Shown here: positions 1 to 64,000 of the stretch, one piece after another | Layout of the letters: every line of letters starts with the position of its first letter | Numbering within the stretch: position 1 is the first letter of the stretch | From: Stigmatella aurantiaca DW4/3-1 | GTDB lineage: Bacteria > Myxococcota > Myxococcia > Myxococcales > Myxococcaceae | DNA length: 64,000 nucleotides | Assembly: GCF_000165485.1 (NCBI RefSeq) | Contig: NC_014623.1 | Coordinates: 5,970,893 to 6,034,892, forward strand | Reading direction: 5' to 3' | Program-made: the position numbers and the translations under genes | Notes under the pieces: model-generated | Database searches by the model: none | What the model was told of the DNA's origin: nothing | What the model saw: only the letters and a program-made list of their open reading frames with translations

Positions 1-1
1 G

Positions 2-1195
2 TCCGGGGCCCTGGCCGCGGCGGTGCTCGTCACCCTGGCGTGGAACGTCACGCAGAACGCCACCGGCCTGGATGCCTTCGCCCAAGGCGACTCTCACTCC
101 CCGGCGCCTTTCCAGGCGGGGCTCCTCGCCCTGGTGTTCGTCCCCTTCGCGCTGTTGCGCCGCTGGGGCCGCAACCGCATCCAGGACGAGGAGTGGGGAC
201 ATGGCGCACGGTTGCCGTGGGCGGTGCTCGCCGTCGTCCTCACCGTGCTCTGCCCTGGGGCGAGCTACCTCTTCGCCTGGCCGCTCCTGCTGGCCTTGCT
301 GATCCCGTACGCCCTGCGCCGCGGGGGGGACACCCCGTGGAAGGTGGGCCTGGTGCTCACCCTCGGGGGCGTTCCCTTGCTGCTGTTGATCACCTCCACC
401 CTGTACCCGCTCTCCTCGGCGCTCGGGCTCTCACTCGCGGGGGTGAGCCTGCTGCTTGCCTCCCTTGTCCTCGGACTGCTCCACCCCGCCCTGGCCTGGC
501 TGGTCCAGGGACGCTGGAACACCGTGGCGGTGGGGGCCTCGGCCGTGGGCGCCGTGTTCTTGCTCTCCGGCGCGGTGGCCGCAGGCCCCCGGGCGGATCG
601 CCCCTGGCCCGAGAGCCTGGCCTACTGGCTGGACCGGGATGGGAAACGGGCCTTCTGGCTGGCCCACGAGGACACGCACGGCGCCTGGGCGGCCCAATTC
701 CTGGGCGAAGCGCCTCCCGCCAAGCGCTTCGACGAGGCCATGCCCTGGCTGGAGACGGACGTGCTCTATCACGAGGCCTCCCTGCTCCCGCTGCCCTCCG
801 CCCGCACCCGCCGCGTCGCGGACGACCGCGAGGGAGACGTGCGCACCCTCACCCTCCAGGTGGACAGTCCTCCAGGGACGGCGGTGCTCCGGTTCAACCT
901 GCCTCCGCTGGAGTTCCTCGAGGTCCGGGTGGGCCAGACGCCCCTCCCCGAGGCCGTGCTCACCGCTGGACGCGCCGAGGGCGTCCGGATCGATTACTGG
1001 CAACCCCCTCGGGAAGGGCTCCCCCTGACCCTGAAGGTCCGCGGAGAGGCGCCCGTGCGCATGCGCTCCAGCACCATCTCCCTGAACATCCCCACCCTCA
1101 CCGAATCCCAGCGGCGGCCGCCCTCCCTCATGGCGGCCCCCTTTGGATTCGGCTTCAGCGACGTCACGGTCATCACGCAGACGGAGGCGCTGTGA
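2..1195 (+). CDS. M28-family membrane peptidase, C-terminal part (5' end outside window)
   Basis: The frame is open from the first complete codon at position 2, so the true start lies upstream. What is visible begins with about eight hydrophobic segments (to about residue 195) and ends with a soluble domain of about 200 residues. That layout matches the C-terminal half of membrane-anchored M28 zinc aminopeptidases; the metal-binding catalytic domain would be in the missing N-terminal half, so activity cannot be judged here. The stop codon overlaps the GTG start of the ABC transporter gene (GTGA), which implies translational coupling. The family call is recognition of the C-terminal style, not of catalytic residues. 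Confidence 0.6.
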   Translation, partial: SGALAAAVLVTLAWNVTQNATGLDAFAQGDSHSPAPFQAGLLALVFVPFALLRRWGRNRIQDEEWGHGARLPWAVLAVVLTVLCPGASYLFAWPLLLALLIPYALRRGGDTPWKVGLVLTLGGVPLLLLITSTLYPLSSALGLSLAGVSLLLASLVLGLLHPALAWLVQGRWNTVAVGASAVGAVFLLSGAVAAGPRADRPWPESLAYWLDRDGKRAFWLAHEDTHGAWAAQFLGEAPPAKRFDEAMPWLETDVLYHEASLLPLPSARTRRVADDREGDVRTLTLQVDSPPGTAVLRFNLPPLEFLEVRVGQTPLPEAVLTAGRAEGVRIDYWQPPREGLPLTLKVRGEAPVRMRSSTISLNIPTLTESQRRPPSLMAAPFGFGFSDVTVITQTEAL

Positions 1196-3027
1196 GCATC
1201 CCCTCAGGGCCTCTCCCCTCCCAGGGGCCATCCCTGGCCGAGGCCCCCGCTCCCCTGGTCCACGTCGCGGCCTCCCAGGTGCCGGTGTCGGTGCGAAACC
1301 TGGTCCGCACCTTTCCCGGCGAGCCCCCGCAGGTCGCCAACGATCAGCTCTCCTTTGACATCCACCGGGGCGAAATCTTCGGGCTGCTGGGGCCCAACGG
1401 CGCGGGGAAGACGACGCTGGTCATGCAGCTCATGGGGCTCATGCGCCCCACGTCGGGCCACATCCAGATCGAGCACGTGGACGTTGTCCGCCATCCGGAC
1501 GCGGTGAAGTCGCTGATCGGCTTCCTGCCCCAGGGAGAACTGGCGCTCAACTACCTGGAGGTGGAGCGCGCGCTGCACTACACGGGACGGTTGAGGGGCC
1601 AGAGCGAGCACGACGCCCGCGTCCAGACCCGGCAGATCATCGAGCAGCTCGGCCTGGGCAGCTTCCGGAGCCGATACATCAACCACCTCAGCGGCGGCAT
1701 GGCGCGGTTGGTCGGCTTCGGCATGGCGCTGATGGGCCAGCCCCGGCTGCTCATCCTCGACGAGCCCACCAACGAGCTGGATCCGCACAAGCGGCGCCTC
1801 GTCTGGGACACCCTGGATCAGCTCAACCGGGAACAGGGCCTCACCTGTCTGCTCGTCACCCACAACGTGCTGGAGGCCGAGCGGGTCATCCACCGGCTGG
1901 CGGTGATGGACCGAGGCCGCATCATCGCGCTCGGCACCCCTCAGGAGATCAAACAGCGGGCGGGCGGCCACGTCCGGCTGGAGCTCCAGCTCAAAGAGGG
2001 CCTGCGGCTGGAGGACCGGGAGCTGGAGCAGCTTCGCAGCCACGGCCAGGTCATCGAGGTCCGAGGCGGCCATTACCGGACCTACCTGGAGCCGCAGCAG
2101 GCCGCCTCCACCAGCGTCGAACTCATCCAGTCCCTGGGCCTGGAGCGGGTGGAGGACCTCCGGCTCGCCCCTCCCTCGCTGGAGGAGGTGTATCTGGATC
2201 TGGACCGCAACGCGGCCCGGGAAGTTCCCACCCTGCCTCCCCCTCCACGCCTCGAGGAGGCGTCCCCCAGCCCCCACCGTCTCCGGCACCACCTCGTGGC
2301 GCTCAAGTACCTGTGGATCGCGCACATGCTGGAGGTGCGGCACACCTGGGCATGGAACGCCGTCTTCTCCCTCTTCATGCCGGTGGCGATGGTGTTCGGC
2401 CTGTCACGCATCGGCCTGGGCCTGAGCGACCGGACCAGCCTGCTCTACATCGTCAGCGGGGCGGCGGTGTTCTCGGTGGCCACCGAGGGAATCCTCACCT
2501 GTGCGCAGCGGGTGGCCATGATGCGCAAAGACGGGCGTCTCATCTATTACGCCTCCCTTCCCATCGGTCAGGCGTCCTTCGTCGCCTCCATCATCCTCTC
2601 CCGGGTGTTCATCGTCTTCCCCGGGGTGGTGACCCCCTTGCTCGCCGGCTGGCTGCTGCACGGCATCCGCCTGGAGCTGAGCCCGTGGCTCCTGGTCGTC
2701 ATCCCCCTCACCGCGCTGTCCTTCTCGGGGGTGGGCATGATGCTGGGCTCCCTCATCCGCGATCTGGACCTGCTGGTGGTGATCACCAACGCGCTCATCT
2801 CCGTGCTGCTGCTGGCCGCGCCCGTGTTCATCCCCGAGGAGGCCCTGCCCTCACCCCTGCGGGCGATGGGATTTCTGTTGCCCCCAACCTATGCCGCGGA
2901 CGCGCTGCGCAGGGCGCTGGATGGCGCCGTGGACGTCCGCTTCGCGGTGGATCTGGCGGTGCTGGCCGCGATGACGCTGGTCAGCTTCGTGGGCCTGTCC
3001 CGCTGGATGCGCTGGCGCGTGGACTGA
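1192..3027 (+). CDS. ABC transporter, ATPase and ABC-2 permease fused in one chain
   Basis: This 611-residue protein has an N-terminal ATPase with Walker A GPNGAGKTT (67-75), signature LSGGM (166-170) and Walker B LLILDEPTNELDP (from 186). An ABC-2-type membrane domain with about six hydrophobic segments follows (about 365-611). The order resembles DrrA-DrrB or NodI-NodJ exporters fused into one polypeptide, so an exporter acting as a homodimer is the natural reading; the substrate is unknown. The GTG start at 1192 overlaps the stop of the upstream peptidase. The same frame is open far upstream of 1192, but that stretch has no family features and lies inside the peptidase gene. A strong hairpin follows the stop. 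Confidence 0.88.
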   Translation: MSIPSGPLPSQGPSLAEAPAPLVHVAASQVPVSVRNLVRTFPGEPPQVANDQLSFDIHRGEIFGLLGPNGAGKTTLVMQLMGLMRPTSGHIQIEHVDVVRHPDAVKSLIGFLPQGELALNYLEVERALHYTGRLRGQSEHDARVQTRQIIEQLGLGSFRSRYINHLSGGMARLVGFGMALMGQPRLLILDEPTNELDPHKRRLVWDTLDQLNREQGLTCLLVTHNVLEAERVIHRLAVMDRGRIIALGTPQEIKQRAGGHVRLELQLKEGLRLEDRELEQLRSHGQVIEVRGGHYRTYLEPQQAASTSVELIQSLGLERVEDLRLAPPSLEEVYLDLDRNAAREVPTLPPPPRLEEASPSPHRLRHHLVALKYLWIAHMLEVRHTWAWNAVFSLFMPVAMVFGLSRIGLGLSDRTSLLYIVSGAAVFSVATEGILTCAQRVAMMRKDGRLIYYASLPIGQASFVASIILSRVFIVFPGVVTPLLAGWLLHGIRLELSPWLLVVIPLTALSFSGVGMMLGSLIRDLDLLVVITNALISVLLLAAPVFIPEEALPSPLRAMGFLLPPTYAADALRRALDGAVDVRFAVDLAVLAAMTLVSFVGLSRWMRWRVD

Positions 3028-3035
3028 TGCCGCGC

Positions 3036-3061
3036 GAGCAGGGCCGCTGCCAGCCCTGCTC
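3036..3061. terminator. Bidirectional terminator hairpin
   Basis: A perfect 9-bp inverted repeat (GAGCAGGGC / GCCCTGCTC) with an 8-base loop sits in the 43-bp gap between the convergent ABC transporter and ATP-grasp genes. There is no U-tract on either side, so this is a structural call. Confidence 0.55.
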
Positions 3062-3070
3062 ACACCGCCA

Positions 3071-4324
3071 TCACGCCGGGGCCGAGGGCGCGGCTTGCTC
3101 GACCCGGAGCAGCGACAGCGCCCTCGCCGCGTCGCCAAGCACCTGTCCGCGCTCGGGCCCGCTGGCGATGACATAGCCCAGCCGGTCCGTCGCGCTCTCG
3201 GGCGGGCGCAGCCGGGTCCCCGCCGCCTTGTCCACGGCCACCTGCCGGACGGTGCCCAGCCGGGAGGCCTCGTCCTGGCCCTCCACGCGCGCCAGCACGC
3301 CGGGACGCTCCGAGGTGATGAAGCGGATACAGGCCACATCCTGGCGCGTGTGCGTCAGGTCCACGGGCCGCCCCAGCATTTGATCCAGCATCGCCGAGAG
3401 CAGATCCACGCCGGTGGACAGCCGCACCAGCTCCGGAATCATCCCTCCCGCCAGCCGGGGGTTGATCTCGATGATGACCGGCCCCGCGGGCGTGAAGCGG
3501 ATCTCCGTGTGGGCCGGGCCGAAGTCAAAGCCCACCGCCGCGAGCCCCGCGAGCACGGCCTCCTCCAGCGCCCGCCGCCGCTCGGGCGGCAGGTCCGCCG
3601 GGAAGTCATGCCCCATCTCCACGAAGTACGGCGGCGCGGAGAGGTACTTCTGGGTCACCCCGAGCACGTGCGTGGTGCCATCGGCCAGCGTCATCGTCTC
3701 CACGCTGAACTCCGGCCCCTCCAGGAATGACTCCACGAGCACTTCCCCGTGCAAGGACTGGCCGCGCTCGTTGGCGGCGCGGGAGTGCAGGGAGCGGAAG
3801 TGCGCGAGCAGCTCCTCGGGTGTGTCCACCCGCCGCACCCCCGTGCTGCCGCTCTCGGCGGGAGGCTTCACCACACACGGAAAGCGCACCGTCTGGGCGA
3901 GCTGCGCCGCCTCGGCCTCGGAGGCGATGACGTGGAACTCAGGCCCGGGCAGCCCCGCCGCGCGCAGCAGGGCCCGCGCCTCGTGCTTGTTGTGGCAAGC
4001 CTGGGCCGCGCGAGGCTGGAGGTAGCGCAGGCCGTGCCGCGCCGCGATGGCCGCCACCGTGGGCACATAGAAGGTGGAGAAGGTGAGCAGCGCCGCCACC
4101 TTCCCCTCCCGCACCAGCCCATCGACACAGGCCTCCACGGCCGCCGCGTCGTTGGTCTCCACCTTCAACACCTTCAGCCCCGGGGCCTTGTTGCCCACCA
4201 GGAAGGGGTACTTCTCTGGCTGGTGGGTGATGAACGTCACCTGCTCGCCCTGGGCCAGCAGCCGCTCCACGGCCAGCCGGCCCGTCCCCGTGGTGTTGCT
4301 CTCGACGAAAACGAATTGATTCAC
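3071..4324 (-). CDS. ATP-grasp carboxylate-amine/thiol ligase
   Basis: A 417-residue ATP-grasp protein. Visible features are the ATP-binding lysine in CVVKPPAESGSTG (K153) and the metal-binding acidic set, E274 and EINPRLAGG (E286, N288). Family members activate a carboxylate as acyl-phosphate and join it to an amine or thiol, so this enzyme most likely makes an amide or peptide bond with an amino acid. It is the last gene of a five-gene leftward operon, 4 bp after the PLP enzyme gene, and starts with GTG at 4324. The context suggests it uses the amino acid produced by its neighbours, or supplies their substrate. The exact substrates cannot be read from sequence. Confidence 0.85.
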   Translation of the reverse strand: MNQFVFVESNTTGTGRLAVERLLAQGEQVTFITHQPEKYPFLVGNKAPGLKVLKVETNDAAAVEACVDGLVREGKVAALLTFSTFYVPTVAAIAARHGLRYLQPRAAQACHNKHEARALLRAAGLPGPEFHVIASEAEAAQLAQTVRFPCVVKPPAESGSTGVRRVDTPEELLAHFRSLHSRAANERGQSLHGEVLVESFLEGPEFSVETMTLADGTTHVLGVTQKYLSAPPYFVEMGHDFPADLPPERRRALEEAVLAGLAAVGFDFGPAHTEIRFTPAGPVIIEINPRLAGGMIPELVRLSTGVDLLSAMLDQMLGRPVDLTHTRQDVACIRFITSERPGVLARVEGQDEASRLGTVRQVAVDKAAGTRLRPPESATDRLGYVIASGPERGQVLGDAARALSLLRVEQAAPSAPA

Positions 4325-4328
4325 CTGC

Positions 4329-5459
4329 TCACTCCAGCTCCAGCGCGCGGGTCAGATCGCCGCTGCGCATCACGGACGGAGCGTAATACGGAACCGAGCC
4401 GTCGTGCGGCACGGCCGCATGGCTCCAGCGCTCGGCCACGTCCACGCCGTAACGGATGGGCACGGGCGCCGCCGCGGCCTCCACGCCGATCAGGTTGTGC
4501 TTGGCCAGGTACTCCCGCGAATAAATGGTCTCGCAGTAGCGGTCCCCCCGGTCCGGCATCAGCGCCACCACGTGCTGATCCGGCCCGAACTGCTCCGCCA
4601 GCCACGAGGCCACCACGTAGGCCGCTCCGGACGAGCCTCCGCCGAAGATGGACTCCCGCCGCGCCAGCTCGTGGCAGGCGTTGAACACCTCGCCATCCGA
4701 CAGCCAGTGCGCCTCGTCGATGACGCGGTAGTTGATGTTGCCCGCGATGATGCTGTTGCCGTGGCCGCTCTGGAGGCGCGGGCCGTTGGGCTGGTGGAAG
4801 ATGACCGAGCCCACCGCGTCCACCGCCACGATGCGCACCCCGGGGGCCAGCGCCTTGAGCCGCTCCGCCGTTCCCGTGAGGGAGCCACCGCTGCCCACGG
4901 TGCCCACCAGCGCCGCGATGCGGGGTCCGAGCGCATTCACCAACTCGTGCGTCATCGTCTCCGTGTACGCCCCGGGGTTGCTGGGCGAGTCGTACTGCCG
5001 CGGCCAGAACGCGCCCGGATTCTCGTGGAGCACCTCCCGCAGCCGCACCAGCCGCGAATGCTGCCAGCCACCCGTTGGGTGGTAGGTTTCGACGACGTCC
5101 ACCTGGGCCCCGAAGGCGCGCAGCTTGTTGAGCAGGCCGATGTCGATGCGCGGATCGGTGACGATGATGACCTTGTAGCCCTTCACCGCGCCCACCCGGG
5201 CCAGCCCCTCCGCCATGGTGCCCGAGGAGCTCTCCGCGATGACACCGCCCGGCTTGAGCTGGCCGCGGGCCTCCGCGTCCTCGATGGCCTTGAGCGCAAC
5301 GCGGTCCTTCATCTGGCCGGGCATGGCCAGCTCCAGCTTCGCCCACAGCTGGGCCTTGGGCTGGGACACCGCCCGCCCCTTGAGCGCCACCAAGGGGGTT
5401 TCCTTCATCAAATCCAGGACCGACGCGGCCTTCTTCAGCATGGGAGGTTGTGTGTTCAT
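4329..5459 (-). CDS. Cysteine-synthase-like PLP enzyme (beta-replacement)
   Basis: A 376-residue fold-type II PLP enzyme. The Schiff-base lysine lies in PGQMKDR (K51), the substrate-binding loop is ESSSGTMAEG (76-85), and the glycine-rich phosphate loop is GTVGSGGSLTG (186-196). Cysteine synthases replace a beta leaving group; homologues in natural-product pathways use O-phospho-Ser/Thr and a nitrogen nucleophile. Beside a threonine-kinase-like gene and a lyase-like gene, a role in forming a 2,3-diamino acid is the best inference. The ATG at 5459 was chosen because the frame open further upstream runs into the lyase gene. It lies 7 bp after the lyase stop and has no clear Shine-Dalgarno, so coupling is likely. 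Confidence 0.85.
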   Translation of the reverse strand: MNTQPPMLKKAASVLDLMKETPLVALKGRAVSQPKAQLWAKLELAMPGQMKDRVALKAIEDAEARGQLKPGGVIAESSSGTMAEGLARVGAVKGYKVIIVTDPRIDIGLLNKLRAFGAQVDVVETYHPTGGWQHSRLVRLREVLHENPGAFWPRQYDSPSNPGAYTETMTHELVNALGPRIAALVGTVGSGGSLTGTAERLKALAPGVRIVAVDAVGSVIFHQPNGPRLQSGHGNSIIAGNINYRVIDEAHWLSDGEVFNACHELARRESIFGGGSSGAAYVVASWLAEQFGPDQHVVALMPDRGDRYCETIYSREYLAKHNLIGVEAAAAPVPIRYGVDVAERWSHAAVPHDGSVPYYAPSVMRSGDLTRALELE

Positions 5460-5466
5460 GGGATTT

Positions 5467-6981
5467 CTAAGCCGTCGAGGAGACACCCGCGGCGCTCGCC
5501 GCGGCCAAAGCTTCGTCCGCGGCCTCCAGCCGCGCCTTCCACCCCTGCACCCGTTGCTGGAGCCGCTCGCGCGCCTGCCCCAGCGTGGCCAGGTGGGCGC
5601 GGACCGCCTCGGGCGCGGGGCCGCCGCCATAGGCCGCGGCGCGCACACAGCCCTCTGGCTCCAGCACCTGCGCCAGCTCCGCCTCGTCCAGGGAGACCTC
5701 CCGGCCCAGCGTGGTGGCCAAGAGGGGCTCCAGCAGGCCGCGCGCCGCCTGGGGGGTGAGTTCCGGCTCGCGCTTGAGGTTCACCAACCGGCCCACCACG
5801 TCATGCGCGGTGCGGAAGGCGAGCCCATGCCGCGCCACGAGGTGATCCGCCAGCGCCGTCATGGTGGTGTCCTGGCCCACCAGGAACCGCCGCATGGGCT
5901 CCGGTTGGACGATGACGTTGGACATCAACAGCTCCATGAGCACCAGCGCCGTCCGGGCCGCCTCCAGGGCGGGCCACACCGGGGAGGTGGCTTCGGAGCT
6001 GACCTCCACGCTGTTGGTGAAGGACGTGCTCTTGAGCCCCATCAGCGTGTTCATCAGGAAGCCCGTGGCCTTCACGGCCTGGCCCCGGATGTTCTCCAGC
6101 ACGAAGGCATTGCGCTTCTGCGGCATGATGGAGCTGGTGCTCACCAGCTCGTCCGGCCAGCCCAGGAAGCCATAGGCCGAGCTTGCCCACGTTTGAAGAT
6201 CCGCGGACATCCGGGTGAGGAGCGTCCCCAGCAAGGCCAGCCCGCTGAGCACCTGGACCACGTAGTCCCGCGAACCCACCGCATCCAGCGAGTTGCCCAG
6301 CGGGCTCTCGAAGCCCAGCAGCTCCGCCACGATGGTGGTGTCGATGGGGAAGGAGGTGCCCACGCCCGCCGCTGCGCCCATGGGGCAGCGGTTCAGGGTG
6401 TCATAGGCCCCCGCGATCCAGTCGAGCGTCCGCAACAGCTCGGACAGGACCCCGCCCAGGTAGTGGCCGAAGGTGGCCGGCTGGGCCGGTTGCAGGTGCG
6501 TGAAGGCGCTCATCAACGTCTGCGCATGCGCCACGCCCAACCGCTCCAGCTGGCTGGCCAGCAGCATGCCCTGCCGCAGCACCTCCGCCAGGGCGGGCCT
6601 CAGGCGCATGCGCGTCACGGTGGCGTTGATGTCGTTGCGGCTGCGCGCCACGTGGGCCGCTCCGCCCACCTCGCCGCCCAGCCGGGAGATGTACTCCCCC
6701 TCATAGAGGAGGTAGAGCCCACGGTGGGAAGGCGGGGGTGGAAACAGCTCTTCGCCCGAGGCCAGGCGGTGCGCCAGCTCCCGGTTGAGCGACAGCAGGC
6801 GCGCGGCGGGCTCGGGCGCGAGGATGCCCCGGCGCGCGAGCATCACCACGTGGGCCGCGTCGATGCGCAGCAGGTGGGGAAGCACCTGCGCCCTGTCGGA
6901 AACGAAGTGCGGCTCGTACAGCAGCTCGAACAGAACGGGATGGGGGCCGCGCGCGAGCCGGCCAATGGCCTGAGCGCTCAA
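5467..6981 (-). CDS. Argininosuccinate-lyase-like enzyme (fumarase/aspartase superfamily)
   Basis: A 504-residue lyase with the superfamily regions SRNDINAT (114-121), THLQPAQP (161-168) and the catalytic-loop signature SSIMPQKRN (283-291). These are the parts that bind the substrate carboxylates and abstract a proton to release fumarate. It sits between a YbaK gene and a cysteine-synthase-like gene, not among arginine genes, so it is unlikely to be the housekeeping ArgH. Lyase homologues in diaminobutyrate pathways release fumarate from an N-substituted aspartate intermediate, and the same role is inferred here. The start appears to be TTG, overlapping the previous stop as TTGA, with GAGG 8 bases upstream. 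Confidence 0.85.
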   Translation of the reverse strand: MSAQAIGRLARGPHPVLFELLYEPHFVSDRAQVLPHLLRIDAAHVVMLARRGILAPEPAARLLSLNRELAHRLASGEELFPPPPSHRGLYLLYEGEYISRLGGEVGGAAHVARSRNDINATVTRMRLRPALAEVLRQGMLLASQLERLGVAHAQTLMSAFTHLQPAQPATFGHYLGGVLSELLRTLDWIAGAYDTLNRCPMGAAAGVGTSFPIDTTIVAELLGFESPLGNSLDAVGSRDYVVQVLSGLALLGTLLTRMSADLQTWASSAYGFLGWPDELVSTSSIMPQKRNAFVLENIRGQAVKATGFLMNTLMGLKSTSFTNSVEVSSEATSPVWPALEAARTALVLMELLMSNVIVQPEPMRRFLVGQDTTMTALADHLVARHGLAFRTAHDVVGRLVNLKREPELTPQAARGLLEPLLATTLGREVSLDEAELAQVLEPEGCVRAAAYGGGPAPEAVRAHLATLGQARERLQQRVQGWKARLEAADEALAAASAAGVSSTA

Positions 6982-7493
6982 GAGGCGGGCCTCGGCTCCG
7001 GCTCCGCCACCACATCGGCGACACGCGCGGCCGTGAGCCGGACGATGTCCTGTGGGGTGATGCGCAGCATGTGGTGCTCATCCCCTCCCCCGCCGAACAC
7101 AAAGGGGTGCTCAAGCACGCGGGAGTCCACCACCACGGAGACCTGGGTGGCATGTCCCACCGGCGGCACGCCCCCCACCGCATAGCCCGTGGCCCGCAGC
7201 ACCGTGTCAGGTGAAGCCAGCTTGAGCTGCGAGACGCCCGCCGCGGAGCCCACCTTGCCCGCGGAGACGCGCACATCCCCCGGGGCGATCGCCAGGACGA
7301 TCACCCCGCGGTCCTTCTTGCCCTCGAACAGGATGGACTTGACGATCTGCCCGGCGCTGACCCCCAGCGCGGCCGCCGCCAGGGGCACCGTGGGCATCTC
7401 CTGGCCGGGCCGGACCAGGGAGGCTTCCACCGTCTGCGTGGCGAGGTACTGCTTCAACCGATCGCTGCCTTCGTTGACCGCTGTGCTGCTCAA
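6978..7493 (-). CDS. YbaK/ProX-type aminoacyl-tRNA deacylase
   Basis: A 171-residue single-domain protein of the YbaK/EbsC/ProX family. The conserved lysine segment IVKSILFEG and the loop YAVGGVPPVGH are visible. Family members hydrolyse mischarged aminoacyl-tRNAs in trans. It lies in the middle of a putative non-protein amino-acid operon, which suggests it clears tRNA charged with the pathway product or an intermediate; this is inference. The start is TTG, overlapping the kinase stop as TTGA, and is supported by AGGAG 7 bases upstream. Its own stop overlaps the lyase start in the same way, so translation of the three genes is probably coupled. Confidence 0.85.
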   Translation of the reverse strand: MSSTAVNEGSDRLKQYLATQTVEASLVRPGQEMPTVPLAAAALGVSAGQIVKSILFEGKKDRGVIVLAIAPGDVRVSAGKVGSAAGVSQLKLASPDTVLRATGYAVGGVPPVGHATQVSVVVDSRVLEHPFVFGGGGDEHHMLRITPQDIVRLTAARVADVVAEPEPRPAS

Positions 7494-8995
7494 GTCTGAT
7501 CTCCTGCTGGCCTTCGGTGCGAGAGGTCCTGCACACCGGCGAGGCTTACGACATTGTCCATCCCCGCGGCGAGCACCCGCTGGAAGGCGGCGAAAAACAA
7601 CGGCACCGGCAGCACCGTGAGCGAGCCATCCTGGGCTTCATAGGTGACCTGCCCCGCCCCCAACCGCATGATCCGGACCCGGCGGACGTAGACATCCCCC
7701 TGGGAGACGAAAGCCGCCTCGAACAGCGCCTTCGGCAGCAGGCGAGGCACCGGGCTCACCCCCGCGACGCTGGCCTTGGGCAGGTACCGCACCCCGCCCT
7801 CCTCCTCGGAGAGCTTCGAGACGGTCATCTCCCACGCGTCGCCTTCTCTCAGCACCGGCGCGGGGTGAACCTCGAACAGCCCCTCCAGCAGCTCGGGGGG
7901 CTCCACGGCCCGCTTCCCATCCGGGTGCACGAAGACGCGGCGCCGCTCGGGCCCCTGCTCGAACTCGAGCACCACCCCACCCTGCACCGGAAACCGCGCC
8001 AGGGGCTCGCCCATCGTACCGAGGGACTGCTCCTGCGGCCGGGAGAGCCCTTCGCGGCTGCACTGCACGAGCCGTGTACCGCCCGAGATGAGCCGGTGGA
8101 TGCCCAGCAGCCGCCCAGGACCGGTGATCTCCTCGGCCCGCTGAGCGATGGAGGCCCCATCGTGCCGGGTCGGATCGAACATCAGCCCGAGCACCGTGCC
8201 GCTGTGGCCGCAGTTGATCCCCAGCACGCCCAGCTCGCGCGTGGCCCGCAGCAGCTCCTCCAGCCACGGCTTGTGCAACACCTCCTGGTGGAGACGCGCG
8301 CTGAGGGTGGCCCCCTCGGCGACGAGCACGGGCACCTGGCGGCGGAAGCCCTGCCTCACCAAGTCCACCGCGCGGAGCATCTGCGACTGGGACGCACGCG
8401 CATGTGCCCGGGCCCGCTCCCGGTCGAAGCCGAGCGTATCGACCTCGCCTCCCGTGTCGATGATCACGAACGCCAGCGGCGGGGGCGTCCCGAGGAACTC
8501 GAGCACCTCGCCCCGGATGTGATCATAGATGACCGAGCCCGGGTAGAAGAGCGCATCCGATGGCTCGATGTCCGCGGCGATGCGCGCCACCAGGTGAGGG
8601 GGCAACGTCTGCCCCAGCGCATCCGCGCAGGCATGCAGCGCGGCGGCCAGATCCGCCGTGCTCGACGCCAGCCCCTTGCTGCGGGGCACCGGGGAGTCCA
8701 CCCGCATCCGGGCCCCCAGGTGCTTCGCCCCCAGGGTCCGCAGCAGCAGGCTCACGGCCTTCATCGTCTTGCCGTAGTTGTGATCGGACTCGACCCGGAC
8801 GTCTTCCCATTCCGGCGAAAGCTCGATCGACACCTTGCTGTGGAGCTCGATGGGGCTCGTGATGAGAAAGTCTCGCCCCCCCAGCACTCCCTGTACCAGC
8901 TCTCCGCACGTCACCGGCGCCATGGCCATCGCTGAGCGGGTTTCAAAAACCTCATGCCCTAGCTGCCGCGCCGCTGAATTCAGCCCGGTTCTCAT
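7490..8995 (-). CDS. GHMP kinase, PduX-like (L-threonine kinase type) with C-terminal extension
   Basis: The N-terminal 300 or so residues match the PduX/threonine-kinase branch of GHMP kinases: APVTCGELVQG near the start, the ATP loop PRSKGLASSTAD (104-115), and the late motif NCGHSGTVLG. PduX makes O-phospho-L-threonine from ATP and threonine. PduX itself is about 300 residues; this protein is about 501 and carries some 200 extra C-terminal residues that I do not recognise. ATG 8995 was chosen; ATG 8929, just before the conserved segment, is an alternative, and the frame is open to 9064. It is the first gene of the five-gene operon. Phosphothreonine as a substrate for the downstream PLP enzyme is inferred. 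Cobalamin side-chain supply is the main alternative. Confidence 0.8.
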   Translation of the reverse strand: MRTGLNSAARQLGHEVFETRSAMAMAPVTCGELVQGVLGGRDFLITSPIELHSKVSIELSPEWEDVRVESDHNYGKTMKAVSLLLRTLGAKHLGARMRVDSPVPRSKGLASSTADLAAALHACADALGQTLPPHLVARIAADIEPSDALFYPGSVIYDHIRGEVLEFLGTPPPLAFVIIDTGGEVDTLGFDRERARAHARASQSQMLRAVDLVRQGFRRQVPVLVAEGATLSARLHQEVLHKPWLEELLRATRELGVLGINCGHSGTVLGLMFDPTRHDGASIAQRAEEITGPGRLLGIHRLISGGTRLVQCSREGLSRPQEQSLGTMGEPLARFPVQGGVVLEFEQGPERRRVFVHPDGKRAVEPPELLEGLFEVHPAPVLREGDAWEMTVSKLSEEEGGVRYLPKASVAGVSPVPRLLPKALFEAAFVSQGDVYVRRVRIMRLGAGQVTYEAQDGSLTVLPVPLFFAAFQRVLAAGMDNVVSLAGVQDLSHRRPAGDQT

Positions 8996-9106
8996 GTCAA
9001 AACGCACAATGCTCGACAGAGCCGAAAGGGTCAATAGGCGGGCTTGTCTGGAGAAAGGCGACAACCCCGCTTTATCGACATCTTCTGTTCACCAACGATG
9101 GGAAAA

Positions 9107-10852
9107 TCACCCCCGGTCCCGGCGAACGGTGACCTTCCGGCCCCTGAGTGTGGCCTGACGCAGCGCGGTGACGATCTGGTTGGCGTAGGCCTCGGGGACT
9201 TCCACCAACGAGAAGGTGTCGGCGATCTGGATGGCGCCCACCTGCGAGGACTCCAGCCCGGCCTCGCCGGTGATGGCGCCCACGAGATCCGCTGGGCGGA
9301 TGCCCACGCGCCGCCCGGCGCCGATGTACAGCCGGGTGATGTCCCAGTCGGGGGAGGTCCCGCGCCGTGGCGCGCCCTTCTCCGGGGGACGGGGCCGCTC
9401 CGAGGGCGGCGCCTCGGCCTTCCCACGCCGCTCGGGGGGAGGCGCGCCGCGCGAAGGCCGCTCGGTCCGCCCGCGCTTCTCGGAGGGCGGGGGCACGACG
9501 GGGATCTCCTCCTCGTTCTGGGCGTGCCCCTCGTCCCGGGCTTCCTGAAGCAGCTTCACGGCCGCGGCGGCCACCTCCATCACGTCGAACTCGGCGGCCA
9601 GCCCCTCGACCAACCCCCGGTAAGAGTCGAGCCCACCGGCCACCAAGGCCTCCCGCAACGAGGCCCGGGTGACTTCCAGGCGCTTGGCCCGCAGGTCGGC
9701 CACGGTCGGCACCGTGGCCACCTCGATGCGCTGGCCGGTGAGCTTCTCGATGTTGCGCAGCAGCCGGTGCTCCCGGGGCTCCACGAGGGTAATGGCCACG
9801 CCCTCGCGGCCGGCCCGGCCCGTGCGCCCGATCCGGTGCACATAGGCCTCGGGGGCATTGGGCACATCGAAGTTCACCACGTGGGACAGCCGGCTGATGT
9901 CGAGCCCCCGCGCCGCCACGTCCGTGGCCACCAGCAGATCCGCCGAGTGGGACTTCAGCTGCTTGATGACCCGGTCGCGCTGCTCCTGGCTCATGCCGCC
10001 GTGGAGCGCGTGCGCCCGCCAGCCGTGGCCATTGAGCGAGAGGGTGAGCTCGTCCACCTCGGTGCGGGTGCGGCAGAAGACGATGGCCGCCGTGGGGGCC
10101 TCCACATCGAGTACCCGGCTGAGCGTGGCCACCTTGAAGGCCCTCGGGACGATGTAAGCCGTCTGCCGCACGCGCGGCAGCTCGCCCGACTCCACCTTCT
10201 CCCGGGCAATGCGCACGCGCACCGGCTCGCGCAGGTGGCGCTCGGCGATGCTGGCGATGCGCGGGGGGAGCGTCGCGGAGAAGAGCGCGGTCTGCCGCTT
10301 CTCGGGCGTGGAGGACAGGATGGCCTCCAGATCCTCGGCGAAGCCCATGTCGAGCATCTCATCCGCCTCGTCGAGCACGACGACGCGCACCTGCTCCAGC
10401 TTGAGCGTCTTGCGCTGGAGGTGATCCAGCGCCCGGCCCGGCGTGGCCACCACCACGTCCACCCCTCGCTTGAGCACCCGGAGCTGCTGGCTGATCACCT
10501 GGCCGCCATAGAGGGGCACCACGCTGATGCCGAGCTTCTGGCCGTAGCGGTGAATGGCCTCGGCGACCTGCATGGCCAGCTCCCGCGTGGGCACGAGCAC
10601 GAGCGCGGAGGCGGTGAAGGGCGCGTGGGCCCCCGGGGTGATGCGCTGGAGCAGCGGCAGGGAGAAGGCCGCCGTCTTTCCCGTCCCCGTCGCGGCGATG
10701 CCCAGCAGGTCCTTGCCCTCGAGCAGGGGCGGAAGCGCGGCGCGCTGAATGGGCGTGGGCTCTTCGTACCCCAGGGCGCTGAGCGCCTCGACGAGGGGGG
10801 GCAGGAGGCCCAGCGACTCAAAAGTGTTATCGGCGGCGGAGGTTTCTTTCAC
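9107..10852 (-). CDS. DEAD-box ATP-dependent RNA helicase with DbpA-type RNA-binding domain
   Basis: A 581-residue DEAD-box helicase. It has the Q motif (GYEEPTPIQ), Walker A AATGTGKT, DEAD, SAT and the HRIGRTGRAGR motif, then a low-complexity Pro/Arg/Glu linker and a C-terminal DbpA/CsdA-type RNA-binding domain (the last 75 or so residues). Such proteins remodel rRNA or mRNA, often in cold adaptation or ribosome assembly. GTG 10852 was chosen because the conserved part begins right after it. An AGGAGG lies about 26 bases upstream without an in-frame ATG or GTG at normal spacing, so the start is uncertain. It is divergent from the histidine phosphatase gene and shares the direction of the kinase operon downstream. 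Confidence 0.93.
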   Translation of the reverse strand: MKETSAADNTFESLGLLPPLVEALSALGYEEPTPIQRAALPPLLEGKDLLGIAATGTGKTAAFSLPLLQRITPGAHAPFTASALVLVPTRELAMQVAEAIHRYGQKLGISVVPLYGGQVISQQLRVLKRGVDVVVATPGRALDHLQRKTLKLEQVRVVVLDEADEMLDMGFAEDLEAILSSTPEKRQTALFSATLPPRIASIAERHLREPVRVRIAREKVESGELPRVRQTAYIVPRAFKVATLSRVLDVEAPTAAIVFCRTRTEVDELTLSLNGHGWRAHALHGGMSQEQRDRVIKQLKSHSADLLVATDVAARGLDISRLSHVVNFDVPNAPEAYVHRIGRTGRAGREGVAITLVEPREHRLLRNIEKLTGQRIEVATVPTVADLRAKRLEVTRASLREALVAGGLDSYRGLVEGLAAEFDVMEVAAAAVKLLQEARDEGHAQNEEEIPVVPPPSEKRGRTERPSRGAPPPERRGKAEAPPSERPRPPEKGAPRRGTSPDWDITRLYIGAGRRVGIRPADLVGAITGEAGLESSQVGAIQIADTFSLVEVPEAYANQIVTALRQATLRGRKVTVRRDRG

Positions 10853-10970
10853 GGTGGACGGGCTTGTAGCACCGTCGATGCCTCCTGGGGGGAAGTCACA
10901 CCGCCCGGCGCCCGCCTCCCCCCGGCTCGCCATCCCCTCCTGGGGCAAGGTACTGTTGGAAACTGTCCCC

Positions 10971-11666
10971 ATGCCCCGCATCTCCCTCGTCCGCCACGGC
11001 CAGGCCTCCTTCGGAAGCGACCGGTACGACCGCCTCTCCGCCCTGGGAGAACGCCAATCGGTCCTGCTGGGCCAGCACCTGCGGCGCATCGGCTTCCACG
11101 CCGATGCATGGCTCAGCGGCTCCCTGGACCGGCAGCGCTCCACGCTCGCCGCCGTGCTCCGGGGGCTGGAAGTGGCCTCCTCCACGGACTTCCACGAGGG
11201 GTTCAACGAGTATGACCACGAGGCCATCCTCGGCGCCTACCTGCCCCGGGTGATGGCGGACCGGGGGCTCACCCCCCAGGAGCTGAATCCCCTGCTCGGA
11301 GACAACCGCTTGTTTCAAGGCATCTTCGCCCAGGTGATGAAGCACTGGATCGACGGCACCCCACACGAGCGCCCCCCCTTCGAGACGTGGAAGGCCTTCC
11401 AGGCCCGCATCCACGCCAGCCTGGAGCGGCTGGCCCACTCCGGTCACGAGCGCATCGTCGTCGTCAGCTCGGGAGGCCCCATTTCGCTCGCCGTGCAGGC
11501 GGCCCTGGACCTGTCCATCGAGAAGACCCTCGCGCTCAACTGGAGCATCTACAATGCCTCGGTCACCGAGCTGAAGATGCGGAAAGGCGAGCTGCTCCTG
11601 GCCGGCTTCAACAACGTGGCCCACCTCCAGCTCGCCGGTGAGGAGGGGCTGCTCACGTACCGCTGA
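10971..11666 (+). CDS. Histidine phosphatase family protein
   Basis: A 231-residue protein opening with the phosphohistidine motif LVRHGQAS (R8, H9) and carrying a second conserved histidine in the late VVSSGGPI region, as in the phosphoglycerate-mutase-like superfamily. Members transfer or remove phosphate through a phosphohistidine; substrates range from sugars to proteins, and nothing here settles which. The ATG at 10971 directly precedes the motif, as is usual. The gene is divergent from the RNA helicase and convergent with the DUF6232-like gene, so it is probably monocistronic. Confidence 0.85.
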   Translation: MPRISLVRHGQASFGSDRYDRLSALGERQSVLLGQHLRRIGFHADAWLSGSLDRQRSTLAAVLRGLEVASSTDFHEGFNEYDHEAILGAYLPRVMADRGLTPQELNPLLGDNRLFQGIFAQVMKHWIDGTPHERPPFETWKAFQARIHASLERLAHSGHERIVVVSSGGPISLAVQAALDLSIEKTLALNWSIYNASVTELKMRKGELLLAGFNNVAHLQLAGEEGLLTYR

Positions 11667-11693
11667 ACCCCCCCCCGCTGGTTCCCGGGCCCC

Positions 11694-12155
11694 TCAGGAG
11701 CGAAGCCGCGCGGCCTGGATCGCCTCGCTCACTCCTTGCGCGAGCCTGGAGATGTGCTGGCGATCCCGGCTGTGGAAGACGCGCAACTCGCTTCGCCGCG
11801 TCCGCAACACCAGCCAGTAGTCATCCTGGGCGACCAGCAGCCCCGCGATGGAGCCGAACGCCACCACCCCCAGACATCCCAGGGCCGCCGCGTAGACCTC
11901 GGGTCCGAGCGCCTCCGAAGAGGCCATGACGGTCATGACCGCGGGGAGCCCCAGCATCATGCTCGCCCCCAGGAGCACCAACAGCGGAATCACCCGGGGC
12001 GCGCGGTGGATGGCCTCCACGCGCAGCACCTCCCCGAGAGGCCAGGCGCGGCCCCCCGCCACGAGCCGCTCGGTCGTGACGAGCACCCCATCTGCCTGGA
12101 ACAGCGTGTTCTCCGCCGAAGGGAGTGCCACCGGGCGCGCGAGGGACTCGCTCAT
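11694..12155 (-). CDS. DUF6232-like small membrane protein
   Basis: A 153-residue protein with a short soluble N-terminal part, two transmembrane segments (about 55-77 and 88-109) and a charged C-terminal tail of about 45 residues that probably lies in the cytoplasm. The organisation recalls the DUF6232 family, whose function is unknown. Its ATG overlaps the stop of the receiver-like gene (ATGA), making it the last gene of a three-gene operon with an OmpA-type lipoprotein. Confidence 0.65.
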   Translation of the reverse strand: MSESLARPVALPSAENTLFQADGVLVTTERLVAGGRAWPLGEVLRVEAIHRAPRVIPLLVLLGASMMLGLPAVMTVMASSEALGPEVYAAALGCLGVVAFGSIAGLLVAQDDYWLVLRTRRSELRVFHSRDRQHISRLAQGVSEAIQAARLRS

Positions 12156-12556
12156 GGCGTTCCCCGCGTTCCCGAGAGCCCCGAGAGCACCATGCGCCGC
12201 AAGTCCTCCATCGGCTGGCCGAGCGCGAAACAGCCCTGGGCTCCGAGCCGAAGCGCATGCTGCATCACCCGCTCATCCTCGAAGGGAACCAGGATGAAGA
12301 CCGGCGCCGTGCCGGTGGTCTCCCGCGCACAGTGCAAGGCATCCAGGATGCTGTCACCCCGTTGCACCATCACCAACGCCGCCCCTGCGCCCTGGGCGCA
12401 CGCGGCCTCCGTGAGCACGGCGATGCCGACCTCTCCCAGGACATCCGACAGGAGCGAGACGAGCGAGCCGTCCGCCCCCAGCACCAGCACCCGGGCGGTG
12501 TGGGAACAGTCCTCCTTCAGCCCCCTCGGCGCCGCCGCGCAAGGATCAGCGCGCAT
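12152..12556 (-). CDS. Degenerate response-regulator receiver-like protein
   Basis: A 134-residue protein with the alternating beta/alpha pattern of a receiver domain (RVLVLGADGSLVSLLSDVLG and onwards). The usual phosphoacceptor aspartate region reads ALVMVQ, and the conserved lysine position falls in ALGQPM. The residues needed for phosphorylation therefore seem absent, and the domain probably works through protein contacts. ATG 12556 was chosen; it overlaps the end of the OmpA gene by 11 bases. The stop overlaps the next start as ATGA. Family assignment rests on the fold pattern and is only moderately sure. Confidence 0.6.
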   Translation of the reverse strand: MRADPCAAAPRGLKEDCSHTARVLVLGADGSLVSLLSDVLGEVGIAVLTEAACAQGAGAALVMVQRGDSILDALHCARETTGTAPVFILVPFEDERVMQHALRLGAQGCFALGQPMEDLRRMVLSGLSGTRGTP

Positions 12557-13079
12557 CCATCCGCGCCTGGGCCACCGAGAGGTTGAACTCGCTGCGGCGG
12601 TTGCGGGACCAGACCTCCTCCCCACTCCCCAGGACCGCCGGGCTCTCCTCTCCGTAGGACACCACCGCGACGTTGCCCGGCCCCACGCCGAGCTTCACCA
12701 AGTAGTCCTTGGCCATCGCGGCCCGCCGCTGCCCGAGCGCCAGGTTGTACTCCGTCGTGCCCAGCTCACAGGTGTGTCCGGAGATCGTCACCCGCGCCCC
12801 GGGCCGCCGCCGCAGCGCCTCGGCGAGCCGCTCGAGCGTCTCCCGCGACTCGGGCCGCAGCGTGGTGGAGTCGAGCTCATAATAGATGGGTCCGAACGCC
12901 AGGGACGCCCCGTCGGCGTCCTCGTCCGGAACAGAGGGCTTCTCCGCCACCGGGGCGGGAGGAGGCCTGGGGGTCGTGGGGCCCGAAAGGCCCTCGTTGG
13001 AGACGGTGGCCGCGGACTTCGTGGCACATGCACTCGCGCTGAGCGCGATCAGGATCCAGGGAAGCAGGGAAGAACGCAT
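12546..13079 (-). CDS. OmpA-family peptidoglycan-binding lipoprotein (Pal-like)
   Basis: A 177-residue lipoprotein. The signal peptide ends in the lipobox SASAC (C18), a Pro/Ala-rich linker follows, and an OmpA-C domain occupies about residues 65-170 with the features ISGHTCELGTTEYN and QRRAAMAKDYL. Such domains bind diaminopimelate-containing peptidoglycan and tether the outer membrane. The start at 13079 was preferred over an upstream codon because it begins the signal sequence directly. It leads the operon with the receiver-like and DUF6232-like genes, which suggests an envelope-associated role for all three. Confidence 0.85.
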   Translation of the reverse strand: MRSSLLPWILIALSASACATKSAATVSNEGLSGPTTPRPPPAPVAEKPSVPDEDADGASLAFGPIYYELDSTTLRPESRETLERLAEALRRRPGARVTISGHTCELGTTEYNLALGQRRAAMAKDYLVKLGVGPGNVAVVSYGEESPAVLGSGEEVWSRNRRSEFNLSVAQARMDAR

Positions 13080-13167
13080 GCATTCTCTCTCAAGCAACCC
13101 CCGTGCCTACCCTGCTTCCCTCGGAAGGCCCCGCCCGGGCGCGGGCGCTCCGAGGTATCCCGCCAGC

Positions 13168-14541
13168 CTAGCGTGGCGGATTGCCACTTCCCTTCTCCCG
13201 GTCGCGACGGTGGATGGTCGAAACGTCGATGCCGAGCAGCTCCGCCGCCCGCGTCTTGTTGCCTCCACAGCGGGCCACCACCCAGGTGATGTACTCGCCC
13301 TCCAACCGGCGCAGCGGCCACAAGGCTTCCTGTGCCAGAACGAGCGGGTGCGCCTCCGGCTCCACCTCGGGGGCGTGCAACTTCAGGTCCGCCAGCTCCA
13401 CCGTCTCCCGCGGCACGAGCACCACCAGCCGCTCCACCAGGTTCTCCAGCTCGCGGACGTTGCCCGGCCAGGGCATGCCCCCCAGCGCGGCGATCACCTC
13501 CGGGGAGAAGCCCGTCACCTTCGAGCGGGCGTTGCGCCCCCGGGCCCGGGCGATGAAGTGCTCGATGAGCAGGGGAATGTCCTCCCGGCGCTCGCGCAGG
13601 GGCGGCAACCGCAGGGTGACGACGTTCAGGCGGTAGAAGAGATCCGCCCGGAAGCGGCCCTCGCGGACCCGGGCCTCCAGCTCCTGGTGGGTGGCGGCCA
13701 CGATGCGCACATCCACCGTGCGGCTGGCGTCCGCGCCCACCGCCCGGACCTCCCCGTCCTCCAGCACCCGGAGCAGCTTGGCCTGGAGCTCGGCCGGCAT
13801 GTCTCCAATCTCGTCCAGGAAGAGCGTCCCCTTGTCCGCCTCGACGAAGAGGCCTCGCCGGGCCGTGGTCGCCCCCGTGAAGGCGCCCTTCACGTGGCCA
13901 AAAAGCTCGCTCTCCAGCAGCGCCGGCGGGAGCGCCGTGCAGTTGACCGCGACGAAGGGCTCGGCGGCCCGCTCCCCCTCGGTGTGCAGCGCCCGCGCCA
14001 CCAGCTCCTTGCCGCACCCGCTCTCGCCTCGAATCAGCACGGAGGCCCCCGAGTGGGCCACCCGCTCGACCAGTTCGTACAGGCTGCGCATGGCGGCGCT
14101 GTGGCCCACCAGGGCGCCCAGCCCGCTGCGCCCCGCCACCTGGCGCAGGGTGCGGTTCTCCACGCGCAGCCGCCGGTCTTCCAGCGCCCGGCGCAGGTAG
14201 ATGAGCACCTCGTCCAGCCGGAAGGGCTTGGTGAAGTAGTGCCAGGCGCCCCGCTTCATCGCCTCCACGGCGTTCTCGACGCCCCCGAAGGCCGTCATCA
14301 GCAGCACGGGCACCTCGGGATCCACCGCCTGCACGGCGGCCAGCACATCGAAGCCATCCACCTCTTCCATCCGCAGATCGCTCAGCACCGCGTCGAACGG
14401 GCGCGAGCGGACGAGCCGGATGGCCTCCGCCCCCCGGGTGGCCAACTCCACCTCATAGCCTTCGTCCGAGAGGGGCTCCTGCAACATGCGCCCCATCTCC
14501 AAGTGATCATCCACCACCAGGATGCGTGCCTGGGTTGACAT
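13168..14541 (-). CDS. NtrC-type sigma-54-dependent response regulator
   Basis: 457 residues in three parts. The receiver domain has D11-D12, phosphoacceptor D55, T83 and K105. The AAA+ domain has Walker A GESGCGKE (172-179), the sigma-54 contact loop GAFTGA (219-224) and Walker B GTLFLDE (238-244). A C-terminal Fis-type helix-turn-helix follows, around NKTRAAELLGIDVSTIHRR. All catalytic parts are present, so it should activate sigma-54 promoters when phosphorylated. The ATG at 14541 is fixed by the start of the receiver domain and lies 35 bases inside the end of the histidine kinase gene, its evident partner. Confidence 0.95.
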   Translation of the reverse strand: MSTQARILVVDDHLEMGRMLQEPLSDEGYEVELATRGAEAIRLVRSRPFDAVLSDLRMEEVDGFDVLAAVQAVDPEVPVLLMTAFGGVENAVEAMKRGAWHYFTKPFRLDEVLIYLRRALEDRRLRVENRTLRQVAGRSGLGALVGHSAAMRSLYELVERVAHSGASVLIRGESGCGKELVARALHTEGERAAEPFVAVNCTALPPALLESELFGHVKGAFTGATTARRGLFVEADKGTLFLDEIGDMPAELQAKLLRVLEDGEVRAVGADASRTVDVRIVAATHQELEARVREGRFRADLFYRLNVVTLRLPPLRERREDIPLLIEHFIARARGRNARSKVTGFSPEVIAALGGMPWPGNVRELENLVERLVVLVPRETVELADLKLHAPEVEPEAHPLVLAQEALWPLRRLEGEYITWVVARCGGNKTRAAELLGIDVSTIHRRDREKGSGNPPR

Positions 14542-16648
14542 GCCGCTCCTCCCCGATCGCCGACCCGGCCACGGGCCACAGCAAGGTGAAACAGGTTCCA
14601 TGGCCCGGCTCGCTCTCCAGCTCCACCCGGCCCCCATGGTTGCGGACAATCTGGGCGACGATGGCCAGACCGAGCCCCGTGCCCTGCCCGCGCTTCTTCG
14701 TCGTGAAGAACGGATCAAACACCTGGTTGCGGCTCTCCACGGGGATGCCACACCCATCGTCCCGCACGGACAGCGTCACGAAGCCCCACGCCCCCATCGA
14801 GGAGCCATCCGGGGCCGCCGCGGCCAGGTGCACCTTCCCCCCGGCGCTGCACGCATCACACGCGTTGAGCACCAGGTTCACCAGCACCTGCTGGAGCTGA
14901 TCGGGATCCGCGGCCAGCAGGGGCAACCCCTCGGGCAAATCCAGCTCCAGCACCACCTGCTGCCGCTCCGCCTCCAGGTGCAGCAGTTCGTAGACGTCGC
15001 GCAGGAGCGTGCTCAGCGCCACGGGCCGCGCCACCGCCGGTTGCAGGCGCGAGAAGTCCAGCAGTTGGCGGATGGTCCGGCTCACCTGGTCGATCTGATC
15101 GATGATGACGCCCACGCCCGCCGCCTGCGGATGCGCCGGGCCGAGCTTGCCGAGCACATACTCGGCGCGGCCCCGCACCACCCCCAGGGGCGTGCCAATC
15201 TCGTGGGCGATGCCCGCGGCGAGCACCCCCACGGTGGCGAGCTTCTCGGCGCGCAGCAGTTGGGTCTCCAGGGCCCGGACACTGCTCAGGTCCTCGATGA
15301 CCAGCAAGGTGCGGACCTCGGGATCCCTCGCCTCGAGCGGCACGGCGTGGAGGTTGTACTGCCCCTCTTCTCCGAACAACGTGAGCGGCTCGCCCAGCAG
15401 GCTGCGCACCCGGGACTCGCCCACCGCGGCCTCCACGAGCGCGCCCAGCCGGGCCACCACCGGCTCGGGGGCCTGGGGAAACGTGGAGGCCAGCGGGGAG
15501 CCGATGGCGCTCGGGGGCAGCCGGGCCCGCAGGGGCTGATTCACCGCGCTGACCCGCCCCTCGGCGGTGAGCGCCAGCACCCCAGTCGGAATGTGATCGA
15601 GGATCTTCTGGGTCTTGTCGTGCAGGTGCGCGAGCCGGTCCGCGTGCCGGCGGCTCTCCCGCAGGGCCACCGCGCGGCGCTGGGCCACCACGACGTAGAC
15701 GCCGAAGGCGACCAGGAAGAGCGCGACCAGCAATGCCGCGAGCGACAGCCGCAACACGAGCCCCCGCTCATGCGAGCGCAGCGCGGCCGTGGACACCAGC
15801 GTGGCGGCCGACCAATGGCTCCCGCCCTTGAGCGGAATGGGCGTGAAGGTCGCCACCGCCTCCGCGGAGCCCAACCCCAGCCGCGACGCCTCCTGCTCCC
15901 CCAACAGGAGCGTGCCCTGCTCCCCCTTCCTCATTTTCTCAGCAAGCAAGGCGTATTGGGCCATGGCCCGGGTGTTCTCGGACACCCGCTGGTACCAGTC
16001 CGCCAGCACGGGATCACTCGCGGGGCTGGGGCGGCCATGGGCGCCGATGAGCAGCAAGCGCGCCTCGGAGTCCGAGGTGACGATCCGCAAGGGAAGAAAG
16101 AAGGACTCCATGTCCACCAGCACCGCCACCACCCCGCCCTGCCCGCCGCCTTCCGGGGAAATCGAGGTGGCCAGGATGCGCAACCAGGGGCCCCCCACCT
16201 CCCCGAGCGGCGGCGAGCTGGTGATGTCTCCCGGCGGACTGCCGAGCGCCTGGGGCACCAGCTCCGCCATCCGGGGAAAGAGCGCCCCCTGGGCCACCCG
16301 GGGCTCCGCGCGCCGATCCACCAGGCGGAGCCGCTCCCTGCCCTGTTCGTCATAGACCGCGATGGCTTTGAATTGCCCGACGACCTCCAGCAGGGCCTTC
16401 AGCTCCCGGCGGTGATCCTCCAGGGGACCGGGCTGGGAAAGCAGCTCTCCCGCGAAGCTCAGGTCCTCGCCGATCTGCTCCAACGCGTCCGTGACCCCCC
16501 GCGTCGCCTCGGTGAGTTGCGCCTGCCGATCCACAGTGAATTGCCGCACCAATTCGGCGCGGTTATGCCGGACGACGGTGAGGACGCCCGCTCCCACGCT
16601 CGCCAGCGCCACGCACAACAGGAAAATGGGAACCAGCGTGTGGCGCAT
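14507..16648 (-). CDS. Membrane sensor histidine kinase, partner of the NtrC-type regulator
   Basis: 713 residues: TM1 (about 5-25), a periplasmic sensor of about 270 residues, TM2 (about 301-322), a PAS-like segment (about 345-455), then the phosphoacceptor motif AHEIGTPLG (H482) and a HATPase with NLVLNACDA, DDGCGIP, FFTTKK and GQGTGLGLA. The kinase core is intact. Its 3' end overlaps the response-regulator start by 35 bases, so the two form one coupled pair. The sensor domain is of the double-CACHE style by length and placement, but I cannot name a ligand. The frame stays open far upstream; the ATG at 16648 is supported by the TM1 that follows at once. Confidence 0.93.
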   Translation of the reverse strand: MRHTLVPIFLLCVALASVGAGVLTVVRHNRAELVRQFTVDRQAQLTEATRGVTDALEQIGEDLSFAGELLSQPGPLEDHRRELKALLEVVGQFKAIAVYDEQGRERLRLVDRRAEPRVAQGALFPRMAELVPQALGSPPGDITSSPPLGEVGGPWLRILATSISPEGGGQGGVVAVLVDMESFFLPLRIVTSDSEARLLLIGAHGRPSPASDPVLADWYQRVSENTRAMAQYALLAEKMRKGEQGTLLLGEQEASRLGLGSAEAVATFTPIPLKGGSHWSAATLVSTAALRSHERGLVLRLSLAALLVALFLVAFGVYVVVAQRRAVALRESRRHADRLAHLHDKTQKILDHIPTGVLALTAEGRVSAVNQPLRARLPPSAIGSPLASTFPQAPEPVVARLGALVEAAVGESRVRSLLGEPLTLFGEEGQYNLHAVPLEARDPEVRTLLVIEDLSSVRALETQLLRAEKLATVGVLAAGIAHEIGTPLGVVRGRAEYVLGKLGPAHPQAAGVGVIIDQIDQVSRTIRQLLDFSRLQPAVARPVALSTLLRDVYELLHLEAERQQVVLELDLPEGLPLLAADPDQLQQVLVNLVLNACDACSAGGKVHLAAAAPDGSSMGAWGFVTLSVRDDGCGIPVESRNQVFDPFFTTKKRGQGTGLGLAIVAQIVRNHGGRVELESEPGHGTCFTLLWPVAGSAIGEERHVNPGTHPGGG

Positions 16649-16744
16649 GGCGGCAAGTCCAGCCTTTAGCAACCTGCGTACCCGGATGCTTCCGGAAGAC
16701 AGCCCGCCCCCGACCTCTCTTGGATCCTGGCAGTTTGCCACACC

Positions 16745-16767
16745 GGCCCTGGCATTCCGCCAGGGCC
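16745..16767. promoter_or_regulatory. 9-bp perfect inverted repeat between divergent genes
   Basis: GGCCCTGGC and GCCAGGGCC flank the 5-base spacer ATTCC, about 50 bp before the radical SAM start and about 100 bp before the histidine kinase start. A shorter repeat, TGGCA-GTT-TGCCA, lies at 16728-16740. They could be operators for the adjacent sigma-54 regulator or an RNA hairpin in the leader; the sequence does not decide. Confidence 0.4.
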
Positions 16768-16816
16768 GCAAGCCGCATCTTTTTGCCACCCTTAAAACAT
16801 CCTTCATTCTCCCCCA

Positions 16817-18232
16817 ATGCGGATTGCCATCATCGCGACCTATACCCACCCCACCCGGCGGCGAATCAAAGAGCCGTCCATCATGCAGTCGGCCGTACCG
16901 GAGCTCATCGCGGGCTTGTGCCCTCCCCACGCGGAGATCGAGCTCTTCAACGAGAAGGAGCAGGACATCCCGCTCGACCGGCACTGGGATCTCGTCTTCT
17001 TCTCCTATCTGCACTCCTACTACGAGCACACGAAGGTGCTCTCCACGCTCTTCCGCCAGCGCGGCATGGTGACGGTGGCGGGCGGCCGCCACGCGGGCCA
17101 CTTCGCCGATGACGCGGCCAACTACTTCGACGCCGTCATCACCGGCGAGCCCGAGCCCAACGTCCCCGCCCTCATCCAGGACTTCGAGAAGGGGCAGATC
17201 CAGAAGCGCTACAGCTTGGCCTCCTGGGGCCCCGACGCCATCCAGCCGTACCGGTATGATCTCATCGACTTCAAGAACAACCGGGTGCGGCTCGCGGGCA
17301 TCGAGGCCTCGCGCGGCTGCCCCTTCCGCTGCAACTTCTGCGTGCTCACCGGCCACGAGCGCTACCGCTACCGGTCCATCCCCACGGTCATCGAGGAGAT
17401 CCGCACGAAGATGACCTGGAACAAGAACTTCTTCGGGGCGATGGACAACGTCTTCGTCTTCCTGGACAACAACCTGGGCGGCTCGCCCAAGTACCTGCGC
17501 GAGCTGTGCGAGGCGCTCATCCCCCTGAAGAAGATCTGGGGCTGCGCGCTCACCTTCAACATCCTCAAGGACGAGTCGCTCGTGAGGCTGATGGCCCAGG
17601 CCGGGTGCCGCTACATCTATACCGGCATGGAGTCGCTCAACCCGGAGTCGATCAAGGCCATGAACAAGGGCCAGAACAAGTTGAGCGAGGTGGACGAGGT
17701 CATCCGGCGCACCTTCTCGCATGGCATCGTCCTGTCGTTCGGCCTGATCGTCGGCTCGGACGGAGACACCAACGAGTACCTGGAGAAGCTCCCCGAGTAC
17801 CTGTCGGACCTGAAGTACTTCGCGGTGACGTTCCTGGGAATCGTCTGCCCCTACCCGGAGACGCCCTTCTTCCGGGAAGTGCAGTCCGAAGGCCGCCTGC
17901 TGCCGGGCACCATCAGCCGGGACTATGACGGCTATACCCTGTGCCACCGGCCGAAGAACCTCCACCCCTCCGAGGTGGTGGAGCACTTCATCCGGCTGTG
18001 CGGCACGCTGGGCACGCTGCCCAACATCGTCCGGCACTATGGGGCGTGGCTGATGCGCAGCGACATGCCGCGCTACCGCAGCACCCTGTTCTTCTCGGGG
18101 CCGGAGATCCTCAGCATCCGCAACCCGGTGAAGAACAAGGACCGCCGCTACATCGCCGGCATGGATCCCCTCGAGGATTGGGATGCCCAGCAGATGAAGA
18201 CCCTGGGCCTGCTGCCGCAGCGTCTCAGCTGA
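16817..18232 (+). CDS. B12-binding-type radical SAM protein
   Basis: A 471-residue radical SAM enzyme. The N-terminal 150 or so residues have the Rossmann-like layout of B12-binding-associated members, including VTVAGGRHAGHF. The [4Fe-4S] motif is CPFRCNFC (C168, C172, C175), and TGMESLNPESI is a typical family segment. No DxHxxG cobalamin motif is obvious, so cobalamin binding is uncertain. The substrate is unknown: there is no peptide precursor, tailoring gene or biosynthetic neighbour, and the gene stands alone, divergent from the two-component system. It probably modifies a lipid, cofactor or small molecule. Confidence 0.82.
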   Translation: MRIAIIATYTHPTRRRIKEPSIMQSAVPELIAGLCPPHAEIELFNEKEQDIPLDRHWDLVFFSYLHSYYEHTKVLSTLFRQRGMVTVAGGRHAGHFADDAANYFDAVITGEPEPNVPALIQDFEKGQIQKRYSLASWGPDAIQPYRYDLIDFKNNRVRLAGIEASRGCPFRCNFCVLTGHERYRYRSIPTVIEEIRTKMTWNKNFFGAMDNVFVFLDNNLGGSPKYLRELCEALIPLKKIWGCALTFNILKDESLVRLMAQAGCRYIYTGMESLNPESIKAMNKGQNKLSEVDEVIRRTFSHGIVLSFGLIVGSDGDTNEYLEKLPEYLSDLKYFAVTFLGIVCPYPETPFFREVQSEGRLLPGTISRDYDGYTLCHRPKNLHPSEVVEHFIRLCGTLGTLPNIVRHYGAWLMRSDMPRYRSTLFFSGPEILSIRNPVKNKDRRYIAGMDPLEDWDAQQMKTLGLLPQRLS

Positions 18233-18276
18233 GCGTTCCGTGGGGCCGGTCGTCTGCCGAGGACAGGAGGAGGCAA

Positions 18277-18299
18277 GCCCTCGTTGCTGAATCGAGGGC
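18277..18299 (+). terminator. Hairpin after the radical SAM gene
   Basis: GCCCTCG and CGAGGGC form a perfect 7-bp stem with a 9-base loop, 45 bp after the stop codon. No U-tract follows, so it is a weak intrinsic terminator at best. Confidence 0.4.
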
Positions 18300-18369
18300 G
18301 CTCACCACCTTATGCGCCAAACGATTTCACTTCCCGGGGTCCTCTTCACGGATTCCAAGGAGCTACGTC

Positions 18370-18807
18370 ATGGCCCACACGGACATCGATACGCTGAACT
18401 CCTTCCTGCGTGGTGAGCTGTCCGCCGTGGAGACCTACCGGCAGGCGAGCAAGCACATCAAGAGCGACCTTGCCCGGACGGAGCTGGACGCGTGCATGCA
18501 AGACCACGAGGCCCGCGTCGCCGCCATCAAGGAGCGCATCCAGAGCCTGGGAGGCCGCCCCTCCGAAGATTCCGGGCTGTGGGGCACCTTCGCCAAGGCC
18601 GTGCAGGGCAGCGCGGACCTGCTGGGCGAGAAGGTCGCCATCGATGCGCTGGAGCAAGGCGAGGACCACGGTCTGGCGGACTACAACCGCGACGTGGACA
18701 AGCTCCACGGTCCCGCGCGCACGTTCGCGCGCCAACAGCTGTTGCCGGCCCAGAAGCATACGCATGCCCGGATCAGCCGTCTGAAGCACAACCCGAACCT
18801 GCACTGA
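18370..18807 (+). CDS. DUF2383/PA2169-like four-helix bundle protein
   Basis: A 145-residue, wholly helical, charged protein with no signal peptide. It begins MAHTDIDTLNSFLRGE and has repeated Glu/His positions of the ferritin-like style (EAR, HGLADYNRD). It resembles DUF2383 (PA2169-type) proteins, which are stress-linked and of unknown function. An AGGAG lies 7 bases before the ATG. It is convergent with the adenylyl-cyclase-like gene, with a small hairpin between them. Confidence 0.7.
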   Translation: MAHTDIDTLNSFLRGELSAVETYRQASKHIKSDLARTELDACMQDHEARVAAIKERIQSLGGRPSEDSGLWGTFAKAVQGSADLLGEKVAIDALEQGEDHGLADYNRDVDKLHGPARTFARQQLLPAQKHTHARISRLKHNPNLH

Positions 18808-18813
18808 ACGCGG

Positions 18814-18829
18814 CGGCGTGAAGACGCCG
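18814..18829. terminator. Short convergent terminator hairpin
   Basis: CGGCGT and ACGCCG form a perfect 6-bp stem closed by a GAAG tetraloop, in the 25-bp gap between two convergent stops. Confidence 0.4.
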
Positions 18830-18832
18830 GGC

Positions 18833-21800
18833 CTACTGCCGCAACGTCTCCGCGGAGCGATCCGTGGAGGCGGGCAGCGTCGCCCGGGGCCGGGGCAGGC
18901 TGGGCGAGCCTGCCTCCTCCAGCCGCTCCACCCGCCGCAGCTCGGCCTGGGCGCCGATGGCTTGGAAGATCTCCCGGGAGCGCGCGAGCAGCTCCGCGCG
19001 GCGGTGCGGCAGGGCCACCGCCGCGTCGTAGTACGCCACGCCCGTCTCCCACTTGTTGGGGCCGCCCTCCAGGAGGGCGAAGGCCCGCTGGAACTCGGGC
19101 TCGGCGGCGGCCGCGCCCTTGCGCAACCGCAGCGCGCGGGCCGTCACCCGCTGGGCGGGGCCCCGCATATAAGGATACAGCCGCGAGAGGGCCCGCGCCT
19201 TGAAGCCGCCCAGCCGCACGATGCGCATCAACTTCGAGCGGGGAACCGAGGTGGCCCCTTCCTCCAGGGCGAAGAGCGCCGCCTCCACCGCGTCCACCAG
19301 GCCAATCTGTAGGAACGGCACGAGCACCTGGTAGCGCCAGACGGTGTCGAAGGCCCGGACGGCCATCTGGGCCGACTCCTCCACCATGTGCTCGCGCACG
19401 GCCAGTTGGGCCAGGTGGTTGAGGCAGGCGCACTGGTTGGCCAAGTCCTTACCTCGATGCTGATGCGCAGCCCCGTCTCCATCTCCGCGCTCAACGCCCC
19501 CACGTCGCCCTCGCCGCGCAGGTACCGGCAGAAGGGCACCCAGGAGTGGGCCCACCCCTGGTGCATGAGCGCGTTCAGCTCCAGCCCCAGCTCCCCCATC
19601 TGCCGGAAGACCTGCTCGGCGGTCTCGAAGCGCGAGGCGAGGAAGTGGCTGGTGGCCAGAATCATCATCGCGGTCTGCACCTCCCACCGCTCGCCCACCT
19701 GCCGCAGGACGCCCACGGCCTCTTCCTGGAGCTTCACCGCCTCGTCCAGCTCGTTGCGGAAGAGCGCATTGGTGCCCACCCGGCTGAGCGCGATGCCCTC
19801 CGCCACCGCGTCGCGCGACTGCCGGCCATGCTCCAGGGCCCGGTCCAGGTAGCGCGTGGAGCGCCCCAGCAGTCCGGCGCCAAAGAGCATGGTGCCGTAG
19901 TAGCCGCTGGCCTGGCTGAGCCCGTAATCCGAATGCAGGCGCTCGGCCATGTTGATGGCCACCAGCGTCGCCCAGGACAGCTTCGCCAGGTCCGCGAAGT
20001 AGTAGATGCGGATGAGCGAGATGAGCGTGTTGAGCTGCTTGATGTAGAGCGGCAGGCGCTGCTGCGGCACGGGCCGGATGAGCCACGGGAAGGCCTGACT
20101 GAGCACGTGCATGCTGAACTGCGCCCCGGTGCGCAGCGCCAGTCCCACCCGGGTGTGCGGGGCGCCCCGGCCCAGCAGCTTCAGCGCGTGCTCCAGCTCC
20201 GGAATGGCGCGGCTCGAATCGCCCTTCTCCTGGAAGGCGCGCCCCAGGCCAATGTGGATGTCCGCGCGGCGGTCGTCCCGCGTCTCGTCGAACAGGCACT
20301 GCTCGAACATCTGGATGGCGGAGGCGTACTGGCCCGCCTGGAGCAGCGTCTCGGCCAGCTCCAGCATGATCTGCCGCGTGTGCTGGAGGATGTCCTCGCG
20401 CTCGGCCGTCTCGGTGGTGAAGAACAGATCCAGGGCGCGGTTGTAGTGGTGGATGGCCTCTTCGTTCGCGTACTGCCGCTTGGCGGCGCGCGCGGCCAAG
20501 AGCGTGTACTCCAACCCCTTCGTCTCGTCGTTTCCCGCCAGGTAGTGGTAGGCGAGGATGCCCGCGGGCTTAATGGGGTTGTCCGCGGCCTTCTGCTCCA
20601 GGAACCGCGCCAGCCGCTGGTGCAGATCCTCCCGCTGCCGGACGAGCAGCGTGTTGTACGCCACATCGCGGATGACGATGTGCTTGAAGAGGCAGGTGTA
20701 CGGCTCCTCCACCTCCAGGAGCACCATGCCCAGGTGGGTCAGCGCCTTCATCGCCCGCTTCGCCTCTTCCAGATCGATGGCGTTGGGCAGCAGCGCGTGC
20801 ACGGCATCCAGCGAGAAGACGCGGCCGATGACGGAGGCCACCTTCACGATGAGCCGCTCCATGTCCGGCAGCAGATCGATGCGGTTGAGCACCACGTCCT
20901 GGATCGAGTCCGGAATCCGGATGTCCTGGAGGCCGCGGCGCAGCACCCGCTGGCCGTTCGAGTCCTCTTCCAGATAGCCCTGTTCCACCAGCCCCTCCAC
21001 GAGGGACTCGATGAAGAACGGGTTGCCCTGGACTTTGACCTGAAGCATGTCCTCCAGCGCCCTGTTGGGCGGATCCAGCTTCAGGTGAAGCCGCAGCAGC
21101 TCCCGGGTGTCCTCCTCACTCAGGTGGGACAGATCCACCCGGCGCAGGGTGTCCAGCGCGTGCAGCGAGCGCAGCGCCTCGCCCGGACGCATGGTGATGA
21201 GCACGGTGAGGCGCAGCGGCCCGAGCCGGGTGGCCACGTACTCGATGAGATCCAGCGAGATGCGGTCCGCCCAGTGCAAATCCTCGAAGAACAGCAGGAG
21301 CGGGATGAGCTGGGTGCGCCGGTCCAGCAGTTGGTGGATGATGTGGAAGACCTGCTGGTTCTTCTGCCGCGCGTCCAGCGCCGCCGTCCGCTCATCCTCC
21401 TGCACCGGCAGGCCCATGATGCTCGCCAGCACCGGCACCCACTCGGGCCCCACGCCCTCCAGCTCCTCGAACTCGCGCTGCAAGTGCAGCAGTTGCTCGG
21501 CGGGCTCGTCCGACTCGTGCAGCTGGAAGAGCTGTTGGAGCACCTCCTTCCACGGGAAGAAGGGGGTGAACATCTCGTACGAGTAGCAGATGCCGTACAG
21601 CGTCCGCGCGCCCAGCGCCTCGGCCTCGTCGACGAGCCGGCTGGACAGGCGCGACTTGCCGATCCCCGCCTCGCCCGAGACGATGCAGACGCGCCCCGCC
21701 CCACCGATGGACTCCTCGACGGCCTTGAGCAGCGTCTCCAGCTCGGCCCGGCGGCCGACGATCTCGCCCTTGCCCTTGAGCAGCAGGCTGCGCACCTGCC

Positions 21801-23154
21801 GCGCCGCGGGCTCGAGCTGGTAGGCCGGCACAGGGCGCGGGACGCCCCGGAGGGCCAGGTCCCCCACGTGGTGGGTGACGAACTCCCGCTGGAGCTTCCG
21901 CTCGGTCTGTGCATCCAGCAGGATGCCGGACTGGCGCTGGTAGGCCATCAGCCGGGCGGAGATGTTCACCACCTCGCCCAGGGCCCAGAAACCCTTGCGG
22001 GACGGAGCCCCCATCTCGCCCCAGTAGGCATGGCCGGTGGCGATGCCCACGCGCAGCTCCTCCAGGAACGGAAAGGCCCCCTGCACCTTCAGGAGCTTGG
22101 AGGCAAAGTGGCACGCCAGCAGTTCCTTGTTCTCCCGCGCCGTCGGCGCCCCGAACACGAGGTAGAGGACGTTGCCCTTGTCCGTGAAGTCCGTCATCAA
22201 GAGCACGCCCCCATGCAGGCTGCTCTCGCGCTGGGCGAACGTGAAGAACGCGTTCAGCTCGCGCACGAACTCCACCGTCTCCTCGTGCGAGCGCCGGGTG
22301 CCCACGCGCACGAAGACACAGGTGAGCTCGCGGAAGTCCGCGCTGAAGCCCTGGTGCGCGCTGATGGCGGTGCGCTGCAACTCCGGGTGCATCATCCGGG
22401 CGCGCGGCCCCAGCATGAGCGCGCTGCCCACCGCCAGGTGCCGGGGCGGCTGCGTGGCAATGGCCGAAGAGGGAACGAACTGGAAGGAGCCCTCGCGCGA
22501 CTCCCCGAGCATGCCGGGGTCCATCAACGCGCTGGCCTCCCGGCTCAAGAAGACCTCGCCGCCCAGGGACTTCTTCTCCGCGGCCACCGCCTGCTCCATC
22601 GGCTGGCCGATGAGGGCTGGGTGCAGCCACTGCTCGGGCTCCCCGAGCGTGATGCGGTGACACTCGCCAAAGCCCACGCCCACGCGCGAGGACAAGGTGA
22701 AGCGCTTGCCCAGCAACTCGACGCTGCCAAAACTGGCCAACTTCCGCTGGACGAAGGAGCCGCAGAGCGCGGCGCGGCGCACCACGTCCGCGTCACGCTC
22801 GGCGCGCTCCGGCTCGAAGAGCGCCAGCACCGAGTCCCCGGCGAACTGGTAGATGTCGCCGCCGAAGTCCCGGATGCCCTCCACCACGGCCGAGAAGTAG
22901 CTGGTCAACAGCCGCTGAAGCGCGTCGATGCCCCGCGGCCCCGCGCTGCTCAGCGACAGGACGATGGGCGTGAAGCCCGCGATGTCCAGCAGCAGGCTGG
23001 CCCCTCGCACGGCCTCCACGGGCGGCGGCGGCGCCCCGCCCCCCTGGGCCAGCCGGCGCACGATCGCCGCCGGGACATAGGGCGCCAGCGACGCCAGCGT
23101 CATCCGCTCGCTGGCGGGCCGCCGGTCCAGCCCTGTGTCCAGGTCCAAGCCCAT
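18833..23154 (-). CDS. Soluble-adenylyl-cyclase-like protein (two cyclase domains, ATPase, TPR), frameshifted near 19450
   Basis: The order is cyclase domain 1 (about 45-190), with both metal aspartates in LLLDIAGFT (D57) and FAGDSVLALF (D107); a second cyclase-like domain (about 270-420) without those aspartates; an AAA/STAND ATPase with GEAGIGKS; and a long TPR region. This is the layout of mammalian-type soluble adenylyl cyclase and of many myxobacterial paralogues. Near 19447-19455 the reading frame breaks: the sequence after GLRISIEV goes out of frame and ends at 19228, while KDLANQCACLNHL and about 200 further TPR residues continue in another frame to 18833. One missing base explains this. 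It could be a real mutation or a sequencing error. The downstream part still reads as good protein, so any mutation is recent. Confidence 0.8.
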
Positions 23155-23158
23155 GCGC

Positions 23159-23560
23159 TCAGGCCAAGGTGGAGAAACGAAGCCACAACGCCATGAGGGC
23201 CACCGCCGCCCAGAACACGGTCTCGACGGTCTCCGTCATGGGTTGGATGCGCCGCAGCGCGCCCCAGATGTGGACCAGGACCATCAACCCGGAGGTCAGC
23301 GCCACGAGCTCGAACAGCCGCACATTGCTCTTGGGCTCCGGGATACCGTGCGCCACGGTGATGATGATCGCCAGGGACACCGCGCCGAGGCAACGGCCGA
23401 AATAGATCGTCAGGTGCTTGCCCTCCTCCGGCAGCTTCCACCGGAATACGCGCGCCCACGTCAGCGGAACGAATAGCAGGGGCAAGGCCACCACCAGCAG
23501 GAAGAATGTGGTGGCGAAGATGAGAAACCAACTGGCCAGCGGATAGTCGGGGCTGATCAT
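23159..23560 (-). CDS. Small four-helix membrane protein of unknown function
   Basis: A 133-residue protein with four clear hydrophobic segments (about 10-32, 52-70, 80-98 and 110-128) and short loops. I recognise no family. It lies 4 bp upstream of the cyclase-ATPase gene in the same direction, so the two are almost certainly co-transcribed; it might anchor or modulate that protein. Confidence 0.65.
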   Translation of the reverse strand: MISPDYPLASWFLIFATTFFLLVVALPLLFVPLTWARVFRWKLPEEGKHLTIYFGRCLGAVSLAIIITVAHGIPEPKSNVRLFELVALTSGLMVLVHIWGALRRIQPMTETVETVFWAAVALMALWLRFSTLA

Positions 23561-23609
23561 GGCACGGCTCAGCGCCCGGGTGGCGAGATGCCACCTCCGA
23601 GGGGCTGAA

Positions 23610-23634
23610 GCGGATATGTCCGCCCCTTATCATA
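23610..23634 (-). promoter_or_regulatory. Possible -10 element with adjacent inverted repeat
   Basis: On the minus strand a TATGAT hexamer (23629-23634) is followed by GCGGA-CATA-TCCGC (23623-23610), about 50 bp before the membrane-protein start. No good -35 is visible. It is a candidate promoter/operator for the membrane-protein and cyclase operon only. Confidence 0.25.
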
Positions 23635-23681
23635 CCAGGGCCCGCCCCAGCCGCCCACGTCCGAGGTGGTTCCGCGACGGC

Positions 23682-24209
23682 CTACCGCGTTACCCCCAGC
23701 AGCCAGTCGCAGACCTCCTCCAGGGAGGCCATGCGCTCGAACGCCCCCGGGAAACTCCGGAACTCCCGGGCCGTTCCGAACAGGACGGCCGGCCGCCGGT
23801 AGCGCGCCGCCAGCTGTGCCTCGGCCAGGGTCCCCGCCCCCCCCGGCAGGATGACGAGCGCCTGGGCGGACAGGACGTTGAGGTGGTTGCGGCTCTCCGG
23901 CGCCTGGCCCTGGCTGCCGCTCAGTGGCAGGTGGGTGAACACGGGCAGCTCGATGCTGGGGTTGGGGTAGCCCGGCCGGGGCCGGTACCCCCGGGCCGTC
24001 ACCCTCCCGGGAACGATGCCAATGGAGATGCCCGTGCGCCCCACCACCGCGACGAACGCCTCGGCCGCGGTCTGCATCACCCCGCTGCCCGCGCCCGTGA
24101 GCAAGTCATACCCATGCTCGGCAATCCATCTCGCCAAGGGCACCACCCGCTCCCGGTACGACTGGGTGCCCGAGCCCATCACGCCGATGACCTTTCTGCG
24201 ATGAAACAT
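23682..24209 (-). CDS. SLOG/LOG-like Rossmann protein (TIGR00725-type)
   Basis: A 175-residue Rossmann-like protein beginning KVIGVMGSGTQSY, with ESRNHLNVLSAQALVILPGGAGTLAE in the middle. That matches the nucleotide-binding PGGxGT loop of the LOG/SLOG superfamily (cytokinin-riboside hydrolases, TIGR00725 and Moco-carrier-like proteins). The catalytic set is only partly recognisable, so a nucleotide-binding or phosphoribohydrolase role is likely but not certain. It sits upstream of the membrane protein and cyclase genes in the same direction, 121 bp away, and its start faces a long gene-free gap. Confidence 0.75.
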   Translation of the reverse strand: MFHRRKVIGVMGSGTQSYRERVVPLARWIAEHGYDLLTGAGSGVMQTAAEAFVAVVGRTGISIGIVPGRVTARGYRPRPGYPNPSIELPVFTHLPLSGSQGQAPESRNHLNVLSAQALVILPGGAGTLAEAQLAARYRRPAVLFGTAREFRSFPGAFERMASLEEVCDWLLGVTR

Positions 24210-24698
24210 GCCCCTGCCTGGCGAAATGAATGTCGGACGTCCCCTTTACCTTGTTGCACATCCCTCGGGAGGTGCAGCCATGTTCGAAACCGGTGCGCAG
24301 GACGTTCAGTGGATGGGGAAGCGCAGTCCCAGCGATTCGCCCCGAGGCCCTTCCTCCCCTGGGTCATTGTCATTTCAGGTGGGTTCAGAGTCACCCAGCA
24401 CCGAGGGCCCCCTGCCCGAACATTTTGGCGGCCGGTGTTGTCTCCAAGCCAAAGCCGTGGCGTGCTCCTGCGCTTTTCTCTGGGTTTGCCCCAGCCATGG
24501 AGAACAGCATATCGGCACCCACGATTGACGCAGCCGGCCACCCGCGGCCAGGCGCTCCCACGCCTTCCTGGCTGTTCTTCAAATACGAGAATGACTTGAA
24601 CAAAGGTTTATTTGGATGAAAATCAGAATCACCGTTGTGGGGGGTTAAACCATTTTGTTTGAGCCGACAGCCCCCTCCTTCCGTGCCTCGGGAGCTCC
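24210..24698. other. Gene-free intergenic region with AT-rich segment
   Basis: A 489-bp gap between divergent genes. Short open frames on both strands lack any protein-like pattern and I do not call them. The last 130 bp or so (from about 24570) are strikingly AT-rich for this genome and end in GGGAG just before the aminotransferase ATG. A poor promoter candidate is TTGAAC at 24596, with AAAATC 17 bases later. This is the natural place for the operon promoter. Confidence 0.5.
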
Positions 24699-25760
24699 AT
24701 GAAGCCCGTTCTTCTTCGCTCGCTGGAAGTCCCTTCGCCGCTGGAGCTTGACTCGAACGAGAATCCGCTGGGCCCCTCGCGCCGCGCCAGCAAAGCCATT
24801 CAGGAAGCCCTCTCGCGCGTCAACCGCTATCCCGAGCGGGATTGCTTTGCCACCGAGGAGCGCCTCGCGCGCCTGCACAAGCTCTCCGCCTCGCACGTGG
24901 CCCTGGGGCCTGGCTCCTTTGGCGTGCTGCGGTTGCTGATGGAAGCGTGCATGCCGGCCGGCAGCGAGGCCATCCACGCCGAGCCCAGCTACCCCATGTA
25001 CCGGGTGTTGATTCACAAGGTGGGCGGCACCCCCGTCGCCGTGCCCCTCACCCCGGACCACCGCCATGATCTGGTGGCCATGGGCCACGCCATCGGGCCC
25101 GCCACGCGCCTGGTCATCATTTGCAATCCCAACAACCCCACGGGGCGGATGGTGTCGAGCGAGGAGCTCGACGCCTTCATGGACCAGGTACCGCCCCACG
25201 TCATGGTCGTCATCGACGAGGCCTACTACGAGTATGCCGAGGGGCCCGAGCTGCCCAACGCCATCGACTGGATCCGCAAGGGGCACAACCTGGTGGTGCT
25301 GCGCACCTTCTCGAAGGTGCACGGGCTGGCGGGCCTGCGCATCGGCTATGGCGTGGCGCAACCCCAAGTGGCGGCCATGCTCCGCCAGATGCGGGGCCCC
25401 TTCGCGGTCACCTCCCTGGCGCAGGTGGCCGCCCAGGCGGCGCTCGACGACCGGACGCACGTGGCCGCCGTGCGCGTGCTCAACGAGCAGGTCCGCTCGG
25501 AGCTGTGCTCCGCGCTCGATCGCGAGGGGCTGCACTACATCCCCTCGGTCACCAACTTCGTGATGATCCGCTGCGGGGGAGACGACGTGTCCCTGACGGA
25601 GCGGCTCTCGGAGGTGGGGGTCCGGGTCCGCCCGGGCACGGAGTATGGGATGCGGGGCTGGCTGCGCGTCACCGTGGGGACCTCCGAGCAGACGCAGCGC
25701 TTCGTCTCCGCCCTGCTGACCTGCCTGGACTGGTCCCTGGTGCGCGCGGCGTGTCCATGA
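24699..25760 (+). CDS. HisC-like PLP aminotransferase
   Basis: A 353-residue class I/II aminotransferase of the histidinol-phosphate aminotransferase branch. It has LDSNENPLGPS near the start, NPNNPTG (143-149), DEAYYEY, the PLP lysine in TFSKVHGLAGLRIGY (K206) and a C-terminal arginine in GWLRVTVGT. No histidine-biosynthesis gene is nearby; it opens an operon with 2-oxoacid dehydrogenase E1 and leucine-type chain-elongation genes. The likely role is amination of the elongated 2-oxo acid, or supply of the starting oxo acid by the reverse reaction. Substrate specificity cannot be read off. Confidence 0.85.
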   Translation: MKPVLLRSLEVPSPLELDSNENPLGPSRRASKAIQEALSRVNRYPERDCFATEERLARLHKLSASHVALGPGSFGVLRLLMEACMPAGSEAIHAEPSYPMYRVLIHKVGGTPVAVPLTPDHRHDLVAMGHAIGPATRLVIICNPNNPTGRMVSSEELDAFMDQVPPHVMVVIDEAYYEYAEGPELPNAIDWIRKGHNLVVLRTFSKVHGLAGLRIGYGVAQPQVAAMLRQMRGPFAVTSLAQVAAQAALDDRTHVAAVRVLNEQVRSELCSALDREGLHYIPSVTNFVMIRCGGDDVSLTERLSEVGVRVRPGTEYGMRGWLRVTVGTSEQTQRFVSALLTCLDWSLVRAACP

Positions 25761-25854
25761 CTGAACGGCAGGGCCGGCCCAGGGGACTCTGTCCTTTCGC
25801 CGCGAAGTAGATTGGCGGGGCTGCCCTCTCCTCCTCGCGCTTCAGCTCCCTTCG

Positions 25855-26835
25855 ATGCCCCTCTTGAGCCTCGTCCAGGCGGTGAACGATGCGCTCAGGC
25901 TGGAGATGCGGCGCGACCCGGACCTCGTCGTGCTGGGGGAAGACGTGGGCCGGCTGGGCGGGGTCTTCCGCGCCACCTCCGGCCTCCAGGAGGAGTTTGG
26001 CCCGGAGCGGGTCGTCGACACGCCCCTGTCCGAGGGCGGCATCCTCGGCGCCGCGATCGGCATGGCGCTCTACGGGCTCAAGCCGGTGCCGGAGATTCAG
26101 TTCGCCGACTTCCTCTTCCCCGCCATGGACCAACTCGTGAACGAGCTGGCCAAGCTGCGCTACCGCTCGGGGGGACAGTACACGGCGCCCATGGTCGTCC
26201 GGGCCCCCTATGGCGGCGGCGTGAAGGGCGGGCTCTACCACTCCCAGAGCCCCGAGGCGCTCTTCATCCACACCGCGGGCTTGAAGGTCGTCGTGCCCTC
26301 CAGCCCGTATGATGCCAAGGGGCTGCTGCTCGCCGCGCTCCGGCAACCGGATCCCATCCTCTTCTTCGAGCCCAAGCGCCTTTACCGCAGCCATCGGCAG
26401 GAGGTGCCCGAGGAGGACTACACCCTGGAGCTTGGCCGCGCCCAGGTGGTCCGCTCCGGGCAGGCGCTCACCGTCATCGCCTGGGGCGCCATGCTCCACG
26501 AGGCGATGACGGCGGCCGAGCAGGCCCAGGCCCTGGGCATTGGCTGCGAGCTCATCGATCTCAGGACGCTCTGGCCGCTCGACATCGCGTGCATCGAGGA
26601 GAGCGTGCGCAAGACAGGCCGGGCCCTCATCGTGCACGAGGCGCCGAGGACGTGCGGCCTGGGCGCGGAGCTGGCGGCGCTGATCCAGGAGCGCTGCTTC
26701 CTGTCCTTGGAAGCGCCGGTGAAGCGCGTCACCGGCTGGGACACGCCCTTTCCCTACGCCCTGGAGAAGGACTACCTGCCCCTGGCCCCCCGCATCCTTC
26801 ACGGCATCCAGGAGACGGTGGCCTTCCAGGCCTGA
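25855..26835 (+). CDS. 2-oxoacid dehydrogenase E1 component, beta subunit (first pair)
   Basis: A 326-residue E1 beta protein with the conserved VLGEDVGRLGGVF (about 24-36), EIQFADFLFPAMDQ and VKRVTGWDTPFPY segments. These build the thiamine-diphosphate site at the alpha/beta interface and the lipoyl-E2 contact face. Together with the next gene it forms a complete E1; no E2 or E3 gene is in the window, so it must borrow them or use another acceptor. The most similar functional group by feel is branched-chain 2-oxoacid dehydrogenase. Beta before alpha is the reverse of the usual order. It lies 94 bp after the aminotransferase, and the ATG at 25855 lacks a clear Shine-Dalgarno. Confidence 0.88.
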   Translation: MPLLSLVQAVNDALRLEMRRDPDLVVLGEDVGRLGGVFRATSGLQEEFGPERVVDTPLSEGGILGAAIGMALYGLKPVPEIQFADFLFPAMDQLVNELAKLRYRSGGQYTAPMVVRAPYGGGVKGGLYHSQSPEALFIHTAGLKVVVPSSPYDAKGLLLAALRQPDPILFFEPKRLYRSHRQEVPEEDYTLELGRAQVVRSGQALTVIAWGAMLHEAMTAAEQAQALGIGCELIDLRTLWPLDIACIEESVRKTGRALIVHEAPRTCGLGAELAALIQERCFLSLEAPVKRVTGWDTPFPYALEKDYLPLAPRILHGIQETVAFQA

Positions 26836-26874
26836 CGTCTCGCGCCCCTGGCCCGCCCCGTCCCCGGAGAACCC

Positions 26875-27918
26875 ATGGCGACCTTCGAGCCCAGCGAACT
26901 CACGGAAGCCCAGCTCGTCGCGGTGTACCGAGCCATGCTCCAGAGCCGGTTGATGGACGAGCGCATGGTGTCCTTGCAGCGGCAGGGCCGGGTCGGCTTC
27001 TACGGCACGGGCATGGGACAAGAGGCCACGTGCATCGCCAGCGCCTTCGCGCTGCGCCCCACGGACTGGCTCTTTCCGGGCCTCCGGGAGAACGCGGCCA
27101 TGCTGCTGCGCGGCTACCCGCTGGTGCCCTACCTCGCGCAGCTGTTCGGCAACTCCGGTGACGAGGCCAAGGGCCGGCAGATGCCCGCCCACCAGTTCTC
27201 GCGCCGCGTGAACCAGGTGAGCTGGTCCTCCTGCATTGGCACGCAATTGCCCCAGGCCGTGGGGGCGGCCTGGGCGGCCCGCCGCAAGGGGCACGACACG
27301 GTGGTGCTGGCCTGCCTGGGAGATGGGGCCACCTCCACGGGAGACTTCCACGCCGCGATGAACTTCGCCGGCGTGCTCCAGGCCCCGGCCGTCTTCCTCT
27401 GCCAGAACAACCACTGGTCCATCTCCCTGCACATCTCCCAGCAGACGAAAAGCGAGACGCTGGCCCTCAAGGCCTCCGCCTATGGCTTTCCGGGGGTCCG
27501 GGTGGACGGCAACGACGCGGAGGCGGTGTATGCCGCCACGTCCTCGGCGGTGGCGCGCGCCCGGGCTGGCGCGGGCCCCTCGTTCATCGAGGCGGTCACC
27601 TACCGGGTGGGCCCCCACTCGTCGTCGGACGATCCCACGCTCTACCAGGATGCGCGCGAGGTGGAGGCCTGGCGGGCCAAGGACCCCCTCGAACGGCTTC
27701 GCGCACGCCTCATCGAGCGGGCGGCGTGGGACCTGGCCCGGGACGAGGCCCTGCGCGCGGAACTGCTCGCGGCGCTCCACGCGGCCATTCTGGAGGCAGA
27801 GGCCTTGCCTCCGGTGCCGCCGGAGTCGCTCTTCGATGACGTCTACGCGGACGAGCCCTGGCACCTCGCCGAGCAGCGGCGGGAGTTCGTGCGCGCCACG
27901 CAGGGCACGAAGGACTGA
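26875..27918 (+). CDS. 2-oxoacid dehydrogenase E1 component, alpha subunit (first pair)
   Basis: A 347-residue E1 alpha with the thiamine-diphosphate motif GDGATSTGDFHAAMNFA ending in NNHW, and the phosphorylation-loop-like YRVGPHSSSDDP typical of branched-chain E1 alpha. With E1 beta it would decarboxylate a 2-oxo acid and pass the acyl group to lipoyl-E2 to give acyl-CoA. It lies 39 bp after the beta gene and 16 bp before the isomerase gene, inside one operon. This points to oxidative decarboxylation, or an acyloin-type use, of the oxo acid made by the elongation enzymes. Confidence 0.9.
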   Translation: MATFEPSELTEAQLVAVYRAMLQSRLMDERMVSLQRQGRVGFYGTGMGQEATCIASAFALRPTDWLFPGLRENAAMLLRGYPLVPYLAQLFGNSGDEAKGRQMPAHQFSRRVNQVSWSSCIGTQLPQAVGAAWAARRKGHDTVVLACLGDGATSTGDFHAAMNFAGVLQAPAVFLCQNNHWSISLHISQQTKSETLALKASAYGFPGVRVDGNDAEAVYAATSSAVARARAGAGPSFIEAVTYRVGPHSSSDDPTLYQDAREVEAWRAKDPLERLRARLIERAAWDLARDEALRAELLAALHAAILEAEALPPVPPESLFDDVYADEPWHLAEQRREFVRATQGTKD

Positions 27919-27934
27919 ACGATCAGGACACGCC

Positions 27935-29911
27935 ATGGCCCTCCCTCCCAAGCCGATGACCCTCACCCAGAAGATCCTCGCGCACCATGCGCGGGGACTG
28001 TCACGGCCCTGGGTGCAGGCGGGCGACATCCTCCAACTCCGCGTCGACTGGACGCTGGCCAGCGAGCTGGCCTGGAACGGCATGGAGCGGACCTACCAGC
28101 GGCTGGGACGCCCCGGGGTGCACAACCCGGAGCGCTTCTTCCTGGCGGTGGACCACACGGTGGATGAGGTGACGCTGCGCACGGATGCCAAGGCCCAGCA
28201 CCTCACCCAGCAGGCCCGCGCGTTCGCCCAGGAGGCACGGCTGCGGCACTTCCAGGACGCCAACGTCACCATCCTGCACACGAAGTTCTACCGGGAGCTG
28301 GTTCAGCCAGGCCAGGTGGTGCTCGGCGCGGATTCCCACACCTCCTCGCACGGCGGCCTGGGCGCATTCGCCATCGGCCTGGGCGGCGCGGACGTCACCG
28401 CGGCCCTGGTGCTGGGCCAATCGTGGCTCGAAGTCCCCGAAGCCATCGCCGTCGAATACCAGGGCGAGCCGCCCTTCGGCATCGGGGGCAAGGACATCAT
28501 CCTCAAGACGCTGGGGACGCTGGGCCGCAACACCGTGGCCCTGGAGCGCAGCGTGGAGTACCGCGGCCCCGCGGTGCGCGGGTTCTCCACGGACATGCGT
28601 TTCACCATCGCCAACATGACGGCGGAGTTCGGAGGGCTCAACGGCATCTTCGAGGCGGACGAGGCCGCCGCCCGCTGGCTCTCCCGCCGGAGCAGCGACA
28701 AGGACGAGGCGCTCTACTTCCAGGCGGACCCCGATGCGCCCTACGTGGCGCGCCATCCGATTGACCTCCGCCGGATGGGGCCGCTGCTGGCCCGGCCCTT
28801 CTCTCCGGACAACGTGATGGAGGTCTCCGAGGCGGCGGGCATGGCGCTGGACGGGTGCTTCATCGGCGCCTGCACCACCTCGGAGGAAGAACTGGTCCTG
28901 GCCGCGCTCGTCCTCGAACAGGCCCTCCAGGGCCGCGCCCCCCTGCCCCCCTCCCCCCAGAAGCTGGTGGTGCCCGGAGACCTCTCCATCGCCGCCCACC
29001 TGCGCCAGGCAGGGTTGTGGACGCTCTATGAGCGGGCGGGCTTCCGCATCGGCGCGCCCGGCTGCTCCATGTGCCTGGGCGTTGCCTCCGAGAAAGCGCG
29101 GCCCGGCGAGGTGTGGCTGTCCTCACAGAACCGCAACTACGAGAACCGGATGGGGCCCGGCTCGCTGGCCTGGCTGGCCTCGGCGGCCACGGTGGCGGCC
29201 TCCTCCCTGCCGATGGCGGTCACCGATCCCCGCCCCTTTCTGGCGCGCGTCGATCAAGACAGGTTCCTCCGCATCCTGGGACGCCCGAGCCGCACCCATG
29301 CCCTGACACTGCGCGCCTTCGAGCCCAAGGTGGCCGTAGACGCCTCCGCCAAGGCCCCAGCGCCCTTGCCCTTCCAGGCGGGGACCCGGCTGCGGGGCCG
29401 GGTGCAACGCTTTGGCGATCACGTGGACACCGACGCCATCATCCCCGGCGAGTTCTGCCACCTCATGGACATGGAAGAGATTGGCCGCCATGCCTTCCAC
29501 CATGTCCGGCCCGAGTTCTACGCGCGGGCCCAGGCCGGGCAGACCCTGGTGGTGGCCGGAGAGGGCTGGGGCTCGGGCAGCTCGCGCGAGCACGCGGTGT
29601 GGGCGCTCCAGGGCGCGGGAATTCAAGCCGTCATCGCGCGCAGCTATGGCTTCATCCACAAGCGCAACCTCGTCAACGAGGGGCTCCCGTACCTCGTGGT
29701 GAGCGCGCCCGCGTTCCACGCGCTCGTGGCGGAAGACGACGCGCTGGAGGTGGATCTCGCGGCCGGCACCGTGCGCCACCTGGCCTCGGGGCAAACCTTC
29801 GAGGCGGAGCGGCCCAGCGCCATCGTGCAAGCGCTCCACCACGAGGGCGGCCTCACCGCGGCCATCCAGCGGCACGGTCCCCAGGTCTTCGAAGTCCTGA
29901 GCGCGAAGTGA
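27935..29911 (+). CDS. Fused LeuC-LeuD-type aconitase-family isomerase
   Basis: 658 residues that join the large (LeuC-like, about 1-460) and small (LeuD-like, about 475-658) subunits of isopropylmalate/homoaconitate isomerase. The [4Fe-4S] ligands appear in FIGACTT (C313) and GAPGCSMCLG (C377, C380). The large subunit also has GADSHTSSHGGLGA; the swivel domain has DHVDTDAIIPGEF and GSGSSREHA. It should move a hydroxyl from C2 to C3 of an alkylmalate. Natural fusions of this kind are known in pathways such as homophenylalanine (HphCD). The ATG at 27935 begins the recognisable part. The genes on both sides are pathway neighbours. Confidence 0.88.
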   Translation: MALPPKPMTLTQKILAHHARGLSRPWVQAGDILQLRVDWTLASELAWNGMERTYQRLGRPGVHNPERFFLAVDHTVDEVTLRTDAKAQHLTQQARAFAQEARLRHFQDANVTILHTKFYRELVQPGQVVLGADSHTSSHGGLGAFAIGLGGADVTAALVLGQSWLEVPEAIAVEYQGEPPFGIGGKDIILKTLGTLGRNTVALERSVEYRGPAVRGFSTDMRFTIANMTAEFGGLNGIFEADEAAARWLSRRSSDKDEALYFQADPDAPYVARHPIDLRRMGPLLARPFSPDNVMEVSEAAGMALDGCFIGACTTSEEELVLAALVLEQALQGRAPLPPSPQKLVVPGDLSIAAHLRQAGLWTLYERAGFRIGAPGCSMCLGVASEKARPGEVWLSSQNRNYENRMGPGSLAWLASAATVAASSLPMAVTDPRPFLARVDQDRFLRILGRPSRTHALTLRAFEPKVAVDASAKAPAPLPFQAGTRLRGRVQRFGDHVDTDAIIPGEFCHLMDMEEIGRHAFHHVRPEFYARAQAGQTLVVAGEGWGSGSSREHAVWALQGAGIQAVIARSYGFIHKRNLVNEGLPYLVVSAPAFHALVAEDDALEVDLAAGTVRHLASGQTFEAERPSAIVQALHHEGGLTAAIQRHGPQVFEVLSAK

Positions 29912-29935
29912 CGGCGTGGTTCGAGCGGAGGCACC

Positions 29936-31246
29936 ATGAGCGGAGTCACTCCCTTTCCAAGCCCGAGGACACCGGACAGCCGGGACGAGGGCCCCTCTCC
30001 CGCGCCGCCAGAGTCCCTCATCTATGACTGGAACCAGGCGGAGACGATCCCCCGCCCCCCGCAACCCTTCGAGCTGATCGACGAGACGCTGCGCGATGGC
30101 ATCCAATCCCCCTCCGCGACGAACCCCTGCCTCGAGGACAAGCTGGAGTTGATCGAGCTGATACAGGCCATCGGGGTGGACGCGGTGAACCTCGGCATGC
30201 CCTGCTCCAGCCCCCGCGCCCTGGCGGATGTGGTGGCGATGAGCCGCCACATCCAGGCGCGGCGCCTGACCATCACCCCCGCCGTGGCGGCGCGAACGGT
30301 GCTCGGCGATGTCGAGAAGGTCATCGACGCGGTCCAGCAGGGCGGCATGCCGCTGAGGCTCTATGTCTTCATCGGCGCTTCATCGCTCCGGCAATGGGCC
30401 GAGGGGTGGAGCCTGGACTTCCTGGCCAACGCCTCCGCCAGCACCATCGGCTTCGCCGTGCGCGAGGGGCTCGACGTCGCCTTCGTCACGGAGGACACGA
30501 GCCGCGCCTCCCCCGAGATCCTCGACCGGCTCTTCCGCACGGCCCTGGGCCAGGGCGCACGCCACCTCGTGCTCTGCGACACCGTGGGGCACGCCACCCC
30601 CGCGGGCGCCCGGGCCCTGGTGCGGTGGACCCGCCAGCTCATCGCCAGCACGGGCACACCGGGCAAGGTGGAGTGGCACGGCCACAACGACCGGGGGCTG
30701 AGCCTGGAAAACGCCCTGGCCGCCCTGAGCGCGGGGGCCGACCGCATTCAAGCCTGCGGCCTTGGCGTGGGCGAGCGCGTGGGCAACACCGCCATGGATG
30801 TGCTGCTGCTCAACCTCAAGCTGCTGGGCTGGTACGCGCACGATCTGTCCCGGCTGGCCGACTACACGCGCAAGGTCTCCGAGGCCCTGCGCATCCCCAT
30901 CCCCTTCAACCATCCCCTCTCCGGCGAGGATGCCTTCCGCACCGGCACGGGCGTCCATGCCTCCGCCCTCATCAAGGCCCTGGGGCGGGGCGGCGACCGG
31001 CTCGCGGACCACCTCTATTCCAGCGTCCCCGCCCGGGAGTTCGGCCGTGAGCAGCGAATCGAAGTGGGCTTCATGAGCGGGCTGAGCAACGTGCGCTTCT
31101 GGCTCGAATCCCGGGGGCTGCCCTCGGACGAAACGCTCTGCCAGGAAGTGCTCTGCTGGGCCAAGGAGCGCGACCGCCTGCCCCGGGAAGAGGAGATCCT
31201 CCAGCAGGTAGAGGCCCACCGCCGCCGGAGGCAGCCCCCCGGGTAG
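29936..31246 (+). CDS. Alkylmalate (isopropylmalate/homocitrate) synthase-like enzyme without regulatory domain
   Basis: A 436-residue DRE-TIM metallolyase: ELIDETLRDGIQSP (metal aspartate and substrate arginine, about 46-59), the HGHND metal site, and GVGERVGNTAMD. It should condense acetyl-CoA with a 2-oxo acid. The first 40 or so residues form a Pro-rich tail. After the catalytic domain and a short helical segment the protein ends, so the C-terminal leucine-binding regulatory domain of ordinary LeuA (about 510-570 residues) is missing and feedback by leucine is not expected. It is the last gene of the operon; its stop is 2 bp from the convergent dehydrogenase stop. Confidence 0.85.
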   Translation: MSGVTPFPSPRTPDSRDEGPSPAPPESLIYDWNQAETIPRPPQPFELIDETLRDGIQSPSATNPCLEDKLELIELIQAIGVDAVNLGMPCSSPRALADVVAMSRHIQARRLTITPAVAARTVLGDVEKVIDAVQQGGMPLRLYVFIGASSLRQWAEGWSLDFLANASASTIGFAVREGLDVAFVTEDTSRASPEILDRLFRTALGQGARHLVLCDTVGHATPAGARALVRWTRQLIASTGTPGKVEWHGHNDRGLSLENALAALSAGADRIQACGLGVGERVGNTAMDVLLLNLKLLGWYAHDLSRLADYTRKVSEALRIPIPFNHPLSGEDAFRTGTGVHASALIKALGRGGDRLADHLYSSVPAREFGREQRIEVGFMSGLSNVRFWLESRGLPSDETLCQEVLCWAKERDRLPREEEILQQVEAHRRRRQPPG

Positions 31247-31248
31247 CC

Positions 31249-32304
31249 TTACCCGGGGGCCTCCAGGTGCCCGAGCACCGCCTCCGTCACCTCGGTGGTG
31301 GAGAGCGAGCCGCCGAGATCCGGCGTCACCTGCCCCTGGAGGATCGCCCGCGCGACGGCCCGTTCCAACCGGGCCGCCTGCGCCCCGTGGCCCAACTCCT
31401 CCAGCATCAGCCCAGCCGTCAGGAACATGGCCATGGGGTTCACCCGCCCCTGGCCCACGAGATCCGGCGCGGAGCCGTGCACCGGCTCGAAAAGCGGCGT
31501 GGAGTCTGGGTTGAGGTTGGCCGAGGCGCCAAGCCCCAACCCGCCCACCAGGGCGGCCCCCAGATCCGTGAGGATGTCCCCGAAGAGGTTGGTGGTGACG
31601 ATGACCTCGAAGGACTCCGGCCGCTGCACGAGTTGGAGCGCCAGGTTGTCCACATAGAGGTGGCGGGCTTCGAGCTCCGGGTACTCCGCGGCCACCTCCT
31701 GGAAGACGCGCCGCCAGAGCTGGTGGGCGGGGATGGCATTGGACTTGTCCCCCAAAGCCACGCGCCGCTTCCCCTTGCGGCGGGCCCACGCGAAGGCCGC
31801 GCGAACCAAGCGCTCCACCCCCTTGCGCGTATTCACCTCGGTGGAGATGGCCACTTCGTCTCCGGTTTGTGACTTCAGGAACCCCCCGATGCCGTTGTAT
31901 TGACCTTCCGTATTTTCCCGGAACACCACGAAATCAATCTGCTCCGCGTGCTTCCCCTTCAGGGGACAAAGTGACTCCGCGTAGAGGCGGCAGGGGCGGA
32001 AGTTGATGTAGAGATCCAACCCGAAGCGCAGGCCCAGCAGCAGTTCCCGCGCATGGGCCCCATCGGGGATGCGTGCATCCCCGACCGCACCCAACAGAAT
32101 GGCGTCATAATCCTCGCGAAATGTTTCAAGCTGACCGGCTGGCAACGCCACGCCCGTTTTCAGGTAACGCTCAGCCCCGAAATCGAATGAATCGAACACC
32201 AGCCCCAGCCCCACCGAGACATTCATGGTCTGAAGCAGGCGCAGCGTCGGCCCCATCACCTCGGCGCCCACGCCATCTCCCGGAATCACCGCGATGCGTG
32301 TCAT
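31249..32304 (-). CDS. Isopropylmalate/homoisocitrate/tartrate dehydrogenase-like enzyme (LeuB type)
   Basis: A 351-residue beta-decarboxylating dehydrogenase. It begins RIAVIPGDGVGAEV, has LRFGLDLYINFRPCRLY (substrate arginines), the lysine region ALGDKSNAI, YVDNLALQLV and the metal-binding NLFGDILTDLGA. The substrate-selecting helix reads RELLLGLRFGLD and does not match ordinary LeuB, so a non-leucine substrate is plausible. It completes the elongation set with the convergent operon and supplies the oxidative decarboxylation step. It is transcribed away from the methyltransferase; GGAGGAGA precedes the ATG at good spacing. Confidence 0.85.
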   Translation of the reverse strand: MTRIAVIPGDGVGAEVMGPTLRLLQTMNVSVGLGLVFDSFDFGAERYLKTGVALPAGQLETFREDYDAILLGAVGDARIPDGAHARELLLGLRFGLDLYINFRPCRLYAESLCPLKGKHAEQIDFVVFRENTEGQYNGIGGFLKSQTGDEVAISTEVNTRKGVERLVRAAFAWARRKGKRRVALGDKSNAIPAHQLWRRVFQEVAAEYPELEARHLYVDNLALQLVQRPESFEVIVTTNLFGDILTDLGAALVGGLGLGASANLNPDSTPLFEPVHGSAPDLVGQGRVNPMAMFLTAGLMLEELGHGAQAARLERAVARAILQGQVTPDLGGSLSTTEVTEAVLGHLEAPG

Positions 32305-32363
32305 TCTGGATCTCTCCTCCTCAAGTCATTCCAGCATCCAAGGCCGCGGGCGCTGTCGCAGCC

Positions 32364-32393
32364 TTTTCAGCCTCCTTTTCATTGGCTTATACT
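32364..32393 (+). promoter_or_regulatory. Candidate promoter of the methyltransferase gene
   Basis: TTTTCA (32364-32369) and TATACT (32388-32393) are 18 bases apart in an AT-rich patch of the divergent gap, followed by a leader of about 40 bases and AGGA before the ATG. The -10 is good and the -35 weak. Confidence 0.4.
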
Positions 32394-32440
32394 TTTCTTG
32401 CAACAATTGACGGCGGCCCTCGTCGAGTCAGGAATCCAGC

Positions 32441-33457
32441 ATGGGAGACCGTATCCCCCGTCCGCGCGTGGCGCTTTTGCAATTGCTGAACGGCGCCTGG
32501 ATCACCCAAGCGCTCCACGCTGCCGCCAAACTGCGGCTGGCGGACTTCCTGGCCACGGGGCCGCTGACGGTGGAGGCGTTGGCCCAGCAAGCCGGGACCG
32601 ACGCTCAAAGCACGGGGCGGCTGCTGCGCGTCCTGGCGATGTTTGGCGTCTTCAGCGAGGTGGCGCCGGACCAGTTCGCGCTCACCCCCATGTCCGAGCA
32701 CCTGCGCTCGGATCGCCCCGACAGCCTGTACCACTGGGCGGTCATGCAGGGGGAGGCCTGGCACTGGCAAGCGTGGAGCACCCTGGCCGAGAACGTCCGC
32801 ACGGGCCGCACCGCCTTCGAACTCACGCACCAGGTCCCGCTCTTCGAGTTCCTCGACCAGCAGCCCGAGGCCGCCACCCTCTTCAACTCGGCCATGGCGG
32901 AGATGTCCTCCCTGGCGGTGAAGGCCATCGTGCAAAGCTATGACTTCTCGGCCTTCCGGCGCGTGGTGGACGTCGGAGGCGGAGAAGGCATCCTGCTGCA
33001 ACACCTGCTGGAGGCCCATGGCTCGGCGCGCGGGGTGCTCTTCGATCGTCCGGCGGCGCTGGACAAGGCCCGCCACCGGCTGAAGGGCACGCCGCTGGAG
33101 GGCCGCATCGAGTACCAGAGTGGCAACTTCTTCGAGACGGTTCCCCCCGGCGGGGACGCCTACGTCCTGAAACACATCCTGCACGACTGGAACGATGTCC
33201 AGGCAGGCAAGGTGCTCCGGGCGTGCCGGGCCCAGCTTTCACGCCAGGGCCGGCTGCTCGTCATCGAGTACGTGCTCCCCCCGGGAGACACCTTTTCCCC
33301 TGGCAAGCTGCTGGACCTTGAGATGTTGGTGGTGTGTGGGGGACAAGAACGGACCCTGGAGCACTGGAAGTCCCTCCTGACAGACAACGGTTTGACGCTC
33401 GATCGGGTGGTGGCCACCCCTTCGGGCGTCTCCATCATCGAGGCGCGCCCGGCATGA
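32441..33457 (+). CDS. SAM-dependent O-methyltransferase (acetylserotonin/caffeate O-MT family)
   Basis: 338 residues with an N-terminal winged-helix dimerisation domain (about 1-95) and a Rossmann domain carrying the SAM motif VVDVGGGEG and the catalytic-base region LKHILHDWND. This family methylates hydroxyl groups on small, often aromatic or polyketide-like molecules and is common in secondary metabolism. Its stop overlaps the VOC gene start (ATGA). It is divergent from the LeuB-type gene, so it may belong to the same pathway, but that is only a neighbourhood inference. Confidence 0.88.
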   Translation: MGDRIPRPRVALLQLLNGAWITQALHAAAKLRLADFLATGPLTVEALAQQAGTDAQSTGRLLRVLAMFGVFSEVAPDQFALTPMSEHLRSDRPDSLYHWAVMQGEAWHWQAWSTLAENVRTGRTAFELTHQVPLFEFLDQQPEAATLFNSAMAEMSSLAVKAIVQSYDFSAFRRVVDVGGGEGILLQHLLEAHGSARGVLFDRPAALDKARHRLKGTPLEGRIEYQSGNFFETVPPGGDAYVLKHILHDWNDVQAGKVLRACRAQLSRQGRLLVIEYVLPPGDTFSPGKLLDLEMLVVCGGQERTLEHWKSLLTDNGLTLDRVVATPSGVSIIEARPA

Positions 33458-34008
33458 GCCCTACCCCCCCGTCCCCCATGGAGAAGCTGGAGTTCTTTTC
33501 GGCCATCGTGCTCGTCTCGAAGGACACACGCCGGCTGGCCGCGTTCTACCGCGACACGCTGGGCCTGCCCTTGGAGGAGGAGATCCACCCAGACTCCGAC
33601 GTCCACTACGCCTGCGAGGTGGGCGACATCCACTTCGCCATCTTCCCCGAGCCCAAGAAGCACCTGGATCGCGGCGCCCGGGTGGGCCATGGGCAGGTGA
33701 AGTTCGCCTTCACCGTGTTCGATCTGGATGGGCTGGTCCAAGCACTGCGCGAGCGCGGCGTCGAGGTGACGTACCCGCCGATGCAGGCCGAGGACTTCAT
33801 CCGCATGACGGCGATCCGGGATCCGGATGGCAACTACATCGAGCTGACCCAGATGGATGAGCGGTGGTTCAAGCACCTGGCCAGCCGCAAGCGCCAGGGC
33901 ATCGATGTGGTGCAGCGCTGGCGCGAGCGCACCGGAGCCCCCCCTCCACCGGCCGAGCCGGTGTCCGAGGACGGGCCGAAGTGGTTCGACAAGCCTCGGC
34001 CCGCCTGA
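33454..34008 (+). CDS. VOC-family (glyoxalase/dioxygenase-like) protein
   Basis: A 184-residue protein with one vicinal-oxygen-chelate module (about 9-127): FFSAIVLVSKDTRRLAAFYRDTLGL at the start and RDPDGNYIELTQ at the end. A charged Pro-rich tail of about 55 residues follows. VOC proteins serve as dioxygenases, lyases, isomerases or drug-binding resistance proteins; the pattern does not choose among them. The start at 33454 overlaps the methyltransferase stop; ATG 33478 is a second choice. Coupling to the methyltransferase suggests they act on the same molecule. Confidence 0.78.
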   Translation: MSPTPPSPMEKLEFFSAIVLVSKDTRRLAAFYRDTLGLPLEEEIHPDSDVHYACEVGDIHFAIFPEPKKHLDRGARVGHGQVKFAFTVFDLDGLVQALRERGVEVTYPPMQAEDFIRMTAIRDPDGNYIELTQMDERWFKHLASRKRQGIDVVQRWRERTGAPPPPAEPVSEDGPKWFDKPRPA

Positions 34009-34041
34009 CGCCCCCTTCCCCTCGGTCTCTGAAATGAAACA

Positions 34042-34068
34042 GGCCTGCCCGCTCGAAGCGGACAGGCC
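34042..34068. terminator. Bidirectional terminator hairpin
   Basis: GGCCTGCCCGCT and AGCGGACAGGCC pair over 12 positions with one mismatch around a CGA loop, between the convergent VOC and lipoprotein genes. On the minus strand a T-rich stretch (TGTTTCATTTC) follows, so it is the better terminator for the cytochrome operon. Confidence 0.65.
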
Positions 34069-34096
34069 CGTGAAGCCCCCCTGAGCGGGGACGCCG

Positions 34097-35287
34097 CTAC
34101 GGAGGGGGCAAGGGCAGGCAGAGGTTGGGCGACAGCGCGCCCTCCGGCCCATTGGGCTGGTTCCTGCGCCACATCTGATTGCCCGCGAAGGTGATGACGC
34201 CAGGCAGCGGGGGCGCGGCAATGCGCTGGAAGAGCCAGGGGTTGAACTGATCCCCCTTGACCCGGCCATCCCGCTCCTTCACCCGGTTCTTCAGGGCACA
34301 CGGCGCCTGCGTCGGATCCGCATCCGGCACGAGGTTGTCGTGCGAGGGATCATACGGGGGCGTCGGATCCACCAGGGTGTAGGTGATCTCCTGCGGGGGA
34401 GCGGACGTCGTGGCACGCAGCAACACCACGGTGATGCCCAGGCCGCTCACCTTGGTGCCCGAGCCATCCGTCGCGGGCTGATCATCCACGAAATACCCTC
34501 GCTTGGACTGGTTCAGGAACGGCGGGAGCACCCCCGGGGGCGCCCAGTTCACGTTGAACGTCTGTCCCACGGGGGCGTTGTTGGCGGTGGCCTTGACCGT
34601 GGTGCAGCTGCCAGGGGCGCGCAGCAGCGGCGAGCCCGGCTGGTAGTTCCAGAAGACCGCCACGCTGGCGAACTTCTTGGTGTCGACGAAGTCCGCCACC
34701 TGGGTGGCGGAGCCCGTGGCGGTCAGGTGCTTGGCCACGGCCTCCAGGATGCCCACCGTGCTGATGCTGGCGGCCTCTTGCACGTGGCACACACTGTTGT
34801 GGGTGACCACGGGGCGCAGCGTGACCGTGGGCAGATAGGCCCCGGGGGGAACATTCGCGGCGGGATTCAACGAGCCCGTGGGCAGCGACGTCACGAAAAA
34901 CGGCACGGTGGTGCGGCTGGGCACCCCCTGCAGGGTCCACACGCCCAGTTCATCCGACTGGATCGGATCCCCGGTCGGGCCCCCGGTGATGGGATCAAAC
35001 GCGAAGATGGAGGAGCGCTGCACGGCGGAGAACCCGTACAGCGGCCCCTCGTCCAGCAGGAACGGCGCGCAGCGGATGTCCGGGAACGGGCATCCCACGA
35101 GGTTGATGAAGAAGGCCTCGGGATCCCACGCGAAGCCCGACAGCTGCGTGGTGGTCTTCGAGGGGTCCACATCGACGAATTCCGGCGTGGGGTAGAGTTC
35201 GGACTCGGACGGCGCATCATCCGAGCCGCAGGCTCCCAGCAACAGCGAGCCAGCCAGGAGGGTTCCGTAACGAAGGGTGCGGTTCAT
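34097..35287 (-). CDS. Lipoprotein of unknown function in the cytochrome operon
   Basis: A 396-residue lipoprotein: signal peptide MNRTLRYGTLLAGSLLLGAC with acylated C20, then a soluble region rich in Pro, Gly and Thr with several cysteines but no CxxCH. I recognise no family. It lies 17 bp after the multiheme lipoprotein gene in the same direction and is followed by a terminator, so it is the third gene of the cytochrome operon and probably sits on the same membrane face, perhaps as a partner of the heme protein. Confidence 0.7.
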   Translation of the reverse strand: MNRTLRYGTLLAGSLLLGACGSDDAPSESELYPTPEFVDVDPSKTTTQLSGFAWDPEAFFINLVGCPFPDIRCAPFLLDEGPLYGFSAVQRSSIFAFDPITGGPTGDPIQSDELGVWTLQGVPSRTTVPFFVTSLPTGSLNPAANVPPGAYLPTVTLRPVVTHNSVCHVQEAASISTVGILEAVAKHLTATGSATQVADFVDTKKFASVAVFWNYQPGSPLLRAPGSCTTVKATANNAPVGQTFNVNWAPPGVLPPFLNQSKRGYFVDDQPATDGSGTKVSGLGITVVLLRATTSAPPQEITYTLVDPTPPYDPSHDNLVPDADPTQAPCALKNRVKERDGRVKGDQFNPWLFQRIAAPPLPGVITFAGNQMWRRNQPNGPEGALSPNLCLPLPPP

Positions 35288-35304
35288 GGCGGGACGGAGA
35301 TCCT

Positions 35305-37236
35305 TCAATTCGCGGGGAGGATGTGGCCCTTGGGGGCGGTGTCCACGTGACAGCTCTGCGCACAGTTGCCGAAGCGGCTCGGCTCACCCGTGTTGGAGAA
35401 CTTCACCTGGAAGTACTGGTTGTCGTGCGCCGAGGGGTGGCACGAGGCGCACACGGTGATGCTGGGCCGCAGCGCGCTCGCGCGCGTCAGGTGGCACATC
35501 GTGCAGTCGCCCTTGTCCGCCGGGTAGCGGGGCGAGCTCATGTGAATCTTGTGCGCGAAGTCCTGGGGCCGGTTGTACAGGTCGTTGTTGAACGAGTGGC
35601 ACACCTTGCAGCTCTCCACGTGGTCCACGGACAGGCCGTGGCGCAGGTTGTCCAGGGAGAGCACGCCGCGGTGGCAGATCTGGCAGTTGCCCACCGCGTT
35701 CGGATAGGTGGTGCGCTCCTCCTGGCCCACCTGGAAGAAGAAGGGGTTCAACTTCGAGGTGCGCTCGCCCATGAAGTAGCGGTTGCTCTTGATGAGCGCC
35801 ACGTACGTGCCGGGCTCCGCGTTCGCGGGCAGGGTGCGGGTCACCCGCGTCGGCCACTGCATGAAGTGCTGGCCGGTGGGCAGCCGCACGGTGGCCGGCT
35901 CATCCACCAGCGCCCAGAAGAAGTCCGGCCCGTAGAACGGGGACTTCTCGGTGGGGTTGCTGCGCGGGGTCATCTTGTGGAGGGGCCCTGCGATTTGCAC
36001 CGCCGGGACCATGTCGTACTCGAGCAGCGTGTCCAGGAAGGGGATCTGCGTGTAGAGCAGGCCGTTGCTCTTGCCGGTGACCGCCTCGAAGCCGCTGGGC
36101 AGGCTCAGCTCGTTGTGCAGGCGGTTGCCATCGTTGTCGCGGATGTCCACGAAGAGGTTCATCGTCTCGCCCGGCATGTAGTACTTGCCGTTGGCGGGCC
36201 GGGAGAGCTTCAGGCGCGGATCCAAGCCGAAACCACACGTCTTGGGGTTGCCCGCGGCATCCGTGCACCCGCGCTCCACCTCGTTGGGCGGGACGAAGTC
36301 CACCGGGAAGTAGAACGGCTCCTTGGGCAGCTGGCTCCACGTGACGCGGATGGCGCCGGGGCCGCGCAGATCGCCCACCTCGAACGTCTTGAAGGGGTTG
36401 GTGCTGCCCACGAAGTCCAGCCGCGCCATGGTGCGGAACAGCGGGGGCGACGGCGGCCACCCCGGAAGCTGGGGCGTGGGGTGCACCGCGGTATCGCCGG
36501 GGAACTGCGGGGGCAGCACCCGCTCCATGCGCCACATGATGCGCGAGTGGCCGGCCGACGAGGTGTCGGTGACGAACTCGGCGCGCTCGTAGCTCACCGG
36601 GGTGCCGACCACGGTGCCGTCCTCGTTGAGCACCTCGACCGTGAAGGTGTCGCCCTGCACCTTGCGCCAGTCCGCGTTGTCGAAGAGCACCTGGCGCGAC
36701 CAGGAGTCCTGGGTGGAGCCCGGCACCGCGGGGACGAACTTCCACTCGTCCGACACCTGGCCCAGGTTGCTCCAGTTCAGGTTCTTGAGCCGGGACTGGG
36801 TCTTGATCCACCGGACCGGCTCGGCCAGGTCACCGGCATTCTGGTGCTCTGGCTTGTCGACGATGGTGTCGGTGATGGTGAACTGGTTGAGGAAGTACTT
36901 GGTCCGGCTCTGGATGCGCAGCCGGCCCGTGGGCGGAACGAGCGTGTTCGTCGGCTCGTTGAGGGGCGTCGCCAGGCTCGGACACAGCGTGGGGTAGGTG
37001 TCCGGCACGGGCGAATCGCCCTTGGCTCCCATCTGCCCGTCGGGCATCACCGCGCAGCCATTGAACTGCTGCAGGCTGAGGCGGATCGCTCCCGAGGCAG
37101 CCGCCTGGTAGGGATCGAAGACTTTGGCGCCCCGTCCCGAGGCATTCTCGGAATCGCTTACCGAGAGCAGATCACAACCAACGGTCGGTACCAGGAGTGC
37201 ACAGAGTGCACCGGTCAGCAGAGTGGAGCGTTTCAT
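35305..37236 (-). CDS. Multiheme c-type cytochrome lipoprotein
   Basis: A 643-residue lipoprotein (signal ending PTVGC, C22). The first 510 or so residues are beta-rich and heme-free. The last 130 residues hold the heme sites: four CxxCH motifs (CQICH at 518-522, CKVCH, CTMCH, CASCH) and one CxxxCH (CAQSCH, ending about 630). Multiheme lipoproteins of this kind carry electrons at the outer membrane or periplasm. It follows the membrane tri-heme cytochrome gene by 81 bp and precedes a lipoprotein gene. The ATG at 37236 was preferred over a GTG two codons earlier because it opens the signal peptide. Confidence 0.82.
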   Translation of the reverse strand: MKRSTLLTGALCALLVPTVGCDLLSVSDSENASGRGAKVFDPYQAAASGAIRLSLQQFNGCAVMPDGQMGAKGDSPVPDTYPTLCPSLATPLNEPTNTLVPPTGRLRIQSRTKYFLNQFTITDTIVDKPEHQNAGDLAEPVRWIKTQSRLKNLNWSNLGQVSDEWKFVPAVPGSTQDSWSRQVLFDNADWRKVQGDTFTVEVLNEDGTVVGTPVSYERAEFVTDTSSAGHSRIMWRMERVLPPQFPGDTAVHPTPQLPGWPPSPPLFRTMARLDFVGSTNPFKTFEVGDLRGPGAIRVTWSQLPKEPFYFPVDFVPPNEVERGCTDAAGNPKTCGFGLDPRLKLSRPANGKYYMPGETMNLFVDIRDNDGNRLHNELSLPSGFEAVTGKSNGLLYTQIPFLDTLLEYDMVPAVQIAGPLHKMTPRSNPTEKSPFYGPDFFWALVDEPATVRLPTGQHFMQWPTRVTRTLPANAEPGTYVALIKSNRYFMGERTSKLNPFFFQVGQEERTTYPNAVGNCQICHRGVLSLDNLRHGLSVDHVESCKVCHSFNNDLYNRPQDFAHKIHMSSPRYPADKGDCTMCHLTRASALRPSITVCASCHPSAHDNQYFQVKFSNTGEPSRFGNCAQSCHVDTAPKGHILPAN

Positions 37237-37317
37237 GAGCACTGAGGAGGCGATCTGCGGGAGGGGAAAGGTTCGTTCGGGCAGGAGGAAATGGGGAGGA
37301 ACACCCTCCCCTCTCCC

Positions 37318-38526
37318 TTAGGGAATCTTGGCGGCGTAGGCCTGGACCCAGTTCGCCATTTCCAGCGCCTGCTCGTCGGTGAGCAGATCGTGGTAGGTGG
37401 GCATCTGGGTCCCCGGTGAGGTGGCCTCTGGGTTGCGGATCCACCGGGCCACTTCGACGGCCGGCTTGCCGACCGCCGGCTTGAGCCGGTCGCGGTACTT
37501 GGCGTCCGCGCCATGGCACAGCGCGCAGCCCAGATCGCTGAAGAGCTTCTCGGGGCCCGACTGGAGGTTCGCCTTCACGCGCGGCGCGGCATCCGGGGGC
37601 ACCACGTCCTCGGCCTTGGGCACCGACTGCAGGAAGGTGTAGAGCGCCTGCACGTCCACGTCGTCCAGGTTGCGCACGCGGATCATCGGCAGGCGCAGCG
37701 GGATGCCTTCCCGGTTGATGCCGTGCTGCAGGGCGCGCGAGAACTCCGGCACGGTGTACTGGGCCAGGCCCGCCTGCCCGAAGGTGATGTTGGTGGAGTA
37801 GATGCCGCCCTCGGGCGTGTCCACGAACTTGAAGCCACCCTTGAAGGCGTCCGGGCCCCGGGCCTTCGCGCCGTCCACGCCGGGCGTGTGGCACTCGGCG
37901 CACACGTAGACATCCTGCGCCAGGTAGGCGCCCCACTCCACCGTGGGCCCCTTGGGCGGTGCCTTGATGCCCGAGGCCGGCCAGGTGGGCATCGGCGCCA
38001 GCCCCATGCCGAGCGCCAGCTTGCCCACCGGCGACAGCTGCGGCGGGGTCTGCACCCGCTCATCCGGGGCGAAGAGCTCGTCGTTGGTGCGCAGGAAGCC
38101 GAGGACCGCCGAGAGATCCTCGTCGGACATGCCGAACAGCGGCATGATGACCATGCGGTGCCCATCGCGCCGGACGCCGAAGCGGACCGCCCGGGCCAGG
38201 AGGCCATCCGACACGCCCTTGATGCCCGCCGTCGGGTGCGAGGTGAGGTTGGCGGTGATGACGGCACCGAACACCTTGGGCAAGTCCGGCATGACGCCGC
38301 CCGCGGCGCGGCCGCTGCCATCCTGCACGTGGCAGTCGTAGCAGACGCTCTCGAAGATGTGCTTGCCGCGCGCGATGCTTTGCGCGTCCGTGGCCGCGGC
38401 GATCGGCGGAAGAGGCGCCTCGACCGTCGCCGAGAGCTTGGAACTGGCCACCAGGAACAGGACCACGACCACCGCGACCAACAACACCACCAAACCACCC
38501 AGCCCGATCAGGATCTTTTTCACCAT
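37318..38526 (-). CDS. Membrane-anchored tri-heme cytochrome c
   Basis: 402 residues with an uncleaved N-terminal membrane helix (about 5-27) and three cytochrome-c modules, each with one site: CYDCH (62-66), CAECH (209-213) and CALCH (334-338). Candidate axial methionines are present (for example MPLFGM and MPTYHD). The three-module form resembles the cytochrome subunits of alcohol/aldehyde/gluconate dehydrogenases, but no dehydrogenase gene is nearby. It more likely passes electrons to the multiheme lipoprotein encoded next. It heads the three-gene leftward operon. Confidence 0.85.
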   Translation of the reverse strand: MVKKILIGLGGLVVLLVAVVVVLFLVASSKLSATVEAPLPPIAAATDAQSIARGKHIFESVCYDCHVQDGSGRAAGGVMPDLPKVFGAVITANLTSHPTAGIKGVSDGLLARAVRFGVRRDGHRMVIMPLFGMSDEDLSAVLGFLRTNDELFAPDERVQTPPQLSPVGKLALGMGLAPMPTWPASGIKAPPKGPTVEWGAYLAQDVYVCAECHTPGVDGAKARGPDAFKGGFKFVDTPEGGIYSTNITFGQAGLAQYTVPEFSRALQHGINREGIPLRLPMIRVRNLDDVDVQALYTFLQSVPKAEDVVPPDAAPRVKANLQSGPEKLFSDLGCALCHGADAKYRDRLKPAVGKPAVEVARWIRNPEATSPGTQMPTYHDLLTDEQALEMANWVQAYAAKIP

Positions 38527-38679
38527 TGCCCCTGCCCTAACGAAGATGCGCCAAACCCGGTGAGCTCCGGATCACCGCGAGCCCCGAACCCTTCCGTCCA
38601 TCGGAATGTCGGGTCCCGGACATTAACACAACTTCTCCATCCTGAGGAATTGAGAGCCACACCTGTTGGATAGGGTCCT

Positions 38680-41600
38680 TCATGGCTGCCCTCGCGGCTT
38701 CAAGTGGACCTCCTGCCCGGGAACCGCCATCACCCACTGTGCGAGGTCCTCCTTGCCCGGGCAAGACACGAACACCTGAAGTTCCTTGCTCGCCTCGATG
38801 GACACCTTGAGGGGAGCATCCGCGGACAGCATCTGATCGCCGATCTTCACCTTGCATCCCGGAATCGGCTCCGAGAGGAGCGTGCCGGGCGTGTTCCCCG
38901 AGATCATCGGCACCTCGGGAATGGAGTGCACGTCCAGGCGGTCCTCGATGGTCATCCGCCCGAAGCGCTGGACGCGGTTGCGGTGGACGGTGGAGACGAG
39001 CACCTCCTCGGGATGAGCGAATTGCAGGTTTCCCTCGACCCGGAGCCCCTCGATGTAGAGGTGCTCTCCCCGCCGCAGGTTGACCACGCGGATGCCTTCC
39101 TCACCGGGGAAGAAGAGCACGGCGGCCACGCCCACGATGGCCAGCAGCAGCGCCCCCACCCCCAGGCCAATCCACAAGCGCGGAGAGCGCGGGGCCGCCG
39201 GGCGGGCGGACGGGGACACCTGGGCCAGGGGGGCGGTGGACACCGGGGGCGGCGGCGGCATCGGCGCCGGTGCGGGCGCGACCGCCGGGATGGCCATCCG
39301 CGAGGGAGACTGCACGGGGATCTGCGCCGTGGGACGAGGAGTGCTCGCCTGAACCGAGGGCATCTGCGTGCTGGCCCGGGCCGGCGGAGGGGCCACCGAA
39401 GGCATGACGGTGGAGGGCCGGGCCGGCGCCGGGGGGGGCGGCGCGGCCGAGGCGGGGGGCATGGCCCGGATGCCGGAGCGGGTCGAGCTGCTCACCGGGG
39501 GGTGCGTGCCCGAAGGGGGCCCCGCCGGGCGCATCGCGACCTGGCTGGGCCGGCTTGGGGCCGCCGGGGCTTGTGCCGCCGGCCGAGCCTCCGCCCGGGC
39601 GGGCCCCGCCGCGTTCCCCTCGGGGGCCGACGCGGCCTGCGGCGGCGCGGCGGCGGGAATGGACCGGGGGCCACTGCCGCTCGCGCTGGGACGCGAGCCC
39701 GTCACCCCGGCCCCGGGCCGGGAGCCCGTCAGGTTGGGGCGGGAACCGGAGCCCGTGCCCGAACTCGCGACAGCCCCCGCGAGCCGCGCCGAGGACGCAT
39801 CCGTCGCACCGGAGGGGATGCGCGGGTGCGACCCGGAGCCCGGAGAGGCCACGGCCGGCGCGTACTCCGCCAGCCGGTCTCCCAGCGTGTCCTTGAAGAA
39901 CTGCGCCACCGCGGCCGGCGAGGAGTTGAGGCGGTGGTGGGCCATCACCGCTTCGATCTCCTCGCGGAGCGCCGCCGCCGAGGGCGTGCGCCGCGCGGGA
40001 TCCTTCACCAGGGCGCGCAGGATGAGATCCGACACGTCCTGGGGAATGCTCGGCTTGAGCTGGGACGGCACGGGCGCCGGCTCGCGCACCACGGCGTTGA
40101 GCGAGGCCGCGTCGTGATCCCTGCGGAACGGCAGCGTGCCGGTGAGCAGCTCGAAGAGCACCACACCCAGGGCGAACACGTCGTTGCGCGCGTCCAGCGG
40201 CCGGCCCGCGGCGGCCTCCGGGGAGATGTAGGAGATCTTCCCCTTGAGCACGCCCGCCTGCGTGTGGTCCTCGCCCTGCACCTTGGCGATGCCGAAGTCG
40301 CTCAGCTTGATGGCGCCATCGAGCGAAATGAGGACGTTGTGGGGGCTGACGTCGCGGTGCACCACCGGGTGCGCGTTGCCCGCGGGATCCACGTAGCTGT
40401 GGGCGTAGTGCAGGCCGGCCGCCGTCTCGGCGACGATGCGCAGCGCGTGCTCCATGGGCAGGGCGAGCCCCTTGCGGCGCAAGTCATTCATCAGCCGCTT
40501 GAGGTCCGGGCCGCGCACGTACTCCATGAGGATGTACGCCACGCCGTCGGTGACGCCCACGTCGAAGGTCTGCACGACGTTGGGGTGCGTGAGCCGCGCG
40601 TTCGCCCGGGCCTCGGCGAAGAGCATGTCCACGAACTCGGGGTTCTCGGCGAACTGCGCGAGAATCTTCTTCATCACCACGAACTTCTCGAAGCCCTTCA
40701 CCCCCACCTGCTTGGCGAGGAACACCTCCGCCATGCCGCCCTGCCCCAGCCGGCGGATGATCTGCAGCTTGCTGCCGCCGTGGGAGCTGCTGATGTCCGT
40801 GTGGTTGCCGCCCCCCGCCTGCTGGGCCTCGGCGTTGACGGCGCCGAAGAGGAACTGGGTGAGCGCCTTGGCCTCCAGCGCCTCGATGTCCTCCAGCGGG
40901 CGGTCCGTCAGCGGAATCCGGGCCAGGAACTGCGCCAGGTTGGGGATGGAGGCCAGGCGCGAGGCCCCGCCACAGATGACGCAGGGGCGCTCCTGGCCCT
41001 CGTTGACGCGCAGTTGCTGGACGAACTCCGCGGCGTGGGCGCGCTGGTGGTGCAGCTGGCCGCAGTTCTGACACTCGTACGGCAGCCACAGGGAGTGGAT
41101 GCGCGCCGGCAGCGGCTTGCCGGACTTGACCAGCGGGGCCAACACCAAGGGCGGCACCCGGCAAAGCACCACCTGGGCCCCCTTGGAGGCCGTGTCCAGC
41201 ACCTGCTCCAGCTTCACCACGCCTTCCAGCTCCACCTTGGCCACGTGGGAGAAGTCGAACGCGACGCGCCCCTCCAGGCCGGAGGCGAGCCGGCGCACGT
41301 TGAGGTCTCCCCGGAGGACGCTCGCCAGGGTGATGTAGGTGATGTCGTCCTGGACCGTCTTCAGGTGCGACGGCAGGTCCAGCGGCTCGGCGGCGGCGGC
41401 CAGCCGCAGGTAGCGCAGCACCACCGGGTCCACCGTGCCCAGGTGCTGCCTGCGCGCGTAGTCGAAGAACTCGCTGGGGAGATCCGCGAACTCCAGGGGC
41501 TGGGCGCACACCGGGCAGGAGTGCTCGGGGGCGCGGTTCTCGGAGATGAGCTGCGCCTCGTCAATCAGGTTGATGGCGCGCAGCCGGTCCTCGCTGCACG

Positions 41601-41949
41601 TGCGGCACGTGTACGGCGCCAGCACCGACAGGACCCGCGAGACGCCCGAGAAGCCCTCCACCATGTTGAGCTGATCCACCACCACGGGAGGGGCGTAGAC
41701 CACGTACAGGCTGATGGCGCCGTTGGGCAGCTTGGAGACAAACTCGATCCACTTGCGCACACCGAAGGAGCTGATCCGGTCCACGCACCCGAGATCGACG
41801 ATGACAATCCCCGTGAGATCCGGGGACGCGGACGACAGTGGGAACGTCTCGTCGATGACGCCAGACACCCGCACGTGGGAGATGTTCCCCACCCGGGATC
41901 GGCTGATGATTGCGTTCGAACCCTGGTTCTCCACCGTCCCTACCCTCAT
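38680..41949 (-). CDS. Ser/Thr protein kinase with STAS-like and zinc-knuckle N-terminal region
   Basis: 1089 residues. The N-terminal 370 residues repeat a pattern: a STAS-like stretch (about 10-110) then cysteine pairs (C115/C118 and C145/C148), and a second STAS-like stretch (about 195-285) then C293/C296 and C323/C326. The kinase domain follows: LGQGGMAEV (401-409), VVMKK, HRDVSPHN (531-538) and DFG (551-553), all catalytic residues present. A long Pro/Ala/Ser linker leads to one transmembrane helix near residue 955 and a C-terminal domain of about 120 residues outside the membrane. Its ATG overlaps the HATPase gene stop (ATGA). The pairing recalls anti-sigma/anti-anti-sigma partner switching. 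Confidence 0.9.
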   Translation of the reverse strand: MRVGTVENQGSNAIISRSRVGNISHVRVSGVIDETFPLSSASPDLTGIVIVDLGCVDRISSFGVRKWIEFVSKLPNGAISLYVVYAPPVVVDQLNMVEGFSGVSRVLSVLAPYTCRTCSEDRLRAINLIDEAQLISENRAPEHSCPVCAQPLEFADLPSEFFDYARRQHLGTVDPVVLRYLRLAAAAEPLDLPSHLKTVQDDITYITLASVLRGDLNVRRLASGLEGRVAFDFSHVAKVELEGVVKLEQVLDTASKGAQVVLCRVPPLVLAPLVKSGKPLPARIHSLWLPYECQNCGQLHHQRAHAAEFVQQLRVNEGQERPCVICGGASRLASIPNLAQFLARIPLTDRPLEDIEALEAKALTQFLFGAVNAEAQQAGGGNHTDISSSHGGSKLQIIRRLGQGGMAEVFLAKQVGVKGFEKFVVMKKILAQFAENPEFVDMLFAEARANARLTHPNVVQTFDVGVTDGVAYILMEYVRGPDLKRLMNDLRRKGLALPMEHALRIVAETAAGLHYAHSYVDPAGNAHPVVHRDVSPHNVLISLDGAIKLSDFGIAKVQGEDHTQAGVLKGKISYISPEAAAGRPLDARNDVFALGVVLFELLTGTLPFRRDHDAASLNAVVREPAPVPSQLKPSIPQDVSDLILRALVKDPARRTPSAAALREEIEAVMAHHRLNSSPAAVAQFFKDTLGDRLAEYAPAVASPGSGSHPRIPSGATDASSARLAGAVASSGTGSGSRPNLTGSRPGAGVTGSRPSASGSGPRSIPAAAPPQAASAPEGNAAGPARAEARPAAQAPAAPSRPSQVAMRPAGPPSGTHPPVSSSTRSGIRAMPPASAAPPPPAPARPSTVMPSVAPPPARASTQMPSVQASTPRPTAQIPVQSPSRMAIPAVAPAPAPMPPPPPVSTAPLAQVSPSARPAAPRSPRLWIGLGVGALLLAIVGVAAVLFFPGEEGIRVVNLRRGEHLYIEGLRVEGNLQFAHPEEVLVSTVHRNRVQRFGRMTIEDRLDVHSIPEVPMISGNTPGTLLSEPIPGCKVKIGDQMLSADAPLKVSIEASKELQVFVSCPGKEDLAQWVMAVPGQEVHLKPRGQP

Positions 41950-42806
41950 TCCATGCAGAACAGCAGCGATTTGGGGAGCGCGGCACGGCGGCGCGCCTCA
42001 CCCAGGTCCACCGCGCACAATACCCGAGACTCCCGCCCCTGGCTCACGTGCACGGCAATGGCATCACTGTGCTCGATCATCCGCCGCAACCCCAGTCCCG
42101 CGCCTCCACCCGAGGCATTGACCTGCACCCGCTTGCCATACGAGGCAAGCGCCTGCACGAAAGGCCGGGACGTCAGCCGCCCGAACCTGTCCACCGCCTC
42201 CAGATAGATGCGGCCACCCTCGACCGCCAGCGCCAGCTCGCAGGCATCCTCCGGATCAATCTCCTTCACCTCGGCGCGCCGGTGGGCATATTTCGGCTGC
42301 CCCTGCGCGTCCACGGGAGCATCCAGCATGGCATTGACGGCCAGCTCGTGCAGCACATCCGCCGCCAAGCTGGCCGCGTTCCGCGAGCCGCCTGCCTCCA
42401 CCACCACCATGGAGGCAGCCTCCGCCGCGTGCTGGACATCCCTCAGGCGCATCAGCCGCTGACGCACCACGGTTCCTTCCCCCGGCACCAGGGAGCCGCC
42501 CCGCAGCGCCGCGCCGAGCAGCACGGCCTCCCACTCCGTCAGGCTCTGCTCCGGCCCCCGGGTGGCCAGCAGCAACGCCGGTGGCTCTCGCGACAGGAGG
42601 TCCGCGTGAGAGGGGCCCAGCACACCATCAAAGAGGACCAGCCGGCGCGCCTGGCGCGCCGCCTCCGCCCCATCGAGCCCCGACTGCAGGGACACCCCTC
42701 CGCGCGCGAGCGTAGGGGCTACCTGCTCGAGCACCGTGGGCGCCAGCGAGGGGTCGGCAATCAGCAGGAGACCGCGGGGGGGCTCCACCTGGATCGAGGC
42801 TCTCAA
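41946..42806 (-). CDS. HATPase-like (anti-sigma-kinase-type) protein with N-terminal receiver-like part
   Basis: 286 residues. The C-terminal half has GHKL ATPase marks: N-box HELAVNAM (153-160), a D206-containing box (VDRFGRL) and the lid GGGAGLGL (233-240). No phosphoacceptor histidine domain is visible, as in RsbW/SpoIIAB-like kinases. The N-terminal 120 residues look like a degenerate receiver fold. It lies between a TonB receptor gene (5 bp) and a Ser/Thr kinase gene (ATGA overlap), so coupling is tight. The start seems to be TTG at 42806; a downstream GTG is possible. Partner switching with the STAS-like neighbour is inferred. Confidence 0.65.
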   Translation of the reverse strand: MRASIQVEPPRGLLLIADPSLAPTVLEQVAPTLARGGVSLQSGLDGAEAARQARRLVLFDGVLGPSHADLLSREPPALLLATRGPEQSLTEWEAVLLGAALRGGSLVPGEGTVVRQRLMRLRDVQHAAEAASMVVVEAGGSRNAASLAADVLHELAVNAMLDAPVDAQGQPKYAHRRAEVKEIDPEDACELALAVEGGRIYLEAVDRFGRLTSRPFVQALASYGKRVQVNASGGGAGLGLRRMIEHSDAIAVHVSQGRESRVLCAVDLGEARRRAALPKSLLFCME

Positions 42807-42811
42807 GGGGG

Positions 42812-45292
42812 TCAGTAGCGAACCTTGAGTTCGCTGTAGACGCCGCGGGGCGGCGCGGGGAACCCGTGAGACTCCTCGTACTGGGAATCGAACAGGTTGG
42901 TGCCCAGCAGCGACACGGAGATCCCCTCGTTGATGTTCACGCCCACGCGCGCGCTGGCCGTCACGTAGTCCGGCAGCTTGACGCGGTTGACCTCCCCGGT
43001 GGACTCCACCAGGAAGCCCGGATCGAAGCGCTGCCCCACGTACAGGGCGTACACCTCGGCGAACCCCACCTTGCCGATGTTGGTCCGGGCGCGCGCATAG
43101 AGGCGGTGGTGCGGCGCGTAGTCGAGCTGGGAGGAGGGCCCATCCCCGTACGGCAGCGCCTGCGCGTCCAGGTACTGGTAGGCCACGTCGAACGAGGAGT
43201 TGGCGGCGGGCAGCTGCGCGGCCACCTCCGCCTCGAAGCCCACCACCTGCGCATCGCCGATGTTCTGGAACTGCGAGGTGGAGCCGAAGACCAGGTTCTG
43301 ATTGATGAAGTTCTTGGCGCGGTTGTAGAAGCCCGTGGCCGTCAGGCGCATCCGGCGATCGAAGGCCCAGTAGTCCACCGCCGCCTCGTAGGTGTCCAGC
43401 GTCTCGGCGCGCAGGGCCGAGTTGCCCAGCAGCGTCGCCGCGTACATCTGCTGGTTGATGGCGAGCTCCGCCAACGTCGGGGCCCGGAAGGCGCGCCCGT
43501 AGTTGGTGCGCAGCGTGAGCTCCGGCAGCGCGTGGAACACGATGCTGGCACGGGGCGAGAGCTGGTTGGTGCGCTCGGACCAGACCTCCTCGGGGATGAG
43601 GTACGAGTCATACCGGACGCCCGCGCCCAGCACCAGGCGGCTCATCGGCCGGTACTCCGCGTCCACGAAGCCACCGATGATGGTCTGCGTGGTGTCATCC
43701 AGCGTCAGCCCGGCCAGCACGTTCTGGTTGTTGACGAGATCGTCCTTCACGTCGCCACCGAAGGTGACGTTGAGGTTGCCCGTGGTGAGCAGCGCGCGTG
43801 CCTCGGCCCCATACCGGCGGCGCTTGCCCAGGGCCGGCTCGAGCTTGCCGGTGATCATGTTCATCTGATCCACGACCCGCCGCTTATAGAGCGTGAAGGC
43901 CTGGCCGAAGATGCGCAGGTTGTCCGTCACCTGCGTGTCCACCTGCGCCGCGGCGTTGAGGTTCTGCACGTTCTCGGTGTCGCTCGGCGTGTAGTGGCAC
44001 CGGCCACAGTTGCCCACCGTGGAGATCTGCGTGCCGCCGGGGCGGCCGATCTCCGCGTCGGTGAAGTCGGCGTCGAGCGCGAACGCGCCCACCTTCACCT
44101 TGCCGCTGATCTGGTGCACCTGCGAATCCTGGTTGGTGTCCACCAGGCCCGTCTGCGCGTTGTTGAAAAGCTGGGGGCCATCCGAGCCGAAGCCGTAGTA
44201 GCTGGCCAGCGCCTCCACCGGGCCGCCGCGGCCAGCCGCCGTGGCGTTCACGCGGAAGGTGCTGTCCTGTCCGGCCAGCACCCGGCCGTCGAAGCCGATG
44301 TTGTTGCCCTCCTTGATGAGGTCCGAGGGCTGACGCTCGATGAGGTTGATGACCCCGCTGAAGGCGTTGGAGCCGTACAGCGAGGAGCCGGGACCGCGGA
44401 TCACCTCCACCTGCTTGAGGTTGGACAGCGGCGTCGTCTCATCCGCGTAGAACTGGCCCGTCCACGGGTCCGTCAGCGGCCGGCCATCCTTCAGCAGCAG
44501 CAGCCGGTTGGACAGGTAGTTGGAGCCAAGGCCGCGCGCGCTGACCGCCGCCTTGCGCATGGAGCCGCGCCGGCACTCCAGGCCGGGGAAGTACTGGATC
44601 GCCTCGCAGAGCGTGAAGGCTCCCGTGCCCTCCAGCTCCTCGGCGGGGATCCACGCCACCGTCATGGGCACATCCTTGATGCGCTGGCGGCGCTTGGAGG
44701 CCGTCGTCACCACCGCCTCGCTGAGCAGCGCGTTCACCGAGTCCTCGATGGAGGAGGCATCCCCGGCGGGATCCGGCAGGTCCAGGCCCGCAAGCCCCGA
44801 GGGCGGCGGCAGCGCGCGCGACGGGACGGGATCCGCGAAGGGCGCCGTGGGGGGCACCCGGTCTTGCGCCGGCTTCGTCGCGGTCTGCTTGGGCGCCGGC
44901 GTGGCCTGCTTGGGCGCCGGCGTGACCACCGCCGGGGGGGGGGTCGGAGCCGGCACCGGGGCCGGATCGGCCAGCACCGAGTCCGGAATCGGCTCCCGCG
45001 GCCGGTATTCAGCCGGAGGCGGCGAGCCCACCGGGGCCGACGTCTCCTTGCCGGTCAGCGGATCCTCTTCGGTGGGATCGTCCACCATCTGAGGCGCCAC
45101 AGGCGGTGGCGGTGGCGGTGGGGTCTTCTTGGAAGCCCCTGGACGCCGCTTGGTGGGCTTCGCTTTTGTCTGCGCCTCGGCGTTGCCAGCGGCAAGGCCC
45201 ATGATTACGCATAGGCAGAAAACCAGGGGGAGCTGCAGGAACGCCCGTGCCGCGATGCGTCGCGGCCAGCCCAAAACAGTCGAGTGCATCAT
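42812..45292 (-). CDS. TonB-dependent outer-membrane receptor with Pro-rich linker and CxxCH motif
   Basis: About 826 residues: signal peptide (to about A40), a Pro/Lys-rich linker of about 140 residues with a repeated TPAPKQ unit, a plug domain (about 190-320, with VIRGPGSSLYGSNAFSG) and a 22-strand-type barrel ending in YSELKVRY, where a terminal aromatic residue is normal. An extracellular-side stretch holds CGRCH (429-433), a heme-c-type motif unusual for this family. Receptors of this class import siderophores, cobalamin, sugars or peptides. The ATG at 45292 was chosen for its signal peptide; earlier in-frame starts exist. It is close to a HATPase-like gene and a PhnD-like binding protein gene. 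Confidence 0.88.
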   Translation of the reverse strand: MMHSTVLGWPRRIAARAFLQLPLVFCLCVIMGLAAGNAEAQTKAKPTKRRPGASKKTPPPPPPPVAPQMVDDPTEEDPLTGKETSAPVGSPPPAEYRPREPIPDSVLADPAPVPAPTPPPAVVTPAPKQATPAPKQTATKPAQDRVPPTAPFADPVPSRALPPPSGLAGLDLPDPAGDASSIEDSVNALLSEAVVTTASKRRQRIKDVPMTVAWIPAEELEGTGAFTLCEAIQYFPGLECRRGSMRKAAVSARGLGSNYLSNRLLLLKDGRPLTDPWTGQFYADETTPLSNLKQVEVIRGPGSSLYGSNAFSGVINLIERQPSDLIKEGNNIGFDGRVLAGQDSTFRVNATAAGRGGPVEALASYYGFGSDGPQLFNNAQTGLVDTNQDSQVHQISGKVKVGAFALDADFTDAEIGRPGGTQISTVGNCGRCHYTPSDTENVQNLNAAAQVDTQVTDNLRIFGQAFTLYKRRVVDQMNMITGKLEPALGKRRRYGAEARALLTTGNLNVTFGGDVKDDLVNNQNVLAGLTLDDTTQTIIGGFVDAEYRPMSRLVLGAGVRYDSYLIPEEVWSERTNQLSPRASIVFHALPELTLRTNYGRAFRAPTLAELAINQQMYAATLLGNSALRAETLDTYEAAVDYWAFDRRMRLTATGFYNRAKNFINQNLVFGSTSQFQNIGDAQVVGFEAEVAAQLPAANSSFDVAYQYLDAQALPYGDGPSSQLDYAPHHRLYARARTNIGKVGFAEVYALYVGQRFDPGFLVESTGEVNRVKLPDYVTASARVGVNINEGISVSLLGTNLFDSQYEESHGFPAPPRGVYSELKVRY

Positions 45293-45444
45293 TCTCACAT
45301 CCGCCAGTGGAGCAGCCAAAACCGGGTGAGGCCCGTACGCCAGTCCGCGTGAGGCAAAGACCCTGTCCATTAAGGGTCCTCTTCTGAACATCCGGACTGT
45401 TGAATTCAAGTTACCCTACTGTCTTCACCCGCGCCAAGGGATTG

Positions 45445-45469
45445 CCCGGGACCGATGAATCGTCCCGGG
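45445..45469 (-). terminator. Strong hairpin between binding-protein and receptor genes
   Basis: CCCGGGAC and GTCCCGGG form a perfect 8-bp stem with a 9-base loop, extended outward by CCAAGG/CCTTGG. It follows the PhnD-like gene by 30 bp and precedes the receptor start by about 150 bp. It may end or attenuate the upstream transcript. Confidence 0.5.
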
Positions 45470-45497
45470 TCCTTGCCTTGGGCAGGCCCCTGCGTTC

Positions 45498-46397
45498 TCA
45501 GTCGTCCGGCTGTTCGGACGAGACGTCCATGACGCTGGTGAAGGAGGGCAGGACAGGGTTGAGCTGCCCCGCGCGCACCAGCGCGTCGGTGTCCACGCGC
45601 AACTGGGGCGACTCGACGATCACCGGCTGGCGCGGCGCGGGCCCCTTCTGAGCAAGCTTGCGGAAATCCTCGAACTCCCGGCCCTGCACCCGCACGAAGC
45701 CGCTGAAGGGCGCCACGGCCTCCAGCTTCGGCAGTTGCGCCTCCAACGCGCTGTCCTGCAGGCTCACCAGCACCGCGCCAGGCACCTTGGAGCTACGGAA
45801 AAGCACGCGCGCGTCCTTGGGCACGTGGGACAGGGGCACCAGCGCGGCCTCCGCCCCCTTGGCCTCGAGCATCTTCAGCGCCGATTCCACGTTGGGCACC
45901 GAGACCACCTTGAAGTGTTTCTGGGCATCGAGGTCCCCCCCGAAGACGATGTGGGAGACGAACTTCACGTCCGAGGGCCCCGCACCCTTGGTGAGGGCCA
46001 GGCGCTTGCCCTGCAGATCCTTCACGCTCCCCTTCCCGTTGGAGACGATGGCCCAGCGCTGGGTCGTCTCCCCCGAGAGCGCGGCGAAGGCGATGGGGGT
46101 GGCCTTCTCCCCGAGCTGCACCGCCGACCAGGCATCCACCACCGCGAAGTCGACGAGCCCATCGGCGACGGCCTTGGAGAAGTCCTCGTAGCGGCCGAAG
46201 CTCTTGGCCGCCACGGGCTGCTCGAGCACCGTGCCCAGCTGTGCCGCCAGGTTCTCGGCGAAGGTGAAGCGCTGCTGGCCATCGGTCAGGGTGGTGGGAA
46301 GGAAAACCCCCAGCGTGGCCTTCTTCTCGGCCCAGGCGGCGGGGGTCCAGGTGCTCAGCAGCACCAGGGCAAGCGACAGGAAACGGGAGGTGTTCAT
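45498..46397 (-). CDS. PhnD-like periplasmic substrate-binding protein
   Basis: A 299-residue exported protein (signal peptide ending AAWA) with the PhnD/phosphonate-type binding-protein pattern: VFLPTT near the start, a DFAVVDAWSAVQ segment, and the hinge part LQGKRLALTKGAGPSD. Such proteins bind oxyanions or organic phosphonates, but no ABC permease or ATPase gene is adjacent, so it may act as a sensor. Its ATG overlaps the stop of the TPR gene (ATGA). Confidence 0.75.
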   Translation of the reverse strand: MNTSRFLSLALVLLSTWTPAAWAEKKATLGVFLPTTLTDGQQRFTFAENLAAQLGTVLEQPVAAKSFGRYEDFSKAVADGLVDFAVVDAWSAVQLGEKATPIAFAALSGETTQRWAIVSNGKGSVKDLQGKRLALTKGAGPSDVKFVSHIVFGGDLDAQKHFKVVSVPNVESALKMLEAKGAEAALVPLSHVPKDARVLFRSSKVPGAVLVSLQDSALEAQLPKLEAVAPFSGFVRVQGREFEDFRKLAQKGPAPRQPVIVESPQLRVDTDALVRAGQLNPVLPSFTSVMDVSSEQPDD

Positions 46398-48907
46398 GGC
46401 AGGGTCTCCGTGGCGGTGGCCTCGGTGGCCTCGGTGGAGGCAGTGCCTCCCAGGCCGTGAAGGGCCATCAGGCGATCACGCCACTCGCGGGCTGTCGCCG
46501 CGCGAGAGCCGCCCGAGGCCAGGTAGCGGCGGTAGGACTCCACCGCCTCGGGAATGTCATTGCGGCGCTGGGCTTCGATGCCCAGGTTGAACGAGGCCAT
46601 GGGCACCGAGGACTCCAGCTTGTGCCACACGGCCGTGGCGTCGGCGAACTTGCGCTTGCCGTAGTTCACGCACGCGAGGTTGTGTTGCAGGGTGGCGTCC
46701 TCCTGCGCACCGGCCAGGGCGGCCTTGAAGGCCTTCTCGGCCAGCTTGAAGTTGCCCGTGGCGTAGGCGCGCTCCCCTTCGAGCCGGTGGAGCGCGTTGG
46801 CCAGCGAGGCGATCCACTTCGCCTGCCAGGACGAGGGCTTCTTCGACGCGGCGGCCAGCGCCTTGCGCGCGAAGGGCACCTGGCCCTTGCGGTAGAGGAC
46901 GTAGGCCTCCGCCAGGAAGCGCGTGTTGGCATCCGCCCAGGCCGGCGTGGGCGTCAGCGCCCGCTTGATCAGGGGCGTGGCCTCCGCGAAACGGCCCTGC
47001 TCGGCCTGGACGAGCGCCTTGGTGAGCAGGGCCAGCTTGGCCAGCTCCGGCTGCTTGGACAGGTTGAACTTCTCCGTCAGCTCGACGTCCTTGCGCGCGT
47101 TCTCCACGTCCGCCGTCTCCAGGCGGGTGAGCGCGCGGCGCAGCAGCATCAGCGGCAGGTTGGCCTCGGCCAGCTGCCGGGCCGCCTTGGACGGGCCGGG
47201 CTCGGACAGGCGCTCCACGGCGTCGTCCACGCGGCCCAGTTCCACCTCCGCGAGCGCCGCGCCCACGGACACGTCGGCCAGGTCCGCCGGCTCCTCGGTG
47301 CGCTTCTCGGCCTGAATGAAGGCGCGCAGCGCCGCCTCGGCGTTCCCTTCGCCCAGGTGGGCGTAGCCCAGCATCCAGTGCTCGCGCCAGGTGGAGCCCT
47401 CCAGCGTCACGGCCTGCTCCAGCACCGGGCGGGCCTGGGCGAAGGCCCGCTGCTCCAGCAGCGCCGCGCCCAGCCGGCGGGCCATGGCCGCGCTGCGCTC
47501 GAGATCATACGCCCGGCGCAGATCTCTCACCGCGTCATCCAGGCGGTTGGTGTCCGCGCGGCCACGGGCCCGGTGCGCCAGCGCGTGGGCCAGCCACTGC
47601 TGCGCCCCCGCGTGATCCGGCTCGACCCGGAGCGCGTTGGCATAGTCCTCGATGGCCTGGTCCCACTGGCCGGTGGCGAAGTGGTCCGCCCCCAGCAGCA
47701 CATGGCCCAGGGCCTGCTGCGGGGCCAGCTCCACGAGCCGCCGGTGGACCTCCACCGCGCGCTGGAAGCGTCCCGCCCGGCGGTTGACGGAGCCGAGCGA
47801 CGCCCACAGCTCCAGGTTGCCCCCGTCGGCCTCCAGCGCGGCCTCGAGGTACTTGATGGCCTCCTCGTTGCGCCCCTGCGCCTGAAGCGCCTTGCTCACG
47901 GCGATCTGGGCGGCCACCACCCCTGGCGCCATCTCCAGCACCTTGCGGAACTCGGCCTCGGCCTCCTTCGGCTGCTTCTGCGCGAGCCGCACCTCGCCGA
48001 GCAGCAGGCGCGCGGCCGGGGTTGCTTCCAGCTTCACCAGGGCCAGGGCCTGCGTCTCCGCGCCCGCCACGTTCCCGGAGCGCAGGAACATCCGGCCCAG
48101 GCGCTCCTTGGGCTCCTTCGCCTGCGGGAAGCGCTCCACGAGGCCCTCGACGAGCGCCAGCGCCTCTTCGTCCTTTCCCTCCATCTCCAGCACGGAGGCC
48201 AGGCCCATCTGCGCGGTGACGGACTCGGGGCGCCCCGCCTGCGCCTGCTGGAAGGACGCGCGCGCGGCGGCCACGTCCTTGCGCATCAGGTGGCCCTGAC
48301 CGATGAGCTCATGGATCTGGTAGTCGTTGACCGCCAGCTTCTGGGGGCGCTGCGCCAGGTACCGCTGGAACTTGGCGATGGCCACATCCCCCCGCCGCCC
48401 ATGGAGGTAGTAGGAGCCCAGGTAGTAGTTGACGATGAGGTGCTCGGGCGCGTTTTGCTCCGACACCTTCTCCAGCAGCGGCACCGCCTCCGGGAAGCGG
48501 CGCAGCTTGAAGAGCGCCACGCCCAGCGGGAACGTCACCGAGGTGTCCTCGGGGTTGTTGGCGCTCACCGCCGGGAGCTTCGCGGCGGTGCGGACATAAT
48601 CTCCCAGGGCGTTGGCCGTGGCACCGAGGCCCGCCGCGGCGGGCACCGAGGTGGGATCCAACGTCAACGCCTGCTCGAAGAGCTGGAGGGCTTTCCGGTT
48701 CTTCTCCTCTGCCTCCTTCTTGTTGCCGGCGGTGACGGCGGCACTGGCCGCCACCTGAGCGGTCTCTCCCTCCTTTACCAGGAGCTGAGACTCGGTGAGG
48801 GGGGGCGGACGGTATTGCGCGAAGGCCACCGGGCCCGAGAACAGATGGACGAGGGCAAGCGCCGCGGCAAGGCGGCGCGCCGAAGGGGGTCTAGACATGC
48901 GGCTCAT
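46394..48907 (-). CDS. Large exported TPR-repeat protein
   Basis: 837 residues: an N-terminal signal peptide (to about FAQ), then a continuous series of tetratricopeptide-like repeats marked by A/L/G-rich helix pairs through almost the whole length. TPR proteins scaffold protein assemblies. It is made between a SpoIIE-type phosphatase and a PhnD-like protein, with its stop overlapping the latter's start and its own start 12 bp from the phosphatase stop. A periplasmic scaffold linking outer-membrane receptor and inner-membrane phosphatase is a reasonable inference. A second ATG lies three codons in. Confidence 0.82.
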   Translation of the reverse strand: MSRMSRPPSARRLAAALALVHLFSGPVAFAQYRPPPLTESQLLVKEGETAQVAASAAVTAGNKKEAEEKNRKALQLFEQALTLDPTSVPAAAGLGATANALGDYVRTAAKLPAVSANNPEDTSVTFPLGVALFKLRRFPEAVPLLEKVSEQNAPEHLIVNYYLGSYYLHGRRGDVAIAKFQRYLAQRPQKLAVNDYQIHELIGQGHLMRKDVAAARASFQQAQAGRPESVTAQMGLASVLEMEGKDEEALALVEGLVERFPQAKEPKERLGRMFLRSGNVAGAETQALALVKLEATPAARLLLGEVRLAQKQPKEAEAEFRKVLEMAPGVVAAQIAVSKALQAQGRNEEAIKYLEAALEADGGNLELWASLGSVNRRAGRFQRAVEVHRRLVELAPQQALGHVLLGADHFATGQWDQAIEDYANALRVEPDHAGAQQWLAHALAHRARGRADTNRLDDAVRDLRRAYDLERSAAMARRLGAALLEQRAFAQARPVLEQAVTLEGSTWREHWMLGYAHLGEGNAEAALRAFIQAEKRTEEPADLADVSVGAALAEVELGRVDDAVERLSEPGPSKAARQLAEANLPLMLLRRALTRLETADVENARKDVELTEKFNLSKQPELAKLALLTKALVQAEQGRFAEATPLIKRALTPTPAWADANTRFLAEAYVLYRKGQVPFARKALAAASKKPSSWQAKWIASLANALHRLEGERAYATGNFKLAEKAFKAALAGAQEDATLQHNLACVNYGKRKFADATAVWHKLESSVPMASFNLGIEAQRRNDIPEAVESYRRYLASGGSRAATAREWRDRLMALHGLGGTASTEATEATATETLP

Positions 48908-48919
48908 TCGGTTTCCAGG

Positions 48920-50689
48920 CTAGGAGGCAGTGCTGAACTCGGCGACGACGACGGTGATGTCATCGCGTTGGGGTTGACCCGCGCTGAAGGCGCGCACGTC
49001 CGCCAGGATGGCGTCGCGCAGGCCTTCGGCGGTGAGCTGGGCGTTGTTCTGGACGGCGGCCCCCAGGCGCTGGGTGCCATAGAGCTTACCGGCGGCGTCC
49101 CGGGCCTCGGTGAGCCCGTCCGTGTACCAGACGATGATGTCGCCGGGGCGCAGTTGGGCCTGGCGCGAGGAGTACTGGGAGGACACGGAGGCGCCCAGCA
49201 GCGGCCCGCGGGCCGGCAGCGAGGCGAACTGCCCGGACAGGCGGTTGTAGACGCACGCGGCCGGGTGGCCGCCCGCCGCGTAGTCGATGAGGCCCGTCTG
49301 CACGTCGATGACGGCCAGGGCGCTGGACATCTGGTACTCGCCGCGGCCCAGGTGGGCCAGGGTGATGTTGAGCGCGCTGATGAGCACCTGGGAGTTGAGC
49401 TGGTCCGGCTCGCGCATCGTCATGGCCGAGGCGAAACCGCTGGTCGCGCTGGTGGCCACCAGCGCCGTGGAGAGCCCGTGGCCGGTGACGTCGCCGACGC
49501 CCACCACCACGCGCTGCTCGTCCAGGGGGGCGCGGAACCACCAGTCGCCGCCGCACGCATCCGCGGTGACGACCAGGCCCGCCATGCGCATGGTGCCCAT
49601 CTGGAACGCCTCGCGCCCGGGCAGCAGCGTCTCCTGGACGGTGCGCGCCAGCGACACCTCGCGCTCCAGCTGCGCCTTGGAGCGCACGTCATCCAGCAGG
49701 ACCTTGATGCGCTCGGCCATGTGGTTGAACACCACGCTCAGGGTGCTCACCTCGCGGCCCGCGCCCGTGGCCTGGCCCGCGCGGGCACTGAGGTCGCCGG
49801 CGGCCAGCTGCATCACCCGGCGCGTCAGCACGCCCAGGGGCCGGGTGATGCGGCGGCTCTGGATGGCGGCGATGATGCTGGCCAGCACCACGAAGCCCAG
49901 GCCCAGGATCAAGGCGTTGCGCACCGTGGTCCGCAGCGCCTCGTCCTTGTTCTCCTTCAGCACCTGGAGTTGGTGCTGGAGCTCGTCGAGCGAGTAGCTG
50001 ATGACGATGAGCCCCTTGCCGCTCTGGGAGCCATAGTCGAGCGGCTCCTGGAACTCGAAGACGGGCCGGTTCTTGAAGACCGCGCCCTGCACGGAGCGCT
50101 CGGGCTTGCGTCCACCCGAGGCCGTGCCCAGCTTGGCATCCGCGTCCGAGTCGGCCACCAGCAGGCTGTCCGCGTCGAACATCTGCACGCGCAGGATGTT
50201 GCGGTTGTCCGCGATGATGGCGCGCGCCACATCGGTGAGGAACGCGTAGTTGTTGTCGCGCAGCGAGGTGGCGGACGTGAGGGCCAACGTGTGGCTCACC
50301 GTCTGCCCCAGCTCGCGCGCGTGGTTCTGGGTCCGCTCCGTGAAGGTGGCGGAGGCCTCCTCGAACTGGGACGTGGTGGACACCGCCGAGAGCGCCGTCA
50401 GCAACCCGACGATGACCAGCACGAGCACGGCCGTGGTGAGCAGGAGGATCTGATCCAGCCGCATCCCCCGGATGGAGGCGACATCGGGCAGCTCTCCGGC
50501 TTCGAGCGGCGCGACGATGGTGCCCGTCATCTCCCCCGCGACCGGCGCGGCGACGGTGGTGCTGGTGAACTGGACGTTCTGGTGAGTCCCCGTGCTCTCG
50601 TGCCGGGGGAAAGTCCCCGTGTCCCGCGGGGACAGGCCCGGAGAGGAAGTCTCCTCTGGAACAGGGGCAAGGCGTGTGTTCGTCTTCAA
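48920..50689 (-). CDS. Membrane SpoIIE/PP2C-type phosphatase with sensor and HAMP
   Basis: About 590 residues. A cytoplasmic tail leads to TM1 (RLDQILLLTTAVLVLVIVGL), a periplasmic sensor of about 160 residues, TM2 (ALILGLGFVVLASIIAAI), a HAMP linker with RRITRPLGVL, and a SpoIIE domain with VQETLLPG, GGDWWF, GDVTGHGLSTALVA, AAGGHPAA, YTDGLTEAR and RDDITVVV. The metal-binding aspartates are present. Such phosphatases dephosphorylate STAS-domain proteins. The start is unclear: TTG 50689 was chosen, the frame is open to 50773, and an ATG lies just before TM1. It opens the signalling gene group. Confidence 0.85.
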   Translation of the reverse strand: MKTNTRLAPVPEETSSPGLSPRDTGTFPRHESTGTHQNVQFTSTTVAAPVAGEMTGTIVAPLEAGELPDVASIRGMRLDQILLLTTAVLVLVIVGLLTALSAVSTTSQFEEASATFTERTQNHARELGQTVSHTLALTSATSLRDNNYAFLTDVARAIIADNRNILRVQMFDADSLLVADSDADAKLGTASGGRKPERSVQGAVFKNRPVFEFQEPLDYGSQSGKGLIVISYSLDELQHQLQVLKENKDEALRTTVRNALILGLGFVVLASIIAAIQSRRITRPLGVLTRRVMQLAAGDLSARAGQATGAGREVSTLSVVFNHMAERIKVLLDDVRSKAQLEREVSLARTVQETLLPGREAFQMGTMRMAGLVVTADACGGDWWFRAPLDEQRVVVGVGDVTGHGLSTALVATSATSGFASAMTMREPDQLNSQVLISALNITLAHLGRGEYQMSSALAVIDVQTGLIDYAAGGHPAACVYNRLSGQFASLPARGPLLGASVSSQYSSRQAQLRPGDIIVWYTDGLTEARDAAGKLYGTQRLGAAVQNNAQLTAEGLRDAILADVRAFSAGQPQRDDITVVVAEFSTAS

Positions 50690-51075
50690 GGACCCACCTG
50701 GCTGCAGGCCGCGAGAGGGACGCGGACCCAATCTGAAGAAAAGTTTGCGTGACTCTAGCGCACTTACGTGCAAGTGCGAGTCCCCGGGCTTTCCCGGCTC
50801 GCCGACCCCAGCGGTCCGCTCTGACGGGGGCCCTTCTTCTCACGGAAACGTCACATCCGCCGCCCATGTCTCGCGAGACGTGTCATCGCGCCTGCCTGCC
50901 TTCCGGGCGGGCGCCTCGGGCAGGGCGCTGGCGGGGCTTGACGGGACGCCGGCCGTTGCCGCAATGCGCCACCCCCCCCTTCGTCCTTCCAAAAACACCT
51001 CCGCGCGCGACGCGCTTGAGTGGATGGGGCCCCTTTGGGGTATAGGAACCCTCTCCACCCGAGAGGAAGCCGCGC
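50690..51075. other. Divergent intergenic region
   Basis: A 386-bp gap between the SpoIIE phosphatase and E1 alpha genes. No coding pattern stands out. It must carry promoters for both directions; TTGAGT (from 51015) and TATAGG (51041-51046), 20 bases apart, form a weak candidate for the E1 operon. The gap ends with the hairpin described at 51050-51066. Confidence 0.45.
51050..51066 (+). promoter_or_regulatory. Hairpin that would cover the E1 alpha ribosome-binding site
   Basis: CCTCTC and GAGAGG form a perfect 6-bp stem with a 5-base loop. The right arm is the Shine-Dalgarno (GAGAGGAAG) of the GTG start at 51076, so a folded leader would hide it. Confidence 0.35.
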
Positions 51076-52089
51076 GTGTCACGACCCCGCCTGCTCAATC
51101 GCGAAGATGCGTCCGACAAGCTCACGCTCGATCGAGAGCTGCTCGTCCGGATCCACGACCTGATGGTGAAGGCGCGCGTCCTCGAGGAGCGCCTCATCCA
51201 GATGTACAAACAGGGCCATGGGTTCTTCTGGATCGGCGGCCCGGGCGAAGAGGCGTTCAATGTCCCACTCGGGATGCTGATGAAGAAGGGCCAGGGGCCT
51301 GCGTTCGACTACCTGCACGCGCACTACCGGCAATCGGCCACGCTGCTGGCGCTGGGGGAAGAGCCCATCGGGGCCCTGCGGCAGATGAAGAACACGGCCA
51401 CGGACCCCTACTCGGGGGGGCGCAACTTCGCCGGCCACTTCTCCAAGAAGGCGTGGAACATCGCCCCCGTCTCCTCCCCCATCGAGGTGCAGTACGCCAT
51501 CGCCCCGGGGACGGCCATGGCCCAGAAGCGCCACGGCGGCGACGGCATCACCATCGTCACCGGGGGAGATGCCGGCACGGCCGAGGGCGATTTTGCCTCC
51601 TGCCTCATCTGGAGCAGCCGCCCCGCCAACCCGCTGCCCATCCTCATCATCGTCACCAACAACCACTGGGGCATCTCCACCGCGGCGGAAGGCCAGCACG
51701 GCGAGACGCACATCGCCGACCGCGGCCGGGCCTTCAACATCCGCAGCAAGACCATCAACGGCAATGATCCCGCCGAGTCCTACCGCGAGCTGAAGGAGGC
51801 CATGGAGTACGTGCGCCAGGAGCGCAAGCCCTTCCTCCTGGAGGCCCGGGTGTCGCGCCTGTACGGCCACTCCTCCGCCTCCGGGGCCAACTTCGTGACC
51901 AACGAGGTGGACTGCCTCAAGGAGTTCGAGACCCGGCTGGAGGGCGAAGGCGTCCTCACCCGGCAGCAGATGGATGCGCTGCGCCACGGCTACGCCGAAG
52001 AGCTCGCCGCCGCGGCGCGCCTGGTGCGGGACGAGCCCCTGCCCAGCGTCGATACCCTCTGGAACCACGTCTACGCGGAGAAGAAATAA
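51076..52089 (+). CDS. 2-oxoacid dehydrogenase E1 component, alpha subunit (second pair)
   Basis: A 337-residue E1 alpha. The thiamine-diphosphate motif is GGDAGTAEGDFASC ending in NNHWG; the phosphorylation-loop region is YGHSSASGANF. The GTG start at 51076 is preceded by GAGAGGAAG. With the beta gene 2 bp downstream it makes a full E1 for acyl-CoA formation from a 2-oxo acid. It is only distantly like the first pair, so the two E1 enzymes probably use different substrates. E2 and E3 genes are not in the window. Confidence 0.9.
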   Translation: MSRPRLLNREDASDKLTLDRELLVRIHDLMVKARVLEERLIQMYKQGHGFFWIGGPGEEAFNVPLGMLMKKGQGPAFDYLHAHYRQSATLLALGEEPIGALRQMKNTATDPYSGGRNFAGHFSKKAWNIAPVSSPIEVQYAIAPGTAMAQKRHGGDGITIVTGGDAGTAEGDFASCLIWSSRPANPLPILIIVTNNHWGISTAAEGQHGETHIADRGRAFNIRSKTINGNDPAESYRELKEAMEYVRQERKPFLLEARVSRLYGHSSASGANFVTNEVDCLKEFETRLEGEGVLTRQQMDALRHGYAEELAAAARLVRDEPLPSVDTLWNHVYAEKK

Positions 52090-52091
52090 CC

Positions 52092-53147
52092 ATGGCCAAC
52101 ATGGCACAGGCCATCCGGATGGCCCTGCACTACGCCGAGGAGAACCTCGGCGTGATGGACATCTTCGGCGAGGACGTGGGCCCGCCGCTGGGCGGCGTCT
52201 TCACGGCCACCCAGGGCCTGAAGAACGTCTGGAACAGCCCGCTGGACGAGCGCGGCATCATCGGCACCGCCATTGGCCTGGCCATGGCGGGCCAGCGCCC
52301 GGTCGCGGAGATCCAGTTCGCCGACTACATCTTCAACACCATCGATCTGCTGAAGCTCGCCGGCAACACCTGCTGGGCCAGCAACGGCGACTGGAACCTG
52401 CCCATGGTGGTGAAGACGCCCGTGGGCAGCGGCATCCGCGGCTCCCTCTACCACTCGCACTCGTTCGATGCGACCGCCACCCACATCCCGGGCTGGAAGA
52501 TCGTCATCCCCTCCAACCCGCTGGATGCCTACGGGCTGATGATCTCCGCATGCCAGGAGCTCAACCCCGTGATGTTCCTGGAGCCCAAGGCGCTCTTGCG
52601 CGTCAAGGGCGAGGAGCGCATCCCGGGCGAGCCGGACGACGACCGGCAGCTGTCGAAGATGATCGACGCGCCGCTGGGAGACCGCTCGGCGTGGAAGCCG
52701 CAGTGGCCCGCCCTGGAGGCCTACGCCGTGCCCATTGGCCAGGGCAAGGTGGTGCGCGAGGGCGAGCACCTGACGGTGGTCAGCTACGGCCGCACCCTGC
52801 CGCTGTGCGCCAAGGCCGCCGACACCCTGCGCGAGGAGGGGGTGAGCGCCGAGGTCATCGATCTGCGCTCGCTGTGGCCCTACGACTGGGAGCTCATCCG
52901 GCGCTCCATCGAGAAGACGGGGCGCGTGCTGTTCGTGAACGAGGACACCGAGGTGACGAACTTCGGGGAGCACCTCGTGCGCCGCACCGTGGAGGAGCTG
53001 TTCTACAAGCTGATGGCCCCGCCGCGGCTGCTCGCGGGCAAGTTCCTGCCCGGCATCGGCCTGGCCGACACGCTGGAGATGGCCTCCGTGCCGCAGCTGC
53101 CCGACATCCTCCAAGCCCTCCGGGCGCTCGCTACCGAGCAGCCCTGA
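52092..53147 (+). CDS. 2-oxoacid dehydrogenase E1 component, beta subunit (second pair)
   Basis: A 351-residue E1 beta with IFGEDVGPPLGGVF, EIQFADYIFNTIDL and the C-terminal SVPQLPDIL region. Compared with the first E1 beta it carries an extra segment of about 25 residues (around 175-205, IPGEPDDDRQ onwards), which points to a different subfamily. Its start lies 2 bp after the alpha stop, with alpha before beta as usual. The partner E2 is encoded elsewhere. Confidence 0.9.
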   Translation: MANMAQAIRMALHYAEENLGVMDIFGEDVGPPLGGVFTATQGLKNVWNSPLDERGIIGTAIGLAMAGQRPVAEIQFADYIFNTIDLLKLAGNTCWASNGDWNLPMVVKTPVGSGIRGSLYHSHSFDATATHIPGWKIVIPSNPLDAYGLMISACQELNPVMFLEPKALLRVKGEERIPGEPDDDRQLSKMIDAPLGDRSAWKPQWPALEAYAVPIGQGKVVREGEHLTVVSYGRTLPLCAKAADTLREEGVSAEVIDLRSLWPYDWELIRRSIEKTGRVLFVNEDTEVTNFGEHLVRRTVEELFYKLMAPPRLLAGKFLPGIGLADTLEMASVPQLPDILQALRALATEQP

Positions 53148-53189
53148 GCCTCCCAACCCCCCGTTTCCCATGAGGCTGCTGTCTCCTGT

Positions 53190-53219
53190 TTGAAGGAGCG
53201 GCGGCCCTTTCGCTACACT
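53190..53219 (+). promoter_or_regulatory. Candidate promoter close to the acetyltransferase start
   Basis: TTGAAG (53190-53195) and TACACT (53214-53219) are 18 bases apart. Transcription would begin only a few bases before the ATG at 53230, which has no clear Shine-Dalgarno, so a leaderless or near-leaderless mRNA is possible. Confidence 0.3.
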
Positions 53220-53229
53220 CCGGGGTGAC

Positions 53230-53730
53230 ATGCCGCCGTCCACCGCCACCAGCCCGAGTTCGTCGCCCTCCCCCGCGACCGTTCCTGGATTCCGCATCCG
53301 CCGTGCTCGCCGGGGCGATGCCGAAGCCCTTGCCTCGCTCCTGCGCGAGCTGGGCTTCCCGGATGGTTCGGACACCCAGACGGTTCACTGGGTCACCAGC
53401 CACCCCGAGATTGAGATCTTCGTGGCGTGCGATGCCCAGGATCGCCCGGTGGGGATGATCAGCCTGTCCCACCGGCCGCAGCTGCGCCTCAAGGGGCGCA
53501 TCGCCACGGTGGACGAGCTGGTGGTGACCGAGGCCTGGCGCCGGCGCGGCGTGGGCCGGGCGCTCTTGCTGCACGCCATCGAGCGCACCCGCGTGCTGAG
53601 CGTGAAGCGCCTGGAGCTGGCGGCGCGCGGCGCCCAGGGCGACGGCCTGGCGCGCTTCTACCAGGCGTGCGGCTTCATCGAGGACTGCGTGGTGTTCCAC
53701 CACGGAGGCATGGAAGGCCAGCGCCCCTAG
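53230..53730 (+). CDS. GNAT-family N-acetyltransferase
   Basis: A 166-residue GNAT protein after a Ser/Pro-rich lead of about 20 residues. It has FRIRRARRGDAEALASLL, the core VDELVVTEAWRRRGVGRALL with the acetyl-CoA pyrophosphate loop RRRGVG, and FYQACGF near the end. It transfers an acetyl group from acetyl-CoA to an unknown amine. Its stop overlaps the convergent PilZ stop by three bases (53727-53730). Confidence 0.85.
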   Translation: MPPSTATSPSSSPSPATVPGFRIRRARRGDAEALASLLRELGFPDGSDTQTVHWVTSHPEIEIFVACDAQDRPVGMISLSHRPQLRLKGRIATVDELVVTEAWRRRGVGRALLLHAIERTRVLSVKRLELAARGAQGDGLARFYQACGFIEDCVVFHHGGMEGQRP

Positions 53731-54089
53731 CGCTTGATGTTCTGGACGACGCGCTGGAGCCGGAGGCGATCGCCTTCGCTCACGTCCGTGAAGCGCACGC
53801 CGATGGCCTCCTCCTCGTCGCGCACCCAGGCGATGATGCCCTGGAGCTGGAAGGTCTCCCCATCGACGAGCATCTCCACGCTGACCGGCGAGCCCACGTC
53901 GTAGGCCTTGCGGGTGCGCAGGCACAACCCGCCGGCGGAGATGTTCAGGGAGTAGGCCCGCAGCGCCTTGGCCGCGTCCTGCTTGTGAGCGAACCGGACC
54001 TCGAACCGCGCGGGGATCCGCTCCTCGGCTCGACGGTTTACAGGAGCGTCATCGTCCAAGTCGGGGGCATCAACGCGATTGATGTTCAT
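53727..54089 (-). CDS. PilZ-domain protein
   Basis: A 120-residue single-domain protein. It has NRRAEERIPARFEVRF, where the RRxxR-type motif is expected, and the second conserved part NISAGGLCLRT, a variant of the usual DxSxxG. Both elements bind cyclic di-GMP in PilZ proteins, though the Asp-to-Asn change in the second motif leaves ligand binding open. Such proteins commonly act in motility or exopolysaccharide control in myxobacteria. ATG 54089 was chosen as the first start before the motif; the frame is open further upstream. Confidence 0.85.
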   Translation of the reverse strand: MNINRVDAPDLDDDAPVNRRAEERIPARFEVRFAHKQDAAKALRAYSLNISAGGLCLRTRKAYDVGSPVSVEMLVDGETFQLQGIIAWVRDEEEAIGVRFTDVSEGDRLRLQRVVQNIKR

Positions 54090-54281
54090 ACGGGCCGGAC
54101 ACTCCCAGGCAAAAGCGCTTCGAATCAAACCCGCCCGCGCGGCGACTGTGCGGCACCGAGCCTCTTCCCGCCTCACGGACAGGCGCAAGTGTCGGCTGTC
54201 TTCCAGCCCCGGTTCAAGAGCCCCCTGACATCCACCGCATCGTGTAAGCCCGCCGGGTTCTCTTTTTGGGAGGCAGCTTCG

Positions 54282-55151
54282 ATGCGCGCGCACCGGATTC
54301 TGCTGTGGAGCGCCCTCGTCGCGGGGGTGGTGGGGAGCGGCTTGGGCTGTGACGGCGACCCTTCTCCAGGAGACCCGGACGCGGGGCTCCCGGATGGAGG
54401 CCCGGGCGACGCCGGAGACGCGGGGCCTGATGGGGGCACGTCGTACTTCACCTGTGATGTATCTCGACAACTTGGGTGTAACCCGGACGAGCGGTGTTTC
54501 TTCTACCGGCTGGAGAATGGAGGCCAGGGGAGCCAGTGCCGGCCAGGGCCGTGTGATCCGGTCCTCCAGGACTGCCCTTCCGGCCAGCGCTGCACCTATC
54601 TGCGCACGGCGGGCCAGACCGAGCGGGCCTGCGTGGAGGAAGGCACCGCGGACGAGGGCGCCCCATGCCAGCTGACGGGCCCCTCCGAGGGCCTGGGCGC
54701 CGACACCTGCAAGAAGGGGCTGATCTGCACGGACGTCTCACGCGAGGACGGGGGCACGTCCTTCCAGTGCGTGCGGTTCTGCCATGACACGGCCCAATGT
54801 GCCGCGCCGCTTCAGTGCAACGAGGTGCTCTGGCTGGGAGGCACGGTGGAGCTGCCCCTCGTATGTGGCAACCAGGCCAAGGCCTGCGATCTGCTCGCCC
54901 AGGACTGTGAGAGCCCCCTGGGCTGCTACCCCACGACGGGCACCCCCGCATGTGTCAGCCAGGGCGGACGGGGTGAGGGCGCCCGTTGCGAATTCTCCAA
55001 CCAGTGCACATCTGGCAGCGCCTGCGTGGGAACAAGCGAGGGGTTGACCTGCCGCCCGCTCTGCCGGACATCGGGCGGCCCCCCCTCGTGTGCGCAGGGG
55101 AGCTGCCAACCGCTCCAGGGTCATCCCGAGGTGGGCGCCTGCGTCCCTTGA
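54282..55151 (+). CDS. Cysteine-rich lipoprotein of unknown function
   Basis: A 289-residue lipoprotein (lipobox ending SGLGC). A Gly/Asp/Pro-rich low-complexity linker follows the signal, then about 230 residues with more than 25 cysteines in patterned pairs such as CNPDERC, CDPVLQDCPSGQRC and CNEVLW. They suggest several small disulfide-bonded modules, as in many myxobacterial surface proteins. I recognise no named family. GGGAGG lies 8 bases before the ATG at 54282. It is divergent from the PilZ gene. Confidence 0.7.
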   Translation: MRAHRILLWSALVAGVVGSGLGCDGDPSPGDPDAGLPDGGPGDAGDAGPDGGTSYFTCDVSRQLGCNPDERCFFYRLENGGQGSQCRPGPCDPVLQDCPSGQRCTYLRTAGQTERACVEEGTADEGAPCQLTGPSEGLGADTCKKGLICTDVSREDGGTSFQCVRFCHDTAQCAAPLQCNEVLWLGGTVELPLVCGNQAKACDLLAQDCESPLGCYPTTGTPACVSQGGRGEGARCEFSNQCTSGSACVGTSEGLTCRPLCRTSGGPPSCAQGSCQPLQGHPEVGACVP

Positions 55152-55265
55152 AGGGGACGGTATCCTCCTGCCTTCGGGCCACGGGGGCAGCTCGCCCTTC
55201 AAGTGCGCTCCCGGATCGGAATCAGAATGTCTAGGTTTCAGCCAGGGTGGAATGGGAGGGGTTGG

Positions 55266-56531
55266 ATGGGCGGACGGTCACGGCTTGGACGTTGGGTATG
55301 GGCATGGAGCCTCTTGTGCATTGGGGCTCTGGTCGGCTGCGGGGAGGAACCGGAAGCACCGGTGTCTGGCCCCTCGCCGTCTCATATCGAGGGCTCTGGC
55401 GAGCTGACGCCTCCCATGGAGCCGTTGGAGGTGGCCCCCGCCCTGGTCCTTCATGGAACCGAGGCCATGCGGCCCACACCGCCCCTGGCCCCCGCCCGGT
55501 CCTTCCAACCGGGCTTCTACCAGGCGCTGCGCTGGTCCTACAGCGTGAGCTCCGTGACGACCTTCCGCCTGCGGCTGCCCGTGGGCCGCACGGGAGAACG
55601 GCTGCGGGTGACGTTTCGGGCCGGCGATGGCTCCTTGACGCTCCAGAAGGCCACCGTGGCGCGGGCAGGCTCGAATGGGGCCCTGGCCTCCACCCCGATC
55701 GCCCTCACCTTCTCGGGCCAGCCGGGCTTCACCGTGGGGACAAGAACCCATGCCGTGTCGGATCCGGTGCCGTTCCCGGTCAACGCTGGGGACGAGCTGG
55801 CCGTGTCCTTCGAAGTCAAGGGAGCGCTCTCCGTCTCCGCCATCGATGCCTTCCCCGGAAGCTTCATGCGGCAGGGCACCTACGCGGCGACCCCTGGGGC
55901 CATCGGCGGCTCCTCCTGGCAGCGCGCCATCGGCGTCACCGCGGTCCACGTGGAGGCAGAGACCTCCCGGGCCTTCGTGGCGATTGGGGACAGCATCACC
56001 GAGGGCTACATCGACACCTATAATGATACGCGCAATGCCTGGCCGTCGCTCGCCGAGAACGCGCTGAAGGTGCCCATCGTCAACGCCGGCGTGTCGGGCC
56101 AGGGCTTCTACGATGCGCTGCAGTACCTGGATCGCGAGGTGCTCTCGCTCACGGGGATCACCGACTGCATCATCCTGCTGGGAACCAACGATCTGGGGGC
56201 GGTGTCGGACGCGGAGCTGCAAGCGCGGATGACCCGGCTGTTCGACCAGCTCCGGCCCCGCTGCAAGCTCTGGGTCAGCACCCTGCTGCCCAAGGAGAAG
56301 ACCAACTACGGCAACTACGAGACGGTGAAGGCCAGCCGGCTCGTGTTCAACGGCTGGCTCCGCCAGCAGACTCAGGCCGAGCTCATCGACCTGGAGGCCG
56401 TGACGCGCTCCTCCTCGAACGTGCACCTGTTCATCGACGGGCTCGAGGTGGACGGCATCCACCCCAGCAAGGAAGGCCATCAGGTGATGGCCGCCGAGGT
56501 GGTCCGCGTGCTGCGCGCCAAGGGCCTGTGA
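55266..56531 (+). CDS. SGNH/GDSL-type hydrolase lipoprotein
   Basis: A 421-residue lipoprotein (lipobox VGC, C25). An N-terminal beta-rich domain (about 80-235) precedes an SGNH hydrolase domain with GDSI (catalytic S243), the Gly in NAGVSGQG, GTND (306-309) and the DGIHP Asp-His pair near the end. The full catalytic set of a lipase/esterase or carbohydrate deacetylase is present. GGGAGG 7 bases before the ATG at 55266 supports this start over earlier ones in the same frame. It is likely anchored on the envelope surface. Confidence 0.85.
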   Translation: MGGRSRLGRWVWAWSLLCIGALVGCGEEPEAPVSGPSPSHIEGSGELTPPMEPLEVAPALVLHGTEAMRPTPPLAPARSFQPGFYQALRWSYSVSSVTTFRLRLPVGRTGERLRVTFRAGDGSLTLQKATVARAGSNGALASTPIALTFSGQPGFTVGTRTHAVSDPVPFPVNAGDELAVSFEVKGALSVSAIDAFPGSFMRQGTYAATPGAIGGSSWQRAIGVTAVHVEAETSRAFVAIGDSITEGYIDTYNDTRNAWPSLAENALKVPIVNAGVSGQGFYDALQYLDREVLSLTGITDCIILLGTNDLGAVSDAELQARMTRLFDQLRPRCKLWVSTLLPKEKTNYGNYETVKASRLVFNGWLRQQTQAELIDLEAVTRSSSNVHLFIDGLEVDGIHPSKEGHQVMAAEVVRVLRAKGL

Positions 56532-56532
56532 C

Positions 56533-56549
56533 GGCGCGGCGGACGCGCC
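56533..56549. terminator. Convergent terminator hairpin
   Basis: GGCGCG and CGCGCC form a perfect 6-bp stem with a GCGGA loop, in the 21-bp gap between the convergent SGNH hydrolase and PEP carboxylase genes. Confidence 0.4.
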
Positions 56550-56552
56550 CGC

Positions 56553-59222
56553 TCAGCCCGTGTTGCGCAGCCCGGCGGCGATGCCGTTGAGCGTGAGCAG
56601 CAGGGGCCGGTCGCAGTCGGGCTCTCCGGCGCGCTTGCGCCGCAGCAGCTCCACCTGGAGGAAGGACATGGGGTCCACGTAGGGATTGCGCAGGGCGATG
56701 GAGCGCTGGAGCCGCGGGTTGTGGTCCAGCAGCCGCTCCTCGCCCGTGAGGCGCTTCACCTGACGGCGCGTCCTCGCATGCTCGGCCCGGATGAGCCGCC
56801 ACAGCGGCCGGGTGGAGGCAGGCGCCAGCGTCGCGTAACGCGAGGCAATGGCGATGTCGCTCTTGGCCAGCACCATCGTCACGTTGTCGATGACGGTCCG
56901 GAAGAACGGCCACTCCCGGTACATGCGCTTGAGCAGCGCCAGCCCCTCGGGCTTGGCCGCGTATTCCTCCAGGGCCGAGCCCACCCCATACCAGCCAGGA
57001 AGGATGGCCCGGTTCTGCGTCCACGCGAACACCCAGGGGATGGCGCGCAGCGACTCGAGTCCCCCCGCCTTGCGCTTGCTCGGGCGTGAGCCGATGGGCA
57101 ACGCGGAGATCTCCTCCACGGGCGTGGCCGCCGTGAAGAACTCGACGAAGCGGGGATCCTCCCAGACCAGCGCGCGGTACTCGCGCCGCCCCTTCTCCGC
57201 CAGCGCATCGAAGACCTGGCGGAACGTCGCCTCGTCCTCCTCCGGGGGCCGGGGCTGGGCGTCCATCGTGTGCAGCAGCACCCCGGCCAGCACCAGCTCC
57301 AGCGAGCGCCGGGCCAGCTCCGGCCGCGCGTACTTGTGATCCAGCGCCTCGCCCTGCTCCGTCGCCTTGTAACCGCCAGCGAGGCTCCCCTGGGGCAGGG
57401 AGAGAATGGCCTGCTGCGCGGGCCCACCGCCGCGAGCCACCGACTCGCCGCGCCCATGGAACAGGCGCAGCGGAACCCCCGCCTCCTTCGCCACCCGGGC
57501 CAGCGCGATCTGCGCCCGCTGGAGGGCGGCGGAGGCCGCCAGCAGCCCCACCTCCTTGCCCGAGTCGCTGTAGCCCACCATCACCTCCTGCACCCCGCGC
57601 GCATCCAGGTGGCGCCGGTAGGCAGGCTCCGCGAAGAGGGTCTTGAGCACCTCGGGCCCTCCATCCAGCGCGCCGAGCTGCTCGAACAGGGGGACGATGT
57701 CCACCGTGGCGCAGCCCCGCGCCTCGTCCCAGAGCCCGGCATGCTTGGCACACTCGAAGGCCGCCAGCACGTCCTCGGCGGTGCTGGCCATGGACATGAT
57801 GAAGGTCCGGCAGCACTCCTCGCCGGACTCGCTCTGCGCCTCCCGGACCCGGTCCAGGATCGCGAGCAGCCGCGCCCCGCCCTCCGATGGCGCGGGGCCA
57901 CCGTTCAGCGAGGCCCGGGCGCTGAGCACATCCTCCGCGGGCACACGGAACTCCAGCTCCGCCAGGTGGAAGCCCAGCGAGCGCACCCGCTCCATCACCC
58001 GCCGCACCTGCCGCACGCCGGCGCGGGAGGACTTCACCTCCACGAGGGTGCGCTCGATGAGCTCCAGATCCTCCAGGAAGGCGGACGGGGACCGGTAGGC
58101 CTGGGCGGCCATCGGCTCGGTGTGGCCCCCTCGCCGGCCCTCCACATACTGGAGCGCGAGCAAGAGCCGGGCCTCCATGAAGCGCAGCTTGCGCCGCCAT
58201 GGCTCGCCGGCGGTGCGAGGCCCTTGCCGCTCGGCCACCTCGGGAAGCAGCGCCCCATCCTTCTCGAGCGAGCGCCGCAGCTCCTCGGGCAGGGACGCGC
58301 GCCGGTCCGACTGGGACAGCGCCGCGCCCAGCGCCTCCACATCGCGCAGCAACATCCGCAGGCCACGGGCCCGGTGGGCGCGCAGGGTGTCCGCCAGCAC
58401 CTCGGGCGTCACCAGCGGGTTGCCATCCATGTCTCCGCCCACCCACGAGTGCACGCGCACGGGCGAGGCGACGTGGCCCAGCGCCTCCCCATAGGCGCGC
58501 TCGAACGCCCAGGCGAAGAGCTCCGGAAGCCGGGCGAGCTGGTCCGCCAGCACCTCCTCCACGTACCAGAGCGCGTTCTTCACCTCGTCGCCCACGGTGG
58601 GGCGCATGCGCCGCAGCTCGTCCGACTGCCAGAGCGCGGTGAGCTCCTCCCGGACGGACTCCAGGTTGTCGGCCGTCTCCTGGGGCGTGAGCTGGCAGCG
58701 GTCCCGCTCTTCCATCAACCGCTCGATGCGGTAGAGCTTCTCCAGCAGGGTGCGGCGCGCGGCCTGCGTGGGGTGCGCGGTGAGCGTCAGCGTCACCGCC
58801 ATGCCCTGGAGGGCCTCGCGGACCTTCCCGGCGGAGACCCCGGCGTCCTTGAGCGTCCGGAAGGCGGCCTCCAGCGAGCCGCGCTGGGCCGTGGCTTCCG
58901 CGGCGCTCGCATGGCCCCGGGTCCGGCGGATGCGGTGGTGCTGCTCGGCGAGGTTGGCGAGCTGGAAGTAGACGGAGAAGGCTCGCAGCACCAGCTCGGC
59001 CTGATCGAGCGGAAGCTTCTCCAGGAGCGCCGCCAGCTCCGCCGCCGCCGCCCGGCGTCCAGGCTTGGGGCCCCGGCGGCGTTGGATGGCCAGATGGCGA
59101 ACCTGCTCCTCCAGCTCAAACAACGGCTGACCATGCTGCTCGATGAGGACTTCACCCAACAGCCGCCCCAGGAGCCGGACATCCCGGCGAAGGGGTTGAT
59201 CGACAGGACGAATGCGCGCCAT
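56553..59222 (-). CDS. ppc: Phosphoenolpyruvate carboxylase
   Basis: An 889-residue enzyme matching bacterial PEP carboxylase in length and motifs: TLTAHPTQAARR (catalytic histidine), VGGDMDGNPLVTPE, VGYSDSGKEVG, FHGRGESVARGGGP and the conserved C-terminal RNTG. It carboxylates PEP with bicarbonate to oxaloacetate, refilling the TCA cycle. The ATG at 59222 was preferred over one four codons earlier. It stands alone between convergent and same-strand genes with a terminator on each side. Confidence 0.97.
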   Translation of the reverse strand: MARIRPVDQPLRRDVRLLGRLLGEVLIEQHGQPLFELEEQVRHLAIQRRRGPKPGRRAAAAELAALLEKLPLDQAELVLRAFSVYFQLANLAEQHHRIRRTRGHASAAEATAQRGSLEAAFRTLKDAGVSAGKVREALQGMAVTLTLTAHPTQAARRTLLEKLYRIERLMEERDRCQLTPQETADNLESVREELTALWQSDELRRMRPTVGDEVKNALWYVEEVLADQLARLPELFAWAFERAYGEALGHVASPVRVHSWVGGDMDGNPLVTPEVLADTLRAHRARGLRMLLRDVEALGAALSQSDRRASLPEELRRSLEKDGALLPEVAERQGPRTAGEPWRRKLRFMEARLLLALQYVEGRRGGHTEPMAAQAYRSPSAFLEDLELIERTLVEVKSSRAGVRQVRRVMERVRSLGFHLAELEFRVPAEDVLSARASLNGGPAPSEGGARLLAILDRVREAQSESGEECCRTFIMSMASTAEDVLAAFECAKHAGLWDEARGCATVDIVPLFEQLGALDGGPEVLKTLFAEPAYRRHLDARGVQEVMVGYSDSGKEVGLLAASAALQRAQIALARVAKEAGVPLRLFHGRGESVARGGGPAQQAILSLPQGSLAGGYKATEQGEALDHKYARPELARRSLELVLAGVLLHTMDAQPRPPEEDEATFRQVFDALAEKGRREYRALVWEDPRFVEFFTAATPVEEISALPIGSRPSKRKAGGLESLRAIPWVFAWTQNRAILPGWYGVGSALEEYAAKPEGLALLKRMYREWPFFRTVIDNVTMVLAKSDIAIASRYATLAPASTRPLWRLIRAEHARTRRQVKRLTGEERLLDHNPRLQRSIALRNPYVDPMSFLQVELLRRKRAGEPDCDRPLLLTLNGIAAGLRNTG

Positions 59223-59266
59223 AGCGGATCGCACCGTAGATCTTCTTGAAGCCAGACTCTTTAAAA

Positions 59267-59279
59267 GCGATCTAATCGC
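59267..59279 (-). promoter_or_regulatory. Inverted repeat upstream of ppc
   Basis: GCGAT-CTA-ATCGC, a 13-base inverted repeat about 45 bp before the ppc start, in an AT-rich stretch (TTTAAAAGCGATCTAATCGC). A possible operator; no promoter with good spacing is seen. Confidence 0.3.
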
Positions 59280-59313
59280 ACAACGTCGGCAGTTTATTGC
59301 TACTGATACACGA

Positions 59314-59340
59314 GGGGAGGCCGGGTGCCCTGGCCTCCCC
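59314..59340 (-). terminator. Terminator of the galactose-oxidase-fold gene
   Basis: GGGGAGGCC and GGCCTCCCC form a perfect 9-bp stem (10 with the flanking A-T pair) and a 9-base loop, 17 bp after the stop codon on the minus strand, followed by a moderately AT-rich stretch. Confidence 0.6.
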
Positions 59341-59356
59341 TGTGGTCAAGACCCCA

Positions 59357-60352
59357 TCAGGGCGCCGGGACCTGAACCCCGACATCCAGCGCGAGATCAA
59401 AGGAGAGATCCGGCGAGGTGGCCCCCACCTGCTTCACCACCACCGCGACGGTGTTCTCCCCCTTCACGAAGGGATTGGGCTGGAGCACCAGCTCCACCGT
59501 CTCCCGCGCATTCTCCAGTGAGCCGGTGGCGTACTTGGAATGCGCCAGGCGCCCCACGTTGCGCGCGAACACCTGGGTGCCGTTCACGAAGACGGCCACA
59601 CCGTCCTCGAAGAGGAGCTCCAAGGAGGCGGAAGTCACCGGCCCCGAGAGGTGGATTTTCTTGCGGAAGTAGGTGGACGGCCGGGCGGGGCGGGGGGAGG
59701 CCAGCACGGTGACCTCATCCCCATCGCCGTGGCCGAACTGGCCCACCCCCACCTTCCAGGACGCGCTGTCGAACGCCGGGGCCATCCAGGAAGGGCCCGG
59801 ATCCACGCCGCTGTCGTCGTACTCCCAGCGATCGCCGAAGGCGATGGCCCGCTGGTGCTCCTCCTGGAAGTTCTCGAACTGCACCTGCAAGGCCAGGGCA
59901 AAGGAGAGATCGTCCGAGCGGGGCCCCACCTGCTTCACCAGCGCCGTGACGAGGTTCTCCCCCACGACGAAGGGGGCACTGTCCAGCGAGAGGCTCTCGC
60001 GGCGGTACTCGTTGCTCGTGGAGCCCGAGGCGTATTTGCCAAAGTCGAGCCCGTTGCCGACGTTCTTGGAATAGACGGGCACACCGTTGATCCACACCTG
60101 CACACCGTCATCGAAGAGCGCCTCCAGCCGGGCGGCGAGAACGGGCTTGTCCAAGGTGATCTTCTTGCGGAAGTAGACCGTGGGCTGGGTGGGCGTGGTG
60201 GCGTTCAGCACCGTGGCCTCATCACCATCGCCATGGCCGAACTGGCCCGGGCCCGACTTCCACGCCGAGTCATCGTAATCGCTGGCGAGCCAGGACGTGC
60301 CGCGGTCCACGTTGCCATCGTCGTACTTCCACACGTCGCTGAAGGCGATGAC
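59357..60352 (-). repeat. Two tandem protein repeats of about 165 residues
   Basis: The 3' third of the galactose-oxidase-fold gene encodes two similar units starting at 60352 (VIAFSDVWKYDD) and 59848 (AIAFGDRWEYDD). They share the core GQFGHGDGDE, the segments YFRKKI and KYA.GS, and the end pattern LVKQVG/VVKQVG. The units are beta-rich and look like carbohydrate-binding or jelly-roll modules. The repeat exists at the protein level, with silent divergence between the two DNA copies. Confidence 0.75.
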
Positions 60353-61780
60353 GCTCGCGAACCGGGAGGGCACCTTGCCGACTTGCACCTTCTTCGCCAC
60401 CGAGGGAACCCCGGCCTCGTTCACCAGGAAGAGCAGGTACGGCCCAGGAGGGGCCAGAACGTTGCTCTCGGGAGCGCTCACGCGCAGCCCATCGTCCGTC
60501 ACGGAGTACGGCAGCGTGAGGAGCCGCTGGTTCTGATCGAAGGCATGCGTCGAGGACCCCAGGGCCAGCAAGGTCACCTTCTTGATCTGGGACCCGTCCG
60601 GGGTGCTCACCGGGAAGACCGTGCCCGGCAAAAGCTCGTCCGGGGCCTCCTGGACGGCGGGACGAGGCCCCTTGAAGAGGTAAGGCGGCTCGAAGATCTC
60701 CGCGGAGGACTCCCCGTTTCCTCCCGCGCTCAGGACGCGCCCGTCTGGCAGCAGGAGGGCCGTGGAGTGGTAGCCGCGGTAGACGCTCCCACTGGCCAGC
60801 GAATGCCAGGTGTTGGTCTCAGGATCCCAGATCTCGGCATGGAAGACGGCCCCCCCGCGGTCATCGAACCCACCCGACTGGGTTCCTCCCGTCACGAGCA
60901 CCGTGCCATCGGGCAACAACGTCGTGTTGTGGTGCCGCCGGGCCACGCGCATGGGGCTCTGGCTCGTCCACGTGGGCGAGGGCTGATTCAGATCGATGAG
61001 CTCCACGGTGTTCGTGGGAGGATCACCGCCGCCCACGAGGAGCACCTTTCCATCGAGGTAGACGGCGCCCCCGTACGCCCTGCCCCCATGGAGGCTGCGC
61101 GTGGAGCCGAACCAGGTCCCCGTGCCTTCGGGGTCCAACCACAGGTTGGAGCGCCAGGCGCCGGCGAAGAAGAGCTTGCCGTTGGGCGCCAGGAACATGC
61201 GGGGTGAGTGCGGCAGCTTGCGCCCGGCGGTGGACAGGTCCCGCCACGATTGGGTGCCATCGACCCACCGCTGGGGCAGCGCATTGGTCACCCCCGAACC
61301 CACCGTCTCTCCGGAGAGCACCAGCACATCCCCATCCGGCAACGTGGTGTTGGTGGGGTACCGGCGCTTGTCATTCATGTCCGGCGCGGGCTCCCAGACG
61401 CCCGTGTACGGATTGAAGATGGCCGCGCGGGCCTCGCCCACGCGCGGCTCCGAATGCCCGCCCGTGAGCAGCAGGCGGCCATCGGAAAGGTACGAGTGGC
61501 CGGCCCCGAAGACATTGAAGGGCGGCAGAGGCAGCGCCGCGAACGTGTCCGTGGCGGGCTCCCAGACGTACGGCGCCTGCCCGCCCCCCGCGAAGTCCTC
61601 GAAGAACATCACCTTGCCATCCGGCAGCAGGTGAATGTGCTGGGCGGACAGCGGCCACGACAGCGGAGGGGACCACCTTCCCTCCAGCTCCGGAACCTGC
61701 GCTGCCGCGGGCCCTCCCAGCAGCCCCACGCACACCCCCAATACAGCCTTCCACGCACTTCTGGATTGTCCTTCCACCAT
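59357..61780 (-). CDS. Galactose-oxidase-fold (kelch, DUF1929) secreted protein with two C-terminal repeats; cofactor cysteine absent
   Basis: An 807-residue exported protein (signal to about AAA26). A seven-bladed kelch propeller (about 30-375) precedes the DUF1929 domain and two repeated modules. By pattern, three of the galactose-oxidase copper ligands are conserved (Y337-H338 in RGYHSTALLLPDG, H412 in GSSTHAFDQNQR), as is the tyrosine Y141 in RRYPTN. The cysteine that cross-links to that tyrosine in copper-radical oxidases is Gly (G92 in NVFGAGHS). Normal radical-cofactor oxidation therefore looks doubtful, and it may instead bind carbohydrate or act by another means. Confidence 0.8.
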   Translation of the reverse strand: MVEGQSRSAWKAVLGVCVGLLGGPAAAQVPELEGRWSPPLSWPLSAQHIHLLPDGKVMFFEDFAGGGQAPYVWEPATDTFAALPLPPFNVFGAGHSYLSDGRLLLTGGHSEPRVGEARAAIFNPYTGVWEPAPDMNDKRRYPTNTTLPDGDVLVLSGETVGSGVTNALPQRWVDGTQSWRDLSTAGRKLPHSPRMFLAPNGKLFFAGAWRSNLWLDPEGTGTWFGSTRSLHGGRAYGGAVYLDGKVLLVGGGDPPTNTVELIDLNQPSPTWTSQSPMRVARRHHNTTLLPDGTVLVTGGTQSGGFDDRGGAVFHAEIWDPETNTWHSLASGSVYRGYHSTALLLPDGRVLSAGGNGESSAEIFEPPYLFKGPRPAVQEAPDELLPGTVFPVSTPDGSQIKKVTLLALGSSTHAFDQNQRLLTLPYSVTDDGLRVSAPESNVLAPPGPYLLFLVNEAGVPSVAKKVQVGKVPSRFASVIAFSDVWKYDDGNVDRGTSWLASDYDDSAWKSGPGQFGHGDGDEATVLNATTPTQPTVYFRKKITLDKPVLAARLEALFDDGVQVWINGVPVYSKNVGNGLDFGKYASGSTSNEYRRESLSLDSAPFVVGENLVTALVKQVGPRSDDLSFALALQVQFENFQEEHQRAIAFGDRWEYDDSGVDPGPSWMAPAFDSASWKVGVGQFGHGDGDEVTVLASPRPARPSTYFRKKIHLSGPVTSASLELLFEDGVAVFVNGTQVFARNVGRLAHSKYATGSLENARETVELVLQPNPFVKGENTVAVVVKQVGATSPDLSFDLALDVGVQVPAP

Positions 61781-61897
61781 GGAATTCCTCCCTACTCAGC
61801 GAGCAGAGAGAACCTAACGACCCTGGATTTCCCGCCCATTCGCCCTGGCACGCAAGGCATCTACCCACTGCCGGACGCGCCCCCTCCTCCCAAGGTC

Positions 61898-61912
61898 CCT
61901 CCCCGCGGGAGG
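61898..61912 (-). terminator. Hairpin after the metallophosphoesterase gene
   Basis: CCTCCC and GGGAGG form a perfect 6-bp stem with a CGC loop just beyond the stop codon on the minus strand. No U-tract follows. Confidence 0.35.
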
Positions 61913-61916
61913 CGCC

Positions 61917-62741
61917 TCAACGGGAGGGGCCTGGCAGGATCTCCCGGAGCAAGACCGAGATGTCTCCCCGCCACGTCCACTGCTTGGGGTAACCCAGGGA
62001 GACTTCCTCGAAGCGGACCCCATCCCGCCAGAGCGTCGCGGGCATGTGGAGATGCCCGGTGACGACGACTTCGGCCCGGAAGCGCCGGTGCCAGTCCTCT
62101 GTCTTCTTCGTGCCGCACCAGATGGAGAAGCGCGGGATGCGCGGCAGGCGGACGTGCTCGTAGCGCAGCGGAAAATGATTGATGAGGAGCGTGGAGCAAT
62201 CGGCCGGCAACGCCTCCAGCCGGGCAAGCGTCTGCTCCACGCGGGCCGCGCACCAGGCGGCGCGCGACGGATACGGATCCGGATGAAGGAGGGCCTCGTC
62301 GGTGCAGAGCACATCGGAGTCCATCGCCCACTGAATGGCGTCCTTCTCCGCGACGTAGGTCGGCCGGAACGAGTAGTCGTAGAGCAGGAAGAGCGGCACC
62401 AGGACGCGGTGCGGCCCCGCCCCCGGCCAGCGTGGATAGGGGTCCTCCGGGGTCAGCACCCCGAACGACCGGCAATCCTCCACCTGCTGCCGGTAAAGCG
62501 CCTCCCCCCGGAGCGCGCCAGGCTCCCGCGACACCGTCCACAGCTCGTGATTGCCGGGCACCCAGATCACCTGACGGAAGCGCGCCGTCAGGGTCCGCCA
62601 GGCGAAGTGGAGATGCTCCCGCGTCTCTCCCACGTCCCCCGCAACGATGAGCCAATCGTCCGGATGCGGGGCGAGAGATTGAAGCGCCTGCTGATTGTGC
62701 TCGTAGCGCAGGTGAAGATCGCTGAGGGCGTAGAGTTTCAT
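61917..62741 (-). CDS. Calcineurin-like metallophosphoesterase
   Basis: A 274-residue cytosolic protein with all metallophosphoesterase blocks: SDLHL (D8, H10), AGDVGE (D36), GNHE (N64, H65), INHF and GHLH. Two metal ions are expected; substrates in this family range from nucleotides to proteins and are not evident. The gene starts with ATG at 62741. The next gene downstream on the same strand, the galactose-oxidase-fold gene, is 136 bp away across a hairpin, so separate transcription is likely. Confidence 0.9.
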   Translation of the reverse strand: MKLYALSDLHLRYEHNQQALQSLAPHPDDWLIVAGDVGETREHLHFAWRTLTARFRQVIWVPGNHELWTVSREPGALRGEALYRQQVEDCRSFGVLTPEDPYPRWPGAGPHRVLVPLFLLYDYSFRPTYVAEKDAIQWAMDSDVLCTDEALLHPDPYPSRAAWCAARVEQTLARLEALPADCSTLLINHFPLRYEHVRLPRIPRFSIWCGTKKTEDWHRRFRAEVVVTGHLHMPATLWRDGVRFEEVSLGYPKQWTWRGDISVLLREILPGPSR

Positions 62742-62858
62742 GGTGGAGGGCCGCAGCCTCCTACCCTACACCCTTCGGCCCCCCGGCAGCAGGCGCCGGA
62801 GGCCAGAACTCGGACGGCCGGTGAATACCCGGGCTGGAGCCGCGTCGGAGGAAGAGCC

Positions 62859-63464
62859 ATGAACGCCATCACGCCCCCCTGGATTTCGCGCCTCCTGACC
62901 CTGGCCATCCTCGCGGCCCTTCCCGGCTGCATCATCGAAGAAGGCCACTCCCCGGACAGCCCCGGCGCGTCCTACGGATGCCCGTCCCTGGAAGGCCCCC
63001 GCATCGAAGGGAGCGTCTCGCTCCACAACGAGCAGGGCGGCTTCTTCTCGCTGGAGTCGTATACCTACGAGGGCTACTACGTCCGTCACGCGGACGGTCA
63101 GGCGATGATCTCCCTCATCGAGACCGGCTGGGACATGGACGACGCCACGTTCCGCATGGTCCCTGGGCTGGCGGATGAACGCTGTGTCTCGTTCGAGTCC
63201 AGGAACTACCCTGGCTCCTTCCTGCGAGAGGATCACGGCGAAGTCTGGCTGGATGACGGGCGCTCCGATGGACGCTTCGAGGAAGACGCCACCTTCTGCC
63301 CCAGGCTGGGCCTGGCGGACTCGCACGCGCTCAGCTTCGAGAGCTGCACCAGCCCCGGCACCTACCTGCACCACACCGATGACATCCTCTATGTCGGCGA
63401 TGGGAGCGGGTGGGCCTTCGATGAGGACGCCACGTTCCTGCTGACGGATCCCTGGTCTCCCTGA
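62859..63464 (+). CDS. Lipoprotein with AbfB-like (arabinose-binding) beta-trefoil domain
   Basis: A 201-residue lipoprotein (LPGC, C24). About residues 40-200 repeat a pattern three times: HNEQGGFFSLESYTYEGYYVRH, CVSFESRNYPGSFLR and ALSFESCTSPGTYLHH. These are the trefoil units seen in AbfB/CBM42 arabinose-binding domains of alpha-L-arabinofuranosidases. No catalytic domain is attached, so it likely binds arabinose-containing polysaccharide at the cell surface. GGAGGAAG precedes the ATG. The stop lies inside a terminator hairpin. Confidence 0.75.
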   Translation: MNAITPPWISRLLTLAILAALPGCIIEEGHSPDSPGASYGCPSLEGPRIEGSVSLHNEQGGFFSLESYTYEGYYVRHADGQAMISLIETGWDMDDATFRMVPGLADERCVSFESRNYPGSFLREDHGEVWLDDGRSDGRFEEDATFCPRLGLADSHALSFESCTSPGTYLHHTDDILYVGDGSGWAFDEDATFLLTDPWSP

Positions 63465-63477
63465 CCCACCGGGTCAG
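63461..63477 (+). terminator. Terminator overlapping the AbfB-like gene stop
   Basis: CTGACCC and GGGTCAG form a perfect 7-bp stem with an ACC loop; the TGA stop lies within the left arm. ACACATTT follows, giving a short T-run. Confidence 0.55.
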
Positions 63478-63537
63478 ACACATTTCGTCATCGAAGAGAC
63501 ATCTTCGCGGCATGCGGACGGTTCAATCTCTTCCATC

Positions 63538-64000
63538 ATGAACCGACCCCTTCTGACCCTCTGCCTGCTGTTGCCCCTCACCCTCTTCGCCCAGCCACGG
63601 GACTTCACGGGAGCCCCTCCCCCTCCGTTCGCCCGGAAGAGCTGGGTCGAGTTGCTGCTCGAGCACTCCCAGGAACTGGGCCTCACGGACGCACAGCAAA
63701 ACAGTTTGGAATCCATCCAACAGGCCCTGCTCCAAAAGAACGCCCCGTTCAAAAAGACCCTGGAGCAATTGCGACCCCCCACCCCCCCGGCAGACGGTCA
63801 ACCCAGGCAGGGGCCCCCGGACGACGCAATGCGTGCTCGCTTCGAGCAAGTCCATGACACGTTGCAACAGATGAAAAACAACGATGACGCGGCGTATACC
63901 GAAGCCGAAAGTCTTTTGAGTGACGATCAAAAACAAAAGGCTCGCACGCTCATCTCCCAAGAAATCGAGTTGCGGGAACAACACCGCCAGTCCATGCCCC
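63538..64000 (+). CDS. Spy/CpxP-like periplasmic protein, 3' end outside window
   Basis: The open frame starts at ATG 63538 and runs off the end (154 codons seen). A signal peptide of about 19 residues (MNRPLLTLCLLLPLTLFAQ) is followed by a highly charged, helical region with LGLTDAQQNSLESIQQALL and later SLLSDDQKQKARTLI, both close to the LTxxQ motif of the Spy/CpxP/ZraP chaperone and metal-sensor group. It is probably an envelope-stress or metal-response protein. It is richer in A/T and Gln/Lys codons than most genes here. Opposite-strand open frames in this stretch show no protein pattern. Confidence 0.65.
   Translation, partial: MNRPLLTLCLLLPLTLFAQPRDFTGAPPPPFARKSWVELLLEHSQELGLTDAQQNSLESIQQALLQKNAPFKKTLEQLRPPTPPADGQPRQGPPDDAMRARFEQVHDTLQQMKNNDDAAYTEAESLLSDDQKQKARTLISQEIELREQHRQSMP

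Follow-up and report, generated by a model that had tools for sequence, protein, structure and literature searches.

The window, a 64,000-nucleotide stretch of the Stigmatella aurantiaca DW4/3-1 genome, carries five tightly packed minus-strand open reading frames at positions 3071-8995, with two plus-strand genes to their left.

1..1195, plus strand: M28-family peptidase, C-terminal part; the gene starts left of the window
1192..3027, plus strand: ABC transporter, ATPase and permease in a single chain
3071..4324, minus strand: ATP-grasp enzyme of the L-amino-acid-ligase type (417 aa, GTG start)
4329..5459, minus strand: SbnA-like PLP beta-replacement enzyme (376 aa, ATG start)
5467..6981, minus strand: predicted argininosuccinate-lyase-like (ASL-like) enzyme, probable fumarate-releasing step (504 aa, TTG start)
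6978..7493, minus strand: predicted YbaK/ProXp-type aminoacyl-tRNA deacylase (171 aa, TTG start)
7490..8995, minus strand: predicted PduX-like GHMP kinase, probable L-threonine kinase (501 aa, ATG start)

The kinase and YbaK genes overlap by 4 bp, as do the YbaK and lyase genes; gaps of 7 bp and 4 bp separate the lyase gene from the PLP gene and the PLP gene from the ATP-grasp gene. The open reading frames thus confirm the original prediction of five leftward genes that overlap or lie no more than 7 bp apart, coordinates included. Because the same five genes occur in the same order in G090 (90-96% identity) and in the MAG SSF41 (G067; 48-70%), the operon is not a chance arrangement.

NRPS genes beside the operon

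Three NRPS genes lie in the approximately 80 kb left of the window, which was also read, and the nearest ends 1.1 kb before window base 1. The M28 peptidase and ABC transporter genes sit between them and the operon, and this layout is conserved in G090 (89-96%) and G572 (51-70%). The G090 copy of the peptidase is 89% identical and matches PF04389 at 3.1e-45, and peptidase homologues lie beside the gene set in other myxobacteria. The transporter, with homologues of 93% identity in G090 and 70% at the same place in G572, is a possible exporter of the NRPS product. NRPS genes also lie near the gene set in G090, G572, G072, G571, G112 and SSF41; the homologues in G072 and G571 are 45-53% identical, and the one in G072 carries the kinase domain as a C-terminal fusion. 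The original prediction had reported no NRPS or PKS genes and proposed a free dipeptide-like product. The absence of NRPS genes holds inside the window only, and a stand-alone operon making a free dipeptide was rejected once the region to the left had been read.

The NRPS genes beside the operon contain three copies of an A domain whose pocket code is acidic, suggesting from sequence that a basic residue is loaded. Code positions were assigned against a reference ruler. A DVWEFNADD-type A domain turned up in each of the 7 myxobacterial NRPS regions read; that of G112 was found in a gap fetched after the other loci had been seen. Matches of at least 64% to the A-domain segment, among at most 24 candidates scored per genome, fall in five of 193 Myxococcota genomes, all of which hold the gene set. 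Acidic codes are also present in G093 (DIWELTADV) and G121 (DIWTVTADD), genomes with no PLP match resembling that of the set; this rules out a code exclusive to genomes with the set and counts against a diamino-acid model. Four of five streptomycete loci have no acidic code in the stretches read, ruling out that every NRPS accompanied by the gene set carries one. None of six A-domain code strings occurs in the literature searched (open-licence PMC papers).

Enzyme families and their distribution

Assignments of gene family, conserved catalytic motifs, co-occurrence and NRPS context are observations. The PLP enzyme matches PALP (Pfam, 7.4e-52), and its best NCBIfam match is the SbnA family (TIGR03945) at 270.7 bits, against a cut-off of 349.95. 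By sequence, it may work like SbnA and, falling below the cut-off, is not filed as a family member. Alignment places the PLP lysine in MKDR in both enzymes, which also share DRGDRY and a GG----R motif (GGWQHSR in the operon enzyme, GGYLMTR in SbnA) whose arginine presumably has a functional role. Family match and motifs support the predicted beta-replacement enzyme. The substrate loop differs, with Thr in the operon enzyme (SSSGT) and Asn in SbnA (STSGN). In the SbnA/SbnB route to the 2,3-diaminopropionate of staphyloferrin B, SbnA carries out the PLP step and a second enzyme then frees the diamino acid. The operon shares with this route a related fold-type-II PLP enzyme, but has its own kinase, an ASL-type lyase in place of SbnB, and an additional ATP-grasp enzyme.

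The lyase (Lyase_1, 8.6e-37, with ASL_C2) belongs to the ASL superfamily, as the predicted fumarate-releasing homologue should, and its catalytic loops are intact (TSSIMPQKRN for MPQKxN, FTHLQPAQP for TH). It narrowly passes the NCBIfam argH model (283.0 against a cut-off of 279.5), which counts against the diamino-acid model. A second ASL (L089), 32% identical, is encoded elsewhere in the genome and groups with copies from four other myxobacterial genomes.

The kinase matches GHMP_kinases_N (4.9e-11), and Salmonella PduX aligns with it at 3e-23 over 57% of the query, in keeping with the predicted PduX likeness; KGxASS and IEPxD motifs are common to both. Although it belongs to the same family as PduX of cobalamin metabolism, the operon kinase is 500 aa long with a C-terminal extension (residues ~310-501, no Pfam match), and the operon has no cobalamin genes. 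Its fold model is poor (mean pLDDT 56). In the kinase tree, where branches are long, it shares one branch with two cobalamin-locus kinases. That two kinase relatives sit in cobalamin loci, beside or near a threonine-phosphate decarboxylase gene, is a point for the diamino-acid model. Its likeness to cobalamin-type PduX is at least equal to its likeness to the kinases of the plasmid gene sets, a further point against the diamino-acid model. A single kinase lineage in the seven myxobacterial loci was rejected by the AU test, for a group that was named once the tree had been seen and with long branches present. A kinase serving only cobalamin, which the original prediction named as its refutation, is unlikely on sequence grounds, since all 15 matches to the threonine-phosphate decarboxylase model in this genome stay below its cut-off (the best scores 197.7 bits, the cut-off being 290.55) and the operon itself contains no cobalamin gene.

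Both ATP-grasp_4 (3.6e-26) and LAL_C2 (3.1e-19) domains are found in the predicted ligase, whose best solved relative is the L-amino acid ligase BL00235. In two loci a relative is fused to the PLP enzyme and in five to the lyase, and the ATP-grasp gene keeps company with the other three even in loci that have NRPS genes; it is therefore a core pathway member rather than a special final ligase, contrary to the proposal that it couples the diamino acid last. Its position within the pathway is not firm, which counts against the diamino-acid model.

Kinase, PLP enzyme, lyase and ATP-grasp enzyme occur together in 7/8 myxobacterial loci, with the kinase gene 12-34 kb from the PLP gene in G072, G571 and G112, and in 12/18 annotated plasmid regions fetched. 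Together with the five-gene order kept in G090 and G067, this co-occurrence answers favourably the synteny check that the prediction proposed. Two loci count against the diamino-acid model: G572 has the NRPS, PLP, lyase and ATP-grasp genes but lacks YbaK, and its whole genome yields no match to the kinase; a plasmid region from Streptomyces (L070) carries relatives of the lyase and ATP-grasp enzyme but neither kinase nor PLP enzyme. Myxobacterial and streptomycete sets sit with NRPS or adenylation genes; in four rhizobial loci, Azospirillum and Sulfuriferula, the stretch read contains the set but no annotated NRPS. A genome-contig scan with a three-sequence alignment (two narrow patterns) confirmed six loci; in four of them the PLP-like genes reach just 33-37% and the remaining members of the set are absent. 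Among the matches listed in searches of open-licence PMC papers, none describes this cluster or the gene set.

YbaK matches tRNA_edit (PF04073, 8.3e-29), and its K52 and GGVPP motif are invariant in 7/7 operon copies, as befits a trans-editing enzyme of the INS superfamily. Its best fold match is 2cx5 (E 1.3e-14), described as ProXp-x, which acts on aminobutyryl-tRNA, a four-carbon residue (PMC11295145). YbaK is present in 7/8 myxobacterial loci and in 0/12 of the plasmid regions with four enzymes; a YbaK query in plasmids returned one match, in Leptolinea (E 1e-15). The enzyme is probably a trans-editing guard whose self-protective role, as our analysis reads it, would be to prevent incorporation of the amino acid into cellular proteins. 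The original prediction knew the combination with YbaK from no described cluster; the gene is indeed present, and this role is new to the present analysis. The host of FthB makes fluorothreonine. FthB is described as a ProXp-ST1-related deacylase for fluorothreonyl-tRNA (PMC11295145), an INS-superfamily editor of tRNA carrying an unnatural threonine analogue, as proposed here for YbaK. Unlike FthB, the operon enzyme is nearest ProXp-x among solved structures and lies in an NRPS-linked operon.

A proposed diamino-acid pathway and its alternatives

With moderate confidence, the operon is read as the arm that provides precursor and self-protection in a cationic lipopeptide (lipo-nonribosomal-peptide) cluster, probably acting via 2,3-diaminobutyrate. 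Each substrate and product, the step order, the acyl group and the YbaK target are proposals. The chemistry originally suggested, phosphothreonine plus aspartate with fumarate release, is plausible. The kinase would form O-phospho-L-threonine, the SbnA-like enzyme would exchange the phosphate for aspartate, attached through its amino group, and the lyase would remove fumarate to leave 2,3-diaminobutyrate. The ATP-grasp enzyme would act on an intermediate or product of the route; gene order and the two kinds of fusion link it to the PLP step as well as to the lyase step, where it might activate a carboxylate of the aspartate adduct or form a temporary dipeptide. The three acidic-pocket A domains would load the diamino acid into a cationic lipopeptide, which the ABC transporter would export and the M28 peptidase would perhaps trim. 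YbaK would hydrolyse tRNA mischarged with the diamino acid or an aminobutyrate by-product.

Published routes to 2,3-diaminobutyrate offer partial parallels. Gausemycins contain this residue, and genes of the cysteine-synthase-like and ASL-like kinds are present in one gausemycin-like cluster; PLP and ASL genes are said to be missing from the gausemycin cluster of INA-Ac-5812, which counts against the model (PMC12471526). Mureidomycin 2,3-diaminobutyrate is described as arising from threonine and ammonia (PMC3179956), and elsewhere the amino group is attributed to a DabB-like deaminase (PMC4052310); that these accounts differ counts against the model. DabABC of friulimicin and laspartomycin has the same proposed product from threonine, an NRPS cluster and a cysteine-synthase-like enzyme, but DabB is described as VioK-like (PMC4052310), a difference from the operon set.

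The same route might start from serine, with O-phosphoserine and aspartate giving 2,3-diaminopropionate; aspartate and the lyase would stand in for SbnB and its donor. The PLP enzyme's best NCBIfam match is indeed to a 2,3-diaminopropionate biosynthesis protein (PMC3179956), and ProXp-ST enzymes are described as editing both Ser- and Thr-tRNA (PMC11295145). However, the kinase is close to PduX types annotated as L-threonine kinases or found in cobalamin loci, and the closest YbaK relative of solved structure, ProXp-x, is described as acting on a four-carbon substrate, making serine an unlikely starting point.

A quite improbable alternative is that the adduct with aspartate is retained, or that the lyase works synthetically, to yield an aminopolycarboxylate chelator (an EDDS- or aspergillomarasmine-like metallophore) and no diamino acid. 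The lyase matches 6rx8/6g3d, EDDS lyase, at 1.7e-50, nearly equal to a true ASL (8.7e-53), and the rhizobial, Azospirillum and Sulfuriferula sets without annotated NRPS in the stretch read would suit such a product. Yet the operon lyase has TH where the 6g3d chain has TQ, though the rhizobial lyases read SQ, and the myxobacterial and streptomycete sets keep company with NRPS or adenylation genes, the myxobacterial ones with an acidic-pocket A domain. Least probable of all is a separate dipeptide made by the ATP-grasp enzyme, with NRPS closeness accidental: LAL_C2 and the BL00235 likeness would fit, but the NRPS genes near the set in the genomes named above and the kinase-NRPS fusion in G072 speak against it.

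Extending the diaminobutyrate reading, the four enzymes might tentatively represent an amination route that is widely shared yet so far unrecognised (phosphorylation of threonine, beta-replacement by aspartate, ATP-grasp action on the aspartate adduct, then loss of fumarate). NRPS clusters would draw on it, as would rhizobial plasmids and Azospirillum, there without an NRPS; myxobacteria would have gained a tRNA-editing enzyme because the free product was mischarged onto tRNA. If true, the diaminobutyrate reading would define genes for the supply of 2,3-diamino acids that can be put to the test, lead one to expect a cationic lipopeptide in a well-studied group of myxobacteria, and provide a case of a tRNA-editing enzyme taken over by an NRPS cluster for self-protection. 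On rhizobial plasmids, the presence of these four genes would point to a metabolite resembling an amino acid.

Gene order and conservation of the operon

The genome of Stigmatella aurantiaca DW4/3-1 (G000) is a single contig of 10,260,756 bases. Its minus strand carries all five leftward genes where the original prediction had placed them, with no overlap or gap exceeding 7 bp. Kinase and YbaK genes overlap by 4 bp, as do YbaK and argininosuccinate-lyase-like (ASL) genes; the other neighbours stand apart, ASL and PLP by 7 bp, PLP and ATP-grasp by 4 bp.

Genes of the operon
Kinase, PduX-like: minus strand; GHMP kinase family (Pfam/NCBIfam)
YbaK: minus strand; tRNA_edit
ASL-like lyase: minus strand; Lyase_1 with ASL_C2
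PLP enzyme: minus strand; PALP, with SbnA as top NCBIfam match, under the family cut-off
ATP-grasp protein: minus strand; ATP-grasp with LAL_C2

The NCBIfam model PRK02186 holds an ATP-grasp part and an ASL part in one: its positions 3-395 align with the ATP-grasp protein at 343 bits, and 411-877 with the lyase at 331 bits. The C-terminal ~190 residues of the kinase (window 7490-8068, minus strand) have no Pfam match; among 23 kinases compared, only those of G090 and G067 (MAG SSF41), two other myxobacterial genomes, are as long. A DEAD-box helicase gene with a DbpA domain (window 9107-11137, minus strand) lies immediately upstream of the operon.

The predicted set recurs across genomes: the module is real and conserved, and G000, G090 and G067 share one five-gene order. 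A kinase query (E 0.001) finds 9 Myxococcota genomes out of 146, with four of the matches weaker than 1e-6. A PLP query matches 57 of 195 (E 1e-50), 8 at 70% identity or more and the remainder at 35-38%.

Gene order in the other myxobacterial genomes
G072, G571: YbaK-ASL-PLP-ATP-grasp-M28 peptidase; kinase ~32-34 kb from the PLP gene
G569: YbaK-ASL-PLP-ATP-grasp-M28 peptidase, kinase directly after the peptidase
G112: YbaK-ASL at 8253275, kinase at 8279094, PLP-ATP-grasp at 8291442; total spread ~40 kb
G572: ASL-PLP-ATP-grasp; kinase unmatched anywhere in the genome, YbaK absent from the stretch read

Of the 8 myxobacterial loci, 7 have YbaK; outside them, no compared locus does. One MAG contig of 3.9 kb, filed as Acidimicrobiia, carries PLP (65%) and ATP-grasp (53%) relatives, preceded by an apparent ASL end (by eye); this MAG is the sole match among 396 genomes of its phylum, itself included (E 1e-65).

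Relatives on plasmids and the predicted chemistry

Eighteen annotated plasmid-record regions were picked for matching one of the proteins, and 12 hold all four enzymes of the module other than YbaK.

Loci compared outside the myxobacteria
S. globosus, Kitasatospora NBC_00039: all four, PLP enzyme fused to ATP-grasp
Streptomyces ITFR-16, NBC_01351, NBC_01707; Azospirillum oryzae; Sulfuriferula: all four
Sinorhizobium americanum, Mesorhizobium AR02, M. japonicum, S. meliloti R14, Rhizobium gallicum: all four, ATP-grasp fused to ASL
Two Mesorhizobium plasmid regions (L106, L107): kinase and PLP pair; no ASL or ATP-grasp
Rhodococcus: PLP alone
Streptomyces NBC_01591 (L070): lyase (30%) and ATP-grasp (41%) side by side; no kinase or PLP at E 1e-8
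Two cobalamin loci: kinase present

NRPS or adenylation genes accompany all five streptomycete sets. Gene tables of the plasmid records are not complete. The stretches read in Azospirillum, Sulfuriferula and the rhizobia have zero annotated NRPS genes; a type I PKS lies ~4 kb beyond the set in Mesorhizobium AR02. The rhizobial stretches L068, L069, L076, L077 and L109 hold kinase, PLP and ATP-grasp/ASL fusion genes, followed by an Lrp/AsnC regulator gene in L069 and L076 and with a second ATP-grasp relative near the set in L077 and L109.

In 20 of the 21 loci that have both genes, ATP-grasp adjoins the PLP gene or is fused to it (all 8 in myxobacteria, the Acidimicrobiia contig and 11 of the 12 plasmid sets); NBC_01351 is the exception, with the lyase gene in between. 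Two ATP-grasp fusions are to the PLP enzyme and five to the lyase. Should fusions reflect neighbouring steps, the ATP-grasp protein would act between the PLP and lyase steps or on a shared intermediate.

The proposed chemistry, in which phosphothreonine and aspartate are joined and the lyase releases fumarate and a 2,3-diamino acid, is plausible. The PLP substrate loop reads S/T-S-G-T in all 23 rows from sets and pairs, with Asn at that loop position in 9 of 10 control PLP proteins and Thr in the tenth (Rhodococcus, L072). PQKxN is kept in all 20 set lyases, and the five rhizobial lyases have SQ instead of TH. Mureidomycin 2,3-diaminobutyrate has been ascribed to threonine plus ammonia (PMC3179956) and to DabA/DabB-like enzymes (PMC4052310); neither ascription invokes a kinase, aspartate and a lyase. 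In S. roseosporus, mureidomycin activity is lost when an npsG homologue, proposed to serve this amino acid, is deleted (PMC4572928). PLP and ASL genes occur in one gausemycin-like cluster, and its relative, the INA-Ac-5812 cluster, is described as having neither (PMC12471526).

The myxobacterial loci form one group in the ASL, PLP and ATP-grasp trees. In the kinase tree, G000, G090 and SSF41 stand apart from G112, G072, G571 and G569, sharing a branch with the two long-branched cobalamin-locus kinases; an AU test rejects the kinases as one group (p 2.75e-65, the group having been picked after the tree was seen). Replacement or ancient paralogy might each account for the split in this unrooted tree. 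In both cases the kinase slot is occupied by two distinct PduX-like lineages, as fits threonine phosphorylation.

The operon YbaK is 38% identical to a paralogue elsewhere in G000. Its structural model (from seven sequences; pLDDT 81) has 2cx5 as top match. 2CX5 is ProXp-x, which acts on aminobutyryl-tRNA, and FthB deacylates fluorothreonyl-tRNA (PMC11295145). A reasonable candidate role for YbaK would be protection from mischarging with a threonine-derived amino acid.

NRPS context and adenylation codes

A free dipeptide-like product had been put forward as possible because no NRPS or PKS genes were seen. That inference from missing NRPS genes is wrong, as NRPS frames are present left of the window.

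Features left of the window
5962453-5969787, plus strand: 2445-aa NRPS frame
Extending into the window: M28 peptidase gene
Minus strand: 1794-aa protein that opens with an AMP-ligase-like part (a DIP2-like AMP domain, taken here for a fatty-acyl-AMP ligase), then C-A-T
Minus strand: 3231-aa NRPS frame

The block recurs in G090 (89-96%) and G572 (51-70%), with homologous NRPS in G072 and G571 (45-53%) and NRPS-like matches close to the module in SSF41 (31-42%) and G112 (44-46%); no A domain was found on the 27-kb G569 contig. The G072 homologue of the 2445-aa NRPS (stretch L062:7225-16161, minus strand, 2979-aa frame) ends in a PduX-like GHMP kinase domain, and the G571 kinase match falls inside a 2917-aa open frame that also holds an NRPS match. 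The 2445-aa NRPS shows an apparent insert in its second A domain (stretch L092 ~17121-18785, plus strand), a few hundred residues long, with no Pfam match and GNAT-like by eye; the G072 homologue has a similar stretch. Further left (G000:C1:5894525-5941639) are more PKS/NRPS-like frames of lower third-position G+C. Over 114 residues, three A-domain segments in two genes (G000:C1:5948198, 5951396 and 5964565) do not differ at all, which suggests that they were recently duplicated or underwent gene conversion.

Codes were extracted by alignment to a ruler fragment, which we take to be GrsA sequence.

A-domain codes in module genomes
G000, G090: three DVWEFNADD each
G572: DVWEVTADD, DVWEFNADD
G072, G571: DVWEINADD
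SSF41: DIWEVTADD, DIWQPTCDI
G112: DIWEINTDD, in a 5-kb gap fetched once the others were known

The acidic residues at positions 278, 330 and 331 are suggestive of a basic side chain, and Orn and Dab codes share E278 and D331. NBC_01351 carries DIWQSTAVC, which resembles these codes loosely, and no similar code occurs in the stretches read of S. globosus, Kitasatospora, ITFR-16 and NBC_01707. Among the best candidates (up to 24 per genome), an A-domain segment query matches 9 of 193 Myxococcota genomes (E 1e-35): G000, G090, G572, G072 and G571, each with the module, at 64-100%, and G112 (another locus), G093, G145 and G121 at 50-54%; G067, G569 and the domain of G112's own cluster are absent from these matches. 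The code family is not exclusive to module genomes: the weaker matches read DVWQINMSC at the other G112 locus, DIWELTADV in G093 and DIWTVTADD in G121, and the script did not place that of G145. The module most probably serves a lipopeptide cluster, as the arm that supplies a diamino acid and provides protection.
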